DNA of 64,000 nucleotides from Nocardiopsis sp. FR4 (GTDB lineage Bacteria; Actinomycetota; Actinomycetes; Streptosporangiales; Streptosporangiaceae). The stretch lies in contig NZ_VWVV01000004.1 of NCBI RefSeq assembly GCF_009830945.1, positions 310,001 through 374,000 on the forward strand. Direction: 5' to 3'. The first letter of the stretch is position 1. Every line of letters begins with the position of its first letter. The translations under genes and the position numbers were made by a program. The notes beneath the pieces were generated by a model. That model did not search any database and had not been told where the DNA came from. It saw only the letters and a program-made list of their open reading frames with translations. This document shows positions 1 through 64,000 of this stretch, one piece after another.

Positions 1-1501
1 CGCCCGCCTGCCCGCGCTGGTCCTCGGTGTATCCCTCGGGCGCCTGCGAGCTGGGGTCGACGGGCAGCTGCTCCTCGGCCGGCAGGATCGGCTCGTCGTA
101 GCGCGGGTTGCCGTCGGCGTCCAGCGGATACCAGACGGGGAAGGGGACGCCGAAGAAGCGCTGGCGGCTGATCAGCCAGTCGCCGTTGAGGCCCTCGACC
201 CAGTTCTCGTAACGGGCGCGCATGTGCTCCGGGTGCCAGGCGAGCTCGCGTCCACGCTGGACCAGCCGCTGGCGCAGGCCCTCGTCCCGCCCGCCGTTGC
301 GGATGTACCACTGGCGGGTGGTGACGATCTCCAGGGGCTTGTCGCCCTTCTCGTAGAACTTCACCGGGTGGGTGATCGGCGTGGGCTCGCCGACCAGGTC
401 GCCGCTGCGGCGCAGCAGTTCGACGGTGCGTTCCCGGGCGGTGTGCACGGTGGCGCCGACGAGCGTGTCGTAGGCCTCGCGGGCCGCGCCGCTCTCCAGG
501 CCGCGGGGCGGGTCGGCGACGATGCGGCCGTCCCAGCCGATGATGGGACGCGTCTCCAGCTGCAGCTCACGCCACCAGGTGACGTCGGTGGTGTCGCCGA
601 AGGTGCAGATCATGGCGATGCCCGACCCCTTCTCGGGGTCGGCCAGGCGGTGCGCCCGCACCGGGACCTCGACCCCGAATACCGGGGTGCGCACGGTGGT
701 GCCGAACAGGTCCTGGTAGCGCTCGTCGTCGGGGTGGGCGACCAGGGCGACGCAGGCGGCCAGCAGTTCGGGGCGGGTGGTCTCGATGTGGACCGGGGCG
801 CCGTCGGGCTTGTGGAAGGCGACCTTGTGGTAGGCGCTGGGGCGCTCGCGGTCCTCCAGTTCGGCCTGGGCGACGGCGGTGCGGAAGGTGACGTCCCACA
901 GGGTGGGCGCCTCGGCCATGTAGGCCTCGCCGCGGGCCAGGTTGCGCAGGAAGGCGCGCTGGGCGGCGGCGCGGGAGTTGTCGTCGATGGTGGCGTAGGT
1001 GTGCCGCCAGTCCACGCTCAGGCCCAGACGGCGCCAGATGGACTCGAAGACCTTCTCGTCCTCGGCGGTGAGGGTGTCGCACAGCTCGATGAAGTTGCGC
1101 CGCGAGACGGGGACCTGCCGCTTGGGGTCCGGCTTGGCCGGCGGCTGGAAGTCCGGGTCGTAGGGGACCGAGGGGTCGCAGCGCACGCCGTAGTAGTTCT
1201 GGACGCGGCGCTCGGTGGGCAGGCCGTTGTCGTCCCAGCCCATGGGGTAGAAGACGGCCTTGCCGTTCATGCGCTGGAACCGCGCGACGGTGTCGGTGTG
1301 CGTGTAGGAGAACACGTGGCCGATGTGCAGCGAACCCGAGACCGTGGGCGGCGGGGTGTCGATGGAGTAGACGTCCTCGCGGCTGCGGGTGCGGTCGAAG
1401 TGGTAGACGCCGGACTCATCCCATACGTCGACCCACTTCGCCTCGATACCGTCCAGCGAAGGCTTGTCGGGCATGCGGAAGGAATGAGAGCGGTTGGTCA
1501 T
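1..1501 (-). CDS. valS: Valine--tRNA ligase, N-terminal part (runs off left edge)
   Basis: Class I aminoacyl-tRNA synthetase that charges tRNA-Val in the cytoplasm. About 500 residues are visible, out of roughly 870 expected. The nucleotide-binding HIGH motif is at residues 59-62 (SGSLHIGHVFSY), followed by the CP1 editing region (TTRPELLAACVALVAHP). The KMSKS loop and anticodon-binding domain lie outside the window. The ATG chosen begins MTNRSHSFRMPDKPSLDGIE, a usual start for actinobacterial ValRS. The nearest visible genes on both sides are unrelated, so it is probably transcribed alone. The next 208 bp upstream show no gene. Identification is firm; only completeness is unknown. Confidence 0.96.
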   Translation of the reverse strand, partial: MTNRSHSFRMPDKPSLDGIEAKWVDVWDESGVYHFDRTRSREDVYSIDTPPPTVSGSLHIGHVFSYTHTDTVARFQRMNGKAVFYPMGWDDNGLPTERRVQNYYGVRCDPSVPYDPDFQPPAKPDPKRQVPVSRRNFIELCDTLTAEDEKVFESIWRRLGLSVDWRHTYATIDDNSRAAAQRAFLRNLARGEAYMAEAPTLWDVTFRTAVAQAELEDRERPSAYHKVAFHKPDGAPVHIETTRPELLAACVALVAHPDDERYQDLFGTTVRTPVFGVEVPVRAHRLADPEKGSGIAMICTFGDTTDVTWWRELQLETRPIIGWDGRIVADPPRGLESGAAREAYDTLVGATVHTARERTVELLRRSGDLVGEPTPITHPVKFYEKGDKPLEIVTTRQWYIRNGGRDEGLRQRLVQRGRELAWHPEHMRARYENWVEGLNGDWLISRQRFFGVPFPVWYPLDADGNPRYDEPILPAEEQLPVDPSSQAPEGYTEDQRGQAG

Positions 1502-1709
1502 GGGGCAATGGTAGTGCGCTCCGGAGCGTGATCGCTCCGGGAAACCGGGGCTACCGCCGCCCCTCCGCGGGTAGGCGTCGGGGCACGCTGGCGGCGGGGG
1601 TTGCGTCCGGTGTCCGGCACGCGGACGTGAAAGGATCTCCCCGTACGCACGCGGGGGTGCGCCCTCCGCGCGCCCCCGGTACACCCAACGGAAACGGTGG
1701 ACGAATTCG

Positions 1710-1988
1710 ATGGCTAAGAAGGACGGCGGCGACATCGGCCCGGCGATCGCTGGTCTCGTGGCCGGGCTCGCGGCACAGTACGTCATGCGCAAGGCCCTGA
1801 ACTTCGCCTGGACGCGGGCGGTGGGCGAGGAGCCCCCCACGGACGTGGATTCCCCCGACGTCACCCTCGGGCGCGCGCTGGGCTGGGCCGTGATGGCCGG
1901 TGTGGGCACCGAGGTGGCCCGGGTGCTGGCCGTGCGGGCCGCCCGCGCCAAGCTGCTCGGCGCCGGCCCCAAGGAGCTGGACGTGTGA
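1710..1988 (+). CDS. DUF4235 family small membrane protein
   Basis: A 92-residue protein with two hydrophobic stretches (about residues 9-24 and 50-68) separated by a short acidic loop, matching the actinobacterial DUF4235 family. Its function is unknown. The start MAKKDGGDIGPAIAGLVAG follows a GGTGGA-like ribosome site. It converges on the DUF4193 gene across a 25-bp-arm hairpin. The C-terminal part (ARVLAVRAARAKLLGAGP) is a basic, Ala-rich helix. Family assignment is by recalled sequence pattern. Confidence 0.75.
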   Translation: MAKKDGGDIGPAIAGLVAGLAAQYVMRKALNFAWTRAVGEEPPTDVDSPDVTLGRALGWAVMAGVGTEVARVLAVRAARAKLLGAGPKELDV

Positions 1989-2010
1989 GGACCGGAGCGC
2001 CGCTCCCATG

Positions 2011-2062
2011 ACGACGGCGGGCGGCCGACCGCACCGGGGTGCGGTCGGCCGTCCGCCGTCGT
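2011..2062. terminator. Bidirectional hairpin between convergent genes
   Basis: Inverted arms of 25 bp (2011-2035 and 2038-2062, one G-T mismatch) around a 2-nt centre, between the convergent DUF4235 and DUF4193 genes. There is no clear T-run, as is common for actinobacterial terminators. Confidence 0.75.
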
Positions 2063-2197
2063 CTCCGGGACCGCCCGCGGCCGGACGGACCGCGACCGGG
2101 GAACGCGGCGCGTCCGGGGGACGCGCCGGGCCGCGGTGGGGCTCCGCGCGTACGGGGGTTCGCCTGGACGGGACGGTTCAGGGTCCGTCCCGTCCGC

Positions 2198-2494
2198 TCA
2201 GGCGCACTCCTTGCAGACCAGCTGGCCGGCGCGCTGCTCGGCGAGCTGGCTGCGGTGGTGCACCAGGAAGCAGCGCGAGCAGGTGAACTCGTCGGCCTGA
2301 CGCGGGAGGACGCGCACCGCGAGCTCCTCACCCGAAAGGTCGGCCCCCGGCAGCTCCATGCCCTCGGCGACCTCGTCGGGGTCGACGTCGATCGTGCCGG
2401 TGCCCTTGTCCACGCGCCGCGCCTGCAGTTCCTGGAGGCTGTCCTCGTTGATGTCCTCGTCAGTCTTGCGCGGGCTGTCGTAGTCGGTGGCCAT
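2198..2494 (-). CDS. DUF4193 family protein (Cys-containing, likely zinc-binding)
   Basis: A 98-residue acidic protein of the actinobacterial DUF4193 family, start MATDYDSPRKTDED. The C-terminal half carries CSRC followed by VCKEC, a treble-clef-like four-Cys pattern suggesting a structural zinc. The function is unknown. An in-frame ATG lies 15 nt upstream, but family members begin at MATDYD, and the GAGGGGG ribosome site abuts the upstream ATG, so the downstream start is preferred. A 520-bp upstream gap presumably holds its promoter. Confidence 0.85.
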   Translation of the reverse strand: MATDYDSPRKTDEDINEDSLQELQARRVDKGTGTIDVDPDEVAEGMELPGADLSGEELAVRVLPRQADEFTCSRCFLVHHRSQLAEQRAGQLVCKECA

Positions 2495-3015
2495 CTCTGC
2501 TAACTCCATCCCCCTCGTTCAGTGCCTCGTCGCGCGGGTGTAACGCTTGAGAGACCTCGGTTGTGCCCGGTTCGGCCGATGAGTTTTCCCTTTGTCGGCG
2601 GACCGTGTCCCCTCCCGGGCCACTGTCCACAGGTCAGCAGTACTTTCACGGTTCGTGACCGAAGGCGGCCACGTACGGCCACCGCCCCCAGGGTCGGTTT
2701 CCCTGTGTACTACCCAACGCCGGGTGACTCGTAGACCTGGAAAAACCGTTCCCGCCCATCCCGGACAAAGCGCCGAACACTTCCCCAGGGGTAGGCGAAA
2801 ACCAAGACATGCCCACGTCAGGAGGCATTCCCTCCGTGTCCACGCCCGGGGAAGCATACCCACCCGAGCTCGGCACCCGTGACACGGGTGGGCGTGTCTT
2901 CGGACACGTATAGATATCACGAAGAGTGGGTGAACGCAGCTTCGCCCCGTGGCCGCGGGAGGCCGTCCGGCACGGGCGCCGCGCCGGGCGGCGGCCCCGC
3001 CGGGCCGGGGACGGC
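2495..3015. other. Intergenic region without a recognised gene
   Basis: No convincing coding frame. It holds the upstream region of the DUF4193 gene and the downstream side of the histidine-kinase operon. Two small perfect hairpins lie near the kinase end: 2874-2890 (8-bp arms around A) and 2893-2908 (6-bp stem closed by a TTCG tetraloop), plausibly the transcription end of that operon. A short inverted repeat TCACG-GTT-CGTGA lies at 2646-2658. Confidence 0.5.
2874..2908 (-). terminator. Tandem hairpins downstream of the two-component operon
   Basis: Two adjacent perfect stem-loops, 2874-2881/2883-2890 and 2893-2898/2903-2908 (TTCG loop). They lie about 110 bp past the kinase stop codon on the minus strand. 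No strong U-tract, so moderate confidence. Confidence 0.4.
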
Positions 3016-4260
3016 TCAGCGGCGCTCGGGGGCCTCCGGGCGCGGCACGGGCAGGCAGACGGTGACCACGAGTCCGCCTCCCGAGCGGGGCCAGGCCGTC
3101 ACCATGCCCTCGTGGGCGCGCACCACCGAGCGGACGATGGACAGTCCGAGTCCGGCGCTGCGGCCCGAGCCGACGCGGTCGCTGGTGCCGCGGCGGAAGG
3201 GTTCGAAGAGGCCCTCGATCTCGTAGGCCGGGATGACCTTGCCGGAGTTCTCCACCTGCACCGCGGGCATCCCCTCGTACATGCCGCTGCGGACGGTGAT
3301 CTCACCCTCGGGGACGTTGTACTTGAGGGCGTTCTCCACCAGGTTGCCCACCAGGCGCTCCAGCAGCACCGGGTCGCCGACCACCACCGCCGGGCGCAGG
3401 TCCCGGCGCAGCTCCAGGCCGGACTCGGAGATCGGCCCGTCCAGCTGGCTGAGCACCGTGCCCGCGACCTCGCCCAGGTCGACCCGGGCGCGGACCTCCA
3501 GTTCGCGGTCGCTCCTGGCCAGGAAGAGCAGGCCGTCGATGAGGCGTTCGTGGCGGGCGTTGGTCTCCAGCAGGGTCTGCCCGACGGTCTTGAGATCGGA
3601 GGAGACGTCGGGGGCGCTGAGCGCCACCTCCAGCAGGGTGCGGTTGATCGCCAGCGGGGTGCGCAGCTCGTGGGAGGCGTTGGCCACGAAGCGGCGCTGG
3701 CCGTCGAAGGCGCGGTCCAGGCGCTCCAGCATGCCGTCGAAGGTGTCGGCGAGCTCGCGGATCTCGTCGTCGGGGCCCGACAGCGCGATGCGCTCGTGCA
3801 GGGAGCGCTCCGACAGGCGGCGGGCGATGCGGGTGATCTTCTGCAGCGGGGAGAGCGCCCGACCGGCCACGGCGTAGCCCAGGGCGACCGCCAGCAGCCC
3901 CACGAGGAACAGCGCGAGCAGCGAGAACCTGGTGACGTGGGTCAGGACCTCCTCGATGAGGTAGCGGTGCGTGATCAGCTCCGAGGCGGTCTCCTCGTCC
4001 AGGAGCGCGTTGAGCAGGACCGCGACGATCAGGTAGTTGACCAGGACCAGCACCGACCCGGCCGCGAAGAACAGCATCCCGTAGATGAGCGTGAGCCGGG
4101 CCCGCAGGCTGAGGTTGTCGGTGAAGCGGCGCACCCGGGCCGCGGCGGCGGAGCGCTCGCCGCCCTCGGGCGCGGCGGCGCCCAGGCTCCGCCACGTGCC
4201 GGTGTCGCCGGGCCGGGTGGGTTCCACCTGGCCCGGTTCGGCGCGCTCGGCCGGACTCAC
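3016..4260 (-). CDS. Two-component sensor histidine kinase (EnvZ/CutS-like)
   Basis: A 414-residue membrane sensor kinase that phosphorylates the response regulator encoded just upstream. After a charged cytoplasmic N-terminus it has TM1 (about residues 56-84), a short extracytoplasmic segment, TM2 (about 112-134) and a HAMP linker (135-185). The HisKA H-box ANASHELRTPL places the phospho-accepting histidine at 197. The HATPase domain follows, with the N box LVENALKYN and a G box GLGLSIVRSVV. The GTG start at 4260 overlaps the TGA of the regulator (GTGA), so the two are translationally coupled. An internal start would lose the first TM. The signal sensed cannot be told. Confidence 0.92.
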   Translation of the reverse strand: MSPAERAEPGQVEPTRPGDTGTWRSLGAAAPEGGERSAAAARVRRFTDNLSLRARLTLIYGMLFFAAGSVLVLVNYLIVAVLLNALLDEETASELITHRYLIEEVLTHVTRFSLLALFLVGLLAVALGYAVAGRALSPLQKITRIARRLSERSLHERIALSGPDDEIRELADTFDGMLERLDRAFDGQRRFVANASHELRTPLAINRTLLEVALSAPDVSSDLKTVGQTLLETNARHERLIDGLLFLARSDRELEVRARVDLGEVAGTVLSQLDGPISESGLELRRDLRPAVVVGDPVLLERLVGNLVENALKYNVPEGEITVRSGMYEGMPAVQVENSGKVIPAYEIEGLFEPFRRGTSDRVGSGRSAGLGLSIVRSVVRAHEGMVTAWPRSGGGLVVTVCLPVPRPEAPERR

Positions 4261-4910
4261 AACCGGTACCCCGCGCCCGGGACGGTCTGGATCACGGGCG
4301 GGTCGCCGAGCTTCTTGCGCAGGGTCATGACGGTGACGCGGACCACGTTGGTGAAGGGGTCGGCGTTCTCGTCCCAGGCCTTCTCCAGCAGGCCCTCGGC
4401 GCTGACCACGGTCCCCTGGGCGCGCATGAGCACGTGCAGCACCGCGAACTCCTTGGGGGTGAGGGTGACCTCGCGCCCGTCGCGGTGCACGCGGTGGTTG
4501 GCCGGGTCCAGGGTGATGCCGTGGCGCTCCAGCACGGGCGGCAGCGGGGGCACCGAGCGGCGCCCCAGGGCGCGCACCCGCGCGATGAGCTCGGCGAAGG
4601 CGAAGGGCTTGGCCAGGTAGTCGTCGGCGCCGATGGTCAGGCCCTCGACCTTGTCCTGGACCCCGTCGGAGGCGGTGAGCATGAGGATGCGCCCGTTGTA
4701 GCTCTCCCGGGCCAGGGAGCGGGCGACGTCGTCGCCGTGGGTGCCGGGCAGGTCGCGGTCCAGGACGACCACGTCGTAGTCGTTGACCGCGGTGTACTCC
4801 AGGGCCGCGTCGCCGTCGTAGACCACGTCCACGGCCATCGCCTCGCGCCGCAGGCCGAGCGCCACGGCGTCGGCCAGAACACGTTCGTCTTCGACCACGA
4901 GTACGCGCAC
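4257..4910 (-). CDS. OmpR/PhoB-family response regulator
   Basis: A 217-residue DNA-binding response regulator. The receiver domain (1-115) has the acidic pair E7/D8, phospho-acceptor D51 (VVLDRDLPG), the conserved Thr in MLTASD and the Lys in LAKPFAFAEL. A winged-helix domain (about 125-217) ends in the usual GAGYRL. It is first in a two-gene operon with the kinase and overlaps it by 4 bp. Its leader contains two related hairpins (4952-5181), which could be regulator binding sites or an RNA element. It resembles the CutR/CssR type. Confidence 0.94.
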   Translation of the reverse strand: MRVLVVEDERVLADAVALGLRREAMAVDVVYDGDAALEYTAVNDYDVVVLDRDLPGTHGDDVARSLARESYNGRILMLTASDGVQDKVEGLTIGADDYLAKPFAFAELIARVRALGRRSVPPLPPVLERHGITLDPANHRVHRDGREVTLTPKEFAVLHVLMRAQGTVVSAEGLLEKAWDENADPFTNVVRVTVMTLRKKLGDPPVIQTVPGAGYRL

Positions 4911-4951
4911 GTTGTCCTTCTACAGCCTCGGTCCGGGAGGAGAAAAGGGGG

Positions 4952-5181
4952 GCCGCTGCCGGCGCATCCCCCAACACACCGGCAGCGGCGTTCGTGGTCC
5001 CGGCCGCGTCATCCGTTCTCCCACGACCGGGGTAAGGAGACGGTAAACCCCTCGCGTCGGTTGCGCGAACCGGGCCGTCCTCCTCGCCCCCGCCTGGCAC
5101 ACGGGCGCTGGACCGGGAGCTGTGACTCCCCTGGCGCACGGGGAGTCGCCGCCGGCGAATCCCCCAACCGCCGGCAGCGAC
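4952..5181 (-). promoter_or_regulatory. Twin stem-loops with a shared loop in the two-component leader
   Basis: Hairpin 1 pairs 4952-4962 with 4979-4989 (11 bp perfect). Hairpin 2 pairs 5145-5157 with 5169-5181 (13 bp, one mismatch). Both loops contain ATCCCCCAAC on the plus strand (GTTGGGGGAT on the transcribed sense). They are 40 and about 235 bp upstream of the response-regulator start. The stems are similar too, so this is a repeated element. Whether it acts as DNA or RNA is unknown. Confidence 0.5.
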
Positions 5182-5519
5182 TTAACCCCGCACATCTCAA
5201 ATCTGACACATCAAGAATAAGAAACAAGTAAGCACAAGCCCTCCCCACGGAATGTGTCGTGGGACACTCCGCGCGGCGGCGCGGGCGGGGACCCGTCCGG
5301 TCACGGAAGGATCACGCCGGGGGGCCGGGGTTTGAGCGCGGTCACGGCGCGGTAAGGGTAGGGGACGCGCGCGTGGACACCGGCTCCCTCGCCGGACCGC
5401 GACGAACGCGCACTCACCGGAAAGTGGCTCTCTTCGATCGTGCGCACGTCGCGGCGTGCGCCAACCGACTCGCGCCGGGGCACACCCGTGCCCCGGTGCC
5501 TACCCCTGGAAGAGGTGTG

Positions 5520-5684
5520 ATGGGCGAGTTCCGCACGGAGATCAAGGTCCGTATCAACGAGACCTATCGGTCGTTCCAGGCCGCTCAGGCCGCCGGAGAC
5601 GACTTCCTCGCCGACACGCACGCGGCGGAGCTGGAGGACCTCTACCGCATCGCGGCCCGCAACGGCGTCGACACCTGCGCCTAG
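5520..5684 (+). CDS. Small conserved actinobacterial-type protein, 54 aa
   Basis: Encodes 54 residues beginning MGEFRTEIKVRINETYRSF and ending RNGVDTCA. The ATG follows a good ribosome site (GGAAGAGG, 5 nt spacing). Composition is helical and charged, without membrane segment or signal. Similar short proteins of unknown function are common in actinomycetes. It stands alone, ends just before a perfect palindromic terminator, and its promoter must lie in the 5250-5510 stretch shared with the divergent two-component operon. No function can be assigned. Confidence 0.6.
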   Translation: MGEFRTEIKVRINETYRSFQAAQAAGDDFLADTHAAELEDLYRIAARNGVDTCA

Positions 5685-5766
5685 GCCGCGTCGGCCTCGG
5701 GCACGCCGGGTCCGGCCCGCGCGGCGGGGCCCGGTCGGGCGCACGGGCCGTGGGAACACCGGCCCC

Positions 5767-5804
5767 GGGGGCGCGGCGGGAGAGTACTCTCCCGCCGCGC
5801 CCCC
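5767..5804. terminator. 38-bp perfect palindrome between convergent genes
   Basis: Bases 5767-5785 are the exact reverse complement of 5786-5804 (arm GGGGGCGCGGCGGGAGAGT). It lies between the 54-aa gene and the convergent inositol-phosphatase gene, and probably terminates both. Confidence 0.8.
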
Positions 5805-5841
5805 GCCGTGTGCGGGGACGCGGCGCGCGGGCGGCGCTTCG

Positions 5842-6654
5842 TCAGCCGTCGGTGTCGGCTCCCAGGGGCGCCAGGAGCGCGCACAGGGCCTCGTGGAGCC
5901 CCGGGGGCGCCGCGACGATCAGCTCGCCGCTGGGCGGACCGCCGTCCGGTCCCGTCACGCGCAGGCCGGCCTCGCTGGCGACCAGGCCGGGGGCGGACCA
6001 GTCCCACGGGTTGAGCCCGCGTTCGTAGTAGGCGTTGACGCGTCCCGCGGCCAGGTTGGTCAGGTCCACCGAGGCGGCCCCGCCGCGCCGGATGTCGCGT
6101 ACGCGCGGGATCACCTCCAGCAGGACCCTGGCCTGCTGGCGCCGCCGCTCGGGGAGGTACCCGAACCCGGTGGCGACCAGGGCCTGTTCCAGAGCGACGG
6201 CGGGCGGCGCCTGCAGGGGGTCGCCGTTCAGGCGCGCGCCCCCGCCGAGCACGGCCTCGAACATCTCCCCCCGCCGGGGCACGCTGACCGCTCCGGCCAC
6301 GACCTCGCCCGCCACCTCGGCGGCGACGCACACGCCCCAGTCGGCCTGGCCGTACAGGTAGTTGACGGTGCCGTCGATGGGGTCGACGATCCAGCGCACC
6401 CCGCTGGTGCCCGCCTCGTCGCCGCCCTCCTCGCCCAGGACGGCGTCGTGGGGGCGCGCGGCGAGCAGGCGGGAGCGGATGAGCTCCTCGGTGGCCTGGT
6501 CCATCTTGGTGACGACGTCGGTGGGGCTGGACTTGGTGTCGAGCACGGTGATGCCCGCCTGCCCCTCCATGGCGAGCGCGCCCGCCTCCGCCGCCACGGT
6601 GACGGCGAGGTCGCGCAGGCTCTCCCGGTCGGGTACGGCGCCGGTGGTACTCAC
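5842..6654 (-). CDS. Inositol monophosphatase family protein
   Basis: A 270-residue Mg2+-dependent phosphatase of the IMPase/FBPase-like fold. Metal ligands are visible in GEEGG (74-78) and DPIDGT (91-96), and the second signature WDWSAPGLVASEAG (217-230) supplies the last Asp. The family hydrolyses inositol-1-phosphate, histidinol phosphate, PAPS or related sugar phosphates. Sequence alone does not choose among them, and neighbours give no clue. Length is typical. It starts MSTTGAVPDRESL and is followed by a perfect palindromic terminator. Confidence 0.9.
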   Translation of the reverse strand: MSTTGAVPDRESLRDLAVTVAAEAGALAMEGQAGITVLDTKSSPTDVVTKMDQATEELIRSRLLAARPHDAVLGEEGGDEAGTSGVRWIVDPIDGTVNYLYGQADWGVCVAAEVAGEVVAGAVSVPRRGEMFEAVLGGGARLNGDPLQAPPAVALEQALVATGFGYLPERRRQQARVLLEVIPRVRDIRRGGAASVDLTNLAAGRVNAYYERGLNPWDWSAPGLVASEAGLRVTGPDGGPPSGELIVAAPPGLHEALCALLAPLGADTDG

Positions 6655-6741
6655 AAGGTGTCCTTAGGGTCGTGGATGAGGGCCGGGGCCCGCGGTGCCC
6701 CGGGACGGGGTTCGGGGCGCCGCGGGGCGCCCGGCCGGGGT

Positions 6742-8778
6742 TCAGAGCAGCTCGGGCCGGGTCCACTCCTTGCCGTGCACGTGGTGGTCGAGGAAGGCGA
6801 AGACCGTCTCGTACCAGATCCGCGCGTTGCCTGGGGTGAGGATCCAGTGGTTCTCGTCCGGGAAGTACAGGAACTTGGCGTCCACCCCGTGCAGCATGAG
6901 GTCGCGCCACAGGCGCAGTCCCTCGGAGATGGGCACCCGGTAGTCCTTGTCGCCGTGGATGACGAGCATCGGGGTGCGGATGTCGGCCGCGTGCAGGTGG
7001 GGCGAGTTGAGGGCGTAGCGCTCGGGGCGCTCCAGCGGGGTGCCGAACTCGTGCTCCCACACCGGCGGGTAGTCGGTGGTGCCGCTGAAGGCCTCCAGGC
7101 CCCACAGGGAGGCGTGGGACACGATGGCCCGGAACCGGTCGGTGTGCCCGGCGATCCAGTTGGCCATGTAGCCGCCGAAGGAACCGCCCATCATGGCGGT
7201 GCGCTCGGCGTCGATGTCCTCGCGCGCCTCGGCGGCGTCGGTGACGGCCATGACGTCGGCGAAGGTGCGCGGTCCCCACTGCCCCCAGCCCCGGCGCAGC
7301 ATGTCCTGTCCGTAGCCGGTGGACAGGGCGGGGTCGGGCAGCAGGACGGCGTAGCCGCGCGCGGCGAGCAGCCAGGGGTTCCAGCGCCATGACCAGCCGT
7401 TGAAGCTCATGTAGGGGCCGCCGTGGACCCAGAGCATGAGCGGGGCGGGCGAGTCCGCGGAGGCCTCCTCGGGCAGCACCAGCCAGGAGCGGATGCGGGT
7501 GCCGTCGTCGGCGGTGGTCTCGATCTCGGTGAGGGTGCCGGGCATGGTGAGCTCCGACCCGGGGGTGCGCAGGTACTCCGGTCGGCCGTCCGGGGTCCGG
7601 GCGTCCAGGCGCACGGGGGCGGGCGGGGCGTCCCAGGCGTCGCGCAGGGCGTAGACGTGGCGGCCGTCGGGTGCGGGGTTGAGGCTGCTGTAGGCACCGT
7701 GGTCGCCGGTCAGGCGGGTGAGCTCACCGCTGGCCAGGTCGAGCCGGAAGAGGGGGCGGCGGCCGTTCTGGTCGGCCACGAAGAACACGGAGCCGGAGTC
7801 GGCGGCCCAGGCCAGCTCGCGCGGCCACAGCTCGTGGTCGGGCAGCAGGTCGCGGCCGTGTCCGGTCTCCAGGTCCACCAGCCACGCGGTCTCGTCGCGG
7901 GGCTCGCCGTCGTAGTCGCCCTCGAAGCCGCGCAGGAGCAGGACGTGGCGGCCGTCGGGGGAGACGAGCGGACCGGAGAAGTCGTGGTCGGGGTCGGAGG
8001 CCAGGGTGCGGCGCTCGCCGGTGGCGGTGTCGATGGCCACGACCTCGGAGCGTCGGGCGCCCCGGCCGGTGGGCACCTGCCACTCGGTGACCAGGACGGA
8101 GCCGTCGGGGCTGAGCGCGGCGCCGGCCCCGAGGAGGGCGGTCCCGGCGTCGGGGGTCAGGTCCCGGAGTTCGCCCAGGCGGGAGTCGGCGTCGGCGGGC
8201 GGCTCGGCGACCAGGTGCCGGGGGTGGTCGGGGCCGACGTCGCTGTCCCAGGAGCGCACCGGCAGCGCCTCGTGGAGGATGGCGGTGACCCCGGCCTCCT
8301 CGCGGGCCTTGCGGGCCTCGCGGTCGGCCTCCTCGTCCTCGCTGCCGGGGAGGGTGTTGCTGGTCAGGGCGACCAGGCCGGAGTCGCGGGCCACGGCGAA
8401 GCCGGAGACGCCGCCGGGCCGGGAGGCGACCTGGCGGGCCTCGCCGCCGTCGGCCGGCAACAGCCACAGGGCGGTACCGGCCTTGTCGTCGGCCTTGGTC
8501 TCGGGGTCGGGGCGGCCGCTGGTGAACAGGACCGACCCGTCCGGCAGGAAGCCGACGCCGCTCTCGCCCTTGGCCGAGCGGGTGAGGCGCCTGGGGGCGC
8601 GTCCGCCCTCGGACCCGGGGGTGACGTCGATCTCCCACAGGGCGCCGCGGAAGGACGTGGAGTCGGGGGCGATGTCGCTGACCGGTGCCACCAGACGGGT
8701 TCCGTCGGGGGACAGGCGCAGTCCGTTGACGCGGCGGAGGCGGACGTACTCCGGCAGTTCGTACCAGGAACGGACCAA
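6742..8778 (-). CDS. S9-family serine peptidase (acylaminoacyl-peptidase/DPP-like)
   Basis: A 678-residue prolyl-oligopeptidase-type enzyme, probably cytoplasmic because no signal peptide is seen. The N-terminal two thirds form a beta-propeller with repeated SPDG/APDG blade motifs. The C-terminal alpha/beta-hydrolase domain has the nucleophile S533 (GGSFGGYMANW), D612 (HGDKDYRVP) and H644 (DENHW). These enzymes remove acyl-amino acids or dipeptides from short peptides. It is monocistronic, with a 243-bp gap to the ferrochelatase gene. The exact substrate cannot be inferred. Confidence 0.92.
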   Translation of the reverse strand: MVRSWYELPEYVRLRRVNGLRLSPDGTRLVAPVSDIAPDSTSFRGALWEIDVTPGSEGGRAPRRLTRSAKGESGVGFLPDGSVLFTSGRPDPETKADDKAGTALWLLPADGGEARQVASRPGGVSGFAVARDSGLVALTSNTLPGSEDEEADREARKAREEAGVTAILHEALPVRSWDSDVGPDHPRHLVAEPPADADSRLGELRDLTPDAGTALLGAGAALSPDGSVLVTEWQVPTGRGARRSEVVAIDTATGERRTLASDPDHDFSGPLVSPDGRHVLLLRGFEGDYDGEPRDETAWLVDLETGHGRDLLPDHELWPRELAWAADSGSVFFVADQNGRRPLFRLDLASGELTRLTGDHGAYSSLNPAPDGRHVYALRDAWDAPPAPVRLDARTPDGRPEYLRTPGSELTMPGTLTEIETTADDGTRIRSWLVLPEEASADSPAPLMLWVHGGPYMSFNGWSWRWNPWLLAARGYAVLLPDPALSTGYGQDMLRRGWGQWGPRTFADVMAVTDAAEAREDIDAERTAMMGGSFGGYMANWIAGHTDRFRAIVSHASLWGLEAFSGTTDYPPVWEHEFGTPLERPERYALNSPHLHAADIRTPMLVIHGDKDYRVPISEGLRLWRDLMLHGVDAKFLYFPDENHWILTPGNARIWYETVFAFLDHHVHGKEWTRPELL

Positions 8779-9021
8779 GACACACTCCTATGTCGACTTG
8801 TGGTCGGGGCCGACCCTATCGGGGCGGGCCGCGGCTGGTCCGCGCGCACGCCCCGGGACGGTGTCAGCAGCGTTTACCCCACCCTGTCACACGCGCCGGG
8901 GGCGGGGTAGGCCGTACCGGGGCCAGTCGCCGGCCGCGGACCGGTTCCGGGGCGGGTCCCCGCCGACCGCGGGGGAAGTCCCCGGCTCCCCCTGTGGACG
9001 GCCGCGACCGGAGCCCCCGGC

Positions 9022-10041
9022 TCAGGCCGGGCAGGAGCAGTCGGTGCAGCGGGCGAGGGCGCTCAGCCGCCGGGGCGGGCGGCGCTCGTCGTACTCGCGG
9101 ACCAGGTCGCTCACCATGGACACGAAGTCGGGGTGCGTGCCGGGGCTGAGCGCGCGCTCGTAGCCGATGCCCAGCTTCTGGGCGGTCTCGCGGGCCTCCA
9201 CGTCCAGGTCGAACTTGACCTCCATGTGGTCGGAGACGAAGCCGTGCGGGACGACGACCACGGCGGGCACGCCCTCGTCGGCGAGCTCCTCCATGCGGTC
9301 GTTGACGTCCGGCTCCAGCCAGGGCTGGCTGGGCGGGCCGCTGCGGCTCTGGTAGACGACCTCGAAGGGGTAGTCGCGGTCGAGCCGGTCGACCACCAGG
9401 CGCGCCACCTCGGCCAGCTGCGCGCCGTAGGCGCCCTCGGGTCCGAACTCCTGCCCGGGGCCGCCGCTGGCCTCGGCCATGGAGGTGGGGATGGAGTGCG
9501 CGGAGAAGAGCAGCCGCACGCCCGCGCGCTGCTCCTCGGGCAGGGCGTCCAGGGCGGCGCGGGTGTGGTCGGCCAGCGGACCGACGAACCCGGGGTGGTC
9601 GTAGAAGGGGCGGACGAGGTCCACCTCGGGGGCGTCCTCGCCCAGCGCGGCGCGGGCGCGGGCGATGTCCTCCTCGTAGGCGGTGCGGCTGGACCAGTTG
9701 CAGTAGGCGGAGGTGGGCAGGGCCAGCACGCGGCGCGCCCCGTCCTCCTTCATCCGCGCGAGGGTGTCGGTGAGCATCGGCGCCCAGAACCGGTTGCCCC
9801 AGTAGACCGGCAGGTCGATCCCCTGGGACGCGAAGTCGGCGGTGATCGCGGCGACCAGGTCGCGGCACTGCTGGTTGATGGGGCTCACGCCGCCGAAGAG
9901 GAAGTAGTGCTCGCCGACCTCGGCCAGGCGCTCGCGCGGGATGTTGCGTCCGCGGGTGACGTTCTCCAGGAACGGGATGACCTCGTCCTCGCCCTCCGGT
10001 CCACCGAAGGAGATCAGCAAAAACGCGTCGTAGTAGCTCAT
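9022..10041 (-). CDS. hemH: Coproporphyrin ferrochelatase with Fe-S cysteines
   Basis: A 339-residue ferrochelatase that inserts Fe2+ into coproporphyrin III in the actinobacterial haem pathway (also called cpfC). It has the N-terminal LISFGGPEG, the catalytic-His segment LLFSAHSIP and PHGFVSDHMEVKFDLD with the conserved Glu. Cys114 (SAYCNW) and a C-terminal cluster C332/C335/C337 match the four [2Fe-2S] ligands known in mycobacterial HemH. The start MSYYDAFLLISF is family-typical; the open frame continues upstream without such similarity. It is transcribed alone and divergently from the flavoprotein gene. Confidence 0.95.
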   Translation of the reverse strand: MSYYDAFLLISFGGPEGEDEVIPFLENVTRGRNIPRERLAEVGEHYFLFGGVSPINQQCRDLVAAITADFASQGIDLPVYWGNRFWAPMLTDTLARMKEDGARRVLALPTSAYCNWSSRTAYEEDIARARAALGEDAPEVDLVRPFYDHPGFVGPLADHTRAALDALPEEQRAGVRLLFSAHSIPTSMAEASGGPGQEFGPEGAYGAQLAEVARLVVDRLDRDYPFEVVYQSRSGPPSQPWLEPDVNDRMEELADEGVPAVVVVPHGFVSDHMEVKFDLDVEARETAQKLGIGYERALSPGTHPDFVSMVSDLVREYDERRPPRRLSALARCTDCSCPA

Positions 10042-10174
10042 GCGCCCTATGAAACCAGCTCCCCCGCGCCTGCCCGCGCGGCCTCCCGGTAAGGCGGCCT
10101 GTGGTCTTGGACTCTCCCCCGCACGGGCCGTCCGACATCTGGCCGGAAAGGTGACTCGTCGGTAATGTCGCCGC

Positions 10175-11473
10175 ATGACAGATGTGATGTGGCACACCTG
10201 GGCGGGCACCCACCAGGCCCGCCCCAGGCGCACGGCGGCGCCCGGCAGCACGGCGCAGGTCGCCGCCGCGGTCTCCGCGGCCGCCGCCGAGGACCTGCGG
10301 GTCCGCATGGTCGGCACCGGGCACTCCTTCACCGACGTGGCCGTCACCGACGGCCTGCTGCTCTCCCCCGCCTCCCTGACCCGGGTCCGCTCGGTGGACC
10401 CCGCGGCGGGCACCGCCACGGTCGAGGCGGGGCTTCCCCTGTGCGACTTCAACGAGGCCCTGGCCGAGCACGGCCTGGCCCTGGCCAACATGGGCGACAT
10501 CGCCGTGCAGACCATGGCGGGCGCGGTGCAGACGGGCACGCACGGCACGGGGCGGGACGCGGGCGGCCTGGCCGCCCAGGTGGTCGGCATGGAGATGGTG
10601 CTCGCCGACGGCTCGGTGGTCGAGTGCTCGGCCGAGCGCGACCCGGACCTGTTCCACGCGGCCCGGGTGGGCCTGGGCGCCTTCGGCGTGGTCACCGCGC
10701 TGACCATGGCGGTGCGCCCGGCGTTCCTGCTGCACGCGCGCGAGGAGCCGATGCGGTTGGAGGAGGTGCTGGAGCGCCTGCCCGAGCTGCGGGCGGACAA
10801 CGACCACTTCGAGTTCTTCTGGTTCCCCCACACCAACAACACCAACACCAAGCGCAACAACATCAGCGAGGGACCGGCCCGGCCGCTGTCTCCCCTGCGG
10901 GCCTGGCTGGACGACGACTTCCTGTCCAACACGCTCTTCGAGCGGGTCAACCGGGTGTGCCGCCGCTTCCCCCGCGTGGTGCCCGCGGTGAACCGGATCA
11001 GCTCGCGGGCGCTGTCGGCGCGCGGCTACACCGACGCCTCCCACCGGGTCTTCGCCTCGGTGCGCAACGTGCGCTTCGTGGAGATGGAGTACGCGGTCCC
11101 CGCCGAGGTCCTGCCGGAGGTCCTGCGCGAGGCGCGCGCCATCGTGGACCGGGGCGGGCACCGGGTGAGCTTCCCCGTGGAGGTGCGCTTCGCCCCGGCC
11201 GACGACGTGTGGCTGTCCACCGCCTACGGGCGCGAGAGCGCCTACGTGGCGGTGCACATGTACCAGGGGACGCCCTACGAGTCCTACTTCGCCGACCTGG
11301 AGGCGCTGTTCACCTCCGTGGGCGGGCGTCCGCACTGGGGCAAGATGCACACCCGCGACCGCTCCTACCTGGAGGGGGTCTACCCGATGCTGGACCGGGC
11401 GCTGGCGGTGCGCGACCGGGTCGACCCCGACCGCCGCTTCGGCAACGCCTACCTGGAGCGGGTCCTGGACTGA
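10175..11473 (+). CDS. FAD-linked aldonolactone oxidase (D-arabinono/L-gulono-lactone type)
   Basis: A 432-residue flavoprotein of the VAO/PCMH family with a C-terminal ALO domain. The N-terminal FAD motif MVGTGHSFTD (H50 a possible flavin-linked residue) and the segment GAVQTGTHGTG are characteristic. The C-terminal PHWGKMH is a hallmark of D-arabinono-1,4-lactone oxidase/L-gulonolactone oxidases. In mycobacteria the counterpart makes ascorbate-like products using a dehydrogenase reaction. Substrate and electron acceptor here are not known. It starts 133 bp from the divergent ferrochelatase gene. No signal peptide. Confidence 0.88.
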   Translation: MTDVMWHTWAGTHQARPRRTAAPGSTAQVAAAVSAAAAEDLRVRMVGTGHSFTDVAVTDGLLLSPASLTRVRSVDPAAGTATVEAGLPLCDFNEALAEHGLALANMGDIAVQTMAGAVQTGTHGTGRDAGGLAAQVVGMEMVLADGSVVECSAERDPDLFHAARVGLGAFGVVTALTMAVRPAFLLHAREEPMRLEEVLERLPELRADNDHFEFFWFPHTNNTNTKRNNISEGPARPLSPLRAWLDDDFLSNTLFERVNRVCRRFPRVVPAVNRISSRALSARGYTDASHRVFASVRNVRFVEMEYAVPAEVLPEVLREARAIVDRGGHRVSFPVEVRFAPADDVWLSTAYGRESAYVAVHMYQGTPYESYFADLEALFTSVGGRPHWGKMHTRDRSYLEGVYPMLDRALAVRDRVDPDRRFGNAYLERVLD

Positions 11474-11494
11474 CCGAGCGGGTGCGCGGCGGCC

Positions 11495-12439
11495 TCAGCC
11501 CTGGTCGGGGACCACGGGCTCGGGAGCGGGTTCCTGGCCGTCCTGGCCGTCCTGGCCGCCGGTCCCGGTGCCGGGGTCCTGGCCGCCGGAGTCCTGGGAG
11601 TCCCCGCCGGGCTCCTCGGCGGGATCGGGGGAGGCGGCGCCACCGTCCTCCGGGGCGCCGTCGTCCCCGGGTTCCCCGGTGGCGGGGGCGGTCGGCTGGG
11701 CGGTGCCGGGCGCGTCCTGCCGCCCGGGGACGGCGGCGCCGGGTTCCTCCTGGACGGTGTCGGCGTCCCCGGTCCCCTCCCGGTCCTCCTCGGCAGGGGG
11801 CGCGGAGGCGGTGCCGCCGAACAGGGTGGGGGCGCTGGCCCCGTCGTCGCCCCGGGTCCAGGTGGTCAGCGAGCGCCCCGTGAACAGCTCGAAGACCAGG
11901 ATCAGGAGCATGACCAGGACGAACACCACGACCGCCGAAACGGCCGGGGAGCGCCGGCCGCGCCGCCGTACGGGAACGGCGCCGTCCCGGGGCGCCTCCG
12001 CGCCGGGCGCGGGGTCGGCCGGGTCCCCGCCCTCCGGGCGGAGGGCCGCCGTACGGGTGGCGTCGGCCTCCGGTACGGCGGCGGTTCCGCGCAGGAGCGC
12101 GGTCTCGGAGATCCCCTCGGGGGCGGGGGCGACCGGAGCCCCCGGAGCGTGCGGGACGGGCTCGCCGGTCTGGCCGACCGCCCTTCCGGCCAGCTGGCGG
12201 GCCTGTTCTCCTCCGCGCGTGAACCAGTGCTGCAGCAGCGGGCTGACCAGGGTGCTGAGCGCGGCCATGACGGCGGCGCCGATGACCGTGCCGTACACGT
12301 TGAGGTAGGAGGCCGCTGTGGCCGCCGCCAGTGTCGCGGCACCGGCGCCGGCGACCTGGGAGGCGCTCAGGTCGATCCGTCGGCGTACGCCTCCCTCCCC
12401 CTCTTCACCGCGGTCGTCCCGACCTCCACTCCGAGCCAT
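11495..12439 (-). CDS. Single-pass membrane protein with disordered Pro/Gly/Asp-rich tail
   Basis: A 314-residue protein of unknown function. The N-terminal region has a hydrophobic stretch (about 27-70, QVAGAGAATLAAATAASYLN and following), then a low-complexity linker. A strong TM helix (AVVVFVLVMLLILVFELF) comes next, followed by an acidic, Gly/Gln/Asp-rich extracytoplasmic tail. Similar proteins recur in streptomycetes and nocardiopses. The tail is probably disordered and wall-spanning. It ends 21 bp from the convergent oxidase gene. Confidence 0.7.
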   Translation of the reverse strand: MARSGGRDDRGEEGEGGVRRRIDLSASQVAGAGAATLAAATAASYLNVYGTVIGAAVMAALSTLVSPLLQHWFTRGGEQARQLAGRAVGQTGEPVPHAPGAPVAPAPEGISETALLRGTAAVPEADATRTAALRPEGGDPADPAPGAEAPRDGAVPVRRRGRRSPAVSAVVVFVLVMLLILVFELFTGRSLTTWTRGDDGASAPTLFGGTASAPPAEEDREGTGDADTVQEEPGAAVPGRQDAPGTAQPTAPATGEPGDDGAPEDGGAASPDPAEEPGGDSQDSGGQDPGTGTGGQDGQDGQEPAPEPVVPDQG

Positions 12440-13010
12440 CCGGTCATCCTTCCTTTATGGGGCGCACAGGGGCGCACCGGTACCGCCGAGTACGGGATGG
12501 GCGTGTGGTGGGGCAGACGTCCCCACAGACCTCAAGCTTCACATTCCGCCCATACGTGGATAACTACGCCTAGGGGCGACAGGTTTCCGATAACGACATC
12601 AAATAAGAAGCATCACTCTCTGGCTGACACCGGCGTGTCGAGTTGCGCCCAGGTGGATCCCTGTCCTCCGCGAACGGCCCGAGATCTGAGTTTTTCCCAG
12701 ACCTGGGGTGATTCGAGGGGCGCGGGATACCATCACGGCGGAGCCTTCGCTCGGGATCGGCGACATTCCCCCGCGATCGCTCCCGGTCGCGGAAGGGTCA
12801 GCGTGCCAAGATTGGCGGGAAGCGACCGTGAGGGCTCCGGGGCACCCGGAGCATCTCCCACCGCGGCACACGCCGCGGATTGGGAGGCGGGCACACAGTT
12901 CGGACATGCCGGGCGCGGTACTGGCCGAACAGTTGTCGGCCGACCAGACTTGGAGAACGCGGGGGTCGGTCGCGCGACCTGACCCTCGACGGGACGCGAA
13001 AGGGAGGGCG
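12440..13010. other. Divergent promoter region
   Basis: A 571-bp gap between the membrane-protein gene (minus) and sepH (plus). It is relatively AT-rich around 12540-12620, which may hold the promoters. A frame open upstream of sepH shows no family resemblance and is treated as non-coding. Confidence 0.5.
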
Positions 13011-14267
13011 ATGCACGAGCTTCGCCTCGTGGCCGTGAGCGAGGACGGCACCTACCTGGTGCTCGCCAGCGCCGGCCGTGGAACCCGTTTCATGCTGCCC
13101 GTCGACGACCGGCTCCGTGCCGCAGTACGCGGCCAGTTCTCCCGGCTCGGCCAGTACGAGATCGAAGTGGAGAATCCGTTGCGCCCCAAGGAAATCCAGG
13201 CCCGCATCCGGTCCGGCGAGACCGCGGAGGCCATCTCCGAGATCTCCGGCATACCGATCGAACGGGTCCGCTGGTTCGAGGGCCCCGTGCTCCAGGAGCG
13301 CGAGTACATCGCCCAGCAGGCCCAGCGCGCCAGCGTGCGCGCGCACGGCGACGCCGCTCCAGGGCCCTCCCTGGAGGAGCTGGTGGCCAAGCGGATCGGC
13401 GCGCACCAGCTGGAGACCGGGGACGCGGTGTGGGACTCGTGGAAGCGCGAGGACCGCTCGTGGCAGATCAAGCTCGTCTTCCTGCACGGCGGCGAGGAGC
13501 GCGTCGCCCACTGGCTGTACGAGCCCAGACACAACAGCGTGGCCCCCGCCGACGAGGAGGCCGCGTGGTTCTCCTCGGCCGAAACCGAGCCCGCCCCCTC
13601 CCCCGGCGCGAACGTGACGCCCTTCGCGCCGCGCCGGGCCGAGGCCCCCGCCGAGCCCCTCCGCCCCGACCCGCGGCCCGTCCCGACCCCCGAGCCCCGC
13701 GCGGACCACGCCTCCTCCGGGCGCCCGTCCTCCGACACGCCCCAGGACGAGCCGCTGCGTCCCGCGCCGGCGGTCCGCCCCGACCCGTGGGGCGGGCCGG
13801 CCGCCCCTCCCGCGGAGCGCCGGCCGGCCGTATCCGAGCGGACGCGCCCCGCCGAGCCGCCCGCCGAACACCGGCGCCCCGAGACGGCCCAGCGTCGGCC
13901 GCGTCCGGAGCCCGAGCGCCGTCCCGGTCCCGCGGCGGGCGGTGAGGCCGCCGAACGCGTCCGCCGCCCCGAGCGGCGCCAGGTCGACTGGCCGGTGGAG
14001 GCACGCCCCGCGCGCCCCGCCGAGCCCGAGCCCGCCCCTCCGGCCGCGGAGGTGCCGCCGCGGCCGGCCCCGCGCCGCCGCAGGGCCACCATCGACCTCA
14101 ACGAGAGCGGCACCCCGCGCCGCGCCGTCGACCAGACGCCCGCGGTCCCGACCGCCGCCAACGCGGGACCCGACCGCCCCGCGGCGCCCAAGCGCAAGGG
14201 GCGCGGCCGCCGCGCCTCGGTTCCCTCGTGGGACGAGATCATGTTCGGTTCCAAGAAGGAGGAGTAG
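13011..14267 (+). CDS. sepH: Septation protein SepH
   Basis: A 418-residue SepH (DUF3071) protein, which in Streptomyces binds FtsZ and promotes Z-ring assembly during sporulation septation. The conserved N-terminal domain starts MHELRLVAVSEDGTYLVLAS and includes a helix-turn-helix-like segment (EAISEISGIPIERVRWFEGP). A long, Pro/Arg/Glu-rich disordered linker and a short basic-acidic tail follow. The ATG follows GGGAGGG. This gene is good evidence for a filamentous or sporulating actinomycete. It is monocistronic and convergent with the PH-domain genes. Confidence 0.93.
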   Translation: MHELRLVAVSEDGTYLVLASAGRGTRFMLPVDDRLRAAVRGQFSRLGQYEIEVENPLRPKEIQARIRSGETAEAISEISGIPIERVRWFEGPVLQEREYIAQQAQRASVRAHGDAAPGPSLEELVAKRIGAHQLETGDAVWDSWKREDRSWQIKLVFLHGGEERVAHWLYEPRHNSVAPADEEAAWFSSAETEPAPSPGANVTPFAPRRAEAPAEPLRPDPRPVPTPEPRADHASSGRPSSDTPQDEPLRPAPAVRPDPWGGPAAPPAERRPAVSERTRPAEPPAEHRRPETAQRRPRPEPERRPGPAAGGEAAERVRRPERRQVDWPVEARPARPAEPEPAPPAAEVPPRPAPRRRRATIDLNESGTPRRAVDQTPAVPTAANAGPDRPAAPKRKGRGRRASVPSWDEIMFGSKKEE

Positions 14268-14322
14268 GGCGGGCGCGCCCCGGAGGGTCCCGCGCGGCCC
14301 GACCCCGCCGCGGGGCCGCCGG

Positions 14323-16191
14323 TCACCCCCCGCCGGTCACCCGCCCGCCCGCTTCCGCGGAGTCGACCAGGAACGGGCGCACCATCCCGGGCGTGACCCG
14401 GGCCGCGAAGTCCACCGACCCGGGCAGCGACGCGTCCTGGACGGTGTAGCCGCCAGCCCCCGCGCCCACCGTGACCTGGAGGTCGGCCAGCCCGGAGCGG
14501 CGCTGGAACAGGGTCTGCGTCCACGTCCAGCCGATCACCGCCGAGCGCTCCACCGTCGCCTGCTCCCTGCGCAGCGAACCCGAGCGCACGCTGACCCGTT
14601 CGCCGTCGTAGCCGTGGCCCAGGGAGCGGTAGCGGTCCACCCCGAGCGGAACGCCCAGCACGGCCAGGGCCCCCGCCGCCCAGGCCAGCCACGCCACGTC
14701 CAGGGCCAGGGCGACGGCCAGGACCGCGGCGAAGGGTGCCACCGCGCGGGTCAGGCGCCGGTACAGCGCGGCGCGCGGGTGGCGCCGCAGGCGCCCCCCG
14801 AACAGCGCCAGGGCCCGGTCCACGACCTCCTCCACCCTGGCCCGGTCACCGGTCGGCAGCAGCACCGCGCGGTTGGCGGTGTCGCCGAGCCCGGTGACGA
14901 TGGCGCGCAGCCGTACCGCGCCGCGCGTGCGCTCCAACGGGGTGTCCAGGATCTCGTAGCCGCGGATGCGGCGCCGCTCCAGCGTCACGCTGCGCCGGGT
15001 GAACAGGCCCCGTTCGGCCACGAGGGAGCCGTCGCGCCCGCGCAGGGTGAAGCCCCAGTGGGTGAACGCGTAGGAGGTCACGGCGAACACCGGCATCAGC
15101 AGTACCAGCGCGACGGCGGAGGCCGTCGCGAGGACCACGAGGAACCCGGGGTCGGCGTCGGCCACCCAGTCCACGAGGTAGTCGGCGGCCCGCTCCCCCG
15201 CCGTCTGCTGGACCATGCCGGACAGGGTGGCCAGGACCGCGAAGGGGGTGAGCAGGTAGCCCAGGCTCAACGCCCCGTACAGGTACCAGGAGGGCGGCAT
15301 GGTGAAGTAGGTGACGGTCCCGTCCCCGTTCCCGTCTTCGGCCGCGCCCTCCTCCGGCTCCCGCGCGCCGTCCCGGCCGGGGACCGTTCCGGCGTGCTGG
15401 CCGGTGAGCACGGCCCGGCGGTGCAGCAGCACCCGCCGCAGGCGGTCGGCCTCGGCCGTCTCCACGGCGTCGAGCTTGCCGTCCTCGGTGGCCCCCGCCG
15501 ATCCCGCGGCGGCTTCGACGCGGACCACGGCCACGCCCAGCAGCCGGTGCAGCAGGGTGCTGGTGACGTCCACGCCGCGCACCCGCTCCAGCGGGATCGT
15601 GCGCTGCGAGCGGTGCAGGAGCCCGCGGCGGATCTCCAGGCGGTCCCCGGCGACCTGGTAGCGGGTCGTCCGCCAGGTGACGAACCCTCCCACGAGCAGG
15701 GCCACCACCGTCGCCCCCGTGGCGGCCAGCACCCAGGCGTTGAAGCCCCCGAGCACCAGGCCCGCGGCGATCGGCAGCAGCAGTCCCCGGAGCTGGTTGA
15801 TGGGTCCCACGACCATGCTGCGCGGGCTGAGGCGGCGGACGCTCTCGGCCGCGGGCGGGGCCGTGCCGCCGCCCTCCGCGCCGCCCCACCAGTCACGGGG
15901 CTCCCGCGGCTCCGCGACCGCGGGTGCGTCCGGCGGCTCCGCGCCCGCCGGGGGCGCGTCCCCGTGCCCGTGCGGTGGCGGGGCGCCCGCACCGGTGGTG
16001 TCCCGCGGCGGCGCATGTCGGCCGGGGTCCGGGGCCCGGGGAACCCCCCGGCCGTCGGGCGCGGCGCCTCCGGCGGCCCGGTCGCCCGGGGCGCCGCCCC
16101 CGGAAGCGCCACCCGGAGCGATCCAGCCGCCGGGGGCCGCCCAGCCGTCGTCGCGGTCCTGGTACGGGTGGTTCTCCTCGCGTCCGTCCAT
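14323..16191 (-). CDS. Bacterial PH-domain membrane protein (YdbT-like), long form
   Basis: A 622-residue membrane protein with several bPH2-type pleckstrin-like domains. An N-terminal Pro/Gly-rich region (1-120) precedes paired TM helices, PH domains with blocks such as DRLEIRRGLLHRSQRTIPLERVRG cut by further TM pairs, and a final PH domain ending in TVGAGAGGYTVQDAS. In Bacillus, YdbS/YdbT of this type give resistance to a bacteriocin; elsewhere the function is unknown. Its ATG overlaps the stop of the smaller PH gene, so the two form an operon and probably a complex. Confidence 0.8.
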   Translation of the reverse strand: MDGREENHPYQDRDDGWAAPGGWIAPGGASGGGAPGDRAAGGAAPDGRGVPRAPDPGRHAPPRDTTGAGAPPPHGHGDAPPAGAEPPDAPAVAEPREPRDWWGGAEGGGTAPPAAESVRRLSPRSMVVGPINQLRGLLLPIAAGLVLGGFNAWVLAATGATVVALLVGGFVTWRTTRYQVAGDRLEIRRGLLHRSQRTIPLERVRGVDVTSTLLHRLLGVAVVRVEAAAGSAGATEDGKLDAVETAEADRLRRVLLHRRAVLTGQHAGTVPGRDGAREPEEGAAEDGNGDGTVTYFTMPPSWYLYGALSLGYLLTPFAVLATLSGMVQQTAGERAADYLVDWVADADPGFLVVLATASAVALVLLMPVFAVTSYAFTHWGFTLRGRDGSLVAERGLFTRRSVTLERRRIRGYEILDTPLERTRGAVRLRAIVTGLGDTANRAVLLPTGDRARVEEVVDRALALFGGRLRRHPRAALYRRLTRAVAPFAAVLAVALALDVAWLAWAAGALAVLGVPLGVDRYRSLGHGYDGERVSVRSGSLRREQATVERSAVIGWTWTQTLFQRRSGLADLQVTVGAGAGGYTVQDASLPGSVDFAARVTPGMVRPFLVDSAEAGGRVTGGG

Positions 16192-16775
16192 CAGGTGGCG
16201 TCGTCCCGCAGTGTCCCGGCGTGCACGGCCAACTCCTCGCTCAGGCGCGCGGCCTCCCGCGCGTCCAGGCCCTCGATCGTGGACGAACCCGCGTAGGAGG
16301 CGGTCTGTACCTCCAGCGTCGCGACGCCGAACACGCGCTCCAGCCACCCCTGCGTGTGGTCGACCGTCTGCAGCCGGCTGACCGGGACCAGCTGCCAGGA
16401 GCGGCTGATCCAGCCCTTGCGGGTGTAGACGACGTCGTCGGCCACCTCCCACCGGTGCACCCGGTAGCGCCAGGAGGGCGCGATCGCCACCTTGAGCAGG
16501 GCGTAGACCGTGTAGGCGGACGGCAGCAGCCAGGCGTTCTCCCGCGCCCACCCGGGGATCCACGCCCAGGGCAGGGTCGAGGCCCCCCAGGCCAGGGCGG
16601 ACAGGAACAGCAGGGTGAACACGCTGGAGAACAGCAGGCGTACGGTCCACACCCCGATCGCGCGTGCGCTCACGCGGCGCAGCGGCGGGCGCAGCCGGGC
16701 GGTCTCCCCCGGCTCGGGATCGGGGGACCGCGGCGCGCCCGCGGGGGCGGTGTCGTGCGGCGGGGTGTTCGTCAC
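16191..16775 (-). CDS. Bacterial PH-domain membrane protein (YdbS-like), short form
   Basis: A 194-residue protein: short Pro-rich N-terminus, two TM helices (about 45-100), then one bPH2 domain (WEVADDVVYTRKGWISRSWQ and PVSRLQTVDHTQGW). It precedes and overlaps the long PH-domain gene, reproducing the YdbS-YdbT pair arrangement. GTG at 16775 is chosen over an upstream ATG at 16835, because the extra 20 residues look unlike a protein N-terminus; neither has a strong ribosome site, so the start is uncertain. Confidence 0.78.
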   Translation of the reverse strand: MTNTPPHDTAPAGAPRSPDPEPGETARLRPPLRRVSARAIGVWTVRLLFSSVFTLLFLSALAWGASTLPWAWIPGWARENAWLLPSAYTVYALLKVAIAPSWRYRVHRWEVADDVVYTRKGWISRSWQLVPVSRLQTVDHTQGWLERVFGVATLEVQTASYAGSSTIEGLDAREAARLSEELAVHAGTLRDDAT

Positions 16776-16828
16776 GTGCCCGAGTCTAGGCGGTGCGACC
16801 CCGCGGACCCGTTGCCACGCGGGCGAAG

Positions 16829-16905
16829 GGCCCATATCCGGATGTGGGCCGCTTGTCAGCGTTCTGTCAGACCCCTCCCCCAGACTGGGTGACAGACGTT
16901 GACAA
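16829..16905 (+). promoter_or_regulatory. Two inverted repeats in front of the drrAB-like operon
   Basis: First repeat: GGCCCATATCC (from 16829) faces GGATGTGGGCC (to 16850), one mismatch. Second: 16853-16869 TTGTCAGCGTTCTGTCA faces 16890-16905 TGACAGACGTTGACAA, complementary apart from one gap and one mismatch. The latter ends 10 bp before the ATG at 16916. These look like operator sites for a repressor that is not encoded next door. Confidence 0.5.
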
Positions 16906-16915
16906 TGGAGGACCG

Positions 16916-17890
16916 ATGACTGACGCCATTCGCGCGGAGGGTCTGGTCAAGCAGTTCAAGGGCAACCGGGCCCTGGACGGTGTGGACCTGACGGCCAGGA
17001 CGGGGGCCGTGCTGGGCGTCCTGGGACCCAACGGGTCCGGGAAGACCACGACGGTGCGCATCCTGGCGACCCTGCTGCGCCCGGACGGGGGCCGCGCCGA
17101 GGTCGGCGGGTTCGACGTGGTGCGCCAGCCCCACCAGGTGCGCCGCCTGATCGGGCTGACCGGCCAGTACGCGGCCGTGGACGCCGACCTGACCGGCACC
17201 CAGAACCTGACGCTGATCGCCCGGCTGCTGGGCTTCGACCGGGCCGGGGCCCGGGCGCGCGCGGCCGAGCTGCTGGAGCGCTTCGAGCTCACCGACGCGG
17301 CGGGCCGCCCGGCCAAGACCTACTCGGGCGGTATGCGCCGACGGCTGGACCTGGCCGCGAGCCTGGTCGGCCGCCCGTCGCTGCTGTACCTGGACGAGCC
17401 GACCACCGGCCTGGACCCGCACAGCCGCAACGGCCTGTGGGACGTGGTGCGCGGGCTGGTCGAGGACGGCGTGACCGTCCTGCTCACCACGCAGTACCTG
17501 GAGGAGGCCGACCAGCTGGCCGACGACCTGATGGTCCTCGACCACGGCCGGGTGATCAGCACGGGCACGCCCGAGGAGCTCAAGAGCCGGGCGGGCAAGC
17601 AGGTACTGGAGGTGCGCACCCTGCACACCGGGCAGCTGCCGCTGGCCACCAAGGTCATCGAGGCGGTCACCAGCACACCGGCGGCCTCCGACGGGCTGCT
17701 CGCCAGCGTCCCGGTCACCGACTCGGGCGTGCTGCCCGAGGTGGTGCGCCGCCTGGACGAGCAGGGCGTGGCGGTCGCCGAGCTGTCGCTGCGCAAGCCC
17801 AGCCTGGACGAGGTCTTCCTCGCCCTGACCGGGCACACCGCCGAGGAGCAGGGCGCGGACGAGAACGCCCGGGAAGGGGCAGGGACATGA
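16916..17890 (+). CDS. DrrA-type ABC transporter ATP-binding protein
   Basis: A 324-residue ATPase of the daunorubicin-resistance DrrA family, powering drug or lipid export with the next gene. Walker A GPNGSGKTT (37-45), signature YSGGMRRRLDLAASL, Walker B LLYLDEPTTGLD and the switch His in the TTQYLEEAD region (Gln-type Q loop earlier) are present. The C-terminal domain ends with KPSLDEVFLALTGH, typical for DrrA. The ATG at 16916 follows TGGAGGACCG. Its stop overlaps the permease start. Inverted repeats upstream suggest repression. Confidence 0.93.
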   Translation: MTDAIRAEGLVKQFKGNRALDGVDLTARTGAVLGVLGPNGSGKTTTVRILATLLRPDGGRAEVGGFDVVRQPHQVRRLIGLTGQYAAVDADLTGTQNLTLIARLLGFDRAGARARAAELLERFELTDAAGRPAKTYSGGMRRRLDLAASLVGRPSLLYLDEPTTGLDPHSRNGLWDVVRGLVEDGVTVLLTTQYLEEADQLADDLMVLDHGRVISTGTPEELKSRAGKQVLEVRTLHTGQLPLATKVIEAVTSTPAASDGLLASVPVTDSGVLPEVVRRLDEQGVAVAELSLRKPSLDEVFLALTGHTAEEQGADENAREGAGT

Positions 17891-18720
17891 GCACCACGAC
17901 GACGCGGACACCGTCCGCGGGCCCCGGGGAGGCGCCCGCCGCCCCGGAGCGCGTCAGCGTGCCGGCCACCGTGCGGCACGGCCTGCACCTGGCCACGCGC
18001 AGCGTCCTGAAGATCCGGGCCAACCCGGAGGAGGTCTTCGGGCTCATGCTGCAGCCGGTCATGTTCGTGACCCTCTTCGTCTTCGTCTTCGGACAGGCGA
18101 TGATGGGTGACTGGCAGACCTACCGGGACTTCCTCATGCCCGGCATCATCGCGCAGTCGGTCATCTTCGCCACGCTCGGCACGGGCTTCTCGCTGAGCCA
18201 GGACGTGGAGAAGGGGATCTTCGACCGGTTCCGGTCGCTGCCCATCGCCCGTTCGGCGCCTCTGACCGGGGCCATCCTCGGCGACCTGGTCCGGTACACG
18301 ATCACCGTGGTGATGGTGCTGCTGGTGGGGATGGTCATCGGCTTCCGCCCCGAGGGCGGGGTGACCGGCGTGGTGGTCGCGGCCGCCCTGGTGCTGCTGT
18401 TCGCCTTCGCGCTGTGCTGGATGTCGGCCTTCGTCGGCATGGTCGTGCGCACGCCGATGGCGGTGCAGGCCTTCGGGATGATCCTCATGTTCCCGCTGAC
18501 CTTCAGCAGCTCGGCCTTCGTCAACCCCGACGACATGCCCAGCTGGCTGCGGGCGGTGGCCGCCAACAACCCGGTCACCCACGTCGTGGACGCGATGCGC
18601 GCCCTGATGCTGGGCACGGGCGAGGCCACCGGTCCGGTGCTGTGGACCCTGGTGTGGGCCGCGGTCTTCACCGCGGTCTTCGCCCCGTTGGCCGTGTGGG
18701 CCTACCGGCGCCGCACCTGA
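17887..18720 (+). CDS. DrrB-type ABC-2 transporter permease
   Basis: A 277-residue ABC-2 permease with six predicted TM helices, partner of the preceding ATPase. It starts within an ATGA overlap. The motif FLMPGIIAQSVIFATLGTGFSLSQDVEKGIFDRFRSLPI is the family's conserved cytoplasmic and TM2 stretch, and SSAFVNPDDMPSWLRAVAANNPVTHVVDAMRAL the usual extracellular/TM6 region (quoted here in name only as family landmarks near residues 80-120 and 210-245). Substrate unknown. Confidence 0.9.
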   Translation: MSTTTTRTPSAGPGEAPAAPERVSVPATVRHGLHLATRSVLKIRANPEEVFGLMLQPVMFVTLFVFVFGQAMMGDWQTYRDFLMPGIIAQSVIFATLGTGFSLSQDVEKGIFDRFRSLPIARSAPLTGAILGDLVRYTITVVMVLLVGMVIGFRPEGGVTGVVVAAALVLLFAFALCWMSAFVGMVVRTPMAVQAFGMILMFPLTFSSSAFVNPDDMPSWLRAVAANNPVTHVVDAMRALMLGTGEATGPVLWTLVWAAVFTAVFAPLAVWAYRRRT

Positions 18721-18814
18721 GCGCCGAGGTCCGCGTCGGGCGCCCGGGGAACCGCGCGGGCGCCCGGGCGGTCCGGGCCCCGGGCCGCTCCCCCGGGGGC
18801 GGGCCGCCCCGGCC

Positions 18815-21800
18815 TCAGAGGTGCCAGTTACGGCGGTCCCCACCGGGGTCGGGCACGATCGGCGCGAGCCACGCGTCCACGTACCGGCGCGCCCCGCCGG
18901 CGCCGAGGTCGCGGGAGAGGCCGAGCAGCCGGGCGTACTCCTCCTCGCCCAGTCCGCGGCGCACCCGCTCCCGGGCCCGCACCACGTAGGGGGTGGCCTC
19001 GTCGGGCACCCCGCGCAGCGCCTCGGAGCAGCCCAGCAGCCGGGCCGCCCGGGCCGGGTCCTTCTCGGCCAGCATCAGGGCGAACACGTCCACGACCTCC
19101 GCGCACATCGGCGCCAGCCCGTGGGCGGCCAGCCACCACCCGCGCCCGGCCTCGCGCCAGGCCTCCTCCGCCTCGCCGGACAACCACAGGACCACGGCGC
19201 GCTGGGTGCGCCAGGCCGCGTCGAGGGAGGCCGGGGAGATCCAGTCCAGCTCGGCCACGTCGGCCCCGAGCCCGTCCAGGACCTCACGGGCCCCTGACAG
19301 GTCCCCGGCCTCGCGCAGCCAGTGGGCCTGGCTCAACCGCAGCAGCAGCCGGTGCTCCCGCTCGAACGGCTCCTCCGACTCCAGCAGCAGGCACAGGTCC
19401 CGTCGGGCCGTCTCCAGGTCTCCGAGGTCGGTGAGGACCTGGACCCGACGGCTCCGGAACACCGCGGCCATACCGCGCAGGTCCGTGTCCTCGGCCAGGC
19501 GCATCCCCTCGGTGAGCAGCTCCCGGGAGCGTTCGAGGTCGCCGTACCGGTGCACGTCGGACATCTGGGCGAGCGCCTGGCACATACCCCAGGCGTCCCC
19601 GCAGGCCCGGAACTCCGCCAGGCCGCCGGCGGCGCGCTCCAGGGCAGGGCCGACGCGGCCGGAGACGATGTCCAGCAGGGACAGCAGCAGCCGCACCATG
19701 GCGCGCATCCACGGGTCGGGCTGGTCCGAGGCCGCGACGAGGCGGTCGTACGTGTCGGCGACCGGGCCGTGGACCAGCGCCCTGTATACGAGGCCGTACA
19801 CCAGCATGGGGTGCTCCTCGGGCCGCTCCCCGGCCTCCTCCAGCACGGCCTCGACCCGGTCCAGGCGGGCGAGCATGGCGGCACCGTCCGTGAGGGGGTC
19901 GACGGTGCGGTGGAACAGGCAACTGGCGTAGGCGACCGCGCGGCCCGGCGGCACCTGGTCGCCGACCATGTCGAGGACCTCCTCGGAGTACCGGCCGAGC
20001 TGGCGCCAGGACCCGGTCAGGGTCCAGTACCACTGGATGTACTCGACCAGGTCCAGGGCCAGGTCGGCGTCGCGGCGCCGGAGCGCCCAGCGCACGGCCG
20101 GATTGCAGTTGTCGGCCTCGGCGTCCAGCCGGACGATCAGCTCCCGCTGGGCGGGACCGCGCAGCAGCGGGTCGCAGCGGCGCCACAGGTCGCGGACGTA
20201 GCGGGCGTGCCGGTCGCGGAGGTCGTCCTCCTCCCCGCTGCCGCGCAGGCGCTCGGCACCGTAGGCGCGTACCGTCTCCAGCTGGCGGTAGCGGGGCGGC
20301 GCGTCGTCGCGGACCGGGTTCTCGGCGACCACCAGGGACTTGTCGACCAGGGCGAACAGCACGGTCCACACGTCGTGGCCGCCGATCTCGCCCTCGGTTC
20401 CGGGGTCGGCGCAGACGTGTTCGACGGCCTCCAGGGTGGCTCCCCCGGCGAAGAGGGACAGCCTGCGCAGCAGGCGGCGCTCGGGTTCGTCGAGCAGCTC
20501 CCAGCTCCAGTCGACGACGGCGCGCAGGGTGCGGTGGCGCGGCAGCGCCGAGCGGGCCCCGCCGGTGAGCAGCCGGAAGCGGTCGCACAGGCGCTCGGCG
20601 AGCTGGGCGGTGGTCATGGAGCTCAGCCGGGCGGCGGCCAGCTCCAGGGCCAGCGGCATACCGTCCAGCTCCCGGGTGACGCGCACGACGTGGGCGACGT
20701 TGCCCGGGCCCAGCCGGAAGCCGGGGCTCACGGCGGCGGCGCGTTCGGTGAACAGGGCGACGGAGGGGTAGCCGACGGCCTCCTCCGCGGTGGCGCCCTC
20801 CGGCGGCAGCGCCAGGGAGGGGACCGCCAGCAGCTGCTCGCCGGGCACACCCAGGGGCTCGCGCGAGGTGGCCAGGATCCGCAGCCGCGGGCACCGGGCG
20901 AGCAGCGGTTCCACGGTGCGGGCCACCTCCCCCACCAGGTGCTCGCAGTTGTCCAGGACCAGCAGTGCGGGTTCCTCACCGAAGAAGGCGGCCACCCGCT
21001 CCATGGGCGGGGCCGGGGCGCTGCCGGCGGAGCGCGTCTGGATCATGGCGTGGTCGCGCAGGTCCAGGGCGCTGGCCAGGGCCTGGGGGATCTCCTCGGC
21101 CGCGCGGGAGGCCAGTTCCACGAACCAGCCGCCGCGGGCGAGCAGGTGCGGCGCGCGGGCGGCCAGGGCCGAGGCGGTCTCGATCGCCAGGCGGGTCTTG
21201 CCCGCGCCGCCGGGGCCGGTCAGCGTGGCCAGGCGTCCCCGGGAGAGCCGGCCGAGGGCCGCCTCCACCTCGGCCTCGCGCGGCACGAAGCTGGTCAGCG
21301 TGACGGGCAGGTGCAGCGGCGGGGCCGGGTCGGCCCGGTCAGGACGGGGAGCCGCGGGCCCGCCGGCCGGTCCGCCGGCCCCCTCCGGGGGAGGGGGCGC
21401 GTCGAGTTCCCCGCGCAGCAGTCGCAGGTGGAGGTCGCGCAGCCGGGCCGAGGGGTCCAGGCCCAGCTCCCCGGCGAGCCGGTCGCGGAAGCGGTCGTAG
21501 GCGGCCAGGGCGTCGGCGGTGCGGCCGGTGGCGGCCAGGGACCGCACGAGCAGTTCCAGGGGTCGTTCGCGGTGCGGTTCCCGGCTGACCAGGGCCTCGG
21601 CCTCCGGCAGCACCTCGGCGTGGCGGCCCAGGCCGGTCAGGGCCGCCAGGTGGTCCTCCAGCGCGGCGCGGTGGGTCTCGGACAGGCGCAGCGCGGTGTC
21701 CTCGGCCAGGCCGTGCGCGGTGAGGTCGGCCAGGGCCGGTCCGCGCCACAGGGCCAGGGCGGCTTCCAGGTCGCGTGCGGCACCGGCGTGGTCGGCGGCG

Positions 21801-22138
21801 GCCAGGCGGGAGCGCCCCCGTCTGGCGAGGGACTCGAAGCGGACCAGGTCCACCTGTTCGGGGTCGGCCTCCAGCCGGTACCCGGAGGCGTCGCCGTCGA
21901 TCACGGCGCCCTCGCCCAGGGCGCGGCGCAGGCGCGAGACGAGGGCCTGCAGCGCGTTGTCGGCCGCGGAGGGAGGGCTGCCCGCCCAGATCGCCTCGGT
22001 CAGTTCCTCCGTGGTGACCCTCTGTCCCGGCCGGAGCAGGAGCAGGGTGAGCAGCGTGCGCAGTCGCGCGCCGCCGACGGTGACGGGCCGGCCGGCCGCG
22101 TCGTGGACCAGGAGGGGACCCAGGATGGAGAACCGCAC
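18815..22138 (-). CDS. SARP/BTAD-NB-ARC transcriptional regulator (AfsR-like)
   Basis: A 1107-residue regulator. Order of parts: OmpR-type winged helix (1-95), bacterial transcriptional activation domain (about 98-245, ending LLRGEL), a Pro-rich linker, then an NB-ARC ATPase with Walker A GPGGAGKT (308-315) and Walker B LLVLDN (392-397). A long helical TPR-like region fills the C-terminus. AfsR-type proteins activate secondary-metabolite or differentiation genes. No biosynthetic cluster is adjacent, so its target is unknown. GTG at 22138 (VRFSILGPLLV) is the family-like start; the frame stays open much further upstream without resemblance. Confidence 0.9.
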   Translation of the reverse strand: MRFSILGPLLVHDAAGRPVTVGGARLRTLLTLLLLRPGQRVTTEELTEAIWAGSPPSAADNALQALVSRLRRALGEGAVIDGDASGYRLEADPEQVDLVRFESLARRGRSRLAAADHAGAARDLEAALALWRGPALADLTAHGLAEDTALRLSETHRAALEDHLAALTGLGRHAEVLPEAEALVSREPHRERPLELLVRSLAATGRTADALAAYDRFRDRLAGELGLDPSARLRDLHLRLLRGELDAPPPPEGAGGPAGGPAAPRPDRADPAPPLHLPVTLTSFVPREAEVEAALGRLSRGRLATLTGPGGAGKTRLAIETASALAARAPHLLARGGWFVELASRAAEEIPQALASALDLRDHAMIQTRSAGSAPAPPMERVAAFFGEEPALLVLDNCEHLVGEVARTVEPLLARCPRLRILATSREPLGVPGEQLLAVPSLALPPEGATAEEAVGYPSVALFTERAAAVSPGFRLGPGNVAHVVRVTRELDGMPLALELAAARLSSMTTAQLAERLCDRFRLLTGGARSALPRHRTLRAVVDWSWELLDEPERRLLRRLSLFAGGATLEAVEHVCADPGTEGEIGGHDVWTVLFALVDKSLVVAENPVRDDAPPRYRQLETVRAYGAERLRGSGEEDDLRDRHARYVRDLWRRCDPLLRGPAQRELIVRLDAEADNCNPAVRWALRRRDADLALDLVEYIQWYWTLTGSWRQLGRYSEEVLDMVGDQVPPGRAVAYASCLFHRTVDPLTDGAAMLARLDRVEAVLEEAGERPEEHPMLVYGLVYRALVHGPVADTYDRLVAASDQPDPWMRAMVRLLLSLLDIVSGRVGPALERAAGGLAEFRACGDAWGMCQALAQMSDVHRYGDLERSRELLTEGMRLAEDTDLRGMAAVFRSRRVQVLTDLGDLETARRDLCLLLESEEPFEREHRLLLRLSQAHWLREAGDLSGAREVLDGLGADVAELDWISPASLDAAWRTQRAVVLWLSGEAEEAWREAGRGWWLAAHGLAPMCAEVVDVFALMLAEKDPARAARLLGCSEALRGVPDEATPYVVRARERVRRGLGEEEYARLLGLSRDLGAGGARRYVDAWLAPIVPDPGGDRRNWHL

Positions 22139-22436
22139 TGACCCATGATGACCGATCGGACGCGCCGCCGCCCGTGGCCGGACCCCGCCCCGGATCCTGT
22201 TCACCCCCGGCTGAAACCGCCGGAACCGCACCGCGGCCGGACCGGGGGACGCACCGGCTGACGGGAGACCGAACGCCCGCCCGGCCGCAGTAAGGTTCGC
22301 TGAGGAACGTTTGACCGGCGCCCCCGTGTCGGGGACCGCGCGTTCCCCCGCCGAGCCCGGCGCCGGTTTCCGTCCCGAGCGCCGCGCCGGAGTCACAGCG
22401 AGTCTCGCCTCCACGGCCCGAAAAGCAGGAGTCCCA

Positions 22437-23084
22437 TTGTTCCCGGCCCTCCCCTTCCCCCGGATCACCGGTGCGCCCCGCAGCACGTTCCCCGGCTCGC
22501 GCGCGGGCGCGTGCGCGGTGGCGGCGGGGACGGCCCTGGCCCTGACCACGGGCTGCGGCATCCTCACCCCCGGACAGAACGGTGACATGCCCGACGACAT
22601 CACCGTCACCAGCCCGCTCATGCAGGAGGGCCAGCCGCTTCCGGCCGCCTACGCCTGCGACGGCTCGGGGGCCGAGGAGGAGGCGGAGGCGACCGGGGAG
22701 GAGGACGACGAGCGGATCCAGCAGGCCTACTCGCCGCCGCTGAGCTGGTCCGGCCTGCCCGACGAGGCGGGGTCGATCGCCCTGGTGGTGGACGACCCGC
22801 AGGAGGCCCAGGTGTTCTGGGTGGTCTACGACCTGGATCCGCAGCTGGTCGAGCTGCGCCAGAACACCGTGCCCGCCGACGCCAAGCAGGGGCAGAACAG
22901 CGCCGGCGAGTCCGCCTACAACGCGCCCTGCCCCGAGGAGGGGCAGGCCTACGAGTACCGGTTCACCGTGTACGCGCTGCGCAACCCGCTCGGCCTGCCG
23001 GAGGGCGCCTCGCTGAGCGCGTCGCTGGAGGCGATCGCCGACCAGGCCGTCGCTCGCGGCACCCTGACCACGAGCAACGCGTGA
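22437..23084 (+). CDS. PEBP/YbhB-family (Raf-kinase-inhibitor-like) lipoprotein
   Basis: A phosphatidylethanolamine-binding-protein fold, probably exported. A signal region ends in a lipobox ALTTGC, so the mature protein would be lipid-anchored. Family landmarks include YACDGSG, SPPLSWSGLPDEAGSIALVVDD, YNAPCP and YEYRFTVYAL. An acidic insert (EEEAEATGEEDDERIQQ) separates the ligand-site CDGS from SPPLSW; usual members lack it. The TTG start at 22437 is preferred because AGGAG lies 6 nt upstream. An in-frame alternative at 22311 would put 42 residues before the signal. Function of bacterial members is largely unknown. Confidence 0.78.
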   Translation: MFPALPFPRITGAPRSTFPGSRAGACAVAAGTALALTTGCGILTPGQNGDMPDDITVTSPLMQEGQPLPAAYACDGSGAEEEAEATGEEDDERIQQAYSPPLSWSGLPDEAGSIALVVDDPQEAQVFWVVYDLDPQLVELRQNTVPADAKQGQNSAGESAYNAPCPEEGQAYEYRFTVYALRNPLGLPEGASLSASLEAIADQAVARGTLTTSNA

Positions 23085-23432
23085 CGTAGGTCATAATGGA
23101 CGTTTCGCTCCCGCGAGAACCCGGATGATCCGACGACTCCAGGGGCACGGGGATCACCTGAGGAAGCTGCGATCGCCCTCTGCACACAGCGCGCGACAAG
23201 GCATACAGTGGGCCTGTGCCCCTCCCCCCATTTCAGATGACCGATACCCGTCCACTCGCCGCGCAGCGCCCTGACCCTCAACCGCACCGGAACGCCTGCC
23301 CTCCCCCCTACGCGCAGACGGCCCGGCCACAGCGGAACCGGGCGGTCACCGCCTGCCCACGGCCGGTCCCCGCCCGGCCGGTCCCCGGTGCGATCCGGGC
23401 GCGGCCGACCTCCCCAAGGTAGTGCGTACACC
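23085..23432 (+). promoter_or_regulatory. Intergenic region, probable promoter of the repeat protein
   Basis: 348 bp without a recognisable gene. A possible -10 (CATACAGT) lies near 23200-23207. A short open frame from 23216 is Pro/Arg-rich with no ribosome site and is not accepted. Confidence 0.4.
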
Positions 23433-25634
23433 ATGACCGTCACCGTCATCATCATCATCGCCATCATCGTCGTGCTCGCCGTGCTGGTCCTGCTGTTGCT
23501 GGGTATGCGCGCGATGAGCGTCGGCTCCCGCGAGGACGACCACGACGACGACTACGAGTACGAGGACGCCGAGGACACCGACGACCGGCCGCGGGGCCGC
23601 GGTCGGCGCCGTGGTCGGGACGGCGGGGAACCGGAACCGGCACCCCGGAGCCGGGGGCGCCGGTCGCGCCAGGACGGGGGCGGCGGGGATGAACGGCGGC
23701 CCAGGGCCAAGCGCAGGCGGGACGAGGACTGGGACGACGACTCCCTGGCCGACAGCGACTTCTGGTCCAGTCTGAGCGAGGACGAACCGGCGGAGCGGAC
23801 CCGGGAGGCGGAGGACGGGGACAGGGCCCCCAACGTCACGGCGTACGAGTACGAGGACGACTACGACGACGGGTACGACGACGTCGACGAGGACGCGGAG
23901 ACGGGGCCGCCCGGAGCCACGACGGTCCTGCCCGCGGCCCGGGGCGGGGACGCCGGCCCCTCGGCGGACCTGGCGGTGCTGGCCAGCCTGGGGCAGAGCA
24001 GCGGCCCCCGTGGGCCGGAGGAGGAACCCCCGGCCCACGGGTCGGGCCGGAGGCACCGCGGTCAGGCGGACCCTGCGGAACACGCGCTGCCCTCCGGGCC
24101 CGCGGGGGCCGAGCGCTCCGCACCGTCCTCGCCCGCCGCGCTCCCGGAGCCGCCCGCGGCCTCCCCCGACCCGCTCGGCACCGGCGGCTGGACCCCCGGT
24201 TCCTCCCCCGGTGACCCCCTGGGCGGCTCCCGGAGCGCGGGGTACGGCGGTTCGTCCCCCGACAGCGGGTCGACGAGCCGTGCGGACCACCCGGGACTCT
24301 CCGGCGCCGCGGGCACGCCCTCCGCCGCGGACCCGCTGGACCCCTCCTTCCGGCCCTCGGCCTCGGACACGGGGTCACCGATCTGGTCCAGCATGGACAC
24401 CGGCGCCCACCAGCGATCCGGCCTGGGCTTCGGCAGCGGTCCGGGGAGCTCTCCGGCCCCGGGGCCGGATTCCGCCGACCCGCTGGGCGGCGGCTACCGC
24501 CCGCTCTCGGAACCGGCGCACGACACGGGGACGCACCGCAGGTCCTCCTTCGACAGCGGCGCCTCCGGTCGCGGCGACCTGGGTGCGCCGGGCCAGCCGG
24601 GCTACGACACCGGCCAGCACACCCGCGCCGACTTCGGCACCGGTCAGGGGTTCGACACCGGCGGCTCCCACCGCGGCGACCTCGGCGTACCGGGCTACGA
24701 CACCGGCCAGCACACCCGCGCCGACTACGGCCCACCCGCCTACCGCGGCTTCGACTCCGGAGCCCAGACCAGACCCGCCTACGACACCGACTCCTTCACC
24801 CGCGGCGACTACCCCACCGGCGGCCACACCCACCCCAGCTACGACACCGGCCAGCACACCCGCGCCGACTACGGCCCACCCGCCTACCGCGGCTTCGACT
24901 CCGGAGCCCAGACCAGACCCGCCTACGACACCGACTCCTTCACCCGCGGCGACTACCCCACCGGCGGCCACACCCACCCCAGCTACGACACCGGCGGCTC
25001 CCACCGCGGCGACCTCGGCGTACCGGGCTACGACACCGGCCAGCACACCCGCGCCGACTACGGCAGCGGTCAGGGGATGCCCTACCAGGACCCCAACCCT
25101 CCGCTGTGGGGCGGCCAGGAGACCAGCGCCCCGTTCGGCCCCTCCGGTACGCCGGGCGGTCACGGCGCCGGGACCGACCCGGGCCGTCCGGCGCCCGGCG
25201 TGCCCTCACCGTTCAACCAGGGGCCGACCGGCCAGCCCGCGCCCCCGCCGCACCCCTCGGGGAGCGCCGGGCTGCCGGGCGACCCGGCGGGGCACCCCTA
25301 CGGCTCCCCCCCAGCGGGCGGCTACCCCGCCGACCAGCTGCGCGGGGACGCGCCCGCGGGCTACGGCGGCCACACCGATCCCGGGAACCGCTTCGGCCAC
25401 CCGGCGCCCGGGACCGGCGGCGGCTACTCCGACGTCCTGGGCGGCGGCTACCCGGCGGGGGCGGGGCAGCCGGGATACGGCTCCCACCCGCCGCCTGCGG
25501 AGGACTGGGCGGGCGGCGAGGAGGGGCGCCACGGCACCCCGGCGCCGCCGCGGTACCCGGACGAGGACCGCGACCGGCACGGGTACGGCGAGGAGCGGTA
25601 CGAGGGGGGCTACGAGAACGGCCGCTTTCTGTGA
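23433..25634 (+). CDS. Membrane-anchored low-complexity protein with Tyr-Asp-Thr-Gly repeats
   Basis: A 733-residue protein of unknown function. An N-terminal TM helix (TVIIIIAIIVVLAVLVLLLL) leaves a long cytoplasmic or wall-facing tail. First comes an acidic/Arg-rich part with DDYEYED-type clusters, then Pro/Ser/Gly-rich linkers. A repeat region follows, built on YDTGQHTRADYG, FDSGAQTRPAYDT and GGHTHPSYDTG (about residues 385-550), then a Gly/Pro/Tyr-rich tail. Two 48-residue units are identical in DNA. The ATG at 23433 has AAGG 16 nt upstream, a weak site. Followed by a strong terminator. Repeat and disorder suggest a scaffold or surface polymer; this is inference. Confidence 0.72.
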   Translation: MTVTVIIIIAIIVVLAVLVLLLLGMRAMSVGSREDDHDDDYEYEDAEDTDDRPRGRGRRRGRDGGEPEPAPRSRGRRSRQDGGGGDERRPRAKRRRDEDWDDDSLADSDFWSSLSEDEPAERTREAEDGDRAPNVTAYEYEDDYDDGYDDVDEDAETGPPGATTVLPAARGGDAGPSADLAVLASLGQSSGPRGPEEEPPAHGSGRRHRGQADPAEHALPSGPAGAERSAPSSPAALPEPPAASPDPLGTGGWTPGSSPGDPLGGSRSAGYGGSSPDSGSTSRADHPGLSGAAGTPSAADPLDPSFRPSASDTGSPIWSSMDTGAHQRSGLGFGSGPGSSPAPGPDSADPLGGGYRPLSEPAHDTGTHRRSSFDSGASGRGDLGAPGQPGYDTGQHTRADFGTGQGFDTGGSHRGDLGVPGYDTGQHTRADYGPPAYRGFDSGAQTRPAYDTDSFTRGDYPTGGHTHPSYDTGQHTRADYGPPAYRGFDSGAQTRPAYDTDSFTRGDYPTGGHTHPSYDTGGSHRGDLGVPGYDTGQHTRADYGSGQGMPYQDPNPPLWGGQETSAPFGPSGTPGGHGAGTDPGRPAPGVPSPFNQGPTGQPAPPPHPSGSAGLPGDPAGHPYGSPPAGGYPADQLRGDAPAGYGGHTDPGNRFGHPAPGTGGGYSDVLGGGYPAGAGQPGYGSHPPPAEDWAGGEEGRHGTPAPPRYPDEDRDRHGYGEERYEGGYENGRFL
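24696..24983 (+). repeat. Perfect 144-bp tandem duplication inside the repeat protein
   Basis: Bases 24696-24839 and 24840-24983 read identically and encode the same 48 residues. A shorter related block (GGSHRGDLGVPGYDTGQHTR) occurs before (from about 24658) and after (to about 25055). The absence of silent differences indicates a recent duplication or active gene conversion. Confidence 0.85.
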
Positions 25635-25693
25635 TCTTCCCGGACAACCGTAACTCAAAGTAACGGATCGCCGAAGCGCGAGCCCGGCGTCGC

Positions 25694-25787
25694 TCCTGTC
25701 TTCACAGACCCCCGGGACAGCGGAAAAACCCGCTGTCCCGGGGTTTTCTTCTGTCCGCTTTTGTCCCGGAGGCGTGTGAAGACAGGA
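25694..25787 (+). terminator. Strong intrinsic terminator inside a larger inverted repeat
   Basis: A 14-bp perfect stem (25710-25723 with 25730-25743), loop AAAAAC, followed by TTTTCTT: a classical rho-independent terminator for the repeat-protein gene. It is framed by an outer 13-bp inverted repeat, TCCTGTCTTCACA (25694-25706) and its complement (25775-25787), giving a possible alternative fold. Confidence 0.88.
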
Positions 25788-25971
25788 AAATGGTTACCAA
25801 GACCACAACAGTCCGTAACATTGCGCGTCAGCAATTGACTACAGTTGGTGATTGCAGAAGCACCCTTCGGGGTTCCTGTCCTCTCGTGTCCCCCGCACCT
25901 CCCCCTGGTCAGGACGCCCGTCCCCGAGCGCCCACGCACCACCTGCCTGGTCCAACCCGAACGGAGCAACC

Positions 25972-28317
25972 ATGCGCAACGACGCCCAGGGAAGTCCGCC
26001 CCAGAGGCCGCCCGTCGAGAGCGTCCCACCCGGCTCCCCCGCCGACCGCAAGGGGGTCCTCTCCGACGTCGGCGCCTCCCTCGTGGTCTTCCTGGTCGCC
26101 GTCCCCCTGTCCCTGGGCATCGCCGTCGCCTCCGGCGCCCCGCTCATCGCGGGCATCATCGCCGCCGTCGTCGGCGGAATCGTCGCCGGTCTGGCCGGGG
26201 GCTCGGTGGTCCAGGTCAGCGGCCCGACCGCCAGCCTGACCATCATCGTGGCCGACCTGATCATGACCTACGGCTGGCGGGTCACCTGCCTGGTCACCGT
26301 CCTGGCCGGGCTGCTCCAGCTCACCCTGGGCGCCTTCCGCATCGCCCGGGCGGCCCTGGCGGTCTCCCCCGCGGTCATGCACGGCATGCTCGCCGGGGTG
26401 GGGGTCACCATCGTCCTGGCCCAGCTGCACGTGGTACTGGGCGGGGCACCGCAGAGCTCCGCGCTGGCCAACATCGCCGACCTGCCCCAGCAGATCGCGC
26501 ACAACCACACCCCGGCGGTGGCGGTCGGCGTCATCACCATCGCGATCATGTTCACCTGGAACAGGCTGCCCTCGCTCGGGCGACTGCGGCCCGCCGTGGT
26601 CCCCGCCGCGCTGGTGGCGGTGGGCACCACCACCGCCGTCGCCACCCTGAGCCGGTGGCAGGTGGAGACCGTCTCCCTGCCCGGCTCCCTGGCCGAGGCC
26701 TGGAACGGACCGGCCCTGCCCGAGTCCGACCAGTGGCACGGCATCGCCCTGGCCGTGGCCGCCGTGGCCATGGTCGCCAGCGTGGAGTCGCTGCTCGGCG
26801 CGATCGCCGTGGACCGCCTGCACAGCGGGCGCCGGGTCAACCTCAACCGGGAACTGTGCGGCCAGGGCGCGGCCAACGTCGTCAGCGGCGCGCTGGGCGG
26901 CCTGCCGGTGGCCGGGGTGATCGTGCGCAGCACCACCAACGTGCGCGCCGGGGGGCACACCCGGCGCTCGGCCGTACTCCACGGCGTGTGGATCCTGCTG
27001 TTCGTGGCGCTGTTCGCGCACGTGGTCGAGCTGATCCCGATGGCCGCGATGGCCGCGCTGCTGGTGTTCATCGGCGTGCAGATGGTCTCGGTCGCCCGGC
27101 TGCGCGACCTGCGCCGCCACCACGAGGCCAGCGTCTACCTGGTGACCCTGCTCGGCGTGGTCTTCCTCGGTCTGCTGGAGGGCGTGTTCACGGGCTTCGC
27201 GCTGGCCATGGTCGTGTCACTGCGCAGGCTCACCAAGCTGACCGTGACCACCGAGGAGCGGGCGGACCGCGTGCACATCACCGTGCACGGCTCCCTCACC
27301 TTCCTGGGGGTCCCGAGGCTCGCGCACGTGCTGCGCACCGTCCCCGAGGGCGCCCGGGTCGACCTGGACCTGCACGTGGACTTCATGGATCACGCCGCCT
27401 TCGAGGCCATCCACGCCTGGAGGGTGGACCACGAGCGGAACGGCGGCAGCGTCGACATCGACGAGGTGCACGAGAAGTGGTACACCCGCAGCTCCACGCG
27501 TTCGGCCCCCGCGGCCAAGACCGCGCCCGGCGGCCTGGCGCGCTGGTGGGCGCCCTGGGACATGCGCGGCGACGCCGACGCCCAGGTCAACGCCCTGGGA
27601 CTGCTGACCGCCGGGACCCGGGAGTACCACGCCAGCACGGCCGACCGGATGCGGTCGCTGATGAGCCGCCTCTCGCACGGCCAGCACCCGACAGCGCTGT
27701 TCGTCACCTGCGCCGACTCACGGGTGGTGCCGAACCTGATCACCGCGAGCGGACCCGGGGACCTGTTCACCGTGCGCAACCTGGGCAACCTCGTCCCTCC
27801 GCGGGGCACCCCCGGCGACGGTTCGGTGGGGGCCGCCGTGGAGTACGCGGTGACGGTCCTGCGTGTGCCCTCGATCGTGGTGTGCGGCCACTCGCACTGC
27901 GGCGCGATGAAGGCCCTGCTGGAGAAGGCCTACCTGGACCAGGACGAGGAGGAGACCTCGCACATGTGCCGCTGGCTCGCCAACGGCGCGGCGAGCCTGG
28001 CCCGCGCGGGCGGGGAGTCCGGGGCCCTGGCAGGGCTGCCGGCCGCCGAGGCGCTGCGCCGCCTGGCCCAGGCCAACGTCCAGGAGCAGATCGGCAACCT
28101 GCTGGGCTACCCCGTGGTGCGCGAGAGGGTGGAGTCGGGCGAGCTGTCGCTGTCGGGGATGTACTACGACCTGGAGACGGCGAGGGTGCACCTGCTGGAC
28201 CCCGAGACGGGGGAGTTCACCCCCGTGCGGGACATGGGCGGGCCGGTGCCCCGGCCCAGGGAGGCTCAACTGCTGGACGGGTCGTCCTCGGGCGCGTCGT
28301 CACGACCGTCCTGCTGA
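25972..28317 (+). CDS. SulP anion transporter fused to beta-carbonic anhydrase
   Basis: A 781-residue fusion. The N-terminal SulP part (about 25-420, ten or more TM helices; GPTASLTIIVADLIMTYG, GLPVAGVIVRSTTN) is followed by a STAS domain (about 430-510). A beta-class carbonic anhydrase completes it, with zinc ligands C580, D582 (CADSR), H640 and C643 (CGHSHC). Such fusions are described as probable bicarbonate transporters in which the anhydrase interconverts CO2 and bicarbonate at the membrane. The ATG at 25972 has GGAG 9 nt upstream. Its 3' end overlaps a small antisense gene by 52 bp. Monocistronic. Confidence 0.93.
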   Translation: MRNDAQGSPPQRPPVESVPPGSPADRKGVLSDVGASLVVFLVAVPLSLGIAVASGAPLIAGIIAAVVGGIVAGLAGGSVVQVSGPTASLTIIVADLIMTYGWRVTCLVTVLAGLLQLTLGAFRIARAALAVSPAVMHGMLAGVGVTIVLAQLHVVLGGAPQSSALANIADLPQQIAHNHTPAVAVGVITIAIMFTWNRLPSLGRLRPAVVPAALVAVGTTTAVATLSRWQVETVSLPGSLAEAWNGPALPESDQWHGIALAVAAVAMVASVESLLGAIAVDRLHSGRRVNLNRELCGQGAANVVSGALGGLPVAGVIVRSTTNVRAGGHTRRSAVLHGVWILLFVALFAHVVELIPMAAMAALLVFIGVQMVSVARLRDLRRHHEASVYLVTLLGVVFLGLLEGVFTGFALAMVVSLRRLTKLTVTTEERADRVHITVHGSLTFLGVPRLAHVLRTVPEGARVDLDLHVDFMDHAAFEAIHAWRVDHERNGGSVDIDEVHEKWYTRSSTRSAPAAKTAPGGLARWWAPWDMRGDADAQVNALGLLTAGTREYHASTADRMRSLMSRLSHGQHPTALFVTCADSRVVPNLITASGPGDLFTVRNLGNLVPPRGTPGDGSVGAAVEYAVTVLRVPSIVVCGHSHCGAMKALLEKAYLDQDEEETSHMCRWLANGAASLARAGGESGALAGLPAAEALRRLAQANVQEQIGNLLGYPVVRERVESGELSLSGMYYDLETARVHLLDPETGEFTPVRDMGGPVPRPREAQLLDGSSSGASSRPSC

Positions 28318-28415
28318 ACCCCCGAGGCCTGGTAGGAGGCGAGCAGGATGATCACCACGATGGCCAGGACCGGCAGACCGAAGAGAGCCACCCAGAAGGC
28401 GGTGGAGTCGAACAA
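28266..28415 (-). CDS. Probable 49-aa single-pass membrane protein, antisense-overlapping
   Basis: A minus-strand frame starting at TTG 28415 encodes 49 residues: a short N-terminus, one clean TM helix (FGLPVLAIVVIILLASY) and an acidic tail (DDAPEDDPSSS). An in-frame TGA lies 6 nt before the TTG, so TTG is the only usual start; a GGAT lies 5 nt upstream. The last 52 bp overlap the 3' end of the SulP-anhydrase gene in the opposite direction. The protein-like hydrophobicity pattern supports it, but the start codon and weak ribosome site keep it tentative. Function unknown. Confidence 0.45.
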   Translation of the reverse strand: MFDSTAFWVALFGLPVLAIVVIILLASYQASGVQQDGRDDAPEDDPSSS

Positions 28416-28839
28416 GAGTCATCCATTCCCGTGAACGCCGCTGCCCGCCGGGCCGTCGACCCCGGACGTCGGCCCACGGGTGTACGCGCTCCCGGACTCG
28501 TCCGGGATGGGGAGCGCAAGGGCCAATCTATCGGGGCCCGAGGTGAGGTGACCATCACCGGCGGGCTGTAGGAATGTGGCCGTGTGCGCCGGGCGCACAC
28601 GGCCCGCGGCCCGGGACGAGGAGGCCGCCGAGCCCACCCGGGATTCCCGCTCGCCCGCGTCGACCAGGAGTGCGCGGAGCACACGCCCGCGAGGACGGTG
28701 ATCCCGGACGGGCAGCACGGCGCCGTCTTCGGTACCGGTCCCCACCGGCGCGGGCCCGAGGGGCGCTCCCGCCACACCGGCCAGAGCGCCGACCGGGGAG
28801 CGAACACGGCCGGCTCTCCCGCACTGCGGTGCAGGTCGA
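28416..28839. other. Chromosomal spacer left of the integrated element
   Basis: No recognisable gene. It contains a perfect 11-bp-stem hairpin at 28578-28588/28594-28604 (loop CCGGG). Before the element integrated, this stretch lay directly downstream of rnpB, so the hairpin may have terminated it. Bases 28797-28839 resemble 40018-40061 inside the other end of the element. Confidence 0.5.
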
Positions 28840-28878
28840 AGAGGTGGAAGAGGGGGAGTCGGCCGATAAGCCGGATTC
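28840..28878. repeat. attL: 39-bp copy of the rnpB 3' end
   Basis: Identical over 39 bp to 40062-40100. It includes GATAAGCCGGATTC and GGGGGAGTCGGCC, the reverse complement of the last 23 nt of RNase P RNA plus 16 nt downstream. Only this fragment of rnpB is present here, so it is the duplicated end left by site-specific integration. Confidence 0.9.
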
Positions 28879-29312
28879 CACCACGCCCGTTCCGCTGACC
28901 TCGGACGACACCCACAGAAGCCGCGTCACCTGCGACGACAGGTCTCGCGGCTTCTCGCTGTTCCTCGGTGCTCCCCAGCCTCTGAGCAAGCACAGAGCAA
29001 ACACGGGCAACACCGCTGGCGTAGGTCGTCGTGCAACCCATCGCGGCACCTGGCCTACCTGCACCTGGACACCGAAAACCCGTCTGAGCTGTGGTTTCAC
29101 AGCTCACGGACTCTCGGTGTTTCTCAGCTCTGCCCATACCCATGTGCACCCGATGTGCGCCGCCACAAGCTGCTGGCCGGAGCGTTTCGATCGAAAGTTA
29201 GCTTCCACCATGCCCAGCCCGTTGACCTCAACTGACGTTCCTCGCAAGTATGCCGCCTGCGATGACAGGTCTCGCGGCTTCTTGGTGTCCCCGGCCTCCG
29301 AGCAAGCGCATG
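28876..29312 (+). repeat. Three related hairpin-bearing repeat units near attL
   Basis: Unit A (about 28876-28990) and unit B (about 29208-29310) align over about 100 bp, sharing TTCCACCA, GACAGGTCTCGCGGCTTCT and GAGCAAGC. A diverged unit C lies between them (about 29050-29140). Unit A folds as AGAAGCCGCG facing CGCGGCTTCT with an inner ACCTG/CAGGT pair. Unit C has a perfect GAGCTGTG-GTTT-CACAGCTC stem extended by ACACCGA/TCGGTGT. The conserved landmark sits at 28946, 29105 and 29273, spacing 159 and 168 bp. Role unknown: integrase arm sites, a transcribed RNA, or relics. Confidence 0.55.
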
Positions 29313-29365
29313 TGTCACTGGCCAGCGATACGATCCAAAACCATCACCACAAGCAAGGAAAAGTA

Positions 29366-30325
29366 ATGCCCAAGAAGACAAAAAAGAACCAAAGCAAGAA
29401 GCAAAAGATAAACAACAGCGGAAAAAAGGCAATAATTTGGCATGAAATGACAATCGAGGAAGACTTCACCAAGGCCGCGAGTCGCATCTTTCGAATGCTC
29501 AAAAATTGCCAAGATAGATTTCCCAACAAAAAGCGAGCGCTATATATCGACGTCCAGGGCCACAGGAACAGCGAAGGGGGGTTCGATCATGACGCCTTCG
29601 AGTTGATCCACTATTTTGCCCTTGAGAAAATGGCACAGTATCTGACAGAAGTAAGGACTCCTCTGATTCACATCATCACCAATAAACCACAACTACCCCT
29701 ACCCGAAGAGCTCATCATAACCGATGAGAAAAATGAGTACTCATTTGACTTCCAAGAGCTTAAAAATCGACCACGGGAAGACTCACCAGATAAAAGGAAG
29801 ACCTATCCAACCACGCAAGCAATCATGGCTTACCTTGGAATGAAGGAGTTTCGCTGCCTGATCTGCTGGACCAGCGAATCAGTTGAACGAGCACACGCGG
29901 TACCGCGATCCCTAGGCGGATCAAACGATGTGCGAAATTTCGCACCACTGTGCACTGACCACCACAAAGCTTCGCCCGATGTTGCCGACTCCGAGGCGTT
30001 CTGGTCCTGGATAGACCACGAACGAAATAAATACTCAGATAATCGCCAAAAAGCAATCATGGAAATTTTCAACCCAAAAGAAGCGAGTCCAGGGAGTCAG
30101 AAAATTGACGATGGTTCAGACAACTTCTTTCGATTGGTCAAGGCAGAGCTCATAAGTCTCTACAACTGGAAAGAGGAGGACTTCTCCGCCGCACCTTGGG
30201 AGCTAATGGAACAATACCAAACGGTACTAAAGGAAGCAACTGGGAAACACTTTGCGATCGACAAAAAGGTTTCAACTCATGCGTGGGCTTTCAATGTTGC
30301 AAAACAAAGGATAGAAAAAGAGTGA
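29366..30325 (+). CDS. HNH-endonuclease-domain protein of AT-rich, foreign composition
   Basis: A 319-residue protein with a basic Lys-rich N-terminus (MPKKTKKNQSKKQK). An unrecognised domain follows (about 35-150, with YIDVQGHRN and LIHIITNKPQLPL), then an HNH domain at 160-205. C164/C167 and C196/H199 form the zinc pairs, and H177, N191, H200 are the HNH triad (ERAHAVPRSLGGS, NFAPLCTDHHK). The C-terminal 110 residues are helical and unknown. The ATG at 29366 has AAGGAA 5 nt upstream. The gene is well under half GC, against about 70% around it, so it is recently acquired cargo. A defence or anti-plasmid nuclease is possible but unproven. Confidence 0.75.
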   Translation: MPKKTKKNQSKKQKINNSGKKAIIWHEMTIEEDFTKAASRIFRMLKNCQDRFPNKKRALYIDVQGHRNSEGGFDHDAFELIHYFALEKMAQYLTEVRTPLIHIITNKPQLPLPEELIITDEKNEYSFDFQELKNRPREDSPDKRKTYPTTQAIMAYLGMKEFRCLICWTSESVERAHAVPRSLGGSNDVRNFAPLCTDHHKASPDVADSEAFWSWIDHERNKYSDNRQKAIMEIFNPKEASPGSQKIDDGSDNFFRLVKAELISLYNWKEEDFSAAPWELMEQYQTVLKEATGKHFAIDKKVSTHAWAFNVAKQRIEKE

Positions 30326-30980
30326 GATGGCTCGAAAAATTCAAGCCAGCGCTCCAACCAAAGGAAAAACTTCTCTTTTTTATAAATTAACCATTCTTTC
30401 TCTATCTTATCTGCTTTCTGCTCTCTTCTGAGGCCCTGCTTCCTGGTGTCCTGCGCCCGTCACCCGCTGCCCTGGTCTGGTTCTCTGGAGCATGCTCGCC
30501 CCGGCCTTCCCGCTTGTCGGTCCAGTCCACCCCTTGGTCTCTGGACTTTTGCCGCCCTTGGTTCGCCCTCCTGAGACGAACGCTGTGCCCGATCTCCTTG
30601 GGCACGGCGGGGCGCGCGAGGACGCGCCGCGCGGGACGCAGGCGAGCGCGGACGCGGCGCGCCTACCGCCGGACACCCGTCAGGGTGTCCAGCAACCGCG
30701 CTTGCGCACTCTTGGTTGCTCGGTACATCAAAACACTCGCATTGATCCGCCGGAGAGAATCCCCGGTGGCTCATGCTCCGCGACACCCGCGTCCCCAACG
30801 CCCCGGTCCTGCGTCCGTTCCCTGAAACACCCCCGCCGGCCCGCGTGTTCGCCCCGCGTCCGCTCCATCACCCTCGGCCCGGCCTGCCTCATTCGCTTTG
30901 CGCTTCGACCCGCCCAGGTCGAATCAGCAAAAGAACCAGGCCCCTACTACTTCATACCCCTCCCCTTCCGTTACCCTCCC

Positions 30981-31019
30981 GGGGAGGCGTGTAGCGCCGC
31001 AGGCGCTACGCGCCTCCCC
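30981..31019. repeat. 18-bp-stem hairpin
   Basis: Bases 30981-30998 (GGGGAGGCGTGTAGCGCC) pair with 31002-31019 along the full 18 bp, with one G-T pair, around the loop GCA. It abuts the next, larger inverted repeat without a gap. Confidence 0.85.
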
Positions 31020-31171
31020 GGTCCCTCTTCCCGTCACCCTTCATCCACGCCCCGCGCGACCGCGCCGCCCAGGGGCCACAAGGTGGAGCGCCCCACTGTC
31101 CGAACGACCTTGTGGCCCCTGGGTGGTGTGGTAGGTCTCTGACTGGATGAAGGGTGACGGGAAGAGGGACC
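31020..31171. repeat. Nested 152-bp inverted-repeat structure
   Basis: Outer arms 31020-31047 and 31144-31171 are perfect 28-bp reverse complements (beginning GGTCCCTCTTCCCG). Inner arms 31068-31084 and 31107-31123 are a further perfect 17 bp (CCCAGGGGCCACAAGGT), with a 22-nt apex. There are no obvious target-site duplications, so a MITE is less likely than a functional cruciform, single-strand origin, clt/oriT site or structured RNA. Confidence 0.85.
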
Positions 31172-31420
31172 TATCACCACAGACCACCGCAGCGGTTCAG
31201 GCTGTCCCCCGCTTCCTGGATCCCTGATTCCCCGCCGGAGGCATGTCTTCACGGAAGCAACCGCGGAGTGGTGACCGCCAGCAACGCGCTCAGCCGTTCG
31301 CCCTCCTGACTGCGTCCCGCACCTGGCCCGCTCAGCTCAGCCGCAGGCTGCCCCGCACCGCAGGTGCGGGCTTGAAGACGTAAGGAAACTTCTCATCACC
31401 CGGCTCCGGGCATGAAGAAA

Positions 31421-31446
31421 CCCGGAAGACTCTAAGATCTTCCGGG
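31421..31446 (-). terminator. Intrinsic terminator of the gntR-Nudix operon
   Basis: A perfect 9-bp stem (CCCGGAAGA at 31421-31429 with 31438-31446), 8-nt loop, followed on the minus strand by TTTCTTC. It lies 12 bp past the Nudix stop codon. Confidence 0.85.
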
Positions 31447-31458
31447 CTACTCCCTGAC

Positions 31459-31884
31459 TCACACCAGGTTCGTGCCATCGTGGCACCGGATGAATGGGCC
31501 GTCATCCCGCAAAGCGTCCAAGACACGGATCAGCCTCGCTTCCGGCATCCGTTCACGCGCCTCCTCGACGCTGACCCACCGGACTGCTTTCGCCTCATCC
31601 GACGGTCGCGGTTCTCCGGATTCGACCGTGCACGCGATGGCCATACTCACCACGCCGAGTGGCATGTTCTTGTAGACCCCGACCAGGCGTCCCGGCTTGA
31701 CCTTCACACCGGTCTCTTCGAAGACTTCGCGGACAACTCCATCCCTGGGGTCTTCGTGTAGCTCCAGAACTCCGCCGGGTGGAACCCATCGGCCATCGTC
31801 GTCGCGCTCGATCGCTAGGACCTGGCCGTCATCGTTGAACACCACACCCGTGACACTGACGGAGTGCTTTGGGATCTCAGCCAT
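31459..31884 (-). CDS. Nudix hydrolase of the element
   Basis: A 141-residue Nudix protein. The signature GX5EX7REVXEEXGU is complete at 38-60 (beginning GVLELHE and ending REVFEETGV), so it should hydrolyse a nucleoside-diphosphate derivative with Mg2+. Its ATG overlaps the end of the gntR gene by 8 bp, so the two are co-translated. Nudix genes paired with a GntR repressor recur in pSAM2-like elements; the substrate there is not established. A terminator follows directly. Confidence 0.9.
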   Translation of the reverse strand: MAEIPKHSVSVTGVVFNDDGQVLAIERDDDGRWVPPGGVLELHEDPRDGVVREVFEETGVKVKPGRLVGVYKNMPLGVVSMAIACTVESGEPRPSDEAKAVRWVSVEEARERMPEARLIRVLDALRDDGPFIRCHDGTNLV

Positions 31885-32641
31885 CCTGACCCTCTTCCCA
31901 CTCGTACACGAGGGACCAGGCGTAGGCGTCCAGGACGTTCACTGTCACATCGACGTTCGTGCCCTTCGCATCGATGCCTGTTCGGGTCACCACGATGACC
32001 GGAAGCCCTCCGTCGATTCCGAGGAAGTCCACCTCTTCTTGAAGGGGTCGGCGGATGGTGATCTCCTCAGTGAATCTGACCGGCCTGTGTCCTCGCTCTC
32101 CGAGACGCCGGTACATCTCCGTGGGGCCCGCATCGGGGAAAGCGATGTCGATGCTTCCCGCGACGGCCATCGGGATGTGAGAGGTCGCCAGTTGGACCGG
32201 ACGGCCGGAAGCGCTCATGTGACGCTGACGAACCAAAACCTCCGCATCGGCGGGCAACCCAAGATGGTCTGCGATCTCGGGGGAAGCTTTCTCCACCTCG
32301 CACTTCACCAGGCGTGCGCTCGACTCAAGTCCGAGCCTCTCCATCTCCTGGGCGAAGGTGCTGCCGGTGCTCTTGCCCCGGTCGAACGGGATGCGCCTGA
32401 CACGCTGTGCCCTCTGCCGGGAGCTGACGAACGTGCCCTTCCCCTGGCGGCCGTAGATGTCGCCTGAAGTCTTGAGTGCCTGGATCGCGTTCTTGATGAC
32501 GGTTGACGAGACCCCGTACTCCTCAGCGATCTCCGCGAAGGAGGGCAGCTTGTCTCCGGGCTTCAGGTCTCCACGCTGGATCTTCGCGCGGATGTCATCC
32601 ACGATCCGCCGGTAGAAGACCTCGTCCTCTGCGAACTTCAT
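31877..32641 (-). CDS. GntR/HutC-family repressor (KorSA-like)
   Basis: A 254-residue regulator: N-terminal winged helix (about 5-72; LPSFAEIAEEYGVSSTVIKNAIQ, GTFV), then a UTRA effector domain (about 95-245). In pSAM2, the related KorSA represses transfer and replication genes of the element. It is divergent from the SCO3933-like gene and the transfer operon. The 142-bp shared region contains three GTGYAC palindromes that are probable operators. First gene of the operon with the Nudix hydrolase. Confidence 0.9.
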   Translation of the reverse strand: MKFAEDEVFYRRIVDDIRAKIQRGDLKPGDKLPSFAEIAEEYGVSSTVIKNAIQALKTSGDIYGRQGKGTFVSSRQRAQRVRRIPFDRGKSTGSTFAQEMERLGLESSARLVKCEVEKASPEIADHLGLPADAEVLVRQRHMSASGRPVQLATSHIPMAVAGSIDIAFPDAGPTEMYRRLGERGHRPVRFTEEITIRRPLQEEVDFLGIDGGLPVIVVTRTGIDAKGTNVDVTVNVLDAYAWSLVYEWEEGQDG

Positions 32642-32667
32642 CTATCCCTCCTTGACCTGCGAGCTTA

Positions 32668-32769
32668 GTGCACTTAGATCTCCAAGCGATGTGCGGCCTG
32701 CCTCGATCTTCTTGCCTTCCACTCCAACTTGGTGTACAAAGTACTCACAACTTAGAACACCAAGTGCAC
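32668..32769. promoter_or_regulatory. Probable GntR operators in the divergent promoter
   Basis: GTGCAC at 32668-32673 (in CTTAGTGCACTTAG), GTGTAC at 32732-32737 (in TTGGTGTACAAA) and GTGCAC at 32764-32769 (in CAAGTGCACCAAGG) recur around the start regions of both divergent genes. CTTGGTGT (32728) also faces ACACCAAG (32757). The last site overlaps the ribosome site of the SCO3933-like gene. Confidence 0.55.
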
Positions 32770-32783
32770 CAAGGAGATTCCTG

Positions 32784-33116
32784 ATGCGAAGCATCCCCGT
32801 TGACACGTCCCGGATGGTCTTCATCGCGGCTGGTTCCCCGCGCCCCAAGGTCAAGGACCGCCAGACCGGCGAGATCAAGTACAACGCCGACGGCTCCCCG
32901 ATGTGGCAGCTCCAGGTCTTGGCGCAGGTGGAGGACAACGACGCCGAGACCCTGCTGATCAGCTTCCCGGCCGCGCACGCGATCACCGCTCGCCTGGGCA
33001 CCCCGCTGAACGTGCAGGACCTGACGGCGATCCCGTGGGAGACCAACGGCCGTCACGGCGTGGCTTTCGCCGCCGCCTCGATCGCGCCCATGGACCCGCG
33101 CAAGAGCGTTGAGTGA
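32784..33116 (+). CDS. SCO3933-family element protein
   Basis: A 110-residue protein resembling the SCO3933 family, found next to transfer genes of actinomycete elements and annotated as regulatory. It starts MRSIPVDTSRMVFIAAGSPR after AAGGAG. Features: DRQTGEIKYNADGSPMWQLQVL and a C-terminal GRHGVAFAAASIAPM. No known DNA-binding motif is visible; a beta-rich OB-like fold is plausible. It opens the transfer operon, and its TGA overlaps the ATG of the next tiny gene (TGATG). Confidence 0.75.
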   Translation: MRSIPVDTSRMVFIAAGSPRPKVKDRQTGEIKYNADGSPMWQLQVLAQVEDNDAETLLISFPAAHAITARLGTPLNVQDLTAIPWETNGRHGVAFAAASIAPMDPRKSVE

Positions 33117-33220
33117 TGCCTGCCTGCTCGGTGTGTGCGGGCACCGGGGAGGTCCGGCACATGCCCGGCTTCCGCCTCACCCTGTGCCCCACCTGCCATG
33201 GCAAAGGCGAAACCTCCTGA
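33116..33220 (+). CDS. 34-aa double CxxCxGxG zinc-ribbon micro-protein
   Basis: Two DnaJ-type zinc motifs, CSVCAGTG and CPTCHGKG, within 34 residues. The start overlaps the preceding stop and the translocase follows after 13 bp, so it is translated within the transfer operon. It could bind one zinc ion through the four cysteines. First of a family of such genes in this element. Confidence 0.7.
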   Translation: MPACSVCAGTGEVRHMPGFRLTLCPTCHGKGETS

Positions 33221-33233
33221 GAGGAGAAGGTTG

Positions 33234-34571
33234 ATGTTCCCCGAGATTCTGTGGGCGGTCCCTCCGGCCGCCGCTGCGGTGCCGCTCTCGGCCGCCGCCT
33301 GGCACCACTGGTCGCCTACCACCTGGTCCTACGGTCCCGGCCTGGTCGGTTCCGCTCTGCGCGTGCACCTGACGTGGGAGGACGTAGCCCAGGGCTGCGG
33401 GCTCTCCTACACCCGCCGTAAGACCCAGGTCAAGGGCGGGGTGCGCCGGGTGAGCGTGCAGAAGAAGCCCAGGCTGCGCCGGTTCCGCCCGACCCCCTAC
33501 GGGTTCCGGGTCCGTGCCCGCCTGCACGACGGCCAGACCCCGGAGGACTACCAGGAAGCGCTGACCCGGCTGGCGCACGCCTGGCGGGTGGACGCGGTCC
33601 GCATCCGCACTTCCGGGCCCGGGTGGGTGGAACTGGTGGCCTCGCGCCGCGACCCGCTGAGCACCGTCACCAACGCCGCGCCGCTGGCCCCGGACTGGGA
33701 GCTGCTCAAGGTCCGCATGGGCACCCTGGAAACCGGCGACCCGTGGATCATCGACTTCCGGGCGGTGCCGCACTGGCTGATCATGGGCGCCACCCAGTCG
33801 GGCAAGTCCACCGACATCAACGCCCTGGTCTACCAACTGGCGCCCCAACCCGTGGCGCTGGCCGGGCTGGATCTCAAGGGCGGTGTGGAACTGACCCCCT
33901 ACGCCCGGCGGATGTCGAAGCTGGCCACGACCCGCACGGAGTGCGTGGTGCTGCTCGATGACCTGATGGCCATGCTCAACGACCGGATGACCCTGTGCCG
34001 TGAGGCGGGGGTGCGCAACATCTGGCAGTTGCCCGAAACCGACCGGCCCATGCCGGTGGTCACCGTGGTCGATGAGGTCGCGGAACTGTACCTGATGACG
34101 GACAAGTCCGAGAAGGACGAGATCGCGCGCACGTCCACGCTGCTGTTGCGCAACGCCCAACTGGGCCGCGCCTTCGGGCTGCACCTGGTGATCGCAGGAC
34201 AGCGGGTCGGCTCCGACCTGGGTCCGGGTGTGACCGCGCTGCGCTCGCAGATCACCGGGCGGATCTGCCACCGGGTCAACGACGGCGAGACGGCCAAGAT
34301 GGCGCTCGGTGACCTGGCCCCGGACTCACTGTCGGCCGCGATGAGGATCCCCGCCGAGATGCCCGGGGTGGCCGTGACCGTGGGAGCGGACGGGCGCTGG
34401 TACCGGGGCCGCTCTGACCTGACCACGGAGGAGATGGCCGAACAGGCCTCGGCCGAATACGCGCACATGGCCCCGGACTGGGACCTGTTGGTCTCGGGCC
34501 GGACCAAGGAGAAGGAAACCGTTCCGGCCGACGCCGTCGACTGGGACCGACTGGAAGAGGAGATGTCCTGA
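33234..34571 (+). CDS. FtsK/SpoIIIE-like conjugal DNA translocase (TraSA/TraB type)
   Basis: A 445-residue ATPase that in actinomycete elements moves double-stranded DNA between hyphae as a membrane hexamer. The N-terminus has a hydrophobic stretch (about 5-25) and no further membrane domain. Walker A GATQSGKST is at 185-193, Walker B VVTVVDE ends at D280/E281. A later GRAFGLHLVIAGQRVGSDLG is the FtsK-type motif region. Ribosome site GAGGAGAAGG precedes the ATG. The stop overlaps the next small gene's ATG. No winged-helix gamma domain is evident at the C-terminus. Confidence 0.92.
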   Translation: MFPEILWAVPPAAAAVPLSAAAWHHWSPTTWSYGPGLVGSALRVHLTWEDVAQGCGLSYTRRKTQVKGGVRRVSVQKKPRLRRFRPTPYGFRVRARLHDGQTPEDYQEALTRLAHAWRVDAVRIRTSGPGWVELVASRRDPLSTVTNAAPLAPDWELLKVRMGTLETGDPWIIDFRAVPHWLIMGATQSGKSTDINALVYQLAPQPVALAGLDLKGGVELTPYARRMSKLATTRTECVVLLDDLMAMLNDRMTLCREAGVRNIWQLPETDRPMPVVTVVDEVAELYLMTDKSEKDEIARTSTLLLRNAQLGRAFGLHLVIAGQRVGSDLGPGVTALRSQITGRICHRVNDGETAKMALGDLAPDSLSAAMRIPAEMPGVAVTVGADGRWYRGRSDLTTEEMAEQASAEYAHMAPDWDLLVSGRTKEKETVPADAVDWDRLEEEMS

Positions 34572-34711
34572 TGACCTGCGAGTTCTGTTCCAACACCGCG
34601 ACCACGCGCGCTATCTCGGGCGGGCAGTCGTCCTGGGTGTGCAACACCCACTACGCGGACATGGAAGCCAACTTCGACGGGGACCTGCGCGGGTTCCGCA
34701 ACTGGGTGTGA
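34571..34711 (+). CDS. 46-aa Cys/His micro-protein
   Basis: Starts in overlap with the translocase stop. Contains CEFC, then VCNTHY, a C2-CH pattern fitting a single zinc ribbon. The tail ends FRNWV. Shares the C..C / VC..HY plan with the next gene. Function unknown; probably co-expressed with transfer genes. Confidence 0.6.
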   Translation: MTCEFCSNTATTRAISGGQSSWVCNTHYADMEANFDGDLRGFRNWV

Positions 34712-34717
34712 TCGGCC

Positions 34718-34825
34718 ATGGCGCTCTCCTACTGGTGCACGCGGTGCTGCAAGAACGCCTACACCAAGACCACGACCACCGACGAGTGGGTGTGTGAAGC
34801 CCACTATCGCGAGATCGACGGATAG
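34718..34825 (+). CDS. 35-aa Cys/His micro-protein
   Basis: MALSYWCTRCCKNAYTK followed by WVCEAHYREIDG: the same CxxC...WVCxxHY plan as the preceding gene, so the two are probably duplicates that diverged. Spacing to both neighbours is under 7 bp. No recognisable ribosome site beyond coupling. Confidence 0.55.
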   Translation: MALSYWCTRCCKNAYTKTTTTDEWVCEAHYREIDG

Positions 34826-34828
34826 CCC

Positions 34829-34951
34829 ATGACCTGCCAGATGTGCGGCACGGGCGGCGCCTACCGGGTCAAGAACGCGGTCGGTGTGACCTACACGGTC
34901 TGCAAGCGGTGTGACTGGCTGTACTTCGACTACGACTGGGGTGAGACATGA
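34829..34951 (+). CDS. 40-aa double-CxxC micro-protein
   Basis: CQMCGTGGAY and CKRCDWL form two CxxC knuckles. ATG lies 3 bp after the previous stop, and its TGA overlaps the ATG of the SpdB-like gene. Tail is aromatic and acidic (YFDYDWGET). Confidence 0.6.
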   Translation: MTCQMCGTGGAYRVKNAVGVTYTVCKRCDWLYFDYDWGET

Positions 34952-35655
34952 AGCGCGCACTGTCCGTGTCGGCGGACTGGGGTCCGATCCTGGTACTGGC
35001 CGGGATCGCCGCTGCGGGCTCCTTCACCCACATCCGCGACCTGGCCGAGAAGTCGGGACAGCACGGGTGGATGGCCTGGGCTATCGCGGTCTCCATCGAC
35101 CTGACCTGCGTGATGGCGGCCCGGGAGCGTCAGCGTGATGCCGACCGTGGTACCTCGGCAGGCTTGACGTGGCCGACCGTGGTCCTGGTCGGGGCGGTGG
35201 TGCTGACCCTGGCGGCGAATCTGGCCACGGCTCAGCCCACGGTGTGGGGCTGGATCATGGCCGCGACTCCGGCCGCCGCGTTCCTGGTGGCGGTGTCCAT
35301 GTTGGAACGCCGCGCCGCTCACCGCGCTCCCACCGAGGAACCGGCCCCGGCCACTGAGGCTGAGGCTGGGGAAGGGCGTGAGGAGTACAGGGTCACCGAG
35401 GTGCGCTGGCAACACACCGAAACCGCCCCGCCCTCCGCCCCGACGCCTGAGCCTGCGCCTGCTCCGGTGGCCGCGCCTGCACCACCGGCCCCGGTCGCCG
35501 TGGAACAGGGTCACCCGTTGGCCTCCTACGCCGCTCAGCTCGCCCAGGACTACCGGGTCACCCATGGCCGTGAGATCACCGTGACCGCGTTGCGCTCCCG
35601 GCTGGGGGTCTCCGAAACGGTGGCCGCGACCCTGCGTGACCAGATCACCAGCTGA
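34948..35655 (+). CDS. SpdB-like/DUF2637 spread membrane protein
   Basis: A 235-residue membrane protein with four TM helices in the first 120 residues (ILVLAGIAAAGSFTHI, WMAWAIAVSIDLTCVMAA, VVLVGAVVLTLAANLATA, MAATPAAAFLVAVSM). A Pro/Glu/Ala-rich linker and a C-terminal helical domain (LRSRLGVSETVAATLRDQI, HTH-like) follow. DUF2637/SpdB proteins take part in intramycelial spread of conjugative elements. ATGA overlap with the upstream gene. Confidence 0.82.
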   Translation: MKRALSVSADWGPILVLAGIAAAGSFTHIRDLAEKSGQHGWMAWAIAVSIDLTCVMAARERQRDADRGTSAGLTWPTVVLVGAVVLTLAANLATAQPTVWGWIMAATPAAAFLVAVSMLERRAAHRAPTEEPAPATEAEAGEGREEYRVTEVRWQHTETAPPSAPTPEPAPAPVAAPAPPAPVAVEQGHPLASYAAQLAQDYRVTHGREITVTALRSRLGVSETVAATLRDQITS

Positions 35656-35676
35656 CAGAGAGGAGGTGATCGCTCG

Positions 35677-35757
35677 ATGCAGTGCCCCACCTGCGCGGGA
35701 ACCAAGGTAAGCCGCACCGGCACATGCAGGTCCTGTAAGGGAACCGGATCCCTCTGA
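35677..35757 (+). CDS. 26-aa zinc-knuckle micro-protein
   Basis: MQCPTCAGTKVSRTGTCRSC and KGTGSL: CPTCAGT plus CRSCKGTG, two halves of a DnaJ-type zinc ribbon in 26 residues. Ribosome site GAGAGGAGG 11 nt before the ATG. Among the smallest genes in the window; accepted because it repeats the motif plan of its neighbours. Confidence 0.55.
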   Translation: MQCPTCAGTKVSRTGTCRSCKGTGSL

Positions 35758-35769
35758 GAGGAGAACGAC

Positions 35770-35901
35770 GTGAACACCAAGACCGTGAAGTGCCTGGACT
35801 GCTCCGGCACCGGCCGCGTGCTCGCTCAAAAGTTCGGGCTGTTGGTGCGCAAGTACCACGCCTGCCCCACCTGCAAGGGCACCGGGACGGTGAAGCTGTG
35901 A
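35770..35901 (+). CDS. 43-aa double CxxCxGxG micro-protein
   Basis: CLDCSGTG and CPTCKGTG with a 20-residue basic spacer (VLAQKFGLLVRKYHA). GTG start with GAGAGGAGAACGAC upstream. The stop overlaps the GTG of the next gene. Confidence 0.65.
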   Translation: MNTKTVKCLDCSGTGRVLAQKFGLLVRKYHACPTCKGTGTVKL

Positions 35902-36035
35902 AGGACTGCTCGCACTGCCAGGGGACTGGACAGGTCGTCGAAGACGTGCCCATGCGACGCAAGGACCTGCCCGGACAGCAAGCCTGGTGCCTGTCCTGCC
36001 TGGGCACCGGCAAGACCACTGCACACGAGAACTGA
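35898..36035 (+). CDS. 45-aa double CxxCxGxG micro-protein
   Basis: CSHCQGTG and CLSCLGTG, spacer 26 residues. GTGA overlap with the upstream paralogue-like gene, so translation is coupled. Ends KTTAHEN. Confidence 0.65.
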   Translation: MKDCSHCQGTGQVVEDVPMRRKDLPGQQAWCLSCLGTGKTTAHEN

Positions 36036-36055
36036 CCTGAGAAAGGACGAACATC

Positions 36056-36199
36056 ATGGCAACCAAGTACGAGACCTGCAACATCTGCAACGGCACGGGC
36101 CGGGTCGTGGTCGAGAAGCTGGGGATCCTGGGAGGGCGCCGGTACGGGACCTGCGGCAAGTGCGACGGCTCCGGCAAGACCGTCCGGTACACCCGCTGA
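36056..36199 (+). CDS. 47-aa double CxxCxGxG micro-protein
   Basis: CNICNGTG and CGKCDGSG with spacer RVVVEKLGILGGRRYGT, closely parallel to the gene at 35770. Ribosome site GAAAGGACG. Very likely a diverged duplicate. Confidence 0.65.
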   Translation: MATKYETCNICNGTGRVVVEKLGILGGRRYGTCGKCDGSGKTVRYTR

Positions 36200-36206
36200 A
36201 CCCGCG

Positions 36207-36314
36207 ATGACTGTGCCTGACAGCTGTCTGTGTTCGACCTGCTACGGCCACGGCGTCACCAGCGAGGGTGACACCTGCTCCGACTGCTCGGGCTACGGCC
36301 ACACCTCGACCTGA
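36207..36314 (+). CDS. 35-aa double CxxC micro-protein
   Basis: CSTCYGHG and CSDCSGYG in 35 residues. It starts 7 bp after the preceding stop and ends 3 bp before the first of the three conserved-loop hairpins. Confidence 0.6.
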   Translation: MTVPDSCLCSTCYGHGVTSEGDTCSDCSGYGHTST

Positions 36315-36317
36315 CCG

Positions 36318-36356
36318 GACGGAACGGCACTGCTTCCACACACCCGCCGAACCGTC
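36318..36356 (+). promoter_or_regulatory. Conserved-loop hairpin, copy 1
   Basis: Stem GACGGAACGGC (36318-36328) with GCCGAACCGTC (36346-36356), nine of eleven pairs, loop ACTGCTTCCACACACCC. It lies between two micro-protein genes. The 45 bp downstream (ACCAACCCAACACGCGA and an SD-like GAAGGAG) resemble those after copy 2. Confidence 0.6.
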
Positions 36357-36414
36357 ACCTGCTTCGCCTGACCAACCAACCCAACACGCGACACGAGAAC
36401 GAAGGAGACACGCC

Positions 36415-36489
36415 GTGAACTGCTGGGAGAAGCCCACGAAGGGCGATGACGAGACCACCAAGCTGACCGTGGGGAAGCCGACCCGATGA
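36415..36489 (+). CDS. 24-aa hypothetical micro-protein
   Basis: MNCWEKPTKGDDETTKLTVG and a short tail. Only one Cys, so it is not of the ribbon type. Accepted because GAAGGAG lies 8 nt before its GTG and its stop overlaps the next gene's ATG (ATGA). Function unknown. Confidence 0.4.
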   Translation: MNCWEKPTKGDDETTKLTVGKPTR

Positions 36490-36590
36490 GGCGCACCGAG
36501 ACCTGCCGCCACTGCGGCTCGCCGGTCAGCTACAGCGGCCCGATCGACACCGCCCCGCAGCGGTGCTTCCACTGCCCCAAGTCGGCCTAG
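36486..36590 (+). CDS. 34-aa double-CxxC micro-protein
   Basis: CRHCGSPV and CFHCPKSA: two CxxC knuckles, spacing 20. Start in ATGA overlap with the preceding gene. Followed after 11 bp by hairpin copy 2. Confidence 0.6.
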   Translation: MRRTETCRHCGSPVSYSGPIDTAPQRCFHCPKSA

Positions 36591-36601
36591 ACAGCAAAGC
36601 G

Positions 36602-36642
36602 CCGGGGTGCGGCGCTGCTTCCACACACCCGCCGCACCCCGG
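36602..36642 (+). promoter_or_regulatory. Conserved-loop hairpin, copy 2
   Basis: A 12-bp perfect stem, CCGGGGTGCGGC (36602-36613) with its complement (36631-36642), loop GCTGCTTCCACACACCC, 16 of 17 nt the same as copy 1 while the stem differs. The downstream sequence again has AACCCAACACGCGA and AAGGAACGAAAGG before the next gene. Confidence 0.7.
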
Positions 36643-36702
36643 TTCACCTACCCAACGAACCCAACACGCGAATGCAAGGAACGAAAGGGGCCCGACCAGC
36701 CT

Positions 36703-37110
36703 ATGACATCCAACGCCTTCCCCACGGTGTTCGCCGCGATGACGGCCGCGCACCACGCGGGTGACTACCTCCTCCAGAACGACCACCAGGCCCAGCACAA
36801 GACTGAGTCCTGGACAGCGAACCAGGCGCACGTGGCCAGCTACCACCTGGCCCAGCTCGCCGCTGTCGGCCTGGCCTCCCGCGTCCTGGGGCTGCGGCTC
36901 TCCCCCGTCCGGCTGGCCGCCGGGGTGGCCGTGTCCTGGGTGACGCACTCGGTGATCGACCGCCGTTGGCCGGTGCGCTGGTGGATGACCCACACCGGCT
37001 CCAAGGGCTTCTACGCCAACGGCGGTGCCCCGCACGCAGACCAGGCCATGCACCACGCCGCCCTGTTCGTGGCCGCACTCGTGGCCACCTCCGGGGGCGA
37101 ACCGTCGTGA
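36703..37110 (+). CDS. DUF3307-like membrane protein of the element
   Basis: A 135-residue protein with HHAGDYLLQND near the N-terminus, reminiscent of the H...D..LQ motif of DUF3307. It has two or three hydrophobic helices (SYHLAQLAAVGLASRVLG, LAAGVAVSWVTHSVID, HHAALFVAALVAT) and several conserved-looking His/Asp. Function unknown; similar genes occur on actinomycete plasmids and phages. It follows hairpin copy 2, and its stop overlaps the next GTG. Confidence 0.65.
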   Translation: MTSNAFPTVFAAMTAAHHAGDYLLQNDHQAQHKTESWTANQAHVASYHLAQLAAVGLASRVLGLRLSPVRLAAGVAVSWVTHSVIDRRWPVRWWMTHTGSKGFYANGGAPHADQAMHHAALFVAALVATSGGEPS

Positions 37111-37205
37111 ACCGCCCGCTCTGTCAGAGCAGCAACGTCAGGGATCACAGCCGCAACGGCGAACACCTGGGCTCCTCGTGTGGGGACTGCTCGAACACCT
37201 GGTAA
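37107..37205 (+). CDS. 32-aa Cys-containing micro-protein
   Basis: GTGA overlap start. Contains LCQSSNVRDHSRNGEHLGSS then CGDCSNTW: one clear CxxC plus an isolated Cys and His residues, so possibly a variant ribbon. Followed by hairpin copy 3 and then repSA. Confidence 0.45.
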   Translation: MNRPLCQSSNVRDHSRNGEHLGSSCGDCSNTW

Positions 37206-37230
37206 CCCCCGACCTCTGACCGCTTCTCGG

Positions 37231-37273
37231 CCCTGGTGACGGTGCTGCTTCCACAACACCCGCCGCACCAGGG
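37231..37273 (+). promoter_or_regulatory. Conserved-loop hairpin, copy 3, upstream of the replication gene
   Basis: Stem CCCTGGTG (37231-37238) with CACCAGGG (37266-37273), continued past one bulged A by CGGTG with CGCCG. Loop CTGCTTCCACAACACC, the same core as copies 1 and 2 with a different stem. It lies 33 bp before the repSA start and could control replication. Confidence 0.65.
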
Positions 37274-37305
37274 CCTCACCTATCCACGAAAGGCCCTGCT
37301 TCGTC

Positions 37306-38712
37306 ATGTCCGAACCCGAACACATCGGCGGACTCCTCGGCCCCGCCCTGGCCCGGATCACCGCCATGGACGAGAACCACCTGGACCGGTGGATCACCCG
37401 TGCCCGCGCTCTGCGCGGTTGCTCCTGCCCGGTCCGCCTGACCGGCGAGACCACCCGACTGGACCCTGAGACGGGCGAGGTGTTCTCGCACTACTCCACT
37501 GCCACGGAACCGGCCAACGAACTGCTGATGCGGTGCAAGAACCGTCGCGCCTCCCGGTGTCCCTCCTGCTCGGAGGAATACCGCGCTGACACCTACCACC
37601 TGGTCAAGGCTGGGATCGTCGGCGGGGACAAGGGCGTGCCTTCCTCGGTGAGGGTGCATCCGCGGGCGTTCATCACCTTGACCGCTCCCTCCTTCGGTCC
37701 GGTCCACCGTGGCCCGGGGAAGGACGGCCGTACTCGGGTCTGCCACCCGCGCCGGAGCGGTGCGGCTTGCTTCAAGCACCACCGCGCGGAAGACCCCCTC
37801 ATCGGCCAACCCCTGGACCCGGCCGCCTACGACTACGTGGGACACGTGCTCTGGCACGCTCACACCGGGGAGTTGTGGCGGCGCTTCACCCTGTACCTGC
37901 GCAACCACCTGGCCTCGGCCGCCGGCCTCTCGCGCACGGAGTTCTCCAAGCGAGTGCGCGTCTCCTACGCCAAGGTCGCTGAGTTCCAATCCCGGGGCGC
38001 GGTGCACTTCCACGCGGTGATCCGCCTGGACGGCTACACCAAGGACCCCGGCGCGTGGCCGCCGCCCCCGGTGTGGGCCAGCATGGACATGCTCACCGCC
38101 GCCGTGGATTCGGCCGCTCGGGCGGTCTCGCTCACCTCTCCGGAGGTCAACGGCCGCACCTGGGAACTGGCCTGGGGCGAGCAGGTGGACGTGCGCCCCA
38201 TCGAGAGCTTCGGTCCCGATCGGGCGCTCACCGACACGGCCGTGGCCGGGTACATCGCCAAGTACGCCACCAAGGCTGCTGAGGACACCGGCACCCTGGA
38301 CCGGCGTATTCACGACATCGACCACGTGGACATGACCCAGGTCCGGCCCCACGCGGGCAGGCTCATCTACACCTGCTGGCGGCTGGGGAACGCCCGCCTG
38401 TACCCCCAACTTGAAGGGCTCAAGCTGCGTCAGTGGGCGCACATGCTCGGGTTCCGGGGCCACTTCTCGACCAAGTCGCGTCGCTACTCCACGACCCTGG
38501 GCAAGCTGCGTCAGGTGCGTGCCGACTACGCGGCCGGACGCCCCTGGGACACCGAGACCTTCACCCCGCTCGTGGTCCAGGACGAAGAGACCACGCTGAC
38601 CCTGACCAACTGGCACTACCTCGGACAGGGGCTCTCCCCCGGCGAGTGGGCGTTGGCGTCCATGGTGGCCGGGATAGGCCGTACCACCGAGGATGCGGAG
38701 GTGTCCCGGTGA
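37306..38712 (+). CDS. RepSA-type rolling-circle replication initiator
   Basis: A 468-residue initiator for excised-element replication. A Cys-rich N-terminal part (CSCP, CKNRRASRCPSCSEEY) resembles a zinc module. The HUH motif is AVHFHAV (H234, H236) and candidate nicking tyrosines are Y316 and Y320 (AGYIAKYATK). A C-terminal ST-rich segment (GHFSTKSRRYSTTLG) is typical of RepSA. The ATG at 37306 has GAAAGG 14 nt upstream. The gene's stop overlaps the excisionase start. The double-strand origin usually lies in or next to this gene; no nick site was identified. Confidence 0.9.
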   Translation: MSEPEHIGGLLGPALARITAMDENHLDRWITRARALRGCSCPVRLTGETTRLDPETGEVFSHYSTATEPANELLMRCKNRRASRCPSCSEEYRADTYHLVKAGIVGGDKGVPSSVRVHPRAFITLTAPSFGPVHRGPGKDGRTRVCHPRRSGAACFKHHRAEDPLIGQPLDPAAYDYVGHVLWHAHTGELWRRFTLYLRNHLASAAGLSRTEFSKRVRVSYAKVAEFQSRGAVHFHAVIRLDGYTKDPGAWPPPPVWASMDMLTAAVDSAARAVSLTSPEVNGRTWELAWGEQVDVRPIESFGPDRALTDTAVAGYIAKYATKAAEDTGTLDRRIHDIDHVDMTQVRPHAGRLIYTCWRLGNARLYPQLEGLKLRQWAHMLGFRGHFSTKSRRYSTTLGKLRQVRADYAAGRPWDTETFTPLVVQDEETTLTLTNWHYLGQGLSPGEWALASMVAGIGRTTEDAEVSR

Positions 38713-38885
38713 AGACCCTGGAACGCCTGTGGACCCTGGAAGAGACGGCCGCCTACCTCGGTGTCCCGGTCAAGACCCTGTACCAGTGGCGCTACCTGCG
38801 CACCGGCCCGCCCTCGCACCGGGTCGGCCGTCACGTCCGCTACGAACCGACCGAGGTCCGCGCCTGGGTCCTGGAACAGGACTGA
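38709..38885 (+). CDS. xis: Excisionase (AlpA/MerR-type HTH)
   Basis: A 58-residue helix-turn-helix protein: LWTLEETAAYLGVPVKTLYQ and RYEPTEVRAWVLEQ, the standard AlpA/excisionase fold that bends att DNA and steers the integrase toward excision. GTGA overlap with repSA. Positioned immediately upstream of int, as in pSAM2. Confidence 0.9.
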   Translation: MKTLERLWTLEETAAYLGVPVKTLYQWRYLRTGPPSHRVGRHVRYEPTEVRAWVLEQD

Positions 38886-38894
38886 GGGCCGCTC

Positions 38895-40001
38895 ATGGGA
38901 CACGTACAAGACCTGTGGAAGACCCGGGCAGGCGGTAAGACCGCCCGTTACGGCAAGGGCAAGCGGTATCTCGCCGTGTGGCGGGATCCCGGCGGCGAAC
39001 GGGCTACCCAGCTCTTCCGGCGCAAGGTGGATGCCGAGAAGCACGTCTCCGTCATGGAGACTGACCGGCTCCGGGGCGTCTACGTCGATCCCCGCGCGGG
39101 TCGGGTGACGGTTCGCGAGTACGCGGAGACCCGTTGGCTCCCTCAGCTCGTCCACGTGGCGGACGGGACCAAGGAGACCTATGAGCGCCATCTCCGGCAC
39201 CGGGTCTATCCGGCGTTCGGTGGACGTGAGATCGGTAGTGTGACGCGCGCTGACACCAAGTCCTTCGTGGCCCGGTTGGCGGGTGATCCGGGGCTGTCGG
39301 CGAGTACGGTGCACACGGCGTTCGCGACGCTGCGGATCCTCATGCAGGCCGCCGTGGATGACGAGATCATCACCGCCAACCCGTGCTCGCGCGTCAAGCT
39401 GCCCAGGCTCGGTGACCGGGTGGTCGACCCGCTTCCTGCGGATGCGGTCCTCGCCCTGGCGGACGAGATCAGCCCGCGCTACCGGGTGGCGGTCTTCCTC
39501 GGTGCCGGTGCTGGCCTGCGACGCGGTGAGGCTCTCGGGCTCGCCGTTCCCCGGATCGACTTCACCAGGCGCCATGTGGACGTGCGGGTCCAGGCGCAGA
39601 AGGGCAAGCTCGTGGAGCTCAAGACCAAGTACTCCCGGCGGATCGTGCCCGTTGACGACCTGGTGTTGGAAGAGGTCCGGCGGCACATGGAGCTCTACGA
39701 ACCGGCTCCGGGACAGGTGCTGATCAGCAACACGTGGAAGGCCGTGGCCAAGCCTTCGGCGTTCAACTCGGCCTGGTCCAACGCGGTGGCCAAGACGGGA
39801 TTGCCCAAGGGCACCCGCTTCCACGACCTGAGGCACTTCTACGCCTCGGCGCTCATCGCGGCCGGGGTGAACCCGAAGGCCATTCAGCACCGAATGGGGC
39901 ACGCCTCGATCACCGAGACCTTCGACACCTACGGGCACCTGTTCCCCGACCATGAGGAGCTGGGACGCGGGGCGATAGACCTGCTCCTGCGCTCCGGCTG
40001 A
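38895..40001 (+). CDS. int: Tyrosine recombinase integrase
   Basis: A 368-residue site-specific recombinase that integrates and excises the element. An N-terminal AP2-like arm-binding part (KRYLAVWRDPGGERATQLFR) and SAM-like core-binding domain (about 70-150) precede the catalytic domain. Catalytic residues: R209 (GLRRGEAL), H310 and R313 (HDLRH), H336 (MGHAS), Y346 (TYGHLF). It ends 60 bp from attR in rnpB. Intact in all catalytic positions, so probably active. Confidence 0.95.
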   Translation: MGHVQDLWKTRAGGKTARYGKGKRYLAVWRDPGGERATQLFRRKVDAEKHVSVMETDRLRGVYVDPRAGRVTVREYAETRWLPQLVHVADGTKETYERHLRHRVYPAFGGREIGSVTRADTKSFVARLAGDPGLSASTVHTAFATLRILMQAAVDDEIITANPCSRVKLPRLGDRVVDPLPADAVLALADEISPRYRVAVFLGAGAGLRRGEALGLAVPRIDFTRRHVDVRVQAQKGKLVELKTKYSRRIVPVDDLVLEEVRRHMELYEPAPGQVLISNTWKAVAKPSAFNSAWSNAVAKTGLPKGTRFHDLRHFYASALIAAGVNPKAIQHRMGHASITETFDTYGHLFPDHEELGRGAIDLLLRSG

Positions 40002-40061
40002 TCCGCCGGAGCAAACAAGGAGCAAACGCGGCCGACTCTCGCTCGCCGCGCACCTGGTCAG

Positions 40062-40100
40062 AGAGGTGGAAGAGGGGGAGTCGGCCGATAAGCCGGATTC
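40062..40100. repeat. attR: 39-bp repeat within rnpB 3' end
   Basis: Identical to 28840-28878. Here it forms the true 3' end of the intact RNase P RNA gene, so integration leaves a working copy. Sequence inside the element at 40018-40061 also resembles the chromosome flank 28797-28839, making the similarity longer than the perfect core. Confidence 0.9.
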
Positions 40101-40458
40101 TGTCGGTCCGTACGGACCGGGCGGTCATCCATCTGGGACCGTCGTTGCCGACGGCCTCGGTGCGGTCTACCCGCGGACTCGGGCGGGCCGCCCTCGAACA
40201 TCCGCGCGGGAACCCCGGGGTTCCCTTTTTGACCTTGCTCCGGGTGGGGTTTACCGAGCCGACCGGATCACTCCGGCCGCTGGTGGTCTCTTACACCACC
40301 GTTTCACCCTTACCACCGCGAGCGGTGGCGGTCTGTTTTCTGTGGCACTGTCCCGCGGGTCACCCCGGGTCGGTGTTACCGACCACCCTGCCCTGTGGAG
40401 TCCGGACTTTCCTCGGAACCGCGCACCCGGCGCGGTCCGCGACCGCCTGGCCGACTCC
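40077..40458 (-). ncRNA. rnpB: RNase P RNA, bacterial type A
   Basis: Catalytic RNA that trims 5' leaders of pre-tRNAs. On the minus strand the 5' end GAGTCGGCCAGGCGG pairs with the 3' end CGGCCGACTC. Universal blocks are present: GAGGAAAGTCCGGACTCC, ACAGTGCCACAGAAAACAG, GGTAAGGGTGAAACGGTGG, GTAAGAGACCACC, GGTAAACCCC, GCAAGGTCAA and the final AGAATCCGGCTTA. About 380 nt, normal for actinobacteria. The ends are approximate to a few nt. Its 3' end is the integration site of the element, which regenerates the terminal 23 nt. Confidence 0.96.
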
Positions 40459-40469
40459 CCTCCCCCGCG

Positions 40470-40475
40470 ATTCTA
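40470..40475 (-). promoter_or_regulatory. Probable -10 box of rnpB
   Basis: TAGAAT on the minus strand, about 12 nt before the first paired base of the RNA. No good -35 at the standard distance was found. Confidence 0.45.
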
Positions 40476-40515
40476 CGCCCTCGCGGGCCCCTTTCCTCCC
40501 CGCGTCACCGCCGTC

Positions 40516-41154
40516 TCAGGCCAGGTGGGCGGTGTCGTTGAGGGAGCGCACCACCATGGGGCCGTCGGCGAACACGTCCACCTCCGTCAGGCAGGCGGTG
40601 TCCAGGTGCATCCGGTACAGCGCCTCCAACGGGGCGAGCACGGCCTGCTGCACCATCACCTTGATGGGGGTCACGTGGGTGACCACCAGGACGGTGCGGC
40701 TCCGGTGGCGCTCGACCAGGGCGTCCCGGGCGGCACCGACCCGTGCGGCCGCCGCGGCGAAGCTCTCCCCGCCGGGCGGCCCCGTGTGGGGGTCGGCCAG
40801 CCAGCGGTCCACCTCGGCCGGGGCCGCGGCCCGGGCCTCGGCGAAGGTCATCCCCTCCCAGTCGCCGAAGTCGGTCTCGACGAACCCCTCGTCGATCTCG
40901 ACCGGCAGCCCGAGCGCCTGGGCGGCGTGTGCGGCGGTGTCCCTGGTCCGCCGCAGCGGCGAGGACACCACCGCGTCGATCGGCCGCCCGGCCAGGCGGC
41001 GGGCCGCAGCCCGGGCCTGGGCGTGGCCCTCCTCGGTCAGCGGGATATCGCCCCGGCCCGCGAAGCGGCGCTCCACCGACAGGGGTGTCTGCCCGTGCCT
41101 GAGCAGGAGGAGCCGGGTGGGTTCGGTGTCGGCGGAGGCCCAGCCCGTGCTCAC
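40516..41154 (-). CDS. Histidine phosphatase family protein (stand-alone CobC-like domain)
   Basis: A 212-residue phosphoglycerate-mutase-like phosphatase with catalytic LLRHGQT (H20), R68-region SSPLRRTRDTA, the acidic ETDFGDWEG and the second His in VVTHVTP. In mycobacteria the corresponding gene (Rv2228c) is a fusion of RNase HI and this phosphatase; here the N-terminus begins right before the RHG motif, so the RNase H part is absent. GTG at 41154 overlaps the TGA of the zinc-ribbon gene. Alpha-ribazole phosphatase activity is possible. Confidence 0.88.
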   Translation of the reverse strand: MSTGWASADTEPTRLLLLRHGQTPLSVERRFAGRGDIPLTEEGHAQARAAARRLAGRPIDAVVSSPLRRTRDTAAHAAQALGLPVEIDEGFVETDFGDWEGMTFAEARAAAPAEVDRWLADPHTGPPGGESFAAAAARVGAARDALVERHRSRTVLVVTHVTPIKVMVQQAVLAPLEALYRMHLDTACLTEVDVFADGPMVVRSLNDTAHLA

Positions 41155-41912
41155 CGCGCGGCCGGGGCGTTCAGGCCCGACTCCTCGGTGCGCACCAGGA
41201 TGCGGCGGCAGTCCTCGCAGCGCACGATCTCGTCCGCGGGGGTGGCCTTGATCTCGTTGAGCTCGACCGTGCTCAGGGCGAGCTTGCAGCCCCCGCAGCG
41301 GCCGTAGCGCAGCGGTGCCGCGGCCACGCCGTCGTACTGGGAGCGCAGCTTGTCGTAGAGGGCCAGCAGGTCGGCGGGAACGTCCTCCGCCACCCGCGCG
41401 CGGTCCTCGGTGACCCGGGCGCGGTCCCACTGGATCCCGGCGGCGGCCGTGTCCCGGCGGGCGACCACCTCGGTGTGCTCGGCCACGAGGCGCTCGCGCT
41501 CGGCGGCCAGCCGGGCGGCCTCGGCGCTGAGCTCCTCGGAGCGCTCCATCACCTCCAGGACGATCTCCTCCAGCTCGGCCTGGCGGCGGCCCAGCGAGGC
41601 GACCTCCGACTGCAGGTTCTGCAGCTCCTTGGCGTTGGTGATCTGTCCCGACTCCAGGCGTTTGGTGTCGCGCTCGGCCCGGGCGCGCACCTGGTCGACG
41701 TCGCTCTCGGCCTTGCGCTGCTGGCGCTCGACGTCGGAGACCCTGGTCTGGGCGGCGATCAGTTCGCCGTCGAGCTGGTCCACCCGCTCCTTGAGCCGGG
41801 CCGCCTCGGCGACCTCGGGCAGGTTCCGCGCGCGGTGGTCCAGGCGCTGGAGCTCGGTGTCCAGTGCCTGGAGGTCGAGCAGTCTGGCCTGTGCGGCGGG
41901 TTCGGCTTTCAC
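41151..41912 (-). CDS. C4-type zinc-ribbon coiled-coil protein (CdsZ-like)
   Basis: A 253-residue protein: a long antiparallel coiled coil (about 5-175, heptad-rich) followed by a C4 zinc ribbon (CGGC and CEDC). It matches the conserved family represented by mycobacterial Rv2229c; CdsZ-type members are implicated in growth and stress control. It sits between Nif3-like and phosphatase genes and overlaps the latter. Start MKAEPAAQARLLDLQALDTE is family-typical. Confidence 0.88.
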   Translation of the reverse strand: MKAEPAAQARLLDLQALDTELQRLDHRARNLPEVAEAARLKERVDQLDGELIAAQTRVSDVERQQRKAESDVDQVRARAERDTKRLESGQITNAKELQNLQSEVASLGRRQAELEEIVLEVMERSEELSAEAARLAAERERLVAEHTEVVARRDTAAAGIQWDRARVTEDRARVAEDVPADLLALYDKLRSQYDGVAAAPLRYGRCGGCKLALSTVELNEIKATPADEIVRCEDCRRILVRTEESGLNAPAAR

Positions 41913-42011
41913 GTGTGACGTCTCCTGGGGTGGCTGGGGAAGGCGAGTATGCCGTCCGCGCCCTACTCTGTGCAGTTGGTCGGTCCGCCCCGGACGGGGC
42001 GGCGCGGGCTC

Positions 42012-42875
42012 TCAGAGGTTCGGGACGGCCTGTGACCAGGCGTCCGTCACCGTCGTCGAAACGCGGATCTCCACGTTAGCCCCATCGGGGCCGGACGTGC
42101 TCCCGAGTTCCTCGGTCAGGTGGCGGGCTCCGTCGGCCAGCCAGGGCCACTCGCTGGCGAAGTGGGCGGTGTCGACGAGGGCGGGACCGCCCGGGTTCCC
42201 CATGAACTCCGAGGCCGGGTGGTGGCGCAGGTCGGAGGTGACGAAGACGTCCACGCCAGCGGCCCGGGCCGCACCGAGCAGGGAGTCGCCCGCGCCGCCG
42301 GACACCGCGACGGAGGTCACGAGGCGGTCGGGGTCCCCCGCCACGCGGATCCCGGCGGCGGTGGCGGGCAGCGCCGAGGCCACCTGCTGAGCGAACTCGC
42401 GCAGCAGGGTGGGCCGCTCCAGGGCGCCGATCCGGCCGATGCCGCGGCGGCCCTCGGGGTCGGTGGTGTCGGGGTCCAGGGGGCGCAGCGGCCCGGTCAG
42501 GCCCACCGCGCGGGCCAGGGCGTCGGAGACCCCCGGCGCGGCGGTGTCGGCGTTGGTGTGCGCGGTGTACAGGGCGGTCCCGGACCGGATGAGGCGGTGC
42601 ACGATCCGCCCCTTGGGGGTGTTGGCGGCCACGCTGGTGACCCCGCGCAGCATGAGCGGGTGGTGGGTGATGATCAGGTCGGCGCCCCAGGTCAGGGCTT
42701 CGTCGACGACGGCGTCCACCGGGTCGACGGCGAACAGGATCCGCGCCACCGGTTGGACGGGGTCGCCCGCCACGAGGCCGACCGCGTCCCAGGAGGCGGC
42801 CCAGGCGGGCGGGTAGACCCGCTCGAAGGCGGCGGTGACGTCGGACAGTGCGGGGTGCGCGGTCTGGGTGTTCAC
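42012..42875 (-). CDS. Nif3-like dinuclear metal-centre protein
   Basis: A 287-residue member of the NIF3/YbgI family, a hexameric ring protein with a dinuclear metal site (ITHHPLM, AHTNADTA, later DTAHFASEWPW). Often annotated as GTP cyclohydrolase I type 2, but real activity is uncertain. Start MNTQTAHPALSDVTAAFERV. It lies upstream of the zinc-ribbon gene with 99 bp between, the same order as Rv2230c-Rv2229c. Confidence 0.92.
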   Translation of the reverse strand: MNTQTAHPALSDVTAAFERVYPPAWAASWDAVGLVAGDPVQPVARILFAVDPVDAVVDEALTWGADLIITHHPLMLRGVTSVAANTPKGRIVHRLIRSGTALYTAHTNADTAAPGVSDALARAVGLTGPLRPLDPDTTDPEGRRGIGRIGALERPTLLREFAQQVASALPATAAGIRVAGDPDRLVTSVAVSGGAGDSLLGAARAAGVDVFVTSDLRHHPASEFMGNPGGPALVDTAHFASEWPWLADGARHLTEELGSTSGPDGANVEIRVSTTVTDAWSQAVPNL

Positions 42876-42884
42876 GCCCCGACA

Positions 42885-43880
42885 CTAGCGTTCCTCCGGT
42901 CCGTCGGCGAAGCGTTGCCCCGCCCGGCCCAGGAGGGCGCCCGCCTCCCGCAGGCGCACGGCGACCTCGGGCGGGGCCTCCAGGTCACCGGACACGCCCA
43001 GGGACAGAACCGCGGCCGTGTACTGGCAGACCAGGTCCAGGGAGTCGGCGCTGATCCGCACCCGGCAGCCGTGGGCGCCCCGCGGCTCGATCCGGCCCGG
43101 CAGGGGGCCGTAAAAACGGGCCCGCAGCTCCTCGGCGCCCGTCTCCAGGGTGGCGAGCACCGTGTACCGGTAGGTCCCCCCGGCGAAGAGGCGGGTGAGG
43201 AAGGCCGCCGGGTCGGGTTCGGGCAGCCTCCTCGGGGGGAACCGGCGGTGGGTGGCCCGGGGGTCGCGGACGCGGTCCACTCGGAGGGACCGCCAGTCGT
43301 CGCGGCCCTGGTCGTGCGCGATCAGGTACCAGTGCCCGCCGTGGAATACCAGGTGGTGCGGCTCCACCCGGCGTTCGCTGGCGTTGCCCGCCCGGTCTCG
43401 GTAGGCGAGGTCGGTGACCACGCGGCCCCGGCAGTGGGAGGCCAGCAGGCCAAGGACGGCGGGGTCCACACCGGAGGCCCGGTGGTGGGGCACCGCGGTG
43501 GCGCTGTCGGCGACGGCGGCCAGGCGCGGGCGCAGGCGCGCGGGCAGGAGGCGTTCGAGTTTGGCCAGGGCCCGCAGCGCGCTGTCCCCCAGCCCGGGGA
43601 CCGTCACCAGGCCCAGGGCGATCGCGACGGCCTCATCGTCGTCCAACAGCAGCGGGGGCAGGCCGTGCCCAAAGCCGAGCCGGTAGCCGCCCGCCGTTCC
43701 CGGAGTTCCCTCCACCCGGTAGTCGAGTTCGCGGAGCCGCTCGACGTCGCGGCGCAGGGTGCGGGCGCTGACCCCGAGCCGCTCGGTGAGCTCGGCCCCG
43801 CTCCACTCGCGCCGGGAGTGCAGCAGCGACAGCAGGCGCAGCAGCCGTTGGGGCATACCCGCGCGGACGGAATCGCTCAT
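42885..43880 (-). CDS. WYL-domain (YafY/DeoR-like) transcriptional regulator
   Basis: A 331-residue regulator. N-terminal winged HTH (about 8-62; RLLRLLSLLHSRREWSGAEL, RTLRRDVERLREL), central WYL domain (VEPHHLVFHGGHWYLIAHD) and WCX C-terminus. WYL domains bind nucleic acid or small ligands. Start MSDSVRAGMPQRLLRLL is chosen at 43880. It is divergent from a flavin oxidoreductase with only 62 bp between, which makes that gene its likely target. Confidence 0.9.
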   Translation of the reverse strand: MSDSVRAGMPQRLLRLLSLLHSRREWSGAELTERLGVSARTLRRDVERLRELDYRVEGTPGTAGGYRLGFGHGLPPLLLDDDEAVAIALGLVTVPGLGDSALRALAKLERLLPARLRPRLAAVADSATAVPHHRASGVDPAVLGLLASHCRGRVVTDLAYRDRAGNASERRVEPHHLVFHGGHWYLIAHDQGRDDWRSLRVDRVRDPRATHRRFPPRRLPEPDPAAFLTRLFAGGTYRYTVLATLETGAEELRARFYGPLPGRIEPRGAHGCRVRISADSLDLVCQYTAAVLSLGVSGDLEAPPEVAVRLREAGALLGRAGQRFADGPEER

Positions 43881-43942
43881 GGGCGCAGACTGCCAGGGAT
43901 CGCGGCCGTGGTGTGGCCGCATCGCCCCCTACGGTGGCGCCC

Positions 43943-45313
43943 ATGAGCGAGAAGAACCACACGGCGCGTTCCCTGGCCCGCCACGTGAGCGGCCCGGTGT
44001 ACGGGCCCGCGACCCCCGGCTACGACGAGGCGCGCACGGGGATGCAGCAGTTGGACCGGCACCGGCCCGACGCGGTGGTGGAGGCCGCCGACACCGGGGA
44101 CGTGCGCGCCGCCGTGGCCTGGGCGGCCCGGCGGGGGGCGCGGGTGTCGGTCCAGCTCACCGGGCACGGGCTGGGCGCGGGCATGGAGGGCGGTGTCCTC
44201 GTCCTCACCCACCGCCTGGACGGGGTGCGGGTGGACCCCGCCCGGGGCACGGCGCGGGTGGAGGCCGGGGCCACCTGGCGGGCGGTGGTCGACGCGGCCG
44301 CCGAACACGGGCTGGCGCCCCTGTCGGGCAGCTCACCGGAGGTGGGTGCGGTGTCCTACACGCTCGGCGGCGGCGTGGGGCTGCTGGCCCGCCGGTACGG
44401 GTTCGCCGCCGACCACGTGCGGCGCGTCGACCTGGTCACGGCCGACGGCCGCCAGCGCGAGGTGACCGAGTCCGGCGACCCGGACCTGTTCTGGGCCCTG
44501 CGCGGCGGCGGGGCGGGGACGTTCGGGGTGGTCACCGCCATGGAGATCGACCTGTTCCCGGTCCCCCGGATCTACGGCGGAAGCCTCTACCTGGACCTGA
44601 CCGCCGGACCCGGCGCCCTGGGGAAGTGGCTTCGGTGGACCGGGACGGTGCCCGAGGAGCTGACCTCGGGGGTGTCGGTGGTGGCCTACCCGGACGCGGA
44701 CGGCCTGCCCGAGACGCTGCGCGGCCGACGGGTGGCCCAGGTGTCGGTGGCCTGGTCGGGGCCGCCCGAGGAGGGCCCGGCGGTCGTGGAACCGCTGCGT
44801 TCGGCGGCCCCGGTACTGTTCGACACCCTGCGCGAGATGCCCTACACCGACTCGGGCGAGGTCTTCGACGAGCACCACGACCGGGCGGGCTTCCGGGGCC
44901 GCGGCGTACTGGTCGACCGCCTGGACGGGGACTCCCTGGCCGCGCTGACCGCTCTGACGGACGCGGCGCCGTTCATGTGCGCGGTCTGGCTGCGCCACCT
45001 GGGCGGCGCCCTGGCCCGGGCGCCGCGGAGCGCCAACGCGGTCGGCCACCGGGACGCCGCCTACGCGCTGACGGTGCTCACCTTCGCCGGGTCCGAGGAC
45101 ACCGACGCGATGCGCGGCCTGCGCGAGGAGGCGGCGGCGCTGTTCGGAGCGCACACGGTCGGACGCCCGTTCAACCTGGGCTTCGGGCCGATGACGGAGG
45201 CCGAGGTGCGCGAGGCGTTCGACCCGGGTGCCCACGAACGGCTGGTCCGGCTCAGGGCGGAGTACGACCCGCACGGCGTGTTCCACTCCCACCGTCCGAT
45301 CGGGCCGTGCTGA
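43943..45313 (+). CDS. FAD-binding oxidoreductase (berberine-bridge-enzyme-like)
   Basis: A 456-residue flavoprotein: PCMH FAD domain (about 35-205; QLTGHGLGAG with His75, SGSSPEVGAVSYTLGGG), substrate domain, and C-terminal BBE segment (NLGFGPMTEAEVREAFDPGAHERLVRLRAEYDP, residues about 415-448). The position where bicovalent BBE-like enzymes have Cys holds Ser, so flavin attachment would be through His only, or absent. No signal peptide. Divergent from a WYL regulator. The substrate is unknown; such enzymes oxidise sugars or tailoring intermediates. Confidence 0.86.
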   Translation: MSEKNHTARSLARHVSGPVYGPATPGYDEARTGMQQLDRHRPDAVVEAADTGDVRAAVAWAARRGARVSVQLTGHGLGAGMEGGVLVLTHRLDGVRVDPARGTARVEAGATWRAVVDAAAEHGLAPLSGSSPEVGAVSYTLGGGVGLLARRYGFAADHVRRVDLVTADGRQREVTESGDPDLFWALRGGGAGTFGVVTAMEIDLFPVPRIYGGSLYLDLTAGPGALGKWLRWTGTVPEELTSGVSVVAYPDADGLPETLRGRRVAQVSVAWSGPPEEGPAVVEPLRSAAPVLFDTLREMPYTDSGEVFDEHHDRAGFRGRGVLVDRLDGDSLAALTALTDAAPFMCAVWLRHLGGALARAPRSANAVGHRDAAYALTVLTFAGSEDTDAMRGLREEAAALFGAHTVGRPFNLGFGPMTEAEVREAFDPGAHERLVRLRAEYDPHGVFHSHRPIGPC

Positions 45314-45394
45314 ACGGGTCGGCGGGTTTTGGCCCGGTGGTGTGAGCACCGGCACGGACGGCCCGCTCCGGGGCGGGCCTAGGCTGGTCGGGCG

Positions 45395-46258
45395 ATGAGG
45401 AACAACGAGCAGCAGCGCCCCGTGTCCCCGGTCGGCGCCCACGTCCCGGTCGCGGGCGGCATGGCCGCCAAGGGCCTGGCCTACGCCGAGGAGATCGGCG
45501 CCGAGACCGTCCAGGTGTTCGTGTCCAACCCGCGCGGGTGGGCGACCAACGGGGGAGACCCCGAACAGGACGCCCGGATGCGCGAGCGCACGGACCTGCC
45601 CGTGTTCGTCCACGCCCCCTACCTGATCAACCTGGGCACCCCCAGCGAGGAGACCGCGGACAAGTCGGTGCGCTCGCTGGAGCACGCGCTGCGCCGCGCG
45701 GCCCAGATCGGCGCGCGGGGCGTGGTGGTGCACACCGGTTCGGCCGTCTCGGGCGGGCGCGACCTCGGGCTCTCGCGTGTCCGGGAGCGGTTGATGCCTC
45801 TGTTGGAGGGGCTCGGCGAGGACGTGCCCCCGGTGCTGCTGGAGCCCATGGCCGGGCAGGGCCAGGTGCTGTGCGCGACCATCGACGACCTGGCCGCCTA
45901 CCTGGAGGTGCTGGAGTGGCACCCCCGGGTGGGCGTGTGCCTGGACACCGCGCACATGTTCGCCGCCGGGCACGACATCTCCACCGTCGGGGGGATGCGC
46001 GCGGCCCTGGACCGCTTCGGCGAGGTGGTCGGCGCCGACCGGCTGCGGATCGTGCACTGCAACGACTCCAAGGCGCCGTGCGGCAGCTGCAGGGACCGGC
46101 ACGAGAACATCGGCGCCGGGCACATCGGCGCCGAGCCGTTCGGGGAGCTGTTCCGGCACCCGGTGAGCGCCGGGGTGCCGCTCGTTTTGGAGACCCCGGG
46201 CCCGGCGGGGCCGCACGCCGCCGACGTGGCCGCGCTGAAGAGGCTGCGCGAGGGCTAG
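45395..46258 (+). CDS. nfo: Deoxyribonuclease IV (AP endonuclease, Nfo)
   Basis: A 287-residue TIM-barrel endonuclease of base-excision repair that cuts 5' of abasic sites. The zinc-ligand blocks are HAPYLINL, VVVHTGS, LLEPMAG, CLDTAHMFAAG, HCNDSKAPCGSCRDRHENIG and LETPGP (each a short landmark). Standard length. It ends 1 bp before the convergent ArsR-like gene's stop region. Confidence 0.94.
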   Translation: MRNNEQQRPVSPVGAHVPVAGGMAAKGLAYAEEIGAETVQVFVSNPRGWATNGGDPEQDARMRERTDLPVFVHAPYLINLGTPSEETADKSVRSLEHALRRAAQIGARGVVVHTGSAVSGGRDLGLSRVRERLMPLLEGLGEDVPPVLLEPMAGQGQVLCATIDDLAAYLEVLEWHPRVGVCLDTAHMFAAGHDISTVGGMRAALDRFGEVVGADRLRIVHCNDSKAPCGSCRDRHENIGAGHIGAEPFGELFRHPVSAGVPLVLETPGPAGPHAADVAALKRLREG

Positions 46259-46259
46259 C

Positions 46260-46910
46260 TCACCGCTCCCCGTCCCGGGGGTCCTCCCGGTCGGCCTCGG
46301 CGAGTACGGGGAAGACGTCGGTGTGCACCTCGACGCTCTCGGTGCCCGGGTGGCTCTCGGCGGTCCGGTCCCGGAAGCGCTCGCTCCAGGAGCGCAGGAA
46401 GTCGTGGAGCGCTCCGGTGAACTCCGCCGTCTCCTCGGGGGTCATCCGCACATGGCCGGTGGAGTCGGCCGCGGCGTTCTCCCACCGCCGTACGGCGGGG
46501 TCGTCGGGACGCTCCCGGACCAGCGCGGTCCAGCGCTCCAGGCGCTCCCGCCTCTGCTGGAAGTGGCGGTCCAGGACGGCCCGGACGACCTGCCGGGTGG
46601 CGGGGTCGCGGAGGAACACCTGCCCTCGCATGTTCCAGCCCCCGGGGCGTACCCGCCACCAGCGCTCGCGCCCGCCCTCGCGCCCCGGCTCGTCGTCGAT
46701 GAACCCGTACCGGGACAGCTGGCGCAGATGGTAGCTGGTGGCCCCGCTGCTCTCCCCGAGGCGCTGGCCCAGGAGGGTGGCGGTGGCCGGCCCGTGCAGC
46801 GTGAGCTCGTCCAGCAGCCGGGCCCGCAGGGGGTGGGCCAGCCCGCGCAGGGCCCGGGCGTCGACCAGCAGCTGTTGGGAGGCCTCGGGGACGGCGTGGT
46901 CGTCGGTCAT
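46260..46910 (-). CDS. ArsR-type winged-helix regulator
   Basis: A 216-residue protein whose first 90 residues form a winged helix (LRGLAHPLRARLLDELTLHG, GATSYHLRQLSRYGFIDD). The C-terminal half is helical and charged. It lies downstream of an MFS exporter gene on the same strand. Palindromic CAAAG-N4-CTTNG sites precede both genes, so it probably represses itself and the exporter. Ligand unknown. Confidence 0.85.
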   Translation of the reverse strand: MTDDHAVPEASQQLLVDARALRGLAHPLRARLLDELTLHGPATATLLGQRLGESSGATSYHLRQLSRYGFIDDEPGREGGRERWWRVRPGGWNMRGQVFLRDPATRQVVRAVLDRHFQQRRERLERWTALVRERPDDPAVRRWENAAADSTGHVRMTPEETAEFTGALHDFLRSWSERFRDRTAESHPGTESVEVHTDVFPVLAEADREDPRDGER

Positions 46911-46953
46911 GGCCCCACCGTACTGGGGCCTCCCCTCCGCCGACAGAGCACTG

Positions 46954-46967
46954 CAAAGATTCCTTGG
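46954..46967. promoter_or_regulatory. Operator-like CAAAG-N4-CTTGG before the ArsR-like gene
   Basis: CAAAG (46954-46958), ATTC, CTTGG (46963-46967), 44 bp upstream of the start. It matches the MFS-gene sites except for one base. Confidence 0.5.
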
Positions 46968-46997
46968 CGCAGCGGGTCTCCCGGTCGCGGGGAGGGG

Positions 46998-48281
46998 TCA
47001 GCGCGGGGAGGCCGGGACGCGGTCGCACAGCCGGGCGCCCTCCGCGACGGCCCGGCGCAGGAGCAGGGCCGTGCACGTGACCAGCAGTCCGCCCGCGACG
47101 AAGGGCAGGGCCAGGTCGATCCGGCCCAGCAGGCCGCCCAGCAGGGCGCCCAGGGGGGCGGCTCCCCAGCCGACCGTGCGGAAGGCGGCCGAGGCACGGC
47201 CGCGCAGGCGGTCCGGGACCACCGTCTGCAGGAGCGGCGCGGCGGCGATGTTGGAGGCGGCCACGCACAGGCCCAGGACCGCCCAGAGCAGGGCGCCGAG
47301 GTAGGCGTTGGGCAGCACGCCGACCAGGACCAGGCACAGGCCCAGACCGGTGTAACCGCCCGTCGTCATCGCCGCGCGACCGGTCCGGGCCATGAGCCGT
47401 GACGCGCACACCGCGCCCAGCAGGCCGCCGACGGCGGAGGAGGCCAGGAAGAGCCCGAAGAGGGCGGGCGGCACGCCGAGGACGTGCTGGACGTGCAGGA
47501 CCAGCACCGCGGTGCCCGTCTGGACGCCGGCCATGGTCGCGGCGTTGACGAGGGCGAGCCGACCCAGCAGGGGGTCGCCGAAGACGTAGCCGAAGCCCTC
47601 GCGCAGGGAGCGCAGCACCCCGGCCCGCGGCTCGGCGCCCGGATCGGGCTCCGGTACCGCCGCGCCCGGAGGGCGGCGGCGCAGGAGCGCCACGACGACG
47701 GCCACCAGCACGGCGCACAGGGCGTAGGACAGCGCCGCCCCGGCCACCGGAAGCACCGCCGCCACGGCGAAGAGCACCCCGGCCACGGGTCGGGCCGCGA
47801 AGTCCTGCGCGACCAGGCGCCCCGCCTCCGCCCTTCCGTTGGCGCGGTCCAGCAGCCGGGCCGGGACCAGGCGGACCACGCCGATCCGGCTGGCCGGATC
47901 GCTCACCGTCTCACAGCACACAACGGCGAACAGGGTCGCGTACAGGGACCACAGGGACGCGTGTCCGGTCAGGATCACCACCGTGAGCACTCCCACGGCG
48001 GTCGCGGCCACCGCGTTGGCGACGGCCATGGCGCGGAGGCGGTCCACCCGGTCGAGCAGCACGCCCGCGAGGGGGGCGACGAGCAGCCAGGGCAGGAAGC
48101 GAGCCGCCGCCAGCCCGGAGACGGCGAGGGGGTCGGAGGTCAGGGTGGCGGCGATCAGCGGCAGGGCGGTGGCGAGGGTGCCGTCGCCGAGGTTGGTGAG
48201 GGTCCCGGCCGCCCAGAAACGGGCGAAGGCCGAGCCGAGGCGTTCCCGGCTCGGTGGGACGGCGGGGGGTGCGGTGTCCAT
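46998..48281 (-). CDS. MFS transporter (macrolide-efflux/DHA3-like)
   Basis: A 427-residue transporter with twelve hydrophobic segments. Typical DHA3 features: [20 protein letters not shown] at TM1, [16 protein letters not shown] in the loop 2-3 region and a Pro-rich central loop ([15 protein letters not shown]). It probably exports a drug or metabolite. Start [16 protein letters not shown]. Upstream lie two exact CAAAG-N4-CTTTG palindromes 28 bp apart, so expression is likely controlled by the adjacent ArsR-like regulator. Confidence 0.9.
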
Positions 48282-48328
48282 GGGGCCTCTCGGTGGGGGT
48301 CGGGGGCGGGAACGCCACCACACTAAGA

Positions 48329-48370
48329 CAAAGTTTTCTTTGCAAAGCTTTCTCCGCAAAGATTTCTTTG
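48329..48370. promoter_or_regulatory. Two CAAAG-N4-CTTTG operators before the MFS gene
   Basis: Site 1: CAAAG-TTTT-CTTTG (48329-48342). Site 2: CAAAG-ATTT-CTTTG (48357-48370). Spacing 28 bp; a further half-site GCAAAGCTTT lies between. This AT-rich island stands out from the GC-rich surroundings. Confidence 0.65.
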
Positions 48371-48506
48371 AACACTCGGGACGAGGCGCTCCCCCGGCGC
48401 GTGCGCCCGCGCGACCGCCCCTGGCGACAGAACCGGAATCGGCGACAATGGGGACAGCCCCGAGAGCCCGGGGCGTGCCCCGGAGCGAGGAAGAAGGTGT
48501 CCACGG

Positions 48507-48857
48507 ATGGATCCGGTCTCCATGGTCTTCGGAGCGGTGATCGCACTCGGCGGTTTCGTGTTCGGCCGCGTGCTCACCAAACGCCAGGCACGGGAGGCCC
48601 TCGAACGGCGGAGCAGACAGGAACAGGCCCGGGCCCTGGGCGCGCAGCAGAACCCGCAACCCCTCTGCGGCTGCGGCCACCACCTGGTCTTCCACGACCA
48701 GAAGACCAAGAAGTGCCAGACCCAGGTGGTCATCCCCGGCCGCTGGACCGGGCAGTCCGGCTCCACCTACCGCCAGTGCATGTGCCAGGGCTACCGGGGC
48801 CCGCTCCCCCTGGACGAGTACTACGCGCCCGACTACCTCAACGAGACCGACGGCTGA
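48507..48857 (+). CDS. Membrane-anchored Cys/His-rich small protein, 116 aa
   Basis: N-terminal TM helix ([17 protein letters not shown]), a basic Gln/Arg-rich linker, then a Cys/His domain: [14 protein letters not shown] and CMCQGY, six cysteines and three histidines that may bind zinc. It ends with an acidic tail ([15 protein letters not shown]). ATG follows GAGGAAGAAGG. Function unknown. It is followed by tex but separated by 221 bp. Confidence 0.7.
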
Positions 48858-49078
48858 CCCGGCACCGGGCGGGTCGTCCACAGGGGCTACCGCGGCACGC
48901 GCCCGTCCGCTTTCCTGGAGGAGGTGGCCGTCGCGCGCCCCGGCCCCGCCCCGGCGGGCCGGTGCGCGACCGGCCCCGCGGTGCGGCAAGCTGGGAGACG
49001 CGGTCCTCCCCGGAGGGCCCCGTCTCCCCGGCACCCGAACGTGCCCGCAACGAACAGCCAGAGAGTGGACGCCAACCA

Positions 49079-51475
49079 GTGACGACCCCCGTGACACCCA
49101 CGATCGACCAGCGCATCGCCGAGGAACTCGGTGTGGGCGCGCACCAGGTCGCCTCCGCCGTCGACCTCCTCGACAGCGGATCGACCGTGCCCTTCATCGC
49201 CCGCTACCGCAAGGAGGCCACCGGCGGGCTGGACGACGCGCAGCTGCGCGCCCTGGAGGAGCGCCTGCGCTACCTGCGCGAGCTGGACGAACGCCGGGCC
49301 GCGATCCTGGAGTCGATCCGTTCCCAGGGCAAGCTAGACGAGGAGCTGGCGGCGCGTATCCGGGCCGCCGACTCCAAGGCCCGCCTGGAGGACATCTACC
49401 TCCCCTACAAGCCCAAGCGGCGCACCAAGGCCCAGATCGCCCGCGAGGCCGGGCTGGAACCGCTGGCCGAGGGGCTGCTGGCCGACCCCGGCCAGGACCC
49501 CGAGCGGACGGCGGCGGCCTACGTCGACCCCGACCGCGGGGTGGCCGACACCAAGGCCGCCCTGGACGGGGCCCGCGCCATCCTGGTGGAGCGCTTCGCC
49601 GAGGACGCCGACCTCACCGGCCTGCTGCGCGAGCGCCTGTGGGAGCGGGGCCGCCTGGTCTCGGCCGTGCGCGAGGGCAAGGAGGAGGCGGGTGCCAAGT
49701 TCGCCGACTACTTCGACTTCTCCGAACCCCTCACCCAGCTGCCCTCGCACCGCGTCCTGGCCCTGTACCGGGGTGAGAAGGAGGAGGTCCTCACCCTGAG
49801 CATGGAGCCGGGGGAGGCCCCCGCCGAGGACGCCGACGGCACCACCCCCCGCAGCACCTACGAGAACGCCATCGCCCACCACTTCGGTATCGTGGACCGC
49901 GGCCGCCCCGCCGACCGCTGGCTCCAGGACACCGTGCGCTGGGCCTGGCGCACCCGCATCCTGGTCCGGCTGGACATCGACGTGCGCATGCGGCTGTGGC
50001 AGCGGGCCGAGGACGACGGCGTCGCCGTGTTCGCGGCCAACCTGCGCGACCTGCTGCTGGCCGCCCCCGCCGGAAGCCGCGCCACACTCGGCCTGGACCC
50101 GGGGCTGCGCACCGGGGTCAAGGTCGCGGTCACCGACGCCACCGGCAAGGTCGTGGCCACCGACACGATCTACCCGCACGCTCCCCGCCGGGACTGGGAC
50201 GGCTCCATCGACCGCCTGGCCCGGCTGTGCGCCGCCCACTCCGTGGAGCTGGTCGCCATCGGCAACGGCACCGCCTCCCGCGAGACCGACCGGCTCGCCG
50301 CCGACCTCATCAAACGCCACCCCGAGCTCGGCCTCACCAAGGTGATGGTCTCGGAGGCGGGCGCCTCGGTGTACTCCGCCTCGGCCTACGCCTCCGAGGA
50401 GCTGCCGGACCTGGACGTGTCGCTGCGCGGCGCCGTCTCCATCGCCCGCCGCCTGCAGGACCCGCTGGCCGAGCTGGTCAAGATCGACCCCAAGTCGATC
50501 GGCGTGGGCCAGTACCAACACGACCTGGCCGAGGCCAAGCTCTCGCGCTCGCTGGACGCCGTGGTCGAGGACTGCGTCAACGGCGTCGGCGTGGACGTCA
50601 ACACCGCCTCGGTGCCGCTGCTGACCCGGGTGTCCGGCGTGACCTCCACCCTGGCCCGCAACATCGTGACGCACCGCGACGCCAACGGCCCCTTCCGCAG
50701 CCGCGAGGAGCTGCGATCGGTGCCGCGGCTGGGCCCCAAGGCCTTCGAGCAGTGCGCGGGCTTCCTGCGCGTGCCGGGCGGGGACGACCCGCTGGACGCC
50801 TCGGCCGTGCACCCCGAGGCCTACCCCGTGGTGCGCCGCATCCTGGAGCGGGTGGGCACCGACCTGCCCTCGCTCATCGGCAACAGGGACCTGCTCTCCC
50901 GGGTGCGCCCCCAGGAGTTCGTGGACGAGACCTTCGGCCTGCCCACGGTCACCGACATCCTCGCCGAGCTGGACAAGCCCGGCCGCGACCCGCGACCCGC
51001 CTTCACCACCGCCGCCTTCAAGGAGGGCGTGGAGAAGCTGCAGGACCTGGAGGCGGGCATGGTCCTGGAGGGCGTGGTCACCAACGTGGCGGCCTTCGGC
51101 GCGTTCGTGGACGTGGGCGTGCACCAGGACGGCCTGGTGCACGTCTCGGCGCTCTCGCACAAGTTCGTGGAGGACCCCCGCGACGTCGTCAAGCCGGGTG
51201 ACATCGTCAAGGTCAAGGTCCAGGACGTCGATATCCAGCGCAAGCGCATCTCCCTGACCATGCGCCTGGACGACGAGACCCCGCGGGGCACCGACCGCGG
51301 CGGCCGGGGCGGCGAGCGCCGCGGCGGAAGCAGCGGTGGGAACGGACGCGGCGGCGGCAACGGGAACGGCAACGGACGCCGCGGCGGCGGTGGCCGGGGC
51401 CGGGACAACCGTGAGAACGCCGCCCCCTCGGGCGCCATGGCCGAGGCGCTGCGCCGCGCGGGCCTGGGCCGCTAG
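49079..51475 (+). CDS. tex: Tex-family S1 RNA-binding transcription accessory protein
   Basis: A 798-residue Tex protein. N-terminal Tex helical region (about 5-190; [19 protein letters not shown]), YqgF/RNase-H-like domain ([20 protein letters not shown]), helix-hairpin-helix repeats ([35 protein letters not shown]) and an S1 domain ([21 protein letters not shown]). A Gly/Arg-rich RGG tail is added at the C-terminus. Tex acts in transcription and RNA metabolism as a relative of Spt6. GTG at 49079 ([18 protein letters not shown]); the open frame upstream is not family-like. Confidence 0.95.
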
Positions 51476-51675
51476 GCCGTACCCTTCGCGGGCCTCGCCC
51501 CGGTCCGTGTTCGGACGTCTCACGAAGCGCAAACCCCGGACGCCCGAACACCTCCCGACGGTTGGGGGCTCGGGCCCCGGACGCCCCCGGGGGCGGTGAA
51601 CGGCCGCGGGGCCTCCCGTGCCGGTGCGGACCCAGGTGCCCGCACCGGGCCCCGCGCCGCCACGGCCGCCGGACT

Positions 51676-53718
51676 TCAGACGTGGCGGCGCGGGATCACC
51701 GAGGTGTAGATCTTCGTGGCCACACGCGTGTCCCCCTCGTAGGCGTCGAGCGTCGCGTGCAGGTGGAAGTCGGTCGCCGAGGACGTGAGCACCGTACGGG
51801 TCCGGGTCCGCACCGACCAGTCGCCCCGGGCGAAGCCCATCGTCCACTCCGTCTGGCCGCACACCGAGTCGTAGTCGTCGCCGACCTGGCTGTAGCACTC
51901 GTCCGCGCGCCGGGTCACCTCCAGTCCGATGTCCTCGAAGCGCACCGTCCCCAGGTCCTTGACCACCGTCAGCGCGGAGCGGTAGCGCACCAGGTCCTGG
52001 GCCAGGTCCCACCGCTCCTCCCCCGGTTCCACCCGGCTCGTCACGATCGGGGCGGTGCCCTCGGGCGGCCCGAAGGGCGCCACCGTCCTCCCCCCGTCCC
52101 CTTCCTCCCCGACCGGGCGCACCGGAAGCAGCACCCGGGTGTGCTCCCCCTGGAACACCGAGAGGACCACCGGCTCGGGCGAGGGCCACACCAGCGGCCA
52201 GTAGGAGGTGGAGACCGAGACCCGCATCCGGTGCCCGGGGGGGAACGCCTGCGCCACCCCGTTCAGGGGGACCGCCACCCGGTACCGGCGCCCGGGCACC
52301 AGCCTCTCCGGCCGCTCGTGGCTCCGGGCGTGGGTGAGGTTCAACAGCCCGTAGGTCACCCGGGTGGCCTGCCCCTCGGGGGTGACGTCGCACAGCCGCA
52401 CCGCGACCATCGCGTCGGGCCGGTCCACGGCCAGTTCCAGCTCGACCACCACCGAGCCGAGGATCTCCACCCGCTCGGGCAGCGGAACACTGTCGAAGAC
52501 GATCGATCCGCCGTCGTCCTCGCGCTGGTCGTAGGGCAGGTCCGGCGGGGCGTTGTAGGAGCACCACTTGCCCGCGTGCTGCCCGGTGGACAGCGGGGAG
52601 GACAGGGTCAGCACGTCCTCCCTGCCCGCGGGCTCGCCCTCCCCGAGCACCCGGCCGGCCGCCAGGTCCCGCGCGACGGTCACCACGTGGGGCGAGGGCC
52701 ACTCCGGCTCGCCGACCCAGCGCCCCGGCCGGGCCTCGTAGGAGGTGGAGGGCCGCACGCTCTCCTGCATCCAGGCACGCAGGGCGGGGGCCGCCATCAC
52801 GTCGTTGTCCACCCCCTTGAGCCAGCGGTCCCACCAGCGCACCACCTCCTGGAGGAAACCGATCGCGGGACCCGGCTGGCCCAGGTGCGGGTACTTGTGC
52901 GACCAGGGGCCCAGGAGCCCGAGACAGGGCACCCGGAGGCCCTCCAACAGGCGGAAGACCGAGTTGGAGTACCCGTCGGCCCACCCGCTCACCGCCATGA
53001 CGGGCACCCGGACGGCGTCCAGGTCCCCGGCCACCGACCCGTGCCTCCAGTAGTCGTCCCGGTGCTGGTGCCGCAGCCAGGTGTCGAGCCACAGGCCGCT
53101 GTGCTCCAACCGTTCGTGCCACATCTGCCGCCACCGCTCACCGACCAGGTCCGGATCGGGCGGGCAGGAGTTGTAGGCGAACATCGTGGACGCCCAGGAC
53201 AGGTTGTCCCCCAGCAGGCACCCGCCCATGTAGTGCACGTCGTCGGAGTAGCGGTCGTCGGTGGAACAGGCCGTCACGATCGCGCGCAGGCTCTCCGGCC
53301 TCCGCGCGGCCACCTGCAGCGCGTTGAACCCGCCCCAGGAGATGCCCATCATGCCGGTGCGGCCGTCGCACCAGGGCCGGTCGGCGAGCCAGGCGAGCAC
53401 CTCCTCGGCGTCCAGGAGCTCGCGTTCCAGGTACTCGTCGGTGAGCACCCCCTCCGAGTCCCCGCTGCCGCGCAGATCCACCCGGGCGCACGCGTACCCG
53501 TGCCCGGCCATGTAGGGGTGGTGCACCGAGTCGCGCTGCGCCGTCAGGTCGCGCCTGCGGTACGGGATGAACTCCAGGACCGCCGGGACCGGCTCCTCCA
53601 CGCTGCCCACCGGACGCCAGATCCGCGCGGCGAGGCGGACGCCGTCGCTGAGGGGGATCTGGGCGTACTCGTCCTCCCGGACCTCGTGCGGCAGCTCGCT
53701 GACCACCCTCATCCTCAC
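51676..53718 (-). CDS. CocE/NonD-family hydrolase (X-Pro dipeptidyl-peptidase-like)
   Basis: A 680-residue alpha/beta hydrolase. Nucleophile S127 in GISWGGFNAL; oxyanion-side RVDLRGSGDSEG; later DGYSNSVFRLLEGL and GPWSHKYPHL likely hold the Asp and His. The C-terminal PepX_C jelly-roll follows (about 400-670). Family members cleave cocaine, glutaryl-7-ACA or X-Pro peptides. GTG 53718 has GGGAGGGG upstream; ATG 53712 is an alternative. It ends an operon-like pair with the ATP-grasp gene (15 bp apart), so the two may act on the same amide or peptide. Confidence 0.88.
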   Translation of the reverse strand: MRMRVVSELPHEVREDEYAQIPLSDGVRLAARIWRPVGSVEEPVPAVLEFIPYRRRDLTAQRDSVHHPYMAGHGYACARVDLRGSGDSEGVLTDEYLERELLDAEEVLAWLADRPWCDGRTGMMGISWGGFNALQVAARRPESLRAIVTACSTDDRYSDDVHYMGGCLLGDNLSWASTMFAYNSCPPDPDLVGERWRQMWHERLEHSGLWLDTWLRHQHRDDYWRHGSVAGDLDAVRVPVMAVSGWADGYSNSVFRLLEGLRVPCLGLLGPWSHKYPHLGQPGPAIGFLQEVVRWWDRWLKGVDNDVMAAPALRAWMQESVRPSTSYEARPGRWVGEPEWPSPHVVTVARDLAAGRVLGEGEPAGREDVLTLSSPLSTGQHAGKWCSYNAPPDLPYDQREDDGGSIVFDSVPLPERVEILGSVVVELELAVDRPDAMVAVRLCDVTPEGQATRVTYGLLNLTHARSHERPERLVPGRRYRVAVPLNGVAQAFPPGHRMRVSVSTSYWPLVWPSPEPVVLSVFQGEHTRVLLPVRPVGEEGDGGRTVAPFGPPEGTAPIVTSRVEPGEERWDLAQDLVRYRSALTVVKDLGTVRFEDIGLEVTRRADECYSQVGDDYDSVCGQTEWTMGFARGDWSVRTRTRTVLTSSATDFHLHATLDAYEGDTRVATKIYTSVIPRRHV

Positions 53719-53733
53719 CGGCCCCTCCCGTGC

Positions 53734-55017
53734 TCAGTCCTCCGTGTCGGTGTCCCGGATCGTGAAGGGCAGCTCCGCCGCGCAGGCCCGGTACCCGCGC
53801 TCGCACCCGGCGCGGTCCCGGGCGCCCACGAACACGTGGGCCAGCTCGAAGCTGTAGCTGTCCTGGATCGGCAGCTCGGAGAGCCTCCGCCCCGGGCGCG
53901 CGACGATCTCCACCCTCGTGTCCGGCACCCTGCCCTGCGCGCGGGCGACGTCCTCAGCGGTGGGCACCGACGAGACGAACCCGTCGCGGAAGCGGCGCAG
54001 GAACCACTTGGCGGCCACCGCGTACCGTCCGCCGCGGTCCAGCTCGGGCTCCTCCCCCAGCGCGACCCGCAGGCAGATCTCGTGGTTGGACACCCCCCGC
54101 ACGAGCTCGAACAGCCGGGCGTGCGACTGGGAGTGCCGCGGATTGATCTCCAACAGCGCGATGGCGCCGCTGCGCGGGTCGTGGAAGTACTCGATGTTGA
54201 AGGTCACGTTGTCCAGGCCCACCCGGGAGACCACGCGTTCGCTGAGCGCGCCCAGACGCTCCCCGGCCTCCTCCGGCACCGTGGACGGGAACTCGTAGCG
54301 CAGGAAGCTCGACGTGCCCGGGTAGCGGTGGGAGTCCACGATCCCGTACACGTGCGGAACGCCGTCGCGGACGTAGCCCTCCACGGTCAGCTGGTCACCC
54401 GTGGCCTCCTCCTCCACCAGGGCCGCCACACCCCCGACCTCGGCGATCTCGGCGGGCAGCCGCACCCGGTCCATCACCCACTGGAAGGACGCGCCGATCC
54501 GCCCCGCCCCCGCCCTGATCCGGTCCATCGCCGTGCGGAACTCGGCGTCGTCGGCGGCCCGGTAGGCCAGTTCGGAGGAGAACGACTTCACCGGTTTGAC
54601 CCACAGGGGATAGGACAGCCCCTCCGGTTTGTCCGTGGTGTCCAGACCGACCTCGGTGAACCTGGGGACGGCCTCGGGAGCGGCCGCCCGCTGCTCCAGG
54701 CGGCTCCAGTACTTGTGCTCGCACCGCACCACGGCCTCCAGCGGAGCGCAGGGCAGCCCCCGGTCCCGGCACAGCAGCGGCACCAGCGAGCTGACCGGGA
54801 AGTCCCAGAACCCGAGGATCGCGTCGACCGTGCCGGGGAAGGAGTCCAGCCTGTCGGTCGCCAGGGAGAGCAGGCCGGGCATGTCCACCTCCCGGTCCTG
54901 GCCGAGCTCGTCGAGGCCGAGCAGGGGGAGGAAGCGGTAGTCCCGGTCGTGGGGGAGGGAGAGCAGCACCTCGTGGTTCTGCTCGTCGAGCCCCAGCACG
55001 AAGACGTTCGTGGCCAT
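53734..55017 (-). CDS. ATP-grasp domain protein
   Basis: A 427-residue ATP-grasp enzyme, expected to join a carboxylate to an amine or thiol through an acylphosphate. Nucleotide-binding strands LSYPLWVKPVKSFSSE and VEGYVRDG, and the Mg-binding IALLEINPRHSQSHARLFE, are clear. The N-terminal 110 residues form a pre-ATP-grasp domain (NVFVLGLDEQNHEVLLSL). The C-terminal 90 residues are extra. It is cotranscribed with a CocE-like hydrolase. The product is unknown; a peptide or amide metabolite is a reasonable inference. Confidence 0.85.
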   Translation of the reverse strand: MATNVFVLGLDEQNHEVLLSLPHDRDYRFLPLLGLDELGQDREVDMPGLLSLATDRLDSFPGTVDAILGFWDFPVSSLVPLLCRDRGLPCAPLEAVVRCEHKYWSRLEQRAAAPEAVPRFTEVGLDTTDKPEGLSYPLWVKPVKSFSSELAYRAADDAEFRTAMDRIRAGAGRIGASFQWVMDRVRLPAEIAEVGGVAALVEEEATGDQLTVEGYVRDGVPHVYGIVDSHRYPGTSSFLRYEFPSTVPEEAGERLGALSERVVSRVGLDNVTFNIEYFHDPRSGAIALLEINPRHSQSHARLFELVRGVSNHEICLRVALGEEPELDRGGRYAVAAKWFLRRFRDGFVSSVPTAEDVARAQGRVPDTRVEIVARPGRRLSELPIQDSYSFELAHVFVGARDRAGCERGYRACAAELPFTIRDTDTED

Positions 55018-55139
55018 CGCCCACCTCCGGGGGAGCGCCGGTGCCCGCCCCTACCTGTGAGGGTGCCCGCCGTCCGGGCCCGGGCCGACCGCTCCGGAGG
55101 GATTTCCCGAACCTTTGCCTCCGGGTCCGGGGTCCCTCC

Positions 55140-55319
55140 TCACCAGACCGGGCGCAGCGGGGCAGCTCCGCCCCCGCGCAGCGCCTGGAAGGCGAAGCCG
55201 TCGGGCCGCAGCTCCGCCTAGCCCTCGGCGCCGACTCCGCGGGTGAACTCGCCCAGCACGAGCTGGAAGGCCATGCCCAGGAGGAAGGTGAGTTCGGCGC
55301 GCTCCAGCGGCTCGTCCAT
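55140..55319 (-). pseudogene. Decayed MarR-family regulator, N-terminal fragment with in-frame TAG
   Basis: From ATG 55319 the frame reads MDEPLERAELTFLLGMAFQL, then VLGEFTRGVGAEG, a TAG (55218-55220), and continues AELRPDGFAFQALRGGGAAP before ending at TGA 55140-55142. The pattern is that of MarR regulators, where the position of the TAG is usually an aromatic residue before LRP. The recognition helix and wing are missing. A single nonsense change followed by truncation fits best. Confidence 0.6.
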
Positions 55320-55412
55320 GCCACCCATCCCGACACGCTCGAGTCAAGCGGCTTTACTCCACACGGGGCGCGGCCTCCCGGGGCCGCACCCCGCCCCGGG
55401 CCCGGGAACGCG

Positions 55413-56915
55413 CTACCGGGGGGCGATGGCCACCCCGGACCACAGGGCGCGCACGGGCGAGTCGTCCTCGGGGCGCAGCAGGTCCTCGGTGTTCCACACC
55501 CGGACCGGGGTGGCCTCGGCCGTCACCGCGGGCCAGCCGGGGTCCCCGGTGGCGGCGAAGTCGCGCCAGGCGGCGACCATGCGCTGGGACAGGGCGCGGT
55601 GCGCCTCGGTGGGCTCGCCGTCCAGGAGGAAGCGGCCGAAGTCGGTGTCCAGGTTGCCGAAGGCGAAGGGCAGGTCGAAGGCGTGGCAGGCGCCCAGCCG
55701 CCCGCCCAGCGCGGAGCTCTCCGCGGCCAGGCGGAAGAAGTGGGCGCGGCCCCCGGCGGCGGCGTGCGCCTCGGCGAAGCGCACGGTGTACTCGCAGAAG
55801 AGGGCGTCGCCCTGGATCGCGGCGTACAGTTCGCGCAGGGTGGCCCCGGGGTGCACCTCCCGGTAGGCGGTCACCGCCCCCTCGCCGAGCCCCAGCCGGG
55901 ACGCGGTGACCTCCAGCGCGGCCTCGTCGTCGATCTCCACGCTCTGCCCCAGCTCGGTGAACAGCCGGTACTCGTGGGCGTTGTGGCCGGTGAGCAGGTC
56001 GACCGCGGAGGCCGCCCCTCCGGCGACGGCCTCCAGCGGGGCCTCGGGCAGCTCGGGACCGCCGACCACGGGGGCGAAGCAGGTCAGGGCCTTGGTGCGC
56101 ACGCCCCCGGAGCCCGCGGCCGGCGCGGACAGCACGGCCTCGGTGGCCTCCAGGATCCGTTCGGGGGGCAGTTCGGCCAGGGCGCCCGCCTCCAGGGGGA
56201 CCCCTGCGGCCTTGGCGATCCGCTCCGAGACCCGCAGCGCGGTGTCCGCGGTGAGCACGTCCCCGGGAACGCTGTGCGCGATCGCCCGCCGGAACAGCCC
56301 GTGGGCGTGCGGGGAGGCCATCAGGGCCACCACCGATCCGGCGCCGGCCGACTCGCCCGCGACGGTCACGTTGTCGGGGTCGCCGCCGAAGGCGGAGATG
56401 TTCTCGCGCACCCAGCGCAGGGCCGCGGCCTGGTCGAGCAGGCCGCGGTTGTCGGGGCGGCCGGGCACGTGGCCGAAGCCCTCGAAGCCCAGCCGGTAGT
56501 TGATCCCGACCACGACCAGGCCGCTCTCCGCCAGCCGGGTGCCCTCGTAGAGGCTCTCGGAGGCGGCGCCGACGAGGTAGGCGCCGCCGTGGATCCACAC
56601 GAGGACGGGGGCCCGGTCGCCCTCGTGCGCGGCGGTCCACACGTTCAGGGACAGGCAGTCCAGGGGGGTCTGCGGGGTCCAGGGCGCGGCGCCGAGCATC
56701 AGGTTGCCCTGGGGGGCGGGCGGTCCGAAGGAGGTGCACTCGCGCACGCCGTCCCAGGCGGGGGCGGGCGCGGGGGCGGCGAAGCGGTGTTCCCCGAAGG
56801 GCGCGGCGGCGTAGGGGACGCCCCTGTAGACGGTGACCCCGCCGCTCTCGGAGCGCGGAGAGGCGGTGCCCCGCACCCGTCCGGACGTTGTCGTCACTGT
56901 GCGTTCGGCGTCCAC
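55413..56915 (-). CDS. Type-B carboxylesterase/lipase
   Basis: A 500-residue esterase. Oxyanion-hole motif WIHGGAYLVG (108-117), nucleophile elbow GESAGAGS with S189, and a conserved EDCLSLNVW-like TPLDCLSLNVWT. It should hydrolyse carboxylic esters; para-nitrobenzyl-esterase-like. No signal peptide. GTG at 56915 follows GGGGAGGACGCAC; an in-frame ATG 12 nt upstream overlaps that ribosome site and is less likely. Divergent from the quinone-oxidoreductase gene, with a perfect 17-bp palindrome in the shared promoter. Confidence 0.9.
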   Translation of the reverse strand: MDAERTVTTTSGRVRGTASPRSESGGVTVYRGVPYAAAPFGEHRFAAPAPAPAWDGVRECTSFGPPAPQGNLMLGAAPWTPQTPLDCLSLNVWTAAHEGDRAPVLVWIHGGAYLVGAASESLYEGTRLAESGLVVVGINYRLGFEGFGHVPGRPDNRGLLDQAAALRWVRENISAFGGDPDNVTVAGESAGAGSVVALMASPHAHGLFRRAIAHSVPGDVLTADTALRVSERIAKAAGVPLEAGALAELPPERILEATEAVLSAPAAGSGGVRTKALTCFAPVVGGPELPEAPLEAVAGGAASAVDLLTGHNAHEYRLFTELGQSVEIDDEAALEVTASRLGLGEGAVTAYREVHPGATLRELYAAIQGDALFCEYTVRFAEAHAAAGGRAHFFRLAAESSALGGRLGACHAFDLPFAFGNLDTDFGRFLLDGEPTEAHRALSQRMVAAWRDFAATGDPGWPAVTAEATPVRVWNTEDLLRPEDDSPVRALWSGVAIAPR

Positions 56916-56947
56916 GTGCGTCCTCCCCATCGGTTGGCGACACCCCC

Positions 56948-56964
56948 ACCTAACAACGTTAGGT
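56948..56964. promoter_or_regulatory. ACCTAAC-AAC-GTTAGGT palindrome
   Basis: Perfect 7-bp arms around AAC, 33 bp upstream of the esterase start. A related half, ACCTTAACAACGTAG, occurs at 58065-58079. Possibly an operator of a MarR-like protein, since a decayed marR gene lies next to the esterase. Confidence 0.4.
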
Positions 56965-57051
56965 AATCGGGCGCAAGACCCCGATTTCCGCAGGACCCCC
57001 TTCGACGGGCGGGCGGGCCCCGCCGCGAACCGCAGGTTTCTGGCGAGTAAC

Positions 57052-57068
57052 ATACCATCCGGTCGGTA
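57052..57068 (+). promoter_or_regulatory. TetR-type operator before the quinone oxidoreductase gene
   Basis: ATACCATCCGGTCGGTA, matching the consensus ATACCGACCGGTCGGTAT seen at 58853 and before tetR (63375). Confidence 0.55.
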
Positions 57069-57092
57069 GGAATCCACGAAGAAAGGGTCGCC

Positions 57093-58049
57093 ATGCGTGC
57101 CATCCAGATCACCGAGTTCGGCGGACCCGAGGTCCTCACCCCCACCGAACTGCCCGACCCCGAACCGGGCCCCGGCGAGGTCCTCGTCGACGTCACCCGC
57201 GCCGGGATCAACTTCGCCGACACCCACCAGGCGGAGAACAGCTACCTGGCCCCCGCCTCCCTGCCCCTGGTCCCCGGCATGGAGATCGCCGGGCGCACGC
57301 CGGACGGGCGCCGCGTCGTCGCCCTGACCACCAGCGGAGGCTACGCCGAGAAGGCCACCGCCGCCCCGGCCATGTCCTTCGACGTCCCCGACGGGGTCTC
57401 CGACGAGGACGCCCTGGCCATGATCGTGCAGGGGGCCACCGCCTGGGTGCTGCTGCGCAAGTCCGTGCGGATGGAGCCCGGCGAGTCGGTCGCGGTGCAC
57501 GCCGCGGGCGGCGGCGTGGGCACGCTCGCCGTGCAGCTGGCCAAGCACTTCGGCGCCGGACGGGTGATCGCGGTGGCCAGCAGCGAGGACAAGCGCGCGC
57601 TGGCCCTGGAACTGGGCGCGGACGCCGTCGTGGACTCCGCCGCCCCCGACATGACCAAGGCCCTGGTGGAGGCCAACGGCGGCCAGCGGGTGGACGCCGT
57701 CCTGGACATGGTCGGCGGACGGGTGACCGACGAGAGCGTGCGCGCCCTGGCCCCGTTCGGCCGCCTGGCCTTCTACGGCATGGCCTCGCGCGAACGGCCC
57801 TCCGCGGTGCAGCCCGCCAACCTCATGCGCTTCTCCACCACCGTGGGCGGCATGTGGCTGCCGCACGTGTGGAGCCTGCCGGGGAACGTGATGGGCCAGG
57901 CGATGGACGAGCTGTTCGCCCTGGTGGCCGAGGGGCGCCTGCGGACGGTCCTGGGCGGGACCTACCCCCTGTTCGAGGCCGCCCGGGCGCACGAGGCGCT
58001 GCGCTCGCGCGGCACCGTCGGCAAGCTCACCCTGGACACCACTGTCTGA
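57093..58049 (+). CDS. NADPH:quinone oxidoreductase-like (zinc-independent MDR family)
   Basis: A 318-residue medium-chain reductase. GroES-like N-terminus (GPGEVLVDVTRAGINFADTH), Rossmann motif AAGGGVGTLAVQLAKHFGA and no structural zinc cysteines, as in QOR. It probably reduces quinones or enoyl groups with NADPH. A TetR-type palindrome lies 25 bp upstream, so it appears to belong to the regulon of the downstream tetR gene although 830 bp separate it from the SDR operon. Confidence 0.9.
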   Translation: MRAIQITEFGGPEVLTPTELPDPEPGPGEVLVDVTRAGINFADTHQAENSYLAPASLPLVPGMEIAGRTPDGRRVVALTTSGGYAEKATAAPAMSFDVPDGVSDEDALAMIVQGATAWVLLRKSVRMEPGESVAVHAAGGGVGTLAVQLAKHFGAGRVIAVASSEDKRALALELGADAVVDSAAPDMTKALVEANGGQRVDAVLDMVGGRVTDESVRALAPFGRLAFYGMASRERPSAVQPANLMRFSTTVGGMWLPHVWSLPGNVMGQAMDELFALVAEGRLRTVLGGTYPLFEAARAHEALRSRGTVGKLTLDTTV

Positions 58050-58214
58050 CAAGTCGAAAGCGTCACCTTAACAACGTAGATCACATAAGTCCGATATACC
58101 GTCGGACACCAGTCGCCTCCCCCGCCGCCCGACGGACGGCTTGTCGCTCCCCGGGCGGGCCGGATGTTCGGCCTACTGTTACGGAGAGTGATGACGCGTT
58201 CGGGAAGGGGGGCC

Positions 58215-58382
58215 ATGCGCGTTCCGGTCCTGCTGACCACCTCCGCGGTCCTGGCCTGGACCGCCCCGGCCGAGGCCCACGACGGCCCGGTCTGGGGGGA
58301 CGAGGTGGTCGACCTCAACGTCGTCTCCGTGGACATCCACGTTCCCGGCGGCGTGGTCGTCGCGAACCGGGTGGACCGCTAG
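58215..58382 (+). CDS. Secreted 55-aa peptide
   Basis: A Sec-type signal (MRVPVLLTTSAVLAWTAPAEA) with a predicted AEA cleavage, leaving a mature 34-residue peptide, HDGPVWGDEVVDLNVVSVDI and a short tail. No cysteines. ATG 58215 has AAGGGGGG 4 nt upstream. The upstream 160 bp is AT-rich and has an inverted repeat GTCCGA/TCGGAC (58089-58107). Function unknown; small exported peptides of this kind are seen in nocardiopses. Confidence 0.55.
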   Translation: MRVPVLLTTSAVLAWTAPAEAHDGPVWGDEVVDLNVVSVDIHVPGGVVVANRVDR

Positions 58383-58397
58383 ACGGCCGGGCCGGCG

Positions 58398-58436
58398 CCG
58401 GCCGGTGGTCGCGGGCGGCCGACGACCACCGACCGG
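58398..58436. terminator. Convergent terminator hairpin
   Basis: CCGGCCGGTGGTCG (58398-58411) pairs with CGACCACCGACCGG (58423-58436) with one mismatch, between the secreted-peptide and acetyltransferase genes. Confidence 0.7.
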
Positions 58437-58452
58437 TACGGCCGTCCGCGGC

Positions 58453-58746
58453 CTAGTCGCCGGAGGCCCGGTGGACCAGGTCGGCGTAGTCGGGGTGGCG
58501 CTCGATCCAGTTCCTGACGAAGGGGCACAGCGGCAGCACCGACCGCCCCCGCGAGCGGACGTCGTCCAGGGCGCCGCGCACCAGCGCACCGCCCAGCCCC
58601 CGCCCCTCGTGGGCGGGGTCGATCTCGGTGTGGGTGAAGGTGACCAGGTCGTCCGTACGCACGTAGGCGGCGAACCCGGCCGGTTCCTCCCCGATCCTGA
58701 TCTCGTAGCGTCTGCGGTCGGGCACGTCGACCACCTCTGCGGTCAT
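58453..58746 (-). CDS. GNAT-like N-acetyltransferase, YjdJ type
   Basis: A 97-residue minimal GNAT (Gcn5-related) domain. Acetyl-CoA loop EGRGLGGALVRGALDD and the family's VLPLCPFVRNWIERHPDYADL are clear. Substrate unknown; short members of this class modify small molecules or protein N-termini. Start MTAEVVDVPDRRRYEI. It is divergent from the SDR operon, with 136 bp between. Confidence 0.88.
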   Translation of the reverse strand: MTAEVVDVPDRRRYEIRIGEEPAGFAAYVRTDDLVTFTHTEIDPAHEGRGLGGALVRGALDDVRSRGRSVLPLCPFVRNWIERHPDYADLVHRASGD

Positions 58747-58852
58747 GGCATCCCCCGTTCCTGGTCGCGGCGGGCTCGCACCGCCGTTGTTCTGCTTCCC
58801 CTTCCCCCCTCCCCTTGCGGCACGCGCCCCGGGGACGTAGAGTCTCGAAAGC

Positions 58853-58870
58853 ATACCGACCAGTCGGTTT
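58853..58870 (+). promoter_or_regulatory. TetR-type operator before the SDR-kinase-ACAD operon
   Basis: ATACCGACCAGTCGGTTT, ending 12 bp before the ATG at 58883 and abutting the ribosome site TAAGGAG, so binding would block transcription of the operon. Confidence 0.65.
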
Positions 58871-58882
58871 AAGGAGAACGGA

Positions 58883-59638
58883 ATGACATCCCGGTTCGGC
58901 GGCCGGACCGCCATCGTCACCGGTGCGAGCCGGGGCATCGGCCTGGCCATCGCCCAGCGGCTCGTGGACGAGGGCGCGCGCGTGTGCGTCACCGCGCGCA
59001 AGCCCGAGCCCCTGCAGGAGGCCGTCGAGGCCCTGGGCGGGCCCGAGCACGCCATCGGCGTACCCGGCCGGGCCGACGACCCCGAGCACCAGGACGCGGC
59101 GATCGCCGCGACGCTGGAGGCCTTCGGCAGCGTCGACATGTTCGTCAACAACACCGGGATCAACCCGGTCTACGGGCGCATGATCGACCTGGACCTGGAC
59201 GCGGCGCGCAAGATCTTCGAGGTCAACGCGCTGTCCGCGATCTCGTGGACGCAGAGGGCCTACCGGGCCTGGATGGCCGAGCACGGCGGCGCCGTCGTCA
59301 ACGTCTCCTCCGTGGCCGGGACCAAGCCCTCACCCGGCATCGGCTTCTACGGCGCCACCAAGGCCATGCTCATCCACGTCACCGAGGAACTGGCCGTGGA
59401 GCTGGGCCCGGGCATCCGCGTGAACGGCGTGGCCCCGGCCGTGGTCAAGACCCGGTTCGCCTCGGCGCTGTACGAGGGCCGCGAGGAGAAGGTCGCCGCG
59501 GCCTATCCCCTGGGCCGCCTGGGCGAGCCCGAGGACGTGGCGGGCGCGGTGGCCTTCCTGCTCTCGGACGACGCCTCGTGGATCACCGGCCGCACGCTGG
59601 TGCTGGACGGCGGCGTGACCCTGACCGGAGGTGTGTGA
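58883..59638 (+). CDS. SDR-family oxidoreductase (FabG-like)
   Basis: A 251-residue classical SDR. Cofactor motif TGASRGIG (13-20), NNTG (89-92), catalytic S142/S143, Y156 and K160 (GFYGATKA), and the C-terminal ITGRTLVLDGGV. It should oxidise or reduce a hydroxyacyl/keto substrate with NAD(P). First gene of a four-gene operon with an SDR, a kinase and an acyl-CoA dehydrogenase under a TetR-type operator. Start has TAAGGAG at 8 nt. Confidence 0.92.
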   Translation: MTSRFGGRTAIVTGASRGIGLAIAQRLVDEGARVCVTARKPEPLQEAVEALGGPEHAIGVPGRADDPEHQDAAIAATLEAFGSVDMFVNNTGINPVYGRMIDLDLDAARKIFEVNALSAISWTQRAYRAWMAEHGGAVVNVSSVAGTKPSPGIGFYGATKAMLIHVTEELAVELGPGIRVNGVAPAVVKTRFASALYEGREEKVAAAYPLGRLGEPEDVAGAVAFLLSDDASWITGRTLVLDGGVTLTGGV

Positions 59639-59639
59639 C

Positions 59640-60416
59640 ATGGACATGACCGACACCGGAGCGGTGGTGACCGGAGGCGGCAACGGCATCGGCGCCGCGA
59701 TCGCGCGCAGACTCGCCGGAGCCGGGGCGCGCGTGGTGGTCAACGACCTCGACGCGGGCGCCGCGGAGGCCGTGGCCGCCGAGATCGGCGGGGTGGCCGT
59801 ACCCGGCGACGCCGCCAGCGAGGCGGGCGTCACCGCGCTCGTGGCCGAGGCCGGGGCCCACCTGGGCGGCATCGACCTGTACGTGGCCAACGCGGGTGTG
59901 GGCGTGGGCGGCGGCCCCGAGGCCCCCGAGCCCGACTGGGACCTGGCCTGGCAGGTCAACGTGATGGCGCACGTGCGCGCCGCCCGCGAACTGGTCCCGG
60001 GCTGGCTGGAGCGCGGCCGGGGCCGCTTCCTGACCACCGTCTCGGCCGCGGGCCTGCTCACGATGCTGGGCAGCGCGCCGTACTCGGTGACCAAGCACGC
60101 CGCGCTCGCCTTCGGCGAGTGGATGGCGGCCACCTACGGCGACCGCGGGATCACCGTGCAGTGCGTGTGCCCGCTGGGCGTGCGCACGAACCTGCTGGAG
60201 AGCAGCGGCGAGACCGGGCAGGCCATCCTGGCCCCGGACGCGATCACCCCCGAGGAGGTCGCCGACGCGGTGATGGTCGGCCTGGCCGACGAGCGCTTCC
60301 TGATCCTGCCCCACCCCCAGGTCGCCGACTACTACGCGGCCCGGGCCACCGACACCGACCGCTGGCTGGCGGGCATGCGCCGCCTGCGGGCCAAGGTCTT
60401 CGAGGGGGAGGCGTGA
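59640..60416 (+). CDS. SDR-family oxidoreductase
   Basis: A 258-residue SDR, start MDMTDTGAVVTGGGNGIG (cofactor motif 11-18). NAG at 84-86, catalytic S135, Y148 and K152 (PYSVTKH). It lacks the usual C-terminal TGxxLxVDGG and instead ends with a helical tail (ADYYAARATDTDRWLAGMRR), so its substrate range differs from the preceding SDR. The start lies 1 bp after the upstream stop, and its own TGA overlaps the kinase GTG. Confidence 0.9.
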   Translation: MDMTDTGAVVTGGGNGIGAAIARRLAGAGARVVVNDLDAGAAEAVAAEIGGVAVPGDAASEAGVTALVAEAGAHLGGIDLYVANAGVGVGGGPEAPEPDWDLAWQVNVMAHVRAARELVPGWLERGRGRFLTTVSAAGLLTMLGSAPYSVTKHAALAFGEWMAATYGDRGITVQCVCPLGVRTNLLESSGETGQAILAPDAITPEEVADAVMVGLADERFLILPHPQVADYYAARATDTDRWLAGMRRLRAKVFEGEA

Positions 60417-61441
60417 GCGGACCGCGTTCCGAGGCCGAACTTCCGGGCCTGGACCTGGAGCGCCTGCGCGCCCACCTGGAGAAGGCCGCGCCCGGCCTGG
60501 CCTCCGGTCCGCTGAGCGGTCGGGTGGTGGCGGGCGGCAAGTCCAACCTGACGTACGTGGTCACCGACGGCACAGGCAGCTGGGTGGTGCGCCGGCCGCC
60601 GCTGGGCCACGTCCTGGCGACCGCGCACGACATGCCGCGCGAGTACCGGGTCATGACCGCGCTGTACGGGACGGACGTGCCCGTGCCCCGCACCCACCTG
60701 CTGTGCGAGGACCCCGAGGTGCTGGGCGCGCCGTTCTACGTCATGGAGTACGTGGAGGGCACCCCCTTCCGCACCCGCGACGAGATCGCCCCGCTGGGCG
60801 CCGAGGGCGTGCGCCGGGTGGCCGAGCAGCTGGTCACCACGCTGGGAGGGCTGCACGCGGTGGTGCCCGAGGAGGTCGGGCTGGGCGACTTCGGCCGCCC
60901 GGACGGGTTCCTGGAACGCCAGGTGCGCCGCTGGCGCAAGCAGCTGGACGCCTCCCGCAGCCGGGACATCCCCGGTATCGACGCCCTGCACGAACGGCTC
61001 GCCGCCACGCTGCCCGAGCAGTCCGCCCCCGGGATCGTGCACGGCGACTACCGCCTGGACAACGTGCTCGTCACCTCCGGGGGGCGCATCAGCGCGGTCC
61101 TGGACTGGGAGATGGCCACGCTCGGCGACCCCCTCGTCGACCTGGGCCTGATGCTGGTCTACCAGGGCCAGCCAGTGGGCCCGGGCGGGCCGCCCGCCAC
61201 CTCCGCCGAGGGCTACCCCGCCCCGGAGGAGCTGGTGGGGATGTACGCCGCCGGGACCGGGCGCGACGTGTCCCGGCTGGGCTGGTACGTGGCCCTGGGC
61301 TGCTTCAAGCTCGCGGTGATCGCCGAGGGCATCTACTTCCGGCACAGCCGGGGACTGACAGTCGGCGCGGGTTTCGAGCGGGTCGGCGACATGGTCGCCC
61401 CGCTGGTGGAGCGCGCGCACACCATGCTCAAGGAGGACTGA
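60413..61441 (+). CDS. APH-fold phosphotransferase paired with acyl-CoA dehydrogenase (ACAD10/11 kinase-like)
   Basis: A 342-residue aminoglycoside-phosphotransferase-fold kinase. Brenner motif HGDYRLDN (H210-N217) and DWEMATLGDP (231-240) provide catalytic and Mg2+-binding Asp. The close partnership with an acyl-CoA dehydrogenase mirrors mammalian ACAD10/ACAD11, where kinase and dehydrogenase are fused and act on 4-hydroxyacyl-CoAs. Here they are separate, adjacent proteins. GTGA overlap with the SDR gene; followed by the dehydrogenase without a gap. Confidence 0.88.
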   Translation: MSGPRSEAELPGLDLERLRAHLEKAAPGLASGPLSGRVVAGGKSNLTYVVTDGTGSWVVRRPPLGHVLATAHDMPREYRVMTALYGTDVPVPRTHLLCEDPEVLGAPFYVMEYVEGTPFRTRDEIAPLGAEGVRRVAEQLVTTLGGLHAVVPEEVGLGDFGRPDGFLERQVRRWRKQLDASRSRDIPGIDALHERLAATLPEQSAPGIVHGDYRLDNVLVTSGGRISAVLDWEMATLGDPLVDLGLMLVYQGQPVGPGGPPATSAEGYPAPEELVGMYAAGTGRDVSRLGWYVALGCFKLAVIAEGIYFRHSRGLTVGAGFERVGDMVAPLVERAHTMLKED

Positions 61442-62653
61442 GTGGACTTCTCCCACGACAAGGAGACCGAGGAGCTGCGCGAGCGGCTGCTGGCCTTCAT
61501 GGACGAACACGTCTACCCCGCTGAGCCGGTGCTCCAGGAGCAGCTGGCCGCGCGCACCGAGCCCTGGACCACCGCCCCGGTCGTGCGCGAGCTCCAGGCC
61601 GAGGCGCGCAAGCGCGGCCTGTGGAACCTGTTCCTGGCGGGCCACCCCGAACACGGAGGCCTGCCCAACCTGCGCTACGCGCCGCTGGCCGAGATCACCG
61701 GGCGCAGCCCGCGGCTGGCTCCGATGGCGCTCAACTGCGCCGCGCCCGACACCGGGAACATGGAGGTGCTGACGATGTTCGGCACCCCCGAGCAGCGCGA
61801 GCGCTGGCTCAAGCCGCTGCTGAACGCCGAGATCCGCTCGGCCTTCGCGATGACCGAGCCCGCGGTGGCCTCCTCCGACGCCACCAACATCACCACCAGC
61901 ATCGTCCGTGACGGCGACGAGTACGTGGTCAACGGGCGCAAGTGGTTCATCACCGGCGCGCTCAACCCCGAGTGCGCGGTCTTCATCGTGATGGGCAAGA
62001 CCGACCCCGACGCCGAGCGGCACCGGCAGCAGAGCATGGTGCTGGTGCCGCGGGACACCCCCGGCGTGACGGTGTCCCGCGGCATGAAGGTGTACGGCTA
62101 CGACGACAGCGACCACGGCGGCCACGCCGAGGTGGTGTTCGAGGACGTACGGGTGCCCGCGGACCACCTCGTCGGCGGCGAGGGCGAGGGGTTCGCCATA
62201 GCCCAGGCGCGGCTGGGTCCGGGCCGCATCCACCACTGCATGCGCGGCATCGGTATGGCCGAGCGGGCCCTGGAGATGACCTGCCGCCGGGTGCTGGACC
62301 GGGTGGCCTTCGGCCGCCCCCTGGCCGAGCAGGGCGTGGTGCGCGAGTGGATCGCCGAGGCGCGCGTGGCCATCGAGCAGCTGCGGCTGCTGGTGCTCAA
62401 GACCGCGTACCTGATGGACACGGTCGGCAACAAGGGCGCGCACACCGAGATCCAGGCGATCAAGATCGCCGCCCCCCGCACGGTGGAGTGGATCCTGGAC
62501 AAGGCCATCCAGGCGCACGGCGCGGCCGGGGTGAGCCAGGACCTGCCGCTGGCCGGGTGGCTGGCGGGCGCGCGGTCGCTGCGCCTGGCCGACGGTCCCG
62601 ACGAGGTGCACCTGCGCTCGCTGGGCCGGGCGGAGCTGCGCAAGTACCGGTAG
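61442..62653 (+). CDS. Acyl-CoA dehydrogenase (ACAD10/11-like)
   Basis: A 403-residue FAD-dependent dehydrogenase. Landmarks: FAMTEPAVASSDATNI, GRKWFITGALNPECAVFIVMG, GPGRIHHCMRGIG and IQAHGAAGVSQDLPLAGW. The C-terminal ADGPDEVHLRSLGR is typical of the ACAD10/11 clade. GTG start directly follows the kinase stop, with AAGGAGGA just upstream. Last gene of the operon, followed by a strong hairpin. Confidence 0.93.
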   Translation: MDFSHDKETEELRERLLAFMDEHVYPAEPVLQEQLAARTEPWTTAPVVRELQAEARKRGLWNLFLAGHPEHGGLPNLRYAPLAEITGRSPRLAPMALNCAAPDTGNMEVLTMFGTPEQRERWLKPLLNAEIRSAFAMTEPAVASSDATNITTSIVRDGDEYVVNGRKWFITGALNPECAVFIVMGKTDPDAERHRQQSMVLVPRDTPGVTVSRGMKVYGYDDSDHGGHAEVVFEDVRVPADHLVGGEGEGFAIAQARLGPGRIHHCMRGIGMAERALEMTCRRVLDRVAFGRPLAEQGVVREWIAEARVAIEQLRLLVLKTAYLMDTVGNKGAHTEIQAIKIAAPRTVEWILDKAIQAHGAAGVSQDLPLAGWLAGARSLRLADGPDEVHLRSLGRAELRKYR

Positions 62654-62664
62654 GGCGGGCGCCG

Positions 62665-62704
62665 CCGCGCGGGTCGCGCTCCGGACGGAGCGCGACCCGC
62701 GCGG
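62665..62704. terminator. 18-bp-stem hairpin between the operon and tetR
   Basis: Perfect 18-bp arms (62665-62682 and 62687-62704), loop GGAC, between convergent genes. Confidence 0.85.
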
Positions 62705-62708
62705 TGTC

Positions 62709-63323
62709 TCAGGAGGTGGGGCGCAGACCCGCCACGAGCAGGTCGGCGAAGTAGCGGCCCACGTCCTCGCCGCTGAGCGGGCCGCCGGGGCGGTACCAGG
62801 TGCTCAGGTGGTGCACCGAGCCGAAGAAGTAGTTGACCACCAGGTCGGCCGGGACGTCGTCGCGGAAGACCCCCTCGCGCTGGCCCTGGAGCACCATGTC
62901 GCGGAAGATCTCGTGGTAGCGGCGCCGCTCGGCGCGCACGGCGCGCTGCTTGTCCTCGCTGAGCTGGTGGATGGAGCGGAAGAAGATGACGCTGTCGTCC
63001 AGGTTGGCGATGCTGGTGACGATGACGTCGGCCGCGGCGGCGTGCACCCGCTCGGCCACCGGCGCGTCCCGGGAGGCGATGCGCACGAGGTGCTCGGTCT
63101 GCATACGCAGCACGCGCGCGTAGATCTCGTAGAGCAGGTCGTCCTTGGAGCCGAAGTAGTGGTACATCGCGCCCTTGGTGACGCCCGCGGCGGCCACGAC
63201 CTCCTGCACGGAGGTGCCCTCGTAACCGCGTTCGGCGAACAGGCGGGTGGCCGCCCCCAGGAGGCGCTCGGGCACGGACCTGTTCTCGGTGTCTCCCTCG
63301 ACCGTCTGCTGTGCTCGCGCCAT
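62709..63323 (-). CDS. TetR/AcrR-family repressor
   Basis: A 204-residue repressor: HTH domain (about 15-62; RLLGAATRLFAERGYEGTSV and GVTKGAMYHYFGSKDDLLYE), then a helical ligand domain. Start MARAQQTVEGDTENRS. The palindrome ATACCGACCGGCCAGTAC lies 52 bp upstream, and matching sites precede the SDR operon and quinone reductase gene. It probably controls this fatty-acid-type catabolic set, with an acyl-CoA as the likely inducer (inferred). Confidence 0.92.
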   Translation of the reverse strand: MARAQQTVEGDTENRSVPERLLGAATRLFAERGYEGTSVQEVVAAAGVTKGAMYHYFGSKDDLLYEIYARVLRMQTEHLVRIASRDAPVAERVHAAAADVIVTSIANLDDSVIFFRSIHQLSEDKQRAVRAERRRYHEIFRDMVLQGQREGVFRDDVPADLVVNYFFGSVHHLSTWYRPGGPLSGEDVGRYFADLLVAGLRPTS

Positions 63324-63374
63324 GTCCTGTCCCACCTCGTGCCCCGTCGTCCCGGAAATACCGGCCGAGACAGC

Positions 63375-63392
63375 ATACCGACCGGCCAGTAC
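63375..63392 (-). promoter_or_regulatory. TetR-type operator before tetR
   Basis: ATACCGACCGGCCAGTAC, sharing ATACCGACC with the site at 58853; suggests autoregulation. Confidence 0.55.
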
Positions 63393-63424
63393 CCGCCGCG
63401 CACACAGGACACGCGCCCCGCACG

Positions 63425-64000
63425 TCACACCGCGTTCACCTCGACCGTGCGCCCGTCGGGATCGGTGAGCAGGTGGCGCCCGGGCTCCAGGGGAGGTGCG
63501 GCCCGGCGGCCCTCGACCGCCAACCCCAGGCGTACCCGCCCCGTGGCCCTGTCGGCGGCGGACGGGTAGATCTCGAACACCACTCCGCCGGGCAGCTCCG
63601 CCGCGTGGTGCTCGGGACCGCGTCCGTGCCGCTCCGGGACGAACTCCAGTCCCAGGGCGGCGTAGAAGTCCCGGCACTCCCGGAGCCGGGCCGTGTACAG
63701 GACCAGGAGCGCGGCCCGGGGAAGCGGCGGTTCCCCGGGCTCGGCGGCCAGGAGGACCCCGCGGGCGCGGGCGTACTTGGCGCGCAGCCGTTCGGCCTGT
63801 TCGGCGGGCAGCGCGGCCAGACGGGCCGGATCCGCGTTGTGCGCGGTGTCGGCGAGCTTGACCAGCCTGCCCAGGGGGTCGGCGGCGGCGCGGCGGACGA
63901 GGGCCTCGTAGGGCTCCCCCTCACGCCGGGTCACCGACTCCACGGCGCGCACGACGCGGGACGGGCATCCCCGGGCCCGCAGGTCCCCGGCGGTGAGCGG
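63425..64000 (-). CDS. HD-domain phosphohydrolase fused to VOC/glyoxalase domain (partial, runs off right edge)
   Basis: 192 residues are visible; the N-terminus lies outside the window. The first part is the C-terminal half of a short HD domain of the RelA/SpoT-hydrolase-like type (TAGDLRARGCPSRVVRAVES, RREGEPYEALV, VKLADTAHNADPARL). After a linker it continues in frame with a VOC fold (LVLYTARLRECRDFYAALGL, ELPGGVVFEIYP, LLTDPDGRTVEV). The catalytic HD pair itself is beyond the edge. HD proteins of this size are usually single-domain, so the fusion is unusual. Confidence 0.72.
   Translation of the reverse strand, partial: PLTAGDLRARGCPSRVVRAVESVTRREGEPYEALVRRAAADPLGRLVKLADTAHNADPARLAALPAEQAERLRAKYARARGVLLAAEPGEPPLPRAALLVLYTARLRECRDFYAALGLEFVPERHGRGPEHHAAELPGGVVFEIYPSAADRATGRVRLGLAVEGRRAAPPLEPGRHLLTDPDGRTVEVNAV

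Follow-up and report, generated by a model that had tools for sequence, protein, structure and literature searches.

A pSAM2-type AICE with three hairpins

The window, i.e., the whole stretch of DNA analysed here, is a 64-kb piece of a Nocardiopsis sp. FR4 contig (NZ_VWVV01000004.1). It holds an integrating mobile element, a pSAM2-type AICE, whose insertion site is the 3' end of rnpB. Rfam places the whole RNase P RNA (rnpB) at 40073-40458 on the minus strand, and no tRNA gene was found in the 64-kb window. The AICE encodes FtsK/TraB, a DUF2637 Spd-like protein, Cys-rich micro-genes, a DUF3307 protein, RepSA, a small Xis-like gene and an integrase. FtsK, DUF2637, RepSA and the integrase were assigned by Pfam, and GntR, NUDIX and Xis were named by eye. 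RepSA matches the Pfam families RepSA and REP_ORF2-G2P, and an H-F-H motif can be read in its sequence. From the Spd-like gene to DUF3307 (35679-36590) runs a series of small Cys-rich (CxxC) open frames. The features used below are as follows; R1 is the covariance model of the loop type found here, termed class B.

28840-40100, no strand: AICE holding the hairpins, flanked on either side by a 39-bp direct repeat (28840-28878, 40062-40100) of the rnpB 3' end
36318-36356, plus strand: hairpin copy 1, class B loop, arms GACGGAACGGC/GCCGAACCGTC at 36318-36328/36346-36356, R1 40.9 bits
36357-36414, plus strand: tail leading from copy 1 to its ribosome site (TCGCCTGACCAACCAACCCAACACG ... GAACGAAGGAGA), similar in the copy-1 homologues L020, L022 and L028
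36415-36489, plus strand: predicted micro-gene 1 of 24 aa with a GTG start, read from the sequence; copy 1 leads it, and it overlaps micro-gene 2 (ATGA)
36486-36590, plus strand: micro-gene 2, 34 aa, CxxC...CxxC, without a Pfam family match
36601-36643, plus strand: hairpin copy 2, class B loop, arms GCCGGGGTGCGGCG/CGCCGCACCCCGGT at 36601-36614/36630-36643, R1 77.6 bits (such copies were the source of the model)
36643-36702, plus strand: tail leading from copy 2 to its ribosome site (TTCACCTACCCAACGAACCCAACACGCGAATGCAAGGAACGAAAGG), near-identical in the otherwise divergent elements L024/L025
36703-37110, plus strand: DUF3307 gene, led by copy 2, PF11750 E 9.7e-8
37229-37275, plus strand: hairpin copy 3, class B loop, arms at 37229-37244/37261-37275, R1 37.6 bits
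37276-37305, plus strand: short tail of copy 3 with the ribosome site (TCACCTATCCACGAAAGG), read from the sequence
37306-38712, plus strand: repSA replication initiator, led by copy 3, PF20199 E 2.4e-159

A preceding sequence-only reading placed the three copies before a micro-gene pair, a DUF3307-like gene and repSA, and the gene assignments agree with this, the pair lying at 36415-36590 and the other two being identified by Pfam. It had also described one loop on three differing stems that still pair, which is what we find at the three positions, with the qualification that the stems of copies 2 and 3 are strong whereas that of copy 1 is weak taken alone. When both strands of the 64-kb window were scanned, CTGCTTCCACA gave exactly three exact occurrences, at 36330, 36615 and 37245, all on the plus strand. 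The longer pattern CTGCTTCCACAN{0,3}ACCC is found at these three places only in the 6.1-Mb genome; the bare 11-mer occurs nine times genome-wide (reversed control, 13).

Copy 2, which begins 10 nt past a TAG (36588-36590), has a stem of 14 bp including one G-T (-31.8 kcal/mol). The stem of copy 3, GGCCCTGGTG-A-CGGTG / CGCCG-CACCAGGGCC, comprises 15 bp with one bulged A and one T-G (-28.4 kcal/mol) and begins 23 nt past a TAA (37203-37205). Copy 1 begins 3 nt past a TGA (36312-36314) and folds as GACGG-AA-CGGC / GCCG-AA-CCGTC around the loop A-CTGCTTCCACACACCC, its nine pairs being interrupted by a 2x2 A-A internal loop (-8.2 kcal/mol). Ungapped stem scores were 38.5 for copy 2, 24 for copy 3 and only 12 for copy 1, against a median of 12.5 at random window positions (95% at 21.5, 99% at 28.5). 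The six other genomic sites of the 11-mer score 8.5 to 16, so copy 1 is no better than these and copies 2 and 3 are higher. Homologues of copy 1 likewise reach only 15 to 19, but when bulges are permitted five have folding energies of -11.3 to -19.8 kcal/mol. Family-level pattern matches outside the genus (L013-L017) score 12 to 18 and were judged chance, a range into which copy 1 and its homologues fall, so that the ungapped score cannot vouch for them. Because its ungapped stem score is not above chance, copy 1 is supported by its loop, tail and place, together with the bulged folds of its homologues, more than by its own stem.

The common tail reported for copies 1 and 2 is present as the shared AACCCAACACGCGA, and the tail of copy 3 is shorter. 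From hairpin end to start codon, the distances are 58, 59 and 30 nt for copies 1, 2 and 3, which is looser than in class A (see below). A coding explanation of copy 2 was discarded: an open frame crosses the hairpin, yet no frame is kept through it because the loop differs in length by one base between the window and its homologue in L022. Inspection by eye gave no consistent sign that the loop pairs with the tail or the ribosome site that follows it. Within micro-gene 2, the C-F-H codons at 36564-36572 read TGCTTCCAC, the hairpin loop core, approximately 50 nt ahead of copy 2, possibly by chance.

Stem covariation among class B relatives

A covariance-model search over related elements, as proposed in the sequence-only reading, did recover further copies: R1 finds 21 copies in nine elements from six genomes, six of the elements holding three copies and three holding one. 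The three-copy arrangement of the window is thus found again in five further elements. RepSA of the window type (E 1e-40) occurs in 5 of 40 genomes of the genus, and homologous elements with the same loop, mostly on different stems, were identified in four more genomes of the genus and in Actinorugispora (L026 was taken as the G266 genome and L027/L028 as the G042 genome, each counted once). Within the genus the stem of copy 2 is nearly unchanged; differences are seen in copies 1 and 3 and in those of Actinorugispora. Order-wide, 15 of 297 genomes gave R1 matches, of which the six strong ones are five of the window's genus plus Actinorugispora; the nine weak ones (E 7e-4 to 8e-3) were judged by eye to be chance. 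Six matches from a pattern scan of viral_contigs were judged likewise (ungapped stem scores 8 to 13.5).

Pairing is kept under sequence change, as the earlier covariation claim had it. All 10 modelled pairs vary, 9 of them on both sides. In the covariance-model alignment of 17 distinct rows, 92.0% of cells are paired versus 60.7% in shuffles, and the covariation score is 0.682 versus 0.155, although the alignment was fitted to the structure and these pairing figures therefore lean towards it. None of 500 shuffles reached the observed value on any of the five measures, and slid structure controls gave 33 to 46% paired versus 92%. Folding of arms independently of the model pointed in the same direction (native -25.2 versus swapped -17.7 kcal/mol; 19 natural and 342 swapped combinations). 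The stem is therefore kept by compensatory changes, as in a structured cis-acting leader RNA, with weak stems at copy 1.

A wider hairpin family in other AICEs

When the sequence upstream of RepSA was scanned for stems alone in 27 loci, including the Actinorugispora class B element, a different common loop with the core CCGCCAAG emerged in 17 of the 27, hereafter class A. Searching for GCCAAG/GCCAAA plus a stem raised this to 20 of 27, and CGACCAAG and GCCTGCCAGC are variants of the class A loop. We built a second covariance model, R2, from 15 class A hairpins; it contains the hairpin only, without positional information, and its source hairpins were picked for their stems, so that its pair counts are not independent evidence. 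Between 0 and 25 of 500 shuffles reached the observed class A pairing, in rows that were chosen for pairing.

In the genus of G530, R2 matched 64 of 101 genomes; we take this genus to be Streptomyces because the named Streptomyces locus L029 nests among its RepSA rows in the tree. In the window's family it matched 43 of 150 genomes, the window's own not among them. Across the class, 41 of 394 genomes were positive, and 40 of these 41 carry RepSA (E 1e-60 or better) versus 94 of 394 overall (Fisher p 2e-27, on the assumption that both counts refer to the same draw of 394 genomes). The sole positive genome without RepSA, G340, has FtsK-like, DUF3307-like and NUDIX-like frames (by eye) on the contig in question and shows the same layout. 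The 177 covariance-model rows reduce to 137 distinct places after opposite-strand and overlapping rows are dropped, and to 125 non-identical contexts, or 127 with two L230 places added. Of the R2 matches in the Streptomyces-like genus and the window's family, 60 places and a further 60 were read.

Class A and class B hairpins stand side by side before repSA in L119, L120 and L121. A CAACG[AG]ACC motif resembling the class B tail is found in 17 of 119 class A tails (0.2 in simple shuffles). Within this wider family of AICE hairpins, the loop of the window is the version specific to one lineage. Loop types group with RepSA clades in the RepSA tree, so that a host-encoded and an element-encoded factor cannot be told apart, and the idea of using loop type as a marker of the host or of RepSA was dropped since the tree leaves the two inseparable. 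A 40-nt class A query retrieved one Streptomyces and one Rhizobium plasmid record, as well as three Mycobacterium prophage records. In the latter, Mycobacterium abscessus prophages (MW584155.1 4417-4446 and two relatives), a 30-nt stretch with 87-90% identity to a class A hairpin lies inside an annotated gene.

Position relative to stop and start codons

Since R2 holds only the hairpin, the geometry of stop and start codons around its matches is independent evidence. A stop codon, counted in any frame and not linked to a called gene, lies within 15 nt upstream of the stem core in 119 of 125 class A contexts (median 7 nt) versus 123 of 746 control positions. Downstream, 106 of 117 called starts lie 40-49 nt past the hairpin, and 85 of 93 if ATG, GTG and TTG alone are considered; the caller covered a range of 18-64 nt, assigned 24 starts to ATC/ATT-type codons through a motif rule and left 8 of 125 contexts uncalled. 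Class A hairpins thus have a fixed place relative to the following gene, as expected of a cis-acting leader RNA, and the copies of the window are looser.

The genes that follow are functionally different. Of the 127 class A places, 69 are followed by the gene for RepSA, 39 by one for a Cys-rich microprotein, 3 by one for a GGDEF protein and 16 by other genes. The microproteins are similar to the CxxC frames of the window. The GGDEF (diguanylate cyclase-like) proteins come directly after the hairpin at L220:7984-8026, L263:1882-1918 and L283:1909-1951, all on the minus strand, and the one in L220 matches Pfam with E 1.9e-25.

In several elements, including that of the window, L220 and L221, two or three hairpins share a single loop on stems that differ. 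Two copies each are present in L219, L220, L221 and the L230 repeat unit, and in L221 they stand before TraB and before RepSA. In the L230 unit, one hairpin precedes the small gene ahead of FtsK, where by eye a TTGACA-type promoter-like site stands ahead of it and the start codon after it, and another precedes the small gene upstream of repSA. L230 (NZ_CP071873.1) is a circular Streptomyces formicae plasmid record of 27.8 kb that consists of approximately 2.7 tandem copies of a 10.4-kb AICE, either a multimer or an assembly artefact. At L216:15144-15182 (G139) the hairpin ahead of TraB has the usual spacing, with approximately 42 nt to the ATG (by eye), but is inverted, so that its conserved loop falls on the non-coding strand; no second case of this kind was noticed.

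Compared with coding windows, class A tails fold less (-5.2 versus -8.0), and compared with their own shuffles they fold more (-4.1); the latter result does not support the idea of an unstructured tail acting as a standby site. At 23 AICE loci (L156, L158, L163, L167, L178, L181, L184, L231, L237, L238, L240, L241, L243, L245-L247, L249, L258, L266, L267, L272, L277, L278) ATC/ATT-type codons come after the repSA ribosome site, in place of the ATG or TTG seen in relatives. Six of these (L158, L178, L240, L245, L266, L278) have no in-frame ATG, GTG or TTG for 60 codons, which suggests that repSA may start at AUC/AUU-type codons there.

Comparison with known systems

The sequence-only reading did not recognise the hairpin as a known family, and Rfam 15 at the gathering threshold matches none of the hairpins. 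At that threshold the window gave RNase P RNA only, and 11 other loci gave one tRNA only. The best sub-threshold match, Scr3202 (RF02833) over copy 2, is not a member (23 bits versus a cut-off of 52, E about 1).

Phage coat-protein operators and boxB/nut hairpins are protein-binding leader hairpins. The AICE hairpins resemble these in having a conserved loop on a freely covarying stem, a position upstream of a gene and several sites per putative factor. Unlike them, they keep a near-fixed spacing to stop and start codons, and their loop type changes among lineages.

Another short conserved motif repeated in conjugative elements is sps of Streptomyces plasmids, described (PMC4170104) as a palindrome of 12 bp that lies mainly within the coding region of spdA and that SpdA2 binds as duplex DNA. 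In contrast to sps as described there, which lacks a long stem or a conserved loop, the AICE hairpins are intercistronic, have longer stems and expose unpaired conserved loops; they are not a 12-bp palindrome in spdA. Such hairpins are undescribed among the literature matches listed for AICE, pSAM2, pIJ101, spdB, repSA and Streptomyces, judged by title and abstract opening. One such hairpin may have been described earlier as part of an origin, and the review by te Poele et al. may treat the origin of pSAM2. The family is widespread in related actinomycete elements and apparently undescribed.

Proposed role and alternative explanations

The loop is conserved, the stem covaries, the place relative to stop and start codons is fixed, and the family is associated with AICEs. 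A variable stem with a conserved loop at a fixed gap before functionally different genes fits an mRNA hairpin read by a factor, and the order of stop codon, hairpin, about 45 nt and start codon points to mRNA. Considering these features, the hairpins are probably intercistronic mRNA control elements of AICEs, with a loop read by a factor that tunes selected genes. Because there is little promoter room between stop codon and stem, the hairpin most likely lies inside an operon mRNA.

We infer that the hairpin is transcribed, that a factor binds its loop and that expression changes as a consequence. It would fold in the gap that separates the upstream stop codon from the ribosome-binding site serving the following gene. 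Presenting the loop would be the sole task of the stem, hence its drift in sequence with compensatory changes, and the loop (CTGCTTCCAC in Nocardiopsis and Actinorugispora, CCGCCAAG and variants elsewhere) would be read by a putative trans-acting factor, probably a protein, which might raise or lower translation or stability of the downstream message. A post-transcriptional regulon for replication and transfer would then comprise the hairpin-led genes, namely repSA, traB with the small gene ahead of it, and those for DUF3307, GGDEF and Cys-rich microproteins. A ribosome stopping at the upstream stop codon would presumably cover the base of the stem, and coupling to upstream translation is conceivable. 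No candidate for the loop-reading factor was found. Observations that count against an mRNA hairpin are the 54 of 94 RepSA genomes of the class sample without an R2 match, the inverted copy in L216, the chance-level ungapped stem scores of copy 1 and its homologues, the near-equal numbers of G-T and A-C pairs in class A stems, the folding of class A tails relative to their shuffles and the looser start-codon spacing of the window copies.

The sequence-only reading had left the choice between a functional RNA and a single-stranded DNA structure. The structure itself is supported; as between RNA and ssDNA, the 34 distinct arm pairs of class A contain 9 G-T and 10 A-C pairs, so that G-T is not favoured, a near-equality that could suit DNA. 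Rolling-circle double-strand origins classically present a conserved nick sequence in a loop whose stem varies, and the hairpin might be a recognition or nick site of RepSA (HUH). The Pfam matches and H-F-H motif of RepSA speak for this, as do the 69 of 127 class A hairpins directly upstream of repSA and the L216 inversion, which suits a DNA site better than an RNA site. The antisense of the class A loop is moreover CTTGGCGG, which may be reminiscent of a pC194-like CTTG site. Nick sites have been reported in this group, te Poele et al. having assigned pSAM2 to the pC194 family by its nick site (PMC3218068) and pJV1 being nicked at CCTAGGTAAA just upstream of its rep gene (PMC13346255). However, two or three copies in the same orientation per element would be expected to split the element into sub-circles. 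A double-strand origin is linked to rep and normally present once per replicon, and here six class B elements have three copies. Furthermore, copies stand before traB, GGDEF, DUF3307 and micro-genes with a spacing tied to start codons. The class B loop lacks CTTG on either strand, unlike a pSAM2/pC194-type origin, and by eye neither loop resembles the pJV1 site. We therefore regard an ssDNA role as less likely than an mRNA hairpin and, taken by itself, as unlikely.

Stems that are GC-rich and directly follow stop codons in class A, and that are strong in class B copies 2 and 3, could also act without any specific factor, as a processing or stability barrier or as a factor-dependent terminator uncoupling neighbouring genes. 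Such a barrier needs no conserved loop, yet the loop is the most conserved part, and we hold a generic hairpin to be quite unlikely. Nor is it an intrinsic terminator, because no T-run follows the stem: class A tails contain 11% T, and class B tails are alike by reading. Very improbable, in our view, is a double-stranded DNA operator in which a transcription factor binds the loop sequence as a duplex and the inverted arms are incidental. The conserved core of 8-11 nt is of the usual operator size, Pra activates the pSAM2 replication operon (PMC8584621), and one inverted copy (L216) is known. Nonetheless, the arms of class B show strong covariation and are little conserved in sequence, which duplex binding does not require, promoter room between stop codon and stem is scant, and the fixed distance is to the start codon.

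Returning to the factor-read mRNA hairpin, a more far-reaching version, which we put forward only tentatively and consider rather doubtful, is that one RNA-binding factor might read the loops as address tags before replication, transfer and regulatory genes and switch these together upon excision of the element. The loop variants (CCGCCAAG, CGACCAAG, GCCTGCCAGC, CTGCTTCCAC) would then be separate addresses insulating coexisting elements.

Implications for AICE biology

AICEs are important self-transmissible elements of antibiotic-producing actinomycetes, and their control, as described in PMC8584621, is transcriptional, through KorSA and Pra. Given that 40 of 41 positive genomes carry repSA, the class A hairpin can serve as a repSA marker. 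It also offers a ready target for reporter tests and for the tuning of pSAM2-type vectors. If the proposed role is true, an RNA layer of control would be added to the rolling-circle replication and FtsK-type transfer of these elements.
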